NCBI GenBank assembly: GCA_030636285.1
Contig: DAOVXE010000034.1
Location: forward strand, 1-7,729
DNA: 7,729 nucleotides
Direction of reading: 5' to 3'
DNA from: Candidatus Falkowiibacteriota bacterium
GTDB taxonomy: Bacteria > Patescibacteria > ABY1 > BM507 > UBA12075
Position 1 is the first letter of the stretch. Each line of letters opens with the position of its first letter. Both the position numbers and the translations under genes were made by a program. This document shows positions 1-7,729 of the stretch, piece by piece. A model generated the notes under the pieces. It saw nothing but the letters and a program-made list of their open reading frames with translations. It was not told the origin of the DNA and ran no database searches.

Positions 1-947
1 AAGTCCTCAATGCGTCCGTTGGTGCAAGATCCAATATAAACCTGATCTATTTTTTTTCCAACAAGTTCGCTAACATCCACTACCTGATCCGGCTTATAAC
101 CGAAAGTAACCTGTGGCGCCAAATCAGAAACATCAATAGTAATTTCATCTGTATAAACAGCATCAGGATCAGGGTGCCACTTATGATAATCTTCAAGAGC
201 ATCAGCATAAGATTTATACTTATTAGAAATAAACGGCCAAAGATATTTTACAGTCGTCATGTCCGGAAGACAGATGCCACAGGTTGCGCCCGCTTCAATC
301 GCCATATTACAGCATGTCATTCTGGCTTCCATGCTCATGGCGTCTACTATAGATCCGGTAAATTCTATAATTTTATCGGTCGCGCCGTTTACGCCTAGTA
401 TGCCAATGACGTAAAGAATAACATCCTTGGCATAAACATTATCAGGAAGTTTCCCGACAATATTAATTTTCATTGTTTCAGGAACACGAAAAGAACAAAC
501 GCCCTTTAGAATTCCAACTTCCAAATCTGTAGTGCCGATTCCGGCAGCAAAAGCGCCAAAGGCTCCATGCGTGCAGGTATGAGAATCTCCCATAATAACT
601 GTGTATCCCGGCCTAATAAAACCTTTTTCCGGAAATAAAGCATGGCACACTCCATTGTTTCCAACATCAAAGAAATCCTTGATATTGTGCCGCTTAGCCC
701 AATCTCTTAGAATTTTTCCCTGCACTGCTGTCTTTGAATCCTTTGCAGGAGTAACATGATCTATAACCGCCTTAATTTTAGCTGGATTAAAAACTTGATC
801 CAGGCCTTGTTCAACTAAATCATTAATCGCAATTGGCGTTGTTATTTCATGGCACATTACCACATCAATATCCAATACCACATTTTCGTTTGACGGGTTA
901 TCACGCCAATGAGCCTTAAAAATTTTTTGTGCAACTGTTTGTCCCAT
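1..947 (-). CDS. leuC: 3-isopropylmalate dehydratase / homoaconitase-type large subunit, N-terminal 315 residues (C-terminus beyond window)
   Basis: Large subunit of an aconitase-superfamily [4Fe-4S] isomerase. The LeuC branch moves the hydroxyl of 2-isopropylmalate in cytosolic leucine synthesis, and in citramalate-pathway organisms it also converts citramalate for isoleucine. My minus-strand translation from the ATG at 947 stays open to the window edge. Visible signatures are GDSHTCTHGAFGAF (120-133), GIGTTDLE (137-143), SMEARMTCCNMAIEAGA (205-221) and IGSCTNGR (305-312); C308 is the first cluster ligand. The CxxC holding the other two ligands and about 100 residues lie outside. The sequence looks more like the short ~420-residue LeuC/HacA group than enterobacterial LeuC. 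The start is fixed by a good Shine-Dalgarno sequence and the typical MGQTVAQKI opening. Homoaconitase cannot be excluded from sequence alone. A small subunit (LeuD) would be expected further along this strand, outside the window. Confidence 0.93.
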   Translation of the reverse strand, partial: MGQTVAQKIFKAHWRDNPSNENVVLDIDVVMCHEITTPIAINDLVEQGLDQVFNPAKIKAVIDHVTPAKDSKTAVQGKILRDWAKRHNIKDFFDVGNNGVCHALFPEKGFIRPGYTVIMGDSHTCTHGAFGAFAAGIGTTDLEVGILKGVCSFRVPETMKINIVGKLPDNVYAKDVILYVIGILGVNGATDKIIEFTGSIVDAMSMEARMTCCNMAIEAGATCGICLPDMTTVKYLWPFISNKYKSYADALEDYHKWHPDPDAVYTDEITIDVSDLAPQVTFGYKPDQVVDVSELVGKKIDQVYIGSCTNGRIED

Positions 948-959
948 TTCTTACTCCTT
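948..959 (-). promoter_or_regulatory. Ribosome binding site of leuC
   Basis: On the minus strand AAGGAG lies 6 nt before the ATG. It fixes the leuC start and is the only strong Shine-Dalgarno sequence in front of a full-sized gene in this window; none of the plus-strand genes has one. Confidence 0.85.
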
Positions 960-986
960 TTCTTGTTTTGGTTAATGGATTATTTC

Positions 987-1015
987 AAAATATGTAAAAT
1001 ATTAGCTTAAGCCAA
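987..1015 (-). promoter_or_regulatory. Possible leuC-proximal promoter overlapping a palindrome
   Basis: Minus strand: a -35-like TTGGCT (1015-1010), a 17-nt spacer and a -10-like TATTTT (992-987) would start RNA near 980, giving a leader of about 33 nt. The match is weak and the region is AT-rich, so chance matches are likely. It matters because the -35 lies inside the 997-1020 palindrome, and such a promoter would bypass the upstream terminators. Confidence 0.3.
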
Positions 1016-1020
1016 TATTT
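997..1020. promoter_or_regulatory. 24-bp imperfect palindrome, operator-like
   Basis: The core GCTTAAGC (1005-1012) is a perfect palindrome, flanked on each side by one mismatched position and a further 7 complementary bases (997-1003 with 1014-1020). That is 11 of 12 pairs matched. It lies 50 bp before leuC. Its left half carries TTAGCTTAA (1002-1010), also found in the inverted repeat of the ileS promoter (1471-1479), which suggests a shared regulator. It could also form a hairpin in the leuC leader. Confidence 0.45.
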
Positions 1021-1031
1021 ATTTTAATGAA

Positions 1032-1057
1032 CAAAATAAAAAACCATAAATTTATGG
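1032..1057 (-). terminator. Weak terminator-like hairpin in the leuC leader
   Basis: On the minus strand, CCATA and TATGG (1057-1053, 1048-1044) form a 5-bp stem around an AATT loop, followed at once by six U, an A and four U. The stem is short and AT-rich, so efficiency is doubtful, but the U-run is good. It would be a second stop point between the leader promoter and leuC. Confidence 0.4.
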
Positions 1058-1145
1058 CTTAATGTTACTATAAAACATCAAAAAAATCAAGTAGCTTAAA
1101 GTAGTTTTGTTGTTTTTTTCTTTTTATTAAATATTAGCAAAATTT

Positions 1146-1195
1146 AAAAATGAAAAGAGGACCCAGAATTTACCAAGAAATGGTAACGGGTCCTC
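1146..1195 (-). terminator. Strong intrinsic terminator upstream of leuC (candidate attenuator)
   Basis: Minus strand: 5' arm GAGGACCC (1195-1188) pairs perfectly with GGGTCCTC (1164-1157). Above an internal loop, TTACCA (1186-1181) pairs with TGGTAA (1175-1170) around a 5-nt loop. The 3' side runs into UUUUCAUUUUU. This is by far the best terminator in the window and points only toward leuC. Its position, about 200 nt before the start codon and about 220 nt after a minus-strand promoter, suits an attenuator or the end of a separate small RNA. The first base of the 5' arm overlaps the stop codon of a 7-codon ORF. Confidence 0.8.
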
Positions 1196-1217
1196 ACAAG
1201 ATATTTATAATGCGCAT
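1194..1217 (-). CDS. Candidate seven-residue leader peptide MRIINIL
   Basis: On the minus strand AAAGGA (1231-1226) sits 8 nt before ATG (1217). The reading frame is Met-Arg-Ile-Ile-Asn-Ile-Leu-stop, so four of seven codons are branched-chain, with all three Ile codons used (ATT, ATA, ATC) plus TTG. The TGA stop (1196-1194) overlaps the 5' arm of the attenuator by two bases. By analogy with ilv/leu leader peptides, a ribosome slowed on these codons would cover the arm and prevent termination. A 7-codon ORF is easily found by chance in AT-rich DNA, so the support is position, Shine-Dalgarno spacing and codon content, not length. Confidence 0.45.
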   Translation of the reverse strand: MRIINIL

Positions 1218-1225
1218 TTTAGATA

Positions 1226-1244
1226 TCCTTTCATTTTGAAAAGG
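1226..1244 (-). promoter_or_regulatory. Hairpin masking the leader-peptide Shine-Dalgarno sequence
   Basis: In the minus-strand RNA, CCUUUU (1244-1239) can pair with GAAAGG (1232-1227) around a 6-nt loop, with one G-U pair. This would bury the AAAGGA used by the MRIINIL ORF, so translation of the leader could itself be conditional. The stem is only 6 bp and A/U-rich. Confidence 0.35.
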
Positions 1245-1270
1245 GCAGGTTTTTGAGGAATTTATGTTTT

Positions 1271-1415
1271 GTTGCTTAAATTAAATATTTTAATTATGTT
1301 GAGAAATTATTGTTTCAATACGACTTTTTTTTAAGGTGCACAGCACCTCGGTCCCCTTATTAGGGGCGGTGGTAAAGAAACCATTTTCTCAAGAATTAGA
1401 AATATATTAAGCAAC
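1271..1415 (-). ncRNA. 145-nt structured 5' leader or small RNA, class not recognised
   Basis: Nearly the whole segment folds on itself. GTTGCTTAA (1415-1407) pairs perfectly with TTAAGCAAC (1279-1271). An AU-rich stretch continues the stem. TTGAGAAA (1392-1385) pairs with TTTCTCAA (1306-1299), and GTTTC (1381-1377) with GAAAC (1316-1312). The apex is GC-rich: CCCC/GGGG (1366-1363 with 1356-1353) with a UAAUAA loop, and GGUGC/GCACC (1347-1343 with 1339-1335) with a 3-nt loop. CACC (1371-1368) can instead pair with GGUG (1347-1344), so two exclusive apical folds exist. The minus strand is chosen because a promoter ends 9 nt before the first arm. Either it is the 5' domain of the leuC leader, or RNA 1417-1146 is a free RNA of about 270 nt. 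Confidence 0.6.
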
Positions 1416-1423
1416 TTAAAATT

Positions 1424-1451
1424 ATTATAACATATTAAAAATTAAATTCAA
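1424..1451 (-). promoter_or_regulatory. Minus-strand sigma70-like promoter with extended -10
   Basis: TTGAAT (1451-1446), a 16-nt spacer and TATAAT (1429-1424), preceded by TGT (extended -10, 1432-1430). Predicted start near 1417, immediately before the long hairpin that begins at 1415. This coincidence supports both the promoter and the strand of the structured RNA. Confidence 0.65.
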
Positions 1452-1462
1452 GTAAAAAAATT

Positions 1463-1491
1463 TTGACATTTTAGCTTAAAAAAGCTAAAAT
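1463..1491 (+). promoter_or_regulatory. ileS promoter with built-in inverted repeat
   Basis: A consensus -35 TTGACA (1463-1468), an ideal 17-nt spacer and -10 TAAAAT (1486-1491) predict a start near 1498 and a leader of only about 25 nt, so no room for a T-box. The spacer and -10 are covered by a perfect 9-bp inverted repeat, TTTTAGCTT (1469-1477) and AAGCTAAAA (1482-1490), separated by AAAA. A protein bound there would block RNA polymerase, which suggests an operator; TTAGCTTAA recurs in the leuC palindrome. The ileS ATG has no Shine-Dalgarno sequence. Confidence 0.75.
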
Positions 1492-1522
1492 AATCTTATA
1501 ATTAAGCAGCAAATATTAATTT

Positions 1523-4500
1523 ATGACAAATAAAAAAGATAAAAATAAAGAAAATTCTCTCAAGAGCGAAGTTGCCAGACAGGAAGAAAAAATTCTTGAA
1601 TTTTGGGATAAAGCCGAGATTTTTAAACAATCAGTAGAAAAAAAAGCGCCTAACGGCGACTATGTTTTTTATGACGGCCCGCCCTTTATTACCGGTTTGC
1701 CGCATTACGCTACATTGTTGCCAAGTATAGCCAAAGACGTGGTGCCTAGGTTTTGGACAATGAAAGGATATCATGTAGAGCGTGTTTGGGGTTGGGATTG
1801 TCATGGTTTGCCTGCGGAAAATAAGGTGGAAAAAGAATTGGGTTTGAAAAATAAAAAAGATATTGAAGAACTTGGGGTTAATAAATTTGTAAATGCTTGC
1901 CGTGATTATGTTACCACGGGTTCAGAACAATGGGAGTGGTATATTAAGCGTATTGGCCGCTGGGTGGATATGAAAAATGCCTACAAAACAATGGATTTAA
2001 AATTTATGGAAAGCGTAATTTGGGCTTTTAAAGAATTGTATAATAAAGGTTTAATTTATGAGGATTATCGTTCTTCTTTGCATTGTCCTCGCTGCGCGAC
2101 CCCGCTTTCAAAATTTGAAATTACAATGGATGCTGGTTCGTATAAAGATGTTAAGGATGATTCGGTTATTGTTAAGTTTAGAATTAAGGATCAGGAATCA
2201 GGAATTAAGGACGTTAAAGGAGATATTTATATTTTAGCTTGGACAACTACACCATGGACTTTGCCGGGAAATTTGGCTTTGGCGATTAGAGAAGATATTA
2301 AGTATGTATTAGCTAAAGTTACTAAACATAAAGATTGGGACGGTGAAGGGCCAATACCATTTATTTCAGATTCTAAAATTGAATATTTTATAATTGCCAA
2401 AAATAAATTTGATTTAGTTTTAGGGGAATATTCACCAGAAATTATTCAAGAAATCAAGGGCAAAGAATTAATTGGATTGAAATATGAGCCGTTGTTTGAT
2501 TTGGAAAACAAAGAAATTTTTGAAAATAAAAATACATATAAAATATATCACGGAGATTTTGTTTCTACTGAGGAGGGGACGGGAGTTGTGCATATTGCGC
2601 CGAACTTTGGTGAAGATGATTTTAAATTTGGCAAAAAATATGAATTACCAATGGTTGATTTGATGGATGAGATGGGGCACTATACAAAATTGGCAGGCAA
2701 AGAATGGAATGGATTATATTTTAAAAAAGTTAATACAAAAGTTTTAGAAATATTGGGTGATAAATTATTTTTAAAAGAATTATATGAGCATTCATACCCT
2801 TTTTGTTATCGCTGTGATAGCCCTTTAATTTATAAGACTCAAAAGGCCTGGTATTTGCGAATTTCAGAAATTAGAAATAAAATGCTTAAGGCAAATAAAA
2901 ATATTAATTGGGTGCCAGAATACTTTAAAGATGGCAGATTCAAATATAATTTGAAAAACGCACCGGATTGGTGTTTGTCTCGTTCCCGTTATTGGGGTTC
3001 GCCAATTCCGGTTTGGCGCTGCACTAAGTGCGATGAAATTAAAGTTGCGGGCTCAATAGAAGAGATTGAAAAATTAAGTAATAAAAAAATTAAAGATTTA
3101 CATAGGCCGGCAATTGATAAAATTGAGTTTAAATGTAAAAAATGCAAAAGTAAAATGAAACGAGTAGTTGAGGTTTTGGATTGTTGGTTTGAATCAGGAT
3201 CAATGCCTTTCGCGCAATTTCATTATCCTTTTGAACGAAAAAAGGAATGGAAAAATATTCTTCCGGCAGATTTTATTATTGAATATACGGGTCAATTAAG
3301 AGGCTGGTTTTATTATTTGCATGTTCTAGCTAATGCGTTATTTGATTCTTTGGCATTTAAAAATGTAGTTGTGTCAGGCGTGCTTGCGGGAACAGATGGG
3401 CGTAAAATGAGCAAGTCATACGGTAATTATCCTGATCCAAAAAGTACTTTAGATAAATACGGAGCTGACGCGCTTAGATTGTATTTTATGACAAGTTCAA
3501 TTATGGCAGGGGATGACACAACTTTAAGCGAAAAAGATATTCAGGATGATTTGCGAAAAAATGTTATGCTTCTATGGAATGTCGTTAAATTTTATAGCAT
3601 GTTTTGCGATAATGAAAAAGATATAAAAGAAGATTTAAAATTAGAAAATATTTTAGATAAATGGATTGTTGCCAGATTAAATCAGGTAATTAAAGAAATT
3701 ACCGATAATATGGAGAAATATAATTTACCCAGAGCGGCGCGTCCGATTACAGGGTTTATTGATGATCTGTCAACTTGGTATATACGCCGTTCACGAGGTC
3801 GTTTTAAAGGTGATGATGAAAATGATAAAAATCAGGTTTTAAAAACAACCAAGTATGTTTTAATAACATTTTCTAAGGCAATCGCGCCAATTATGCCGTT
3901 TATAGCCGAGCAGGTTTGGCAGAAAGTTACGGGATATGATTTTAAGAACAAGAATGAATCAGTTCATCTTGAAAAATGGCCCAGCAGATTATATAGAGAT
4001 AACGACTCGGAATGGGTTGGCATACCAAAAGGAAAGAAAGTTAAAACAAAAAGTGGAGCCCTTGTGTCTAACGGAAAAGCTATGCCAAAAGACGAAGTTG
4101 AAGTATTGCATAAAATGGAAGTTGTTAGAAAAATTGTTGAATTGGGATTGGCAAAAAGAGATGAGGCCGGGATTAAAGTAAGACAGCCGCTTGGTAAGTT
4201 AAAAGTTAAAAGTAGAAAGTTAAAAGTAGGAGAAGAATATATAGATTTAATTAAAGATGAATTAAATATTAAAATTGTAGAGACACAAAATTTTGTGTCT
4301 TTTTCCGGAGAAAATGATATTAAGGTGGAGTTGGACACAAGATTAACTAATGAATTAAAGCAAGAAGGTATAAAAAGAGAGATAGTAAGAACCGTAAACA
4401 GTATGCGTAAGAATATTGGCTTAACAATAAATAATAGAATAGTCTTATTTTGGCAGAGCGAGAATCAAAATATAATTCAAGCAATAAAAAAATATTCCAA

Positions 4501-4621
4501 TGATATTCGCGGTGATGTTTTAGCTGATGAAATAAAAAATGAAAAAAGCGACATGATTGATATTCAAAAAGAAATAAATTTGGATAATGGAATATTATTT
4601 TTAGGAATAAAAAAGAAATAG
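1523..4621 (+). CDS. ileS: Isoleucine--tRNA ligase, eukaryote-like (type 2)
   Basis: Class I synthetase that charges tRNA-Ile in the cytosol and hydrolyses misactivated valine. At 1032 residues it is normal for type 2 IleS. In order: PPFITGLPHYAT (53-64) holds the HIGH motif as H61-Y-A-T64, with Thr in place of the second His; WDCHGLPAE (91-99); a Cys pair at 188/191; the CP1 editing domain with WTTTPWTLPGN (240-250) and GTGVVHIAP (352-360) followed by GEDD; further Cys pairs (CYRC, CTKC, CKKC); KMSKS (628-632); the anticodon-binding domain with WYIRRSRGRF; and a long C-terminal region typical of the type 2 family. The start is the first Met before the conserved SEVARQEEKILEFW block. It heads an operon. 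Two period-7 repeats and a palindrome lie within the frame at variable positions. Family knowledge: type 2 enzymes are usually less sensitive to mupirocin. Confidence 0.97.
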   Translation: MTNKKDKNKENSLKSEVARQEEKILEFWDKAEIFKQSVEKKAPNGDYVFYDGPPFITGLPHYATLLPSIAKDVVPRFWTMKGYHVERVWGWDCHGLPAENKVEKELGLKNKKDIEELGVNKFVNACRDYVTTGSEQWEWYIKRIGRWVDMKNAYKTMDLKFMESVIWAFKELYNKGLIYEDYRSSLHCPRCATPLSKFEITMDAGSYKDVKDDSVIVKFRIKDQESGIKDVKGDIYILAWTTTPWTLPGNLALAIREDIKYVLAKVTKHKDWDGEGPIPFISDSKIEYFIIAKNKFDLVLGEYSPEIIQEIKGKELIGLKYEPLFDLENKEIFENKNTYKIYHGDFVSTEEGTGVVHIAPNFGEDDFKFGKKYELPMVDLMDEMGHYTKLAGKEWNGLYFKKVNTKVLEILGDKLFLKELYEHSYPFCYRCDSPLIYKTQKAWYLRISEIRNKMLKANKNINWVPEYFKDGRFKYNLKNAPDWCLSRSRYWGSPIPVWRCTKCDEIKVAGSIEEIEKLSNKKIKDLHRPAIDKIEFKCKKCKSKMKRVVEVLDCWFESGSMPFAQFHYPFERKKEWKNILPADFIIEYTGQLRGWFYYLHVLANALFDSLAFKNVVVSGVLAGTDGRKMSKSYGNYPDPKSTLDKYGADALRLYFMTSSIMAGDDTTLSEKDIQDDLRKNVMLLWNVVKFYSMFCDNEKDIKEDLKLENILDKWIVARLNQVIKEITDNMEKYNLPRAARPITGFIDDLSTWYIRRSRGRFKGDDENDKNQVLKTTKYVLITFSKAIAPIMPFIAEQVWQKVTGYDFKNKNESVHLEKWPSRLYRDNDSEWVGIPKGKKVKTKSGALVSNGKAMPKDEVEVLHKMEVVRKIVELGLAKRDEAGIKVRQPLGKLKVKSRKLKVGEEYIDLIKDELNIKIVETQNFVSFSGENDIKVELDTRLTNELKQEGIKREIVRTVNSMRKNIGLTINNRIVLFWQSENQNIIQAIKKYSNDIRGDVLADEIKNEKSDMIDIQKEINLDNGILFLGIKKK
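2181..2211. repeat. Period-7 repeat inside the ileS editing-domain region
   Basis: Reads as GAATTAA, GGATCAG, GAATCAG, GAATTAA, GGA. The 10-mer GAATTAAGGA recurs exactly 21 nt apart (2181-2190, 2202-2211). It encodes the RIKDQESGIKD segment (220-230) just before WTTTPWTLPGN, where IleS proteins vary in length, so insertion or expansion there would be tolerated. Confidence 0.6.
4196..4230. repeat. Heptamer tandem array inside the ileS C-terminal region
   Basis: Five 7-nt units in a row: AAGTTAA, AAGTTAA, AAGTAGA, AAGTTAA, AAGTAGG. In the ileS frame it gives a KLKV...KLKV repeat (892-902) in a basic linker. The period is 7, not 3, so it arose at the DNA level; 35 nt read through in frame with no stop. 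Confidence 0.8.
4281..4304 (+). repeat. Perfect 20-bp palindrome plus T-run inside ileS
   Basis: 4281-4300 is exactly self-complementary (AGACACAAAA and its reverse complement) and is followed by four more T. In RNA this is a hairpin with a U-tract, the shape of an intrinsic terminator, about 320 nt before the end of ileS and 50 nt after the heptamer array. It encodes ETQNFVSF in a variable part of the protein. Confidence 0.7.
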
Positions 4622-4631
4622 TTTTTATTTT

Positions 4632-5648
4632 ATGCCAAAAACAAAAGCCTTGGTTTTATTTTCCGGCGGTTTGGACTCAATTCTGGCTGTTAAGATGCTT
4701 CAGGCGCAAAAAATAGAAGTAACAGCTGTTTGTTTTACCAGTAATTTTTTTAATGCCGAGCTGGCCAAAGAGTCAGCCAAAAATTTAGGTATTAAGATTA
4801 TTGTTAAGGATATTTTTGAGGCTGAACTCAAACTGGTTAAGAATCCTCCCCATGGACATGGCAAGCACTTGAATCCATGCATTGATTGCCACGCCATAAT
4901 GATACGCCTGGCCGGTGAGATCGCGCGAAAACAGGGCTTTGATTTTGTGGCTACCGGCGAAGTTTTGGGCCAGCGTCCTTTTTCACAAAATAAAAAAGCC
5001 TTGGAAAAAGTAAAAGATTTGTCAGGCGTGGATGTTGTGCGGCCTTTGTCCGCGAAATTATTAGATGAAACCGAGATTGAAAAAAATAAAATATTGATCA
5101 GAGGCCTTTTGGGAAGAATTCGCGGCAGGAGCAGGGAAGATCAAATTGAGCTGGCGCGCAAGTATAAATTAAAAAATTATCCCTTGCCGGCCGGCGGCTG
5201 TTTGTTAACTGATCCAGAATTTAGCAAGCGATTAATAAAATTACTGGACAACTATCCTGATTGTGATATTAATGATGTTGAGATTATTAAGAACGGCCGG
5301 GTGTTTTGGCTAAAAGCTAAAGGGAACGTTTTTGTTTTAGCGGTTATCGGGCGTAATCATGAAGAAAGTGAGAAGCTTAAAAAACTTGCCAAAAAGGGTG
5401 ATTTTATTGTAGAATTAAAAGAGATAACCGGTCCAAGCACTTTGGTCAGATCTATAAATTTAAAGAAAGCAGTAGCTTTTAAAAGCAATTATTACATACA
5501 GATCCCCAAAATTTTAAGCTTGGGCAAATTAAGGCTTAGCGAGCCTAAGAATTTTGAGCAAATATTTGATGTTATTTGCCTTTTGACCGGATATTATTCT
5601 ACCAAAGCCAGAAACAAGGAGGTGGAATTAATAGTTAAAAATTTTTAA
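4632..5648 (+). CDS. ThiI-like PP-loop RNA-modification protein with probable NFACT-R-type C-terminal domain
   Basis: Probable ATP-dependent tRNA sulfur-transfer or related modification enzyme. The N-terminal PP-loop is FSGGLDS (10-16). H74, H76 and H79 lead into NPCIDC (81-86), resembling the NPC cysteine site of MnmA-type thiolases but with a second Cys. GEVLGQRPFSQ (109-119) follows, then PLPAGGCLLTDP (184-195), whose C190 could be the second catalytic cysteine. The last 120-140 residues (VEIIKNGRVFW, VIGRNHEESEKL, SYYSTKAR-like end) look like the small RNA-binding NFACT-R module that is known fused to ThiI-like PP-loop domains. There is no THUMP domain, so it is not classical ThiI; I give no symbol. 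It starts 10 nt after ileS with no Shine-Dalgarno sequence, so it is co-transcribed with a tRNA-charging gene, which fits a tRNA role. Substrate base and sulfur donor are unknown. Confidence 0.75.
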   Translation: MPKTKALVLFSGGLDSILAVKMLQAQKIEVTAVCFTSNFFNAELAKESAKNLGIKIIVKDIFEAELKLVKNPPHGHGKHLNPCIDCHAIMIRLAGEIARKQGFDFVATGEVLGQRPFSQNKKALEKVKDLSGVDVVRPLSAKLLDETEIEKNKILIRGLLGRIRGRSREDQIELARKYKLKNYPLPAGGCLLTDPEFSKRLIKLLDNYPDCDINDVEIIKNGRVFWLKAKGNVFVLAVIGRNHEESEKLKKLAKKGDFIVELKEITGPSTLVRSINLKKAVAFKSNYYIQIPKILSLGKLRLSEPKNFEQIFDVICLLTGYYSTKARNKEVELIVKNF

Positions 5649-5661
5649 TTTTATTAATATT

Positions 5662-6840
5662 ATGGCTTTTGTTGCTAATACCAGGGAAAATATAAAAGTT
5701 GATATTGTTAAAATAGTTAATGATATTTTTAAGCAGGCTATTGATCTTGGAGCAAGCGATATTCATATTGAATCAACTTACGCGGGAATGGTGATCCGCT
5801 ATCGGGTGGATGGCACATTAAAAGTAATATCAGAAGGCGATAAAATGCTTAGGGATTTTATAATATCAAGAATCAAAGTTATGGCTCTCCTAAAGACTAC
5901 CGGATTGCCCCAGCCACAGGAAGGTAATATTAAATTCAAGCAAGGCGATATTGACGTTGATATGCGAATTTCTATTTTTCCCACCAGCTCCGGGGAATGC
6001 GTGGTTATTCGGGTACTGGAAACCGATAAATATTTCGGTGATTTTTGTGAATTAGGCCTTTTAGATGAACAGGTAAAAGCGATTGAAAAAATTATCAAGC
6101 AGCCTTATGGTTTGGTATTGGTTACCGGGCCCAATGGCAGTGGCAAATCCACTACTTTGTTCACGATTTTAAATCGCTTGAATGAGCCGGGGAAGAGCCT
6201 GGTAACTTTGGAAGACCCGGTGGAAAGAAAGATTGATATGGTGCGCCAAACAAATATTAATCCTGATATTAATCTTACTTTTGCCAGCGGCCTTAGATAT
6301 TTGCTCCGCCAGGATCCGGATATTATTATGGTTGGGGAGATCCGGGACAAAGAAACCGCGCAAATTGCGGTGCAGGCCGCCATTACCGGGCATTTAGTAC
6401 TAGCCACCATTCATACCAACGACGCGGCCGGAGCGGTAGTGCGGATGATCAATATGGGTGTAGAGCCGTTTCTTCTCTCAAGCGCTCTCAAGTTTGTGAC
6501 GGCCCAGCGCTTGGCCCGGGTCAATTGCCCGCATTGCAAAAAAGAGTATGAACCGCCACTGGAACTTTTAAAGCGGATTGACGCCCCTCAGAGCATTAAA
6601 TTTTACCATTCAGACGGCTGCGGTGAATGCAACAATGAAGGGGTAAAAGGCAGAATCGGCGTTCATGAGTTAATAGTGGTTACCAAAAAAATTCAGGATT
6701 TAATACTGCTAAAACCATCAGACGAACAGATTAACAAAATAGCAATAGATGAAGGCATGACCACTCTTAGGCAGGCCGCTTTGCAAAAAGTATATGACGG
6801 AACTATCAGCATTGAAGAGGCGATAAGGCTTACCGAATAA
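5662..6840 (+). CDS. GspE/PilB-family secretion or type IV pilus ATPase, short form
   Basis: Hexameric cytoplasmic ATPase of the type II secretion/type IV pilus superfamily, powering pilin assembly or a related process. The N2-like domain has ASDIHIE (31-37) and YRVDG (47-51). The ATPase core shows Walker A GPNGSGKST (156-164), Asp box LEDPVE (183-188), Walker B region DPDIIMVGEIRD (218-229) and His box TGHLVLATIHTND (242-254). A zinc-binding Cys set follows (C289, C292, C320, C323), which is typical of GspE/PilB and not PilT. It is 392 residues against about 560 for PilB because the N-terminal MshEN-type domain is absent. There is no frame break upstream, so the short form looks native. It begins 13 nt after the PP-loop gene. 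No other pilus genes are in view, so extension versus another role is open. Confidence 0.93.
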   Translation: MAFVANTRENIKVDIVKIVNDIFKQAIDLGASDIHIESTYAGMVIRYRVDGTLKVISEGDKMLRDFIISRIKVMALLKTTGLPQPQEGNIKFKQGDIDVDMRISIFPTSSGECVVIRVLETDKYFGDFCELGLLDEQVKAIEKIIKQPYGLVLVTGPNGSGKSTTLFTILNRLNEPGKSLVTLEDPVERKIDMVRQTNINPDINLTFASGLRYLLRQDPDIIMVGEIRDKETAQIAVQAAITGHLVLATIHTNDAAGAVVRMINMGVEPFLLSSALKFVTAQRLARVNCPHCKKEYEPPLELLKRIDAPQSIKFYHSDGCGECNNEGVKGRIGVHELIVVTKKIQDLILLKPSDEQINKIAIDEGMTTLRQAALQKVYDGTISIEEAIRLTE

Positions 6841-6843
6841 CTC

Positions 6844-6878
6844 TTACGAATTACGAATCTTTTACGAATTTACGAATA
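6844..6878. repeat. 35-bp TTACGAAT repeat, copy 1 (after the ATPase gene)
   Basis: Four TTACGAAT units at 6844, 6851, 6862 and 6870 (offsets 7, 11, 8). It starts 3 nt after the ATPase stop codon. Copy 2 at 7576-7610 differs at one position. There is no dyad symmetry, so it is neither a REP palindrome nor a terminator. Confidence 0.9.
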
Positions 6879-6906
6879 TTGAAAATTATAGATAAAAAAA
6901 TATAAT
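6879..6906 (+). promoter_or_regulatory. Candidate lemA promoter
   Basis: TTGAAA (6879-6884), a 16-nt spacer and TATAAT (6901-6906) predict a start near 6913 and a leader of about 97 nt that contains the heptamer array. It abuts the end of repeat copy 1. The region is AT-rich, so confidence is moderate. Confidence 0.5.
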
Positions 6907-6949
6907 AATTATATTTAGCATATAAATAAGTGACCTTTAATTTAATACA

Positions 6950-7005
6950 TGCTACATATTATGTGTTGTGTGCTATATGTTACGTGTTATATGTTATGTG
7001 CATAA
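6950..7005. repeat. Eight-unit heptamer array in the lemA 5' leader
   Basis: Read in 7-nt steps from 6950: TGCTACA, TATTATG, TGTTGTG, TGCTATA, TGTTACG, TGTTATA, TGTTATG, TGCATAA. The consensus is near TGTTATR. It ends 5 nt before the lemA ATG, where a Shine-Dalgarno sequence would normally be. Confidence 0.8.
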
Positions 7006-7009
7006 TTCT

Positions 7010-7573
7010 ATGGAAATTACATTAATTATTCTTGGTATAGTAGTTGTTGGAGCAGTGATAATTATCGGAATGTATAATTCCCTTATCCGTTTGAAAAACC
7101 GGGTGGATGAAGCCTGGAGCGATATTGATGTCCAGCTTAAGCGCCGTTATGATCTGATCCCCAACCTGGTAGAGACCGTGAAAGGCTATGCCGGGCACGA
7201 AAAAGAAACTTTGGAGAGTGTTACCAAAGCCCGCAGCCAGGCAATGGCGGCCCAGGAGTCAGGCGATGCTGCGCAGCAGGCAGAAGCGGAAAACATGCTT
7301 AGCTCCACGCTTAAATCCATTTTCGCGCTTTCCGAAAATTATCCGGATCTTAAAGCCAACACTAATTTTTTAGAACTTCAGCGCGAGTTAAGCGATACTG
7401 AGAACAAGATCCAGGCCAGCCGGCGTTTCTACAACGGCAATGTCCGTGATTTTAACACCAAGCTGGAAATATTCCCCACCAACATTATCGGCAACATATT
7501 GGGCTTTAAGTCCCGCGAGTATTTTGAGATTGAAGACGAAAAAGAGCGGGAGAATGTTAAGGTGAAGTTTTAA
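7010..7573 (+). CDS. lemA: LemA family membrane protein
   Basis: The 187 residues match the family's usual ~185-190. One N-terminal membrane segment (about residues 3-20, almost all I/L/V/G) is followed by the hallmark MYNSLIRLKNRVDEAW, then SDIDVQLKRRYDLIPNLVE (37-55) and VKGYAGHE. The rest is a long helical bundle with FLELQRELSDTENKI and RRFYNGNVRDFN, ending in a charged tail; expected topology is a short outside N-terminus and a cytoplasmic bundle. Molecular function is not established for the family; it is often next to an M48 (HtpX-like) protease, as appears to be so here. The ATG at 7010 is preferred over an in-frame GTG at 6968, because the 14 extra residues are only translated heptamer repeat. 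Codons look more GC-rich than in ileS. Confidence 0.93.
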   Translation: MEITLIILGIVVVGAVIIIGMYNSLIRLKNRVDEAWSDIDVQLKRRYDLIPNLVETVKGYAGHEKETLESVTKARSQAMAAQESGDAAQQAEAENMLSSTLKSIFALSENYPDLKANTNFLELQRELSDTENKIQASRRFYNGNVRDFNTKLEIFPTNIIGNILGFKSREYFEIEDEKERENVKVKF

Positions 7574-7575
7574 GG

Positions 7576-7610
7576 TTACGAATTACGAATCTTTTACGAA
7601 TCTACGAATA
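7576..7610. repeat. 35-bp TTACGAAT repeat, copy 2 (after lemA)
   Basis: Matches 6844-6878 at 34 of 35 positions (C at 7602 where copy 1 has T at 6870). It starts 2 nt after the lemA stop codon. Same orientation as copy 1, so lemA lies between direct repeats. Confidence 0.9.
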
Positions 7611-7630
7611 AATAATTGATGATTTAGTAT

Positions 7631-7661
7631 TAAACGGGGTCCGGCAACGGACTCCGCTTTA
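7631..7661 (+). terminator. GC-rich GNRA-capped hairpin between lemA and the next gene
   Basis: CGGGGTCCG (7635-7643) pairs with CGGACTCCG (7648-7656), all nine pairs with one G-U, closed by a GCAA tetraloop. TAAA/TTTA extends the base past one bulged C. Only three U follow, so it is a weak terminator at best; it ends 6 nt before the next ATG and may instead be a 5' leader structure of that gene. Confidence 0.55.
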
Positions 7662-7667
7662 GTAATT

Positions 7668-7729
7668 ATGGCATTAGGAAACAATAAAAGTTTAAATGCG
7701 GTTTATAAAATGCATTCTATTGACAGCTC
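7668..7729 (+). CDS. Start of a gene, possibly M48-family (HtpX-like) metalloprotease; cut by window edge
   Basis: ATG at 7668 opens a frame of 20 complete codons, MALGNNKSLNAVYKMHSIDS, running off the window. The VYKMHSIDS stretch resembles the N-terminal segment before the first membrane helix of many HtpX/M48 proteases, and lemA-htpX adjacency is common; both are weak arguments. No catalytic HExxH is in view. A second in-frame ATG at 7710 is another possible start. There is no Shine-Dalgarno sequence, like the other plus-strand genes here. Confidence 0.45.
   Translation, partial: MALGNNKSLNAVYKMHSIDS

Follow-up and report, generated by a model that had tools for sequence, protein, structure and literature searches.

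What is encoded in the spacer between the divergent leuC-like and ileS genes of Candidatus Falkowiibacteriota bacterium? The stretch of DNA analysed here (7,729 nucleotides of contig DAOVXE010000034.1; hereafter, the window) carries a leuC-like gene on the minus strand, followed by ileS and the genes for a ThiI-like protein, a PilB/GspE-type ATPase and LemA, all on the plus strand. This set of genes is what a Parcubacteria genome would contain. An original prediction placed in this spacer an unrecognised structured RNA that is transcribed from its own minus-strand promoter. This proposal is now backed by two homologs, by conservation above the rate at fourfold degenerate sites and by the lack of a counterpart in Rfam: in agreement with the prediction, a search of Rfam (release 15) up to E=5 gives no match to this region, the three matches in the window being all located elsewhere (E 0.7-2.7, all under the gathering scores), and no match to either homologous locus at the same limit. 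Judging from the sequences, the RNA is a new, narrowly distributed family, with three known members, of a known general kind.

The homologs were detected at the DNA level: among 111 genomes of the related order (the order of G001), full-length matches to the RNA region are present in two, G005 (locus L021; 73% identity, E 9.6e-40) and G006 (locus L022; 72% identity, E 1.9e-34). Matches of 19-53 bases in 25 further genomes (E 6e-5 to 0.01) were read, without individual inspection, as A+T-rich chance similarity, and so were similarly short matches (E 5e-5 to 0.001) in seven genomes of a class sample of 380, where G005 was the sole full match. Claims of absence from these searches are limited by the number of candidates scored (at most six per genome in the order and at most two in the class sample), by the possible incompleteness of the genomes and by the sampled character of the class set. 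Phage and plasmid records searched with the L021 sequence yielded no match; in viral contigs, two RNA patterns gave 0 matches, a 17-base RNA pattern matched 10 stretches, and a leuC scan found none. Among the family genomes, the PilB protein of the window is 91% identical to that of G006, followed by G009 (71%) and G002 (69%), so that by this measure G006 appears to be the genome closest to the window. The window IleS shows 76% identity to two Parcubacteria proteins and 33% identity to a single distant archaeal match.

Common to all three sequences are a promoter with an extended -10 element, an outer hairpin and apical hairpins, a mini-ORF with its Shine-Dalgarno sequence, and a terminator (Table 1). 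Between G005 and G006, 237 of the 246 positions of the RNA region are identical (~96%; alignment A2, columns 144-398, gaps left out), compared with 62.8% of the fourfold sites in ileS (n=137) and 71.8% in uvrB (n=71). For the window and G006, the corresponding values are 172 of 231 for the region and 111 of 140 for the 5' domain, against fourfold-site identities of 63.0% in pilB (n=146) and 60.0% in the thiI-like gene (n=90). Because identity in the RNA region exceeds the fourfold-site rate, the region is under selection. The similarity of the window to its relatives is lower beyond the 5' domain (22-23 of 32 positions in the linker, and 70/97 and 72/96 in the 3' domain, with 22/32 and 72/96, respectively, for G006), and the common promoter stretch is identical at 66 of 76 positions. 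Conservation above the level of fourfold sites is the strongest evidence of function, although by itself it does not separate a function of the RNA from a function of the DNA.

The predicted minus-strand promoter with an extended -10 is indeed found in the window, and a promoter with the same 16-bp spacing, TTGCAA-16-TATAAT with TG, occupies the corresponding place in L021. A transcription start right beside the hairpin, also part of the prediction, fits the window but is not general, given that both relatives have 15 extra bases between the -10 element and the hairpin. Similarly, the predicted extent of the feature holds for the hairpin part but is too small, because the feature runs on to a terminator at about position 1146; the best reading is a predicted transcript of ~275-290 nt, from the promoter to this intrinsic terminator. 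A promoter and a terminator of its own, the mark of a stand-alone small RNA gene, are thus present at the sequence level in all three members; a simple terminator scan of the window did not list the stem at 1157..1195.

The divergent promoter of ileS contains a dyad that spans its spacer and -10 element, ATTTTAGCTT-AAAA-AAGCTAAAAT (window 1468-1491; L021 1415-1438; L001, a further ileS-uvrB locus, 5940-5959). The letters differ in L001, with the symmetry retained (AAGCC..GGGCT); the L001 and L021 dyads were read by eye. The dyad looks like the operator of an ileS repressor. Furthermore, GCTTAA/TTAAGC occurs eight times in window positions 948-1522, compared with 0.9 expected (0 of 1000 shuffles), and three times in the L021 spacer; these copies are possible candidate sites for a regulator.

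Table 1. Coordinates of the predicted RNA gene, its parts and its neighbours in the window
Feature	Position	Strand	Evidence or remark
leuC-like gene (3-isopropylmalate dehydratase/aconitase family)	3..947	-	Cut by the window edge; 3' neighbour of the RNA
U-tract UUUUCAUUUUU after the terminator stem, doubles as helix X 3' strand	1146..1156	-	
Terminator stem GAGGACCC/GGGUCCUC with inner UUACC/GGUAA hairpin	1157..1195	-	9+5 modelled pairs, 42/42 cells paired
Mini-ORF MRIINIL*, Shine-Dalgarno GAAAGGA (1232-1226) 8 nt before AUG	1194..1217	-	Reading frame
Helix X 5' strand AAAAUGAAAG, partly overlaps the Shine-Dalgarno; partner 1156-1147	1228..1237	-	Modelled
Linker AAAACAUAAAU, conserved	1260..1270	-	Alignments; unpaired in the model
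5' domain, long imperfect hairpin closed by GUUGCUUAA/UUAAGCAAC, apex with two hairpins	1271..1415	-	z -6.56
Apical hairpin 2, GAGGUGC/GCACCUU	1333..1349	-	6 modelled pairs, 100% of cells paired in three sequences
Apical hairpin 1, CCCCU-AAUA-AGGGG (relatives CUCC/GGAG)	1353..1366	-	One compensatory U-A/C-G; one pair broken in G006
RNA promoter, sigma-70 type, TTGAAT-16-TATAAT, extended -10 (TGT TATAAT)	1424..1451	-	Aligned in 3/3 sequences
Divergent ileS promoter TTGACA-17-TAAAAT	1463..1491	+	Kept in relatives
ileS	1523..4621	+	Divergent neighbour of the RNA in the window, L021 and L022

The nearly full-length hairpin that had been predicted is readily recovered: positions 1417-1271 (147 nt) fold at -42.1 kcal/mol (z -6.56), and none of 200 shuffled sequences folds as well. 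The same holds for the whole of 1417-1146 on the minus strand (z -6.98, 0/200) and for the whole-length folds of L021 (z -4.60) and L022 (z -3.57), each of which beats all 200 shuffles. When 204 pieces of 150 nt from both strands of the window were ranked by fold z, with 40 shuffles for each piece, 1276-1425 took second place on the plus strand and fourth on the minus strand; the lowest value of this set, -5.06, belongs to positions 376-525 (minus), within the leuC coding sequence. The notion that the apex adopts two exclusive folds was not confirmed: when the 45-nt apex of the window is folded in isolation, its six best suboptimal structures all retain the same two hairpins.

A common structure was drawn from the window, L021 and L022 themselves, a limit on the weight of the pairing counts; in this structure, 123 of the 128 cells in the 5' domain and all 72 in the 3' domain are standard pairs, four of the broken pairs in the 5' domain being found in the window and one in G006. 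Sliding the partners lowers the standard pairs to 39-43% and 40-68% in the two domains, respectively. Twelve modelled pairs differ between the window and L021, of which eight pair in both; for L022, the numbers are 15 and 10. RNAalifold, applied to a MAFFT alignment of the three sequences, recovered the terminator, the outer stem and the two hairpins of the apex, and put local hairpins in place of the middle helix, where the minimum-energy fold of L021 also deviates; 5 of its 67 pairs show a double change, and the covariation term is +2.01, that is, unfavourable. Thus, the modelled outer stem, apex and terminator are well supported and the middle helix is not.

The covariation test that had been proposed was run on three sequences, two of them 96% identical, a set too thin to decide the matter. 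Two doubly changed pairs are compensatory, one in apical hairpin 1 (U-A/C-G) and one in helix X (C-G/U-A), but the controls are not beaten: 158 of 500 shuffles in the 5' domain and 173 of 500 in the 3' domain reach the observed covariation score, and one doubly changed pair also appears in slid controls (2/6 in the 5' domain, at slides -3 and -1, and 1/6 in the 3' domain, at slide +2).

Folding alone does not assign the strand either, because the plus strand of the hairpin region folds nearly as well as the minus strand (z -6.04). A palindrome acting at the level of DNA, without RNA function, such as a repeat, a MITE-like insertion or an operator region, would account for this property, for the ends TTGCTTAA/TTAAGCAA, for the over-represented GCTTAA/TTAAGC in the window spacer and for the conservation of the divergent promoters in the spacer. 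We nevertheless rate such a palindrome as highly improbable, considering that a promoter and a terminator are placed around the hairpin in all three sequences, and that 195 of 200 pair cells are standard on the minus strand compared to 182 when read on the opposite one (a comparison biased by the structure having been drawn on the minus strand). Copy number also speaks against it. A dispersed repeat or MITE would be found in several copies per genome, and R1, a covariance model trained on the 5' domains of the window, L021 and L022, has one match each in G005 and G006; a repeat or mobile element was rejected on this single copy per genome in the two relatives.

A second covariance model, R2, was built for the 3' domain from L021 and L022 only, with the window left out, and likewise has one match in each of these two genomes. 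For both models these matches are members of the training set and inform on copy number only; by contrast, the R2 score of 73.8 bits for the window is independent of its training set. The genome searches with both models ran with stricter Infernal filters, which limits claims of absence: under these filters, and with genomes that may be incomplete, R1 matched none of the remaining 10 family genomes, all of them in the order searched. An R1 match (L043, E 0.77) that lies wholly inside an open stretch of 458 codons was taken as chance, and so were all nine weak R2 matches (E 0.0099 to 0.66). Six of the nine are wholly within open stretches of 276-656 codons and L061 is in one of 111 codons; L060 is mostly intergenic and corresponds to an ordinary terminator-like hairpin, and L063 is in no open stretch. 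In the uvrB surroundings of eight further family members (L046-L053), R1 gave nothing convincing (best 15.5 bits), and two family genomes had no match to uvrB.

The narrow distribution bears on the possibility that a known class, namely 6S RNA, T-box, tmRNA or RNase P, has diverged beyond recognition by Rfam. The outline does resemble 6S RNA in length and in the long hairpin with internal loops. However, these RNAs would be expected in most genomes of a family, there is no Rfam match up to E=5, and R1, run under stricter filters on genomes that may be incomplete, had no match in the other 10 family genomes, so we view a diverged known class as the least probable of the explanations. In the case of the T-box, the RNA would be found 5' of an aminoacyl-tRNA synthetase or amino-acid gene in the same transcript; here ileS is divergent, and the 3' gene is uvrB in two of the three loci and leuC in one.

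In the 3' domain, the Shine-Dalgarno GAAAGGA, the AUG and the 8-nt spacing between them are identical in all three sequences, with the mini-ORF starting as MHIVNN... in G005 and MHILNN... in G006. The L022 frame, MHILNNWEDPYKLPFW*, ends in the terminator, as it does in the window; the L021 frame, MHIVNNWEDPHN..., passes through it. Codon 4 is ATA, TTG or GTT (Ile, Leu, Val) across the three species, and this always aliphatic residue hints at coding, though at a single position; about eleven codons in, the L021 and L022 frames are put out of step by a one-base gap, which makes a long conserved peptide unlikely. In the predicted ensembles of the three sequences, the Shine-Dalgarno bases are 57-100% paired, in the relatives mainly with an upstream CCUUUU; in the window, GAAA pairs mainly with the U-tract, and GGA mainly with the bases immediately downstream. 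Helix X consists of 10 modelled pairs with 30 of 30 cells paired; in the ensembles of the relatives, its 5' strand pairs with that CCUUUU instead. The terminator stem starts at codon 8 of the mini-ORF in all three sequences, with the AUG 21-22 nt before the stem. The start of the window mini-ORF is also covered by a 28-nt near-perfect palindrome, GATATCTAAAATGCGCATTATAAATATC (1200-1227); the TCTAAAATGC(A/G)CATT part is kept in the relatives, with the outer symmetry lost.

Such an arrangement could make the RNA a cis-acting, translation-gated attenuator, that is, the leader of uvrB or leuC. With a ribosome loaded on the mini-ORF, the 5' arm of the terminator would be covered and transcription would enter the next gene; with the Shine-Dalgarno paired, transcription would stop at ~1146. 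We consider this a possible, if tentative, explanation. It accounts for the mini-ORF better than a stand-alone RNA gene does, since leaders, more often than purely non-coding RNAs, carry a mini-ORF with a good Shine-Dalgarno. The invariant Shine-Dalgarno, AUG and spacing, the pairing of the Shine-Dalgarno in the ensembles, the start of the terminator stem at codon 8, the helix X that may join the Shine-Dalgarno strand to the U-tract (with one compensatory pair), and the location of uvrB close behind the terminator on the same strand in L021 and L022 are all compatible with a leader. Conversely, the 3' genes differ, leuC being ~200 nt further on with a Shine-Dalgarno of its own (noted by eye), and the short distance from the AUG to the stem implies that the ribosome would have to load very fast. 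A result from E. coli speaks for such gating: with a stop codon shifted to 5 bp ahead of a terminator, termination fell from ~90% to under 10%. On the other side, the same study states that a terminator within the first 100 bp of a coding region can escape repression by ribosomes, with exceptions, such as pyrBI, that depend on polymerase pausing (PMC4824070).

The 3' neighbour is where the window and its relatives part. In L021 and L022, the RNA occupies much of the gap between ileS, which is divergent, and uvrB, which is on the RNA strand and begins shortly after the terminator. A separate uvrB start at TGATAAAAT, directly after the terminator in L021, is possible as judged by eye; a promoter scan of L021 did not find it. 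In the window, a second hairpin, CCAUAAAUUUAUGG followed by UUUUUUAUUUUG, is located between the RNA and leuC (1028-1050, minus) and appears, by eye, to be weakly terminator-like.

The link with leuC implied by the original prediction did not survive the comparison, because the element precedes uvrB in both relatives and leuC has no match at E 1e-20 in any of the 12 family genomes, which may be incomplete; a positive control from within the family was lacking. Elsewhere, this query did match 7 of the 111 order genomes at 41-54% identity (six open frames of 659-734 aa and one of 426 aa) and, at E 1e-60, 3 of the 380 genomes of the class sample. The best protein relatives of the window LeuC (P0001-P0005) include one at 90% and four at 83-84% identity, and the remainder of the best 120 of 8000 scored are at 74-78%; the named matches among this remainder come mostly from Desulfobulbaceae, Desulfurivibrionaceae, Thermodesulfobacteriota and other Deltaproteobacteria or Proteobacteria. 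With ileS constant, the 3' gene variable and no leuC match at E 1e-20 in the 12 family genomes, leuC looks like a newcomer, and the leuC-like gene of the window was probably acquired horizontally.

An attenuator of leuC controlled by branched-chain amino acids, with MRIINIL as the leader peptide, is suggested by the four Ile or Leu codons among the six that follow the AUG, beside a leuC-like gene, and by the Ile, Val or Leu at codon 4 in the three species. We deem it improbable: four such codons out of six are not rare in A+T-rich sequence (roughly 8% by our own estimate), the relatives have uvrB at this place, with no leuC found in the family, and the antiterminator is not conserved. As a general role, a leuC-specific leader was rejected, given uvrB in both relatives and 0 of 12 family genomes with a leuC match at E 1e-20. 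The antiterminator in question is the predicted pairing of apical GGGGACC with GGUCCUC in the terminator arm. The 7-bp complementarity exists in the window, but its conservation fails, an A-C mismatch in both relatives reducing the pairing from -10.7 to -5.0 kcal/mol. The apex change from CCCC/GGGG in the window to CUCC/GGAG in the relatives maintains the local hairpin, and the terminator arm GGUCCUC is invariant; with the long-range pairing broken in both relatives and the compensatory difference preserving the local hairpin, this antiterminator was dropped.

In two further loci, L001 (spacer 4421-5997) and L002 (spacer 3229-5997), uvrB and ileS flank one interval in which other genes are inserted between them and the RNA is not recognisable: an ORF resembling a REP-associated transposase in L001 and an AbiE-like pair in L002, both named by eye. 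The ileS-uvrB spacer of the relatives seems to be an insertion spot. From residue 56 on, the window IleS is 80% identical to that of G001 and 53% to that of G005 (381 residues), which sets the body of the gene nearer to G001, even though it is G005 that the adjoining promoter and RNA match; a weak signal comes from the first 55 residues (64% identity to G005, 56% to G006, and 60% to G001 and G002). This pattern suggests that the body of ileS was replaced in place, yielding a mosaic gene.

Taken together, these observations lead us to favour, with about even confidence, a stand-alone RNA gene that has a promoter and a terminator to itself and is narrowly distributed, within a small group of Parcubacteria. 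This reading is favoured by the presence of these two signals, by one match per genome in the two relatives, by the constancy of ileS alongside a changing 3' gene, and by the retention of the element in the window although uvrB no longer adjoins it there. The gene would be transcribed divergently from ileS off its extended -10 promoter and would end at the intrinsic terminator. The 5' half, the folded and presumably functional part, would be a stable rod that ends in the two apical hairpins, and the 3' half would hold the hidden Shine-Dalgarno, the mini-ORF and the terminator. The RNA may act alone as a small regulatory RNA, possibly a dual-function one with a translated mini-ORF; if the Shine-Dalgarno opens, or if a ribosome occupies the mini-ORF, the terminator might loosen, so that some transcription enters the 3' gene. 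Pairing of the RNA with the 5' end of ileS or with the start of the next gene was no better than in shuffled sequences in five of six tests; for the next gene of the window, 14 of 200 shuffles were as good, and the effect is absent in the relatives.

A portable riboregulator is conceivable as well, though we find it rather doubtful: the 5' rod would sense a ligand or protein and control access to the mini-ORF Shine-Dalgarno, which in turn would gate the terminator, so that unrelated genes could follow, here uvrB in two species and a leuC of probably horizontal origin in a third. If the element does act in cis, the swap of the 3' gene would amount to the reuse of one attenuator for a newly acquired pathway gene.

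How Parcubacteria and other Patescibacteria regulate their genes has been little explored. Our search of the literature on these bacteria, which lay mostly outside subscription journals, found no description of a native regulatory RNA and, for Parcubacteria, nothing on structured RNA or leader-peptide attenuation; a paper on riboswitches in Patescibacteria proposes them as a tool. With its promoter, its structured domain, its hidden Shine-Dalgarno and its terminator, the conserved element is a concrete, testable candidate for a regulatory element, and the R1 and R2 models can be used to seek further members.

Among known systems, lineage-specific bacterial small RNAs come close to the stand-alone RNA gene that we favour, sharing the promoter, the stable 5' structure, the terminator and, in the two relatives, one match per genome; if the mini-ORF is translated, the RNA, known here from sequence, would be of the dual-function type. 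Compared with 6S RNA, a long imperfect hairpin of similar length that is marked by a promoter-like central bubble and by binding of RNA polymerase, it has two apical hairpins, a narrow distribution in the genomes searched and no Rfam match, the comparison having been made via Rfam only. The leader-peptide attenuators of leu and ilv operons share with it a mini-ORF containing Ile and Leu before a terminator and, in the window, a 3' leuC. These attenuators precede genes for branched-chain amino acids, which applies here to the window only, with uvrB following in both G005 and G006, and the one proposed antiterminator, GGGGACC-GGUCCUC, the sole candidate tested, is not conserved. The translation-coupled attenuators typified by pyrBI of E. 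coli are similar in having a short ORF that adjoins or crosses an intrinsic terminator, and the ORF, the Shine-Dalgarno and their placement relative to the terminator are found in all three sequences, with translation, and hence coupling, only predicted; in contrast to pyrBI, a structured 5' domain of 147 nt comes first, and the 3' gene varies.
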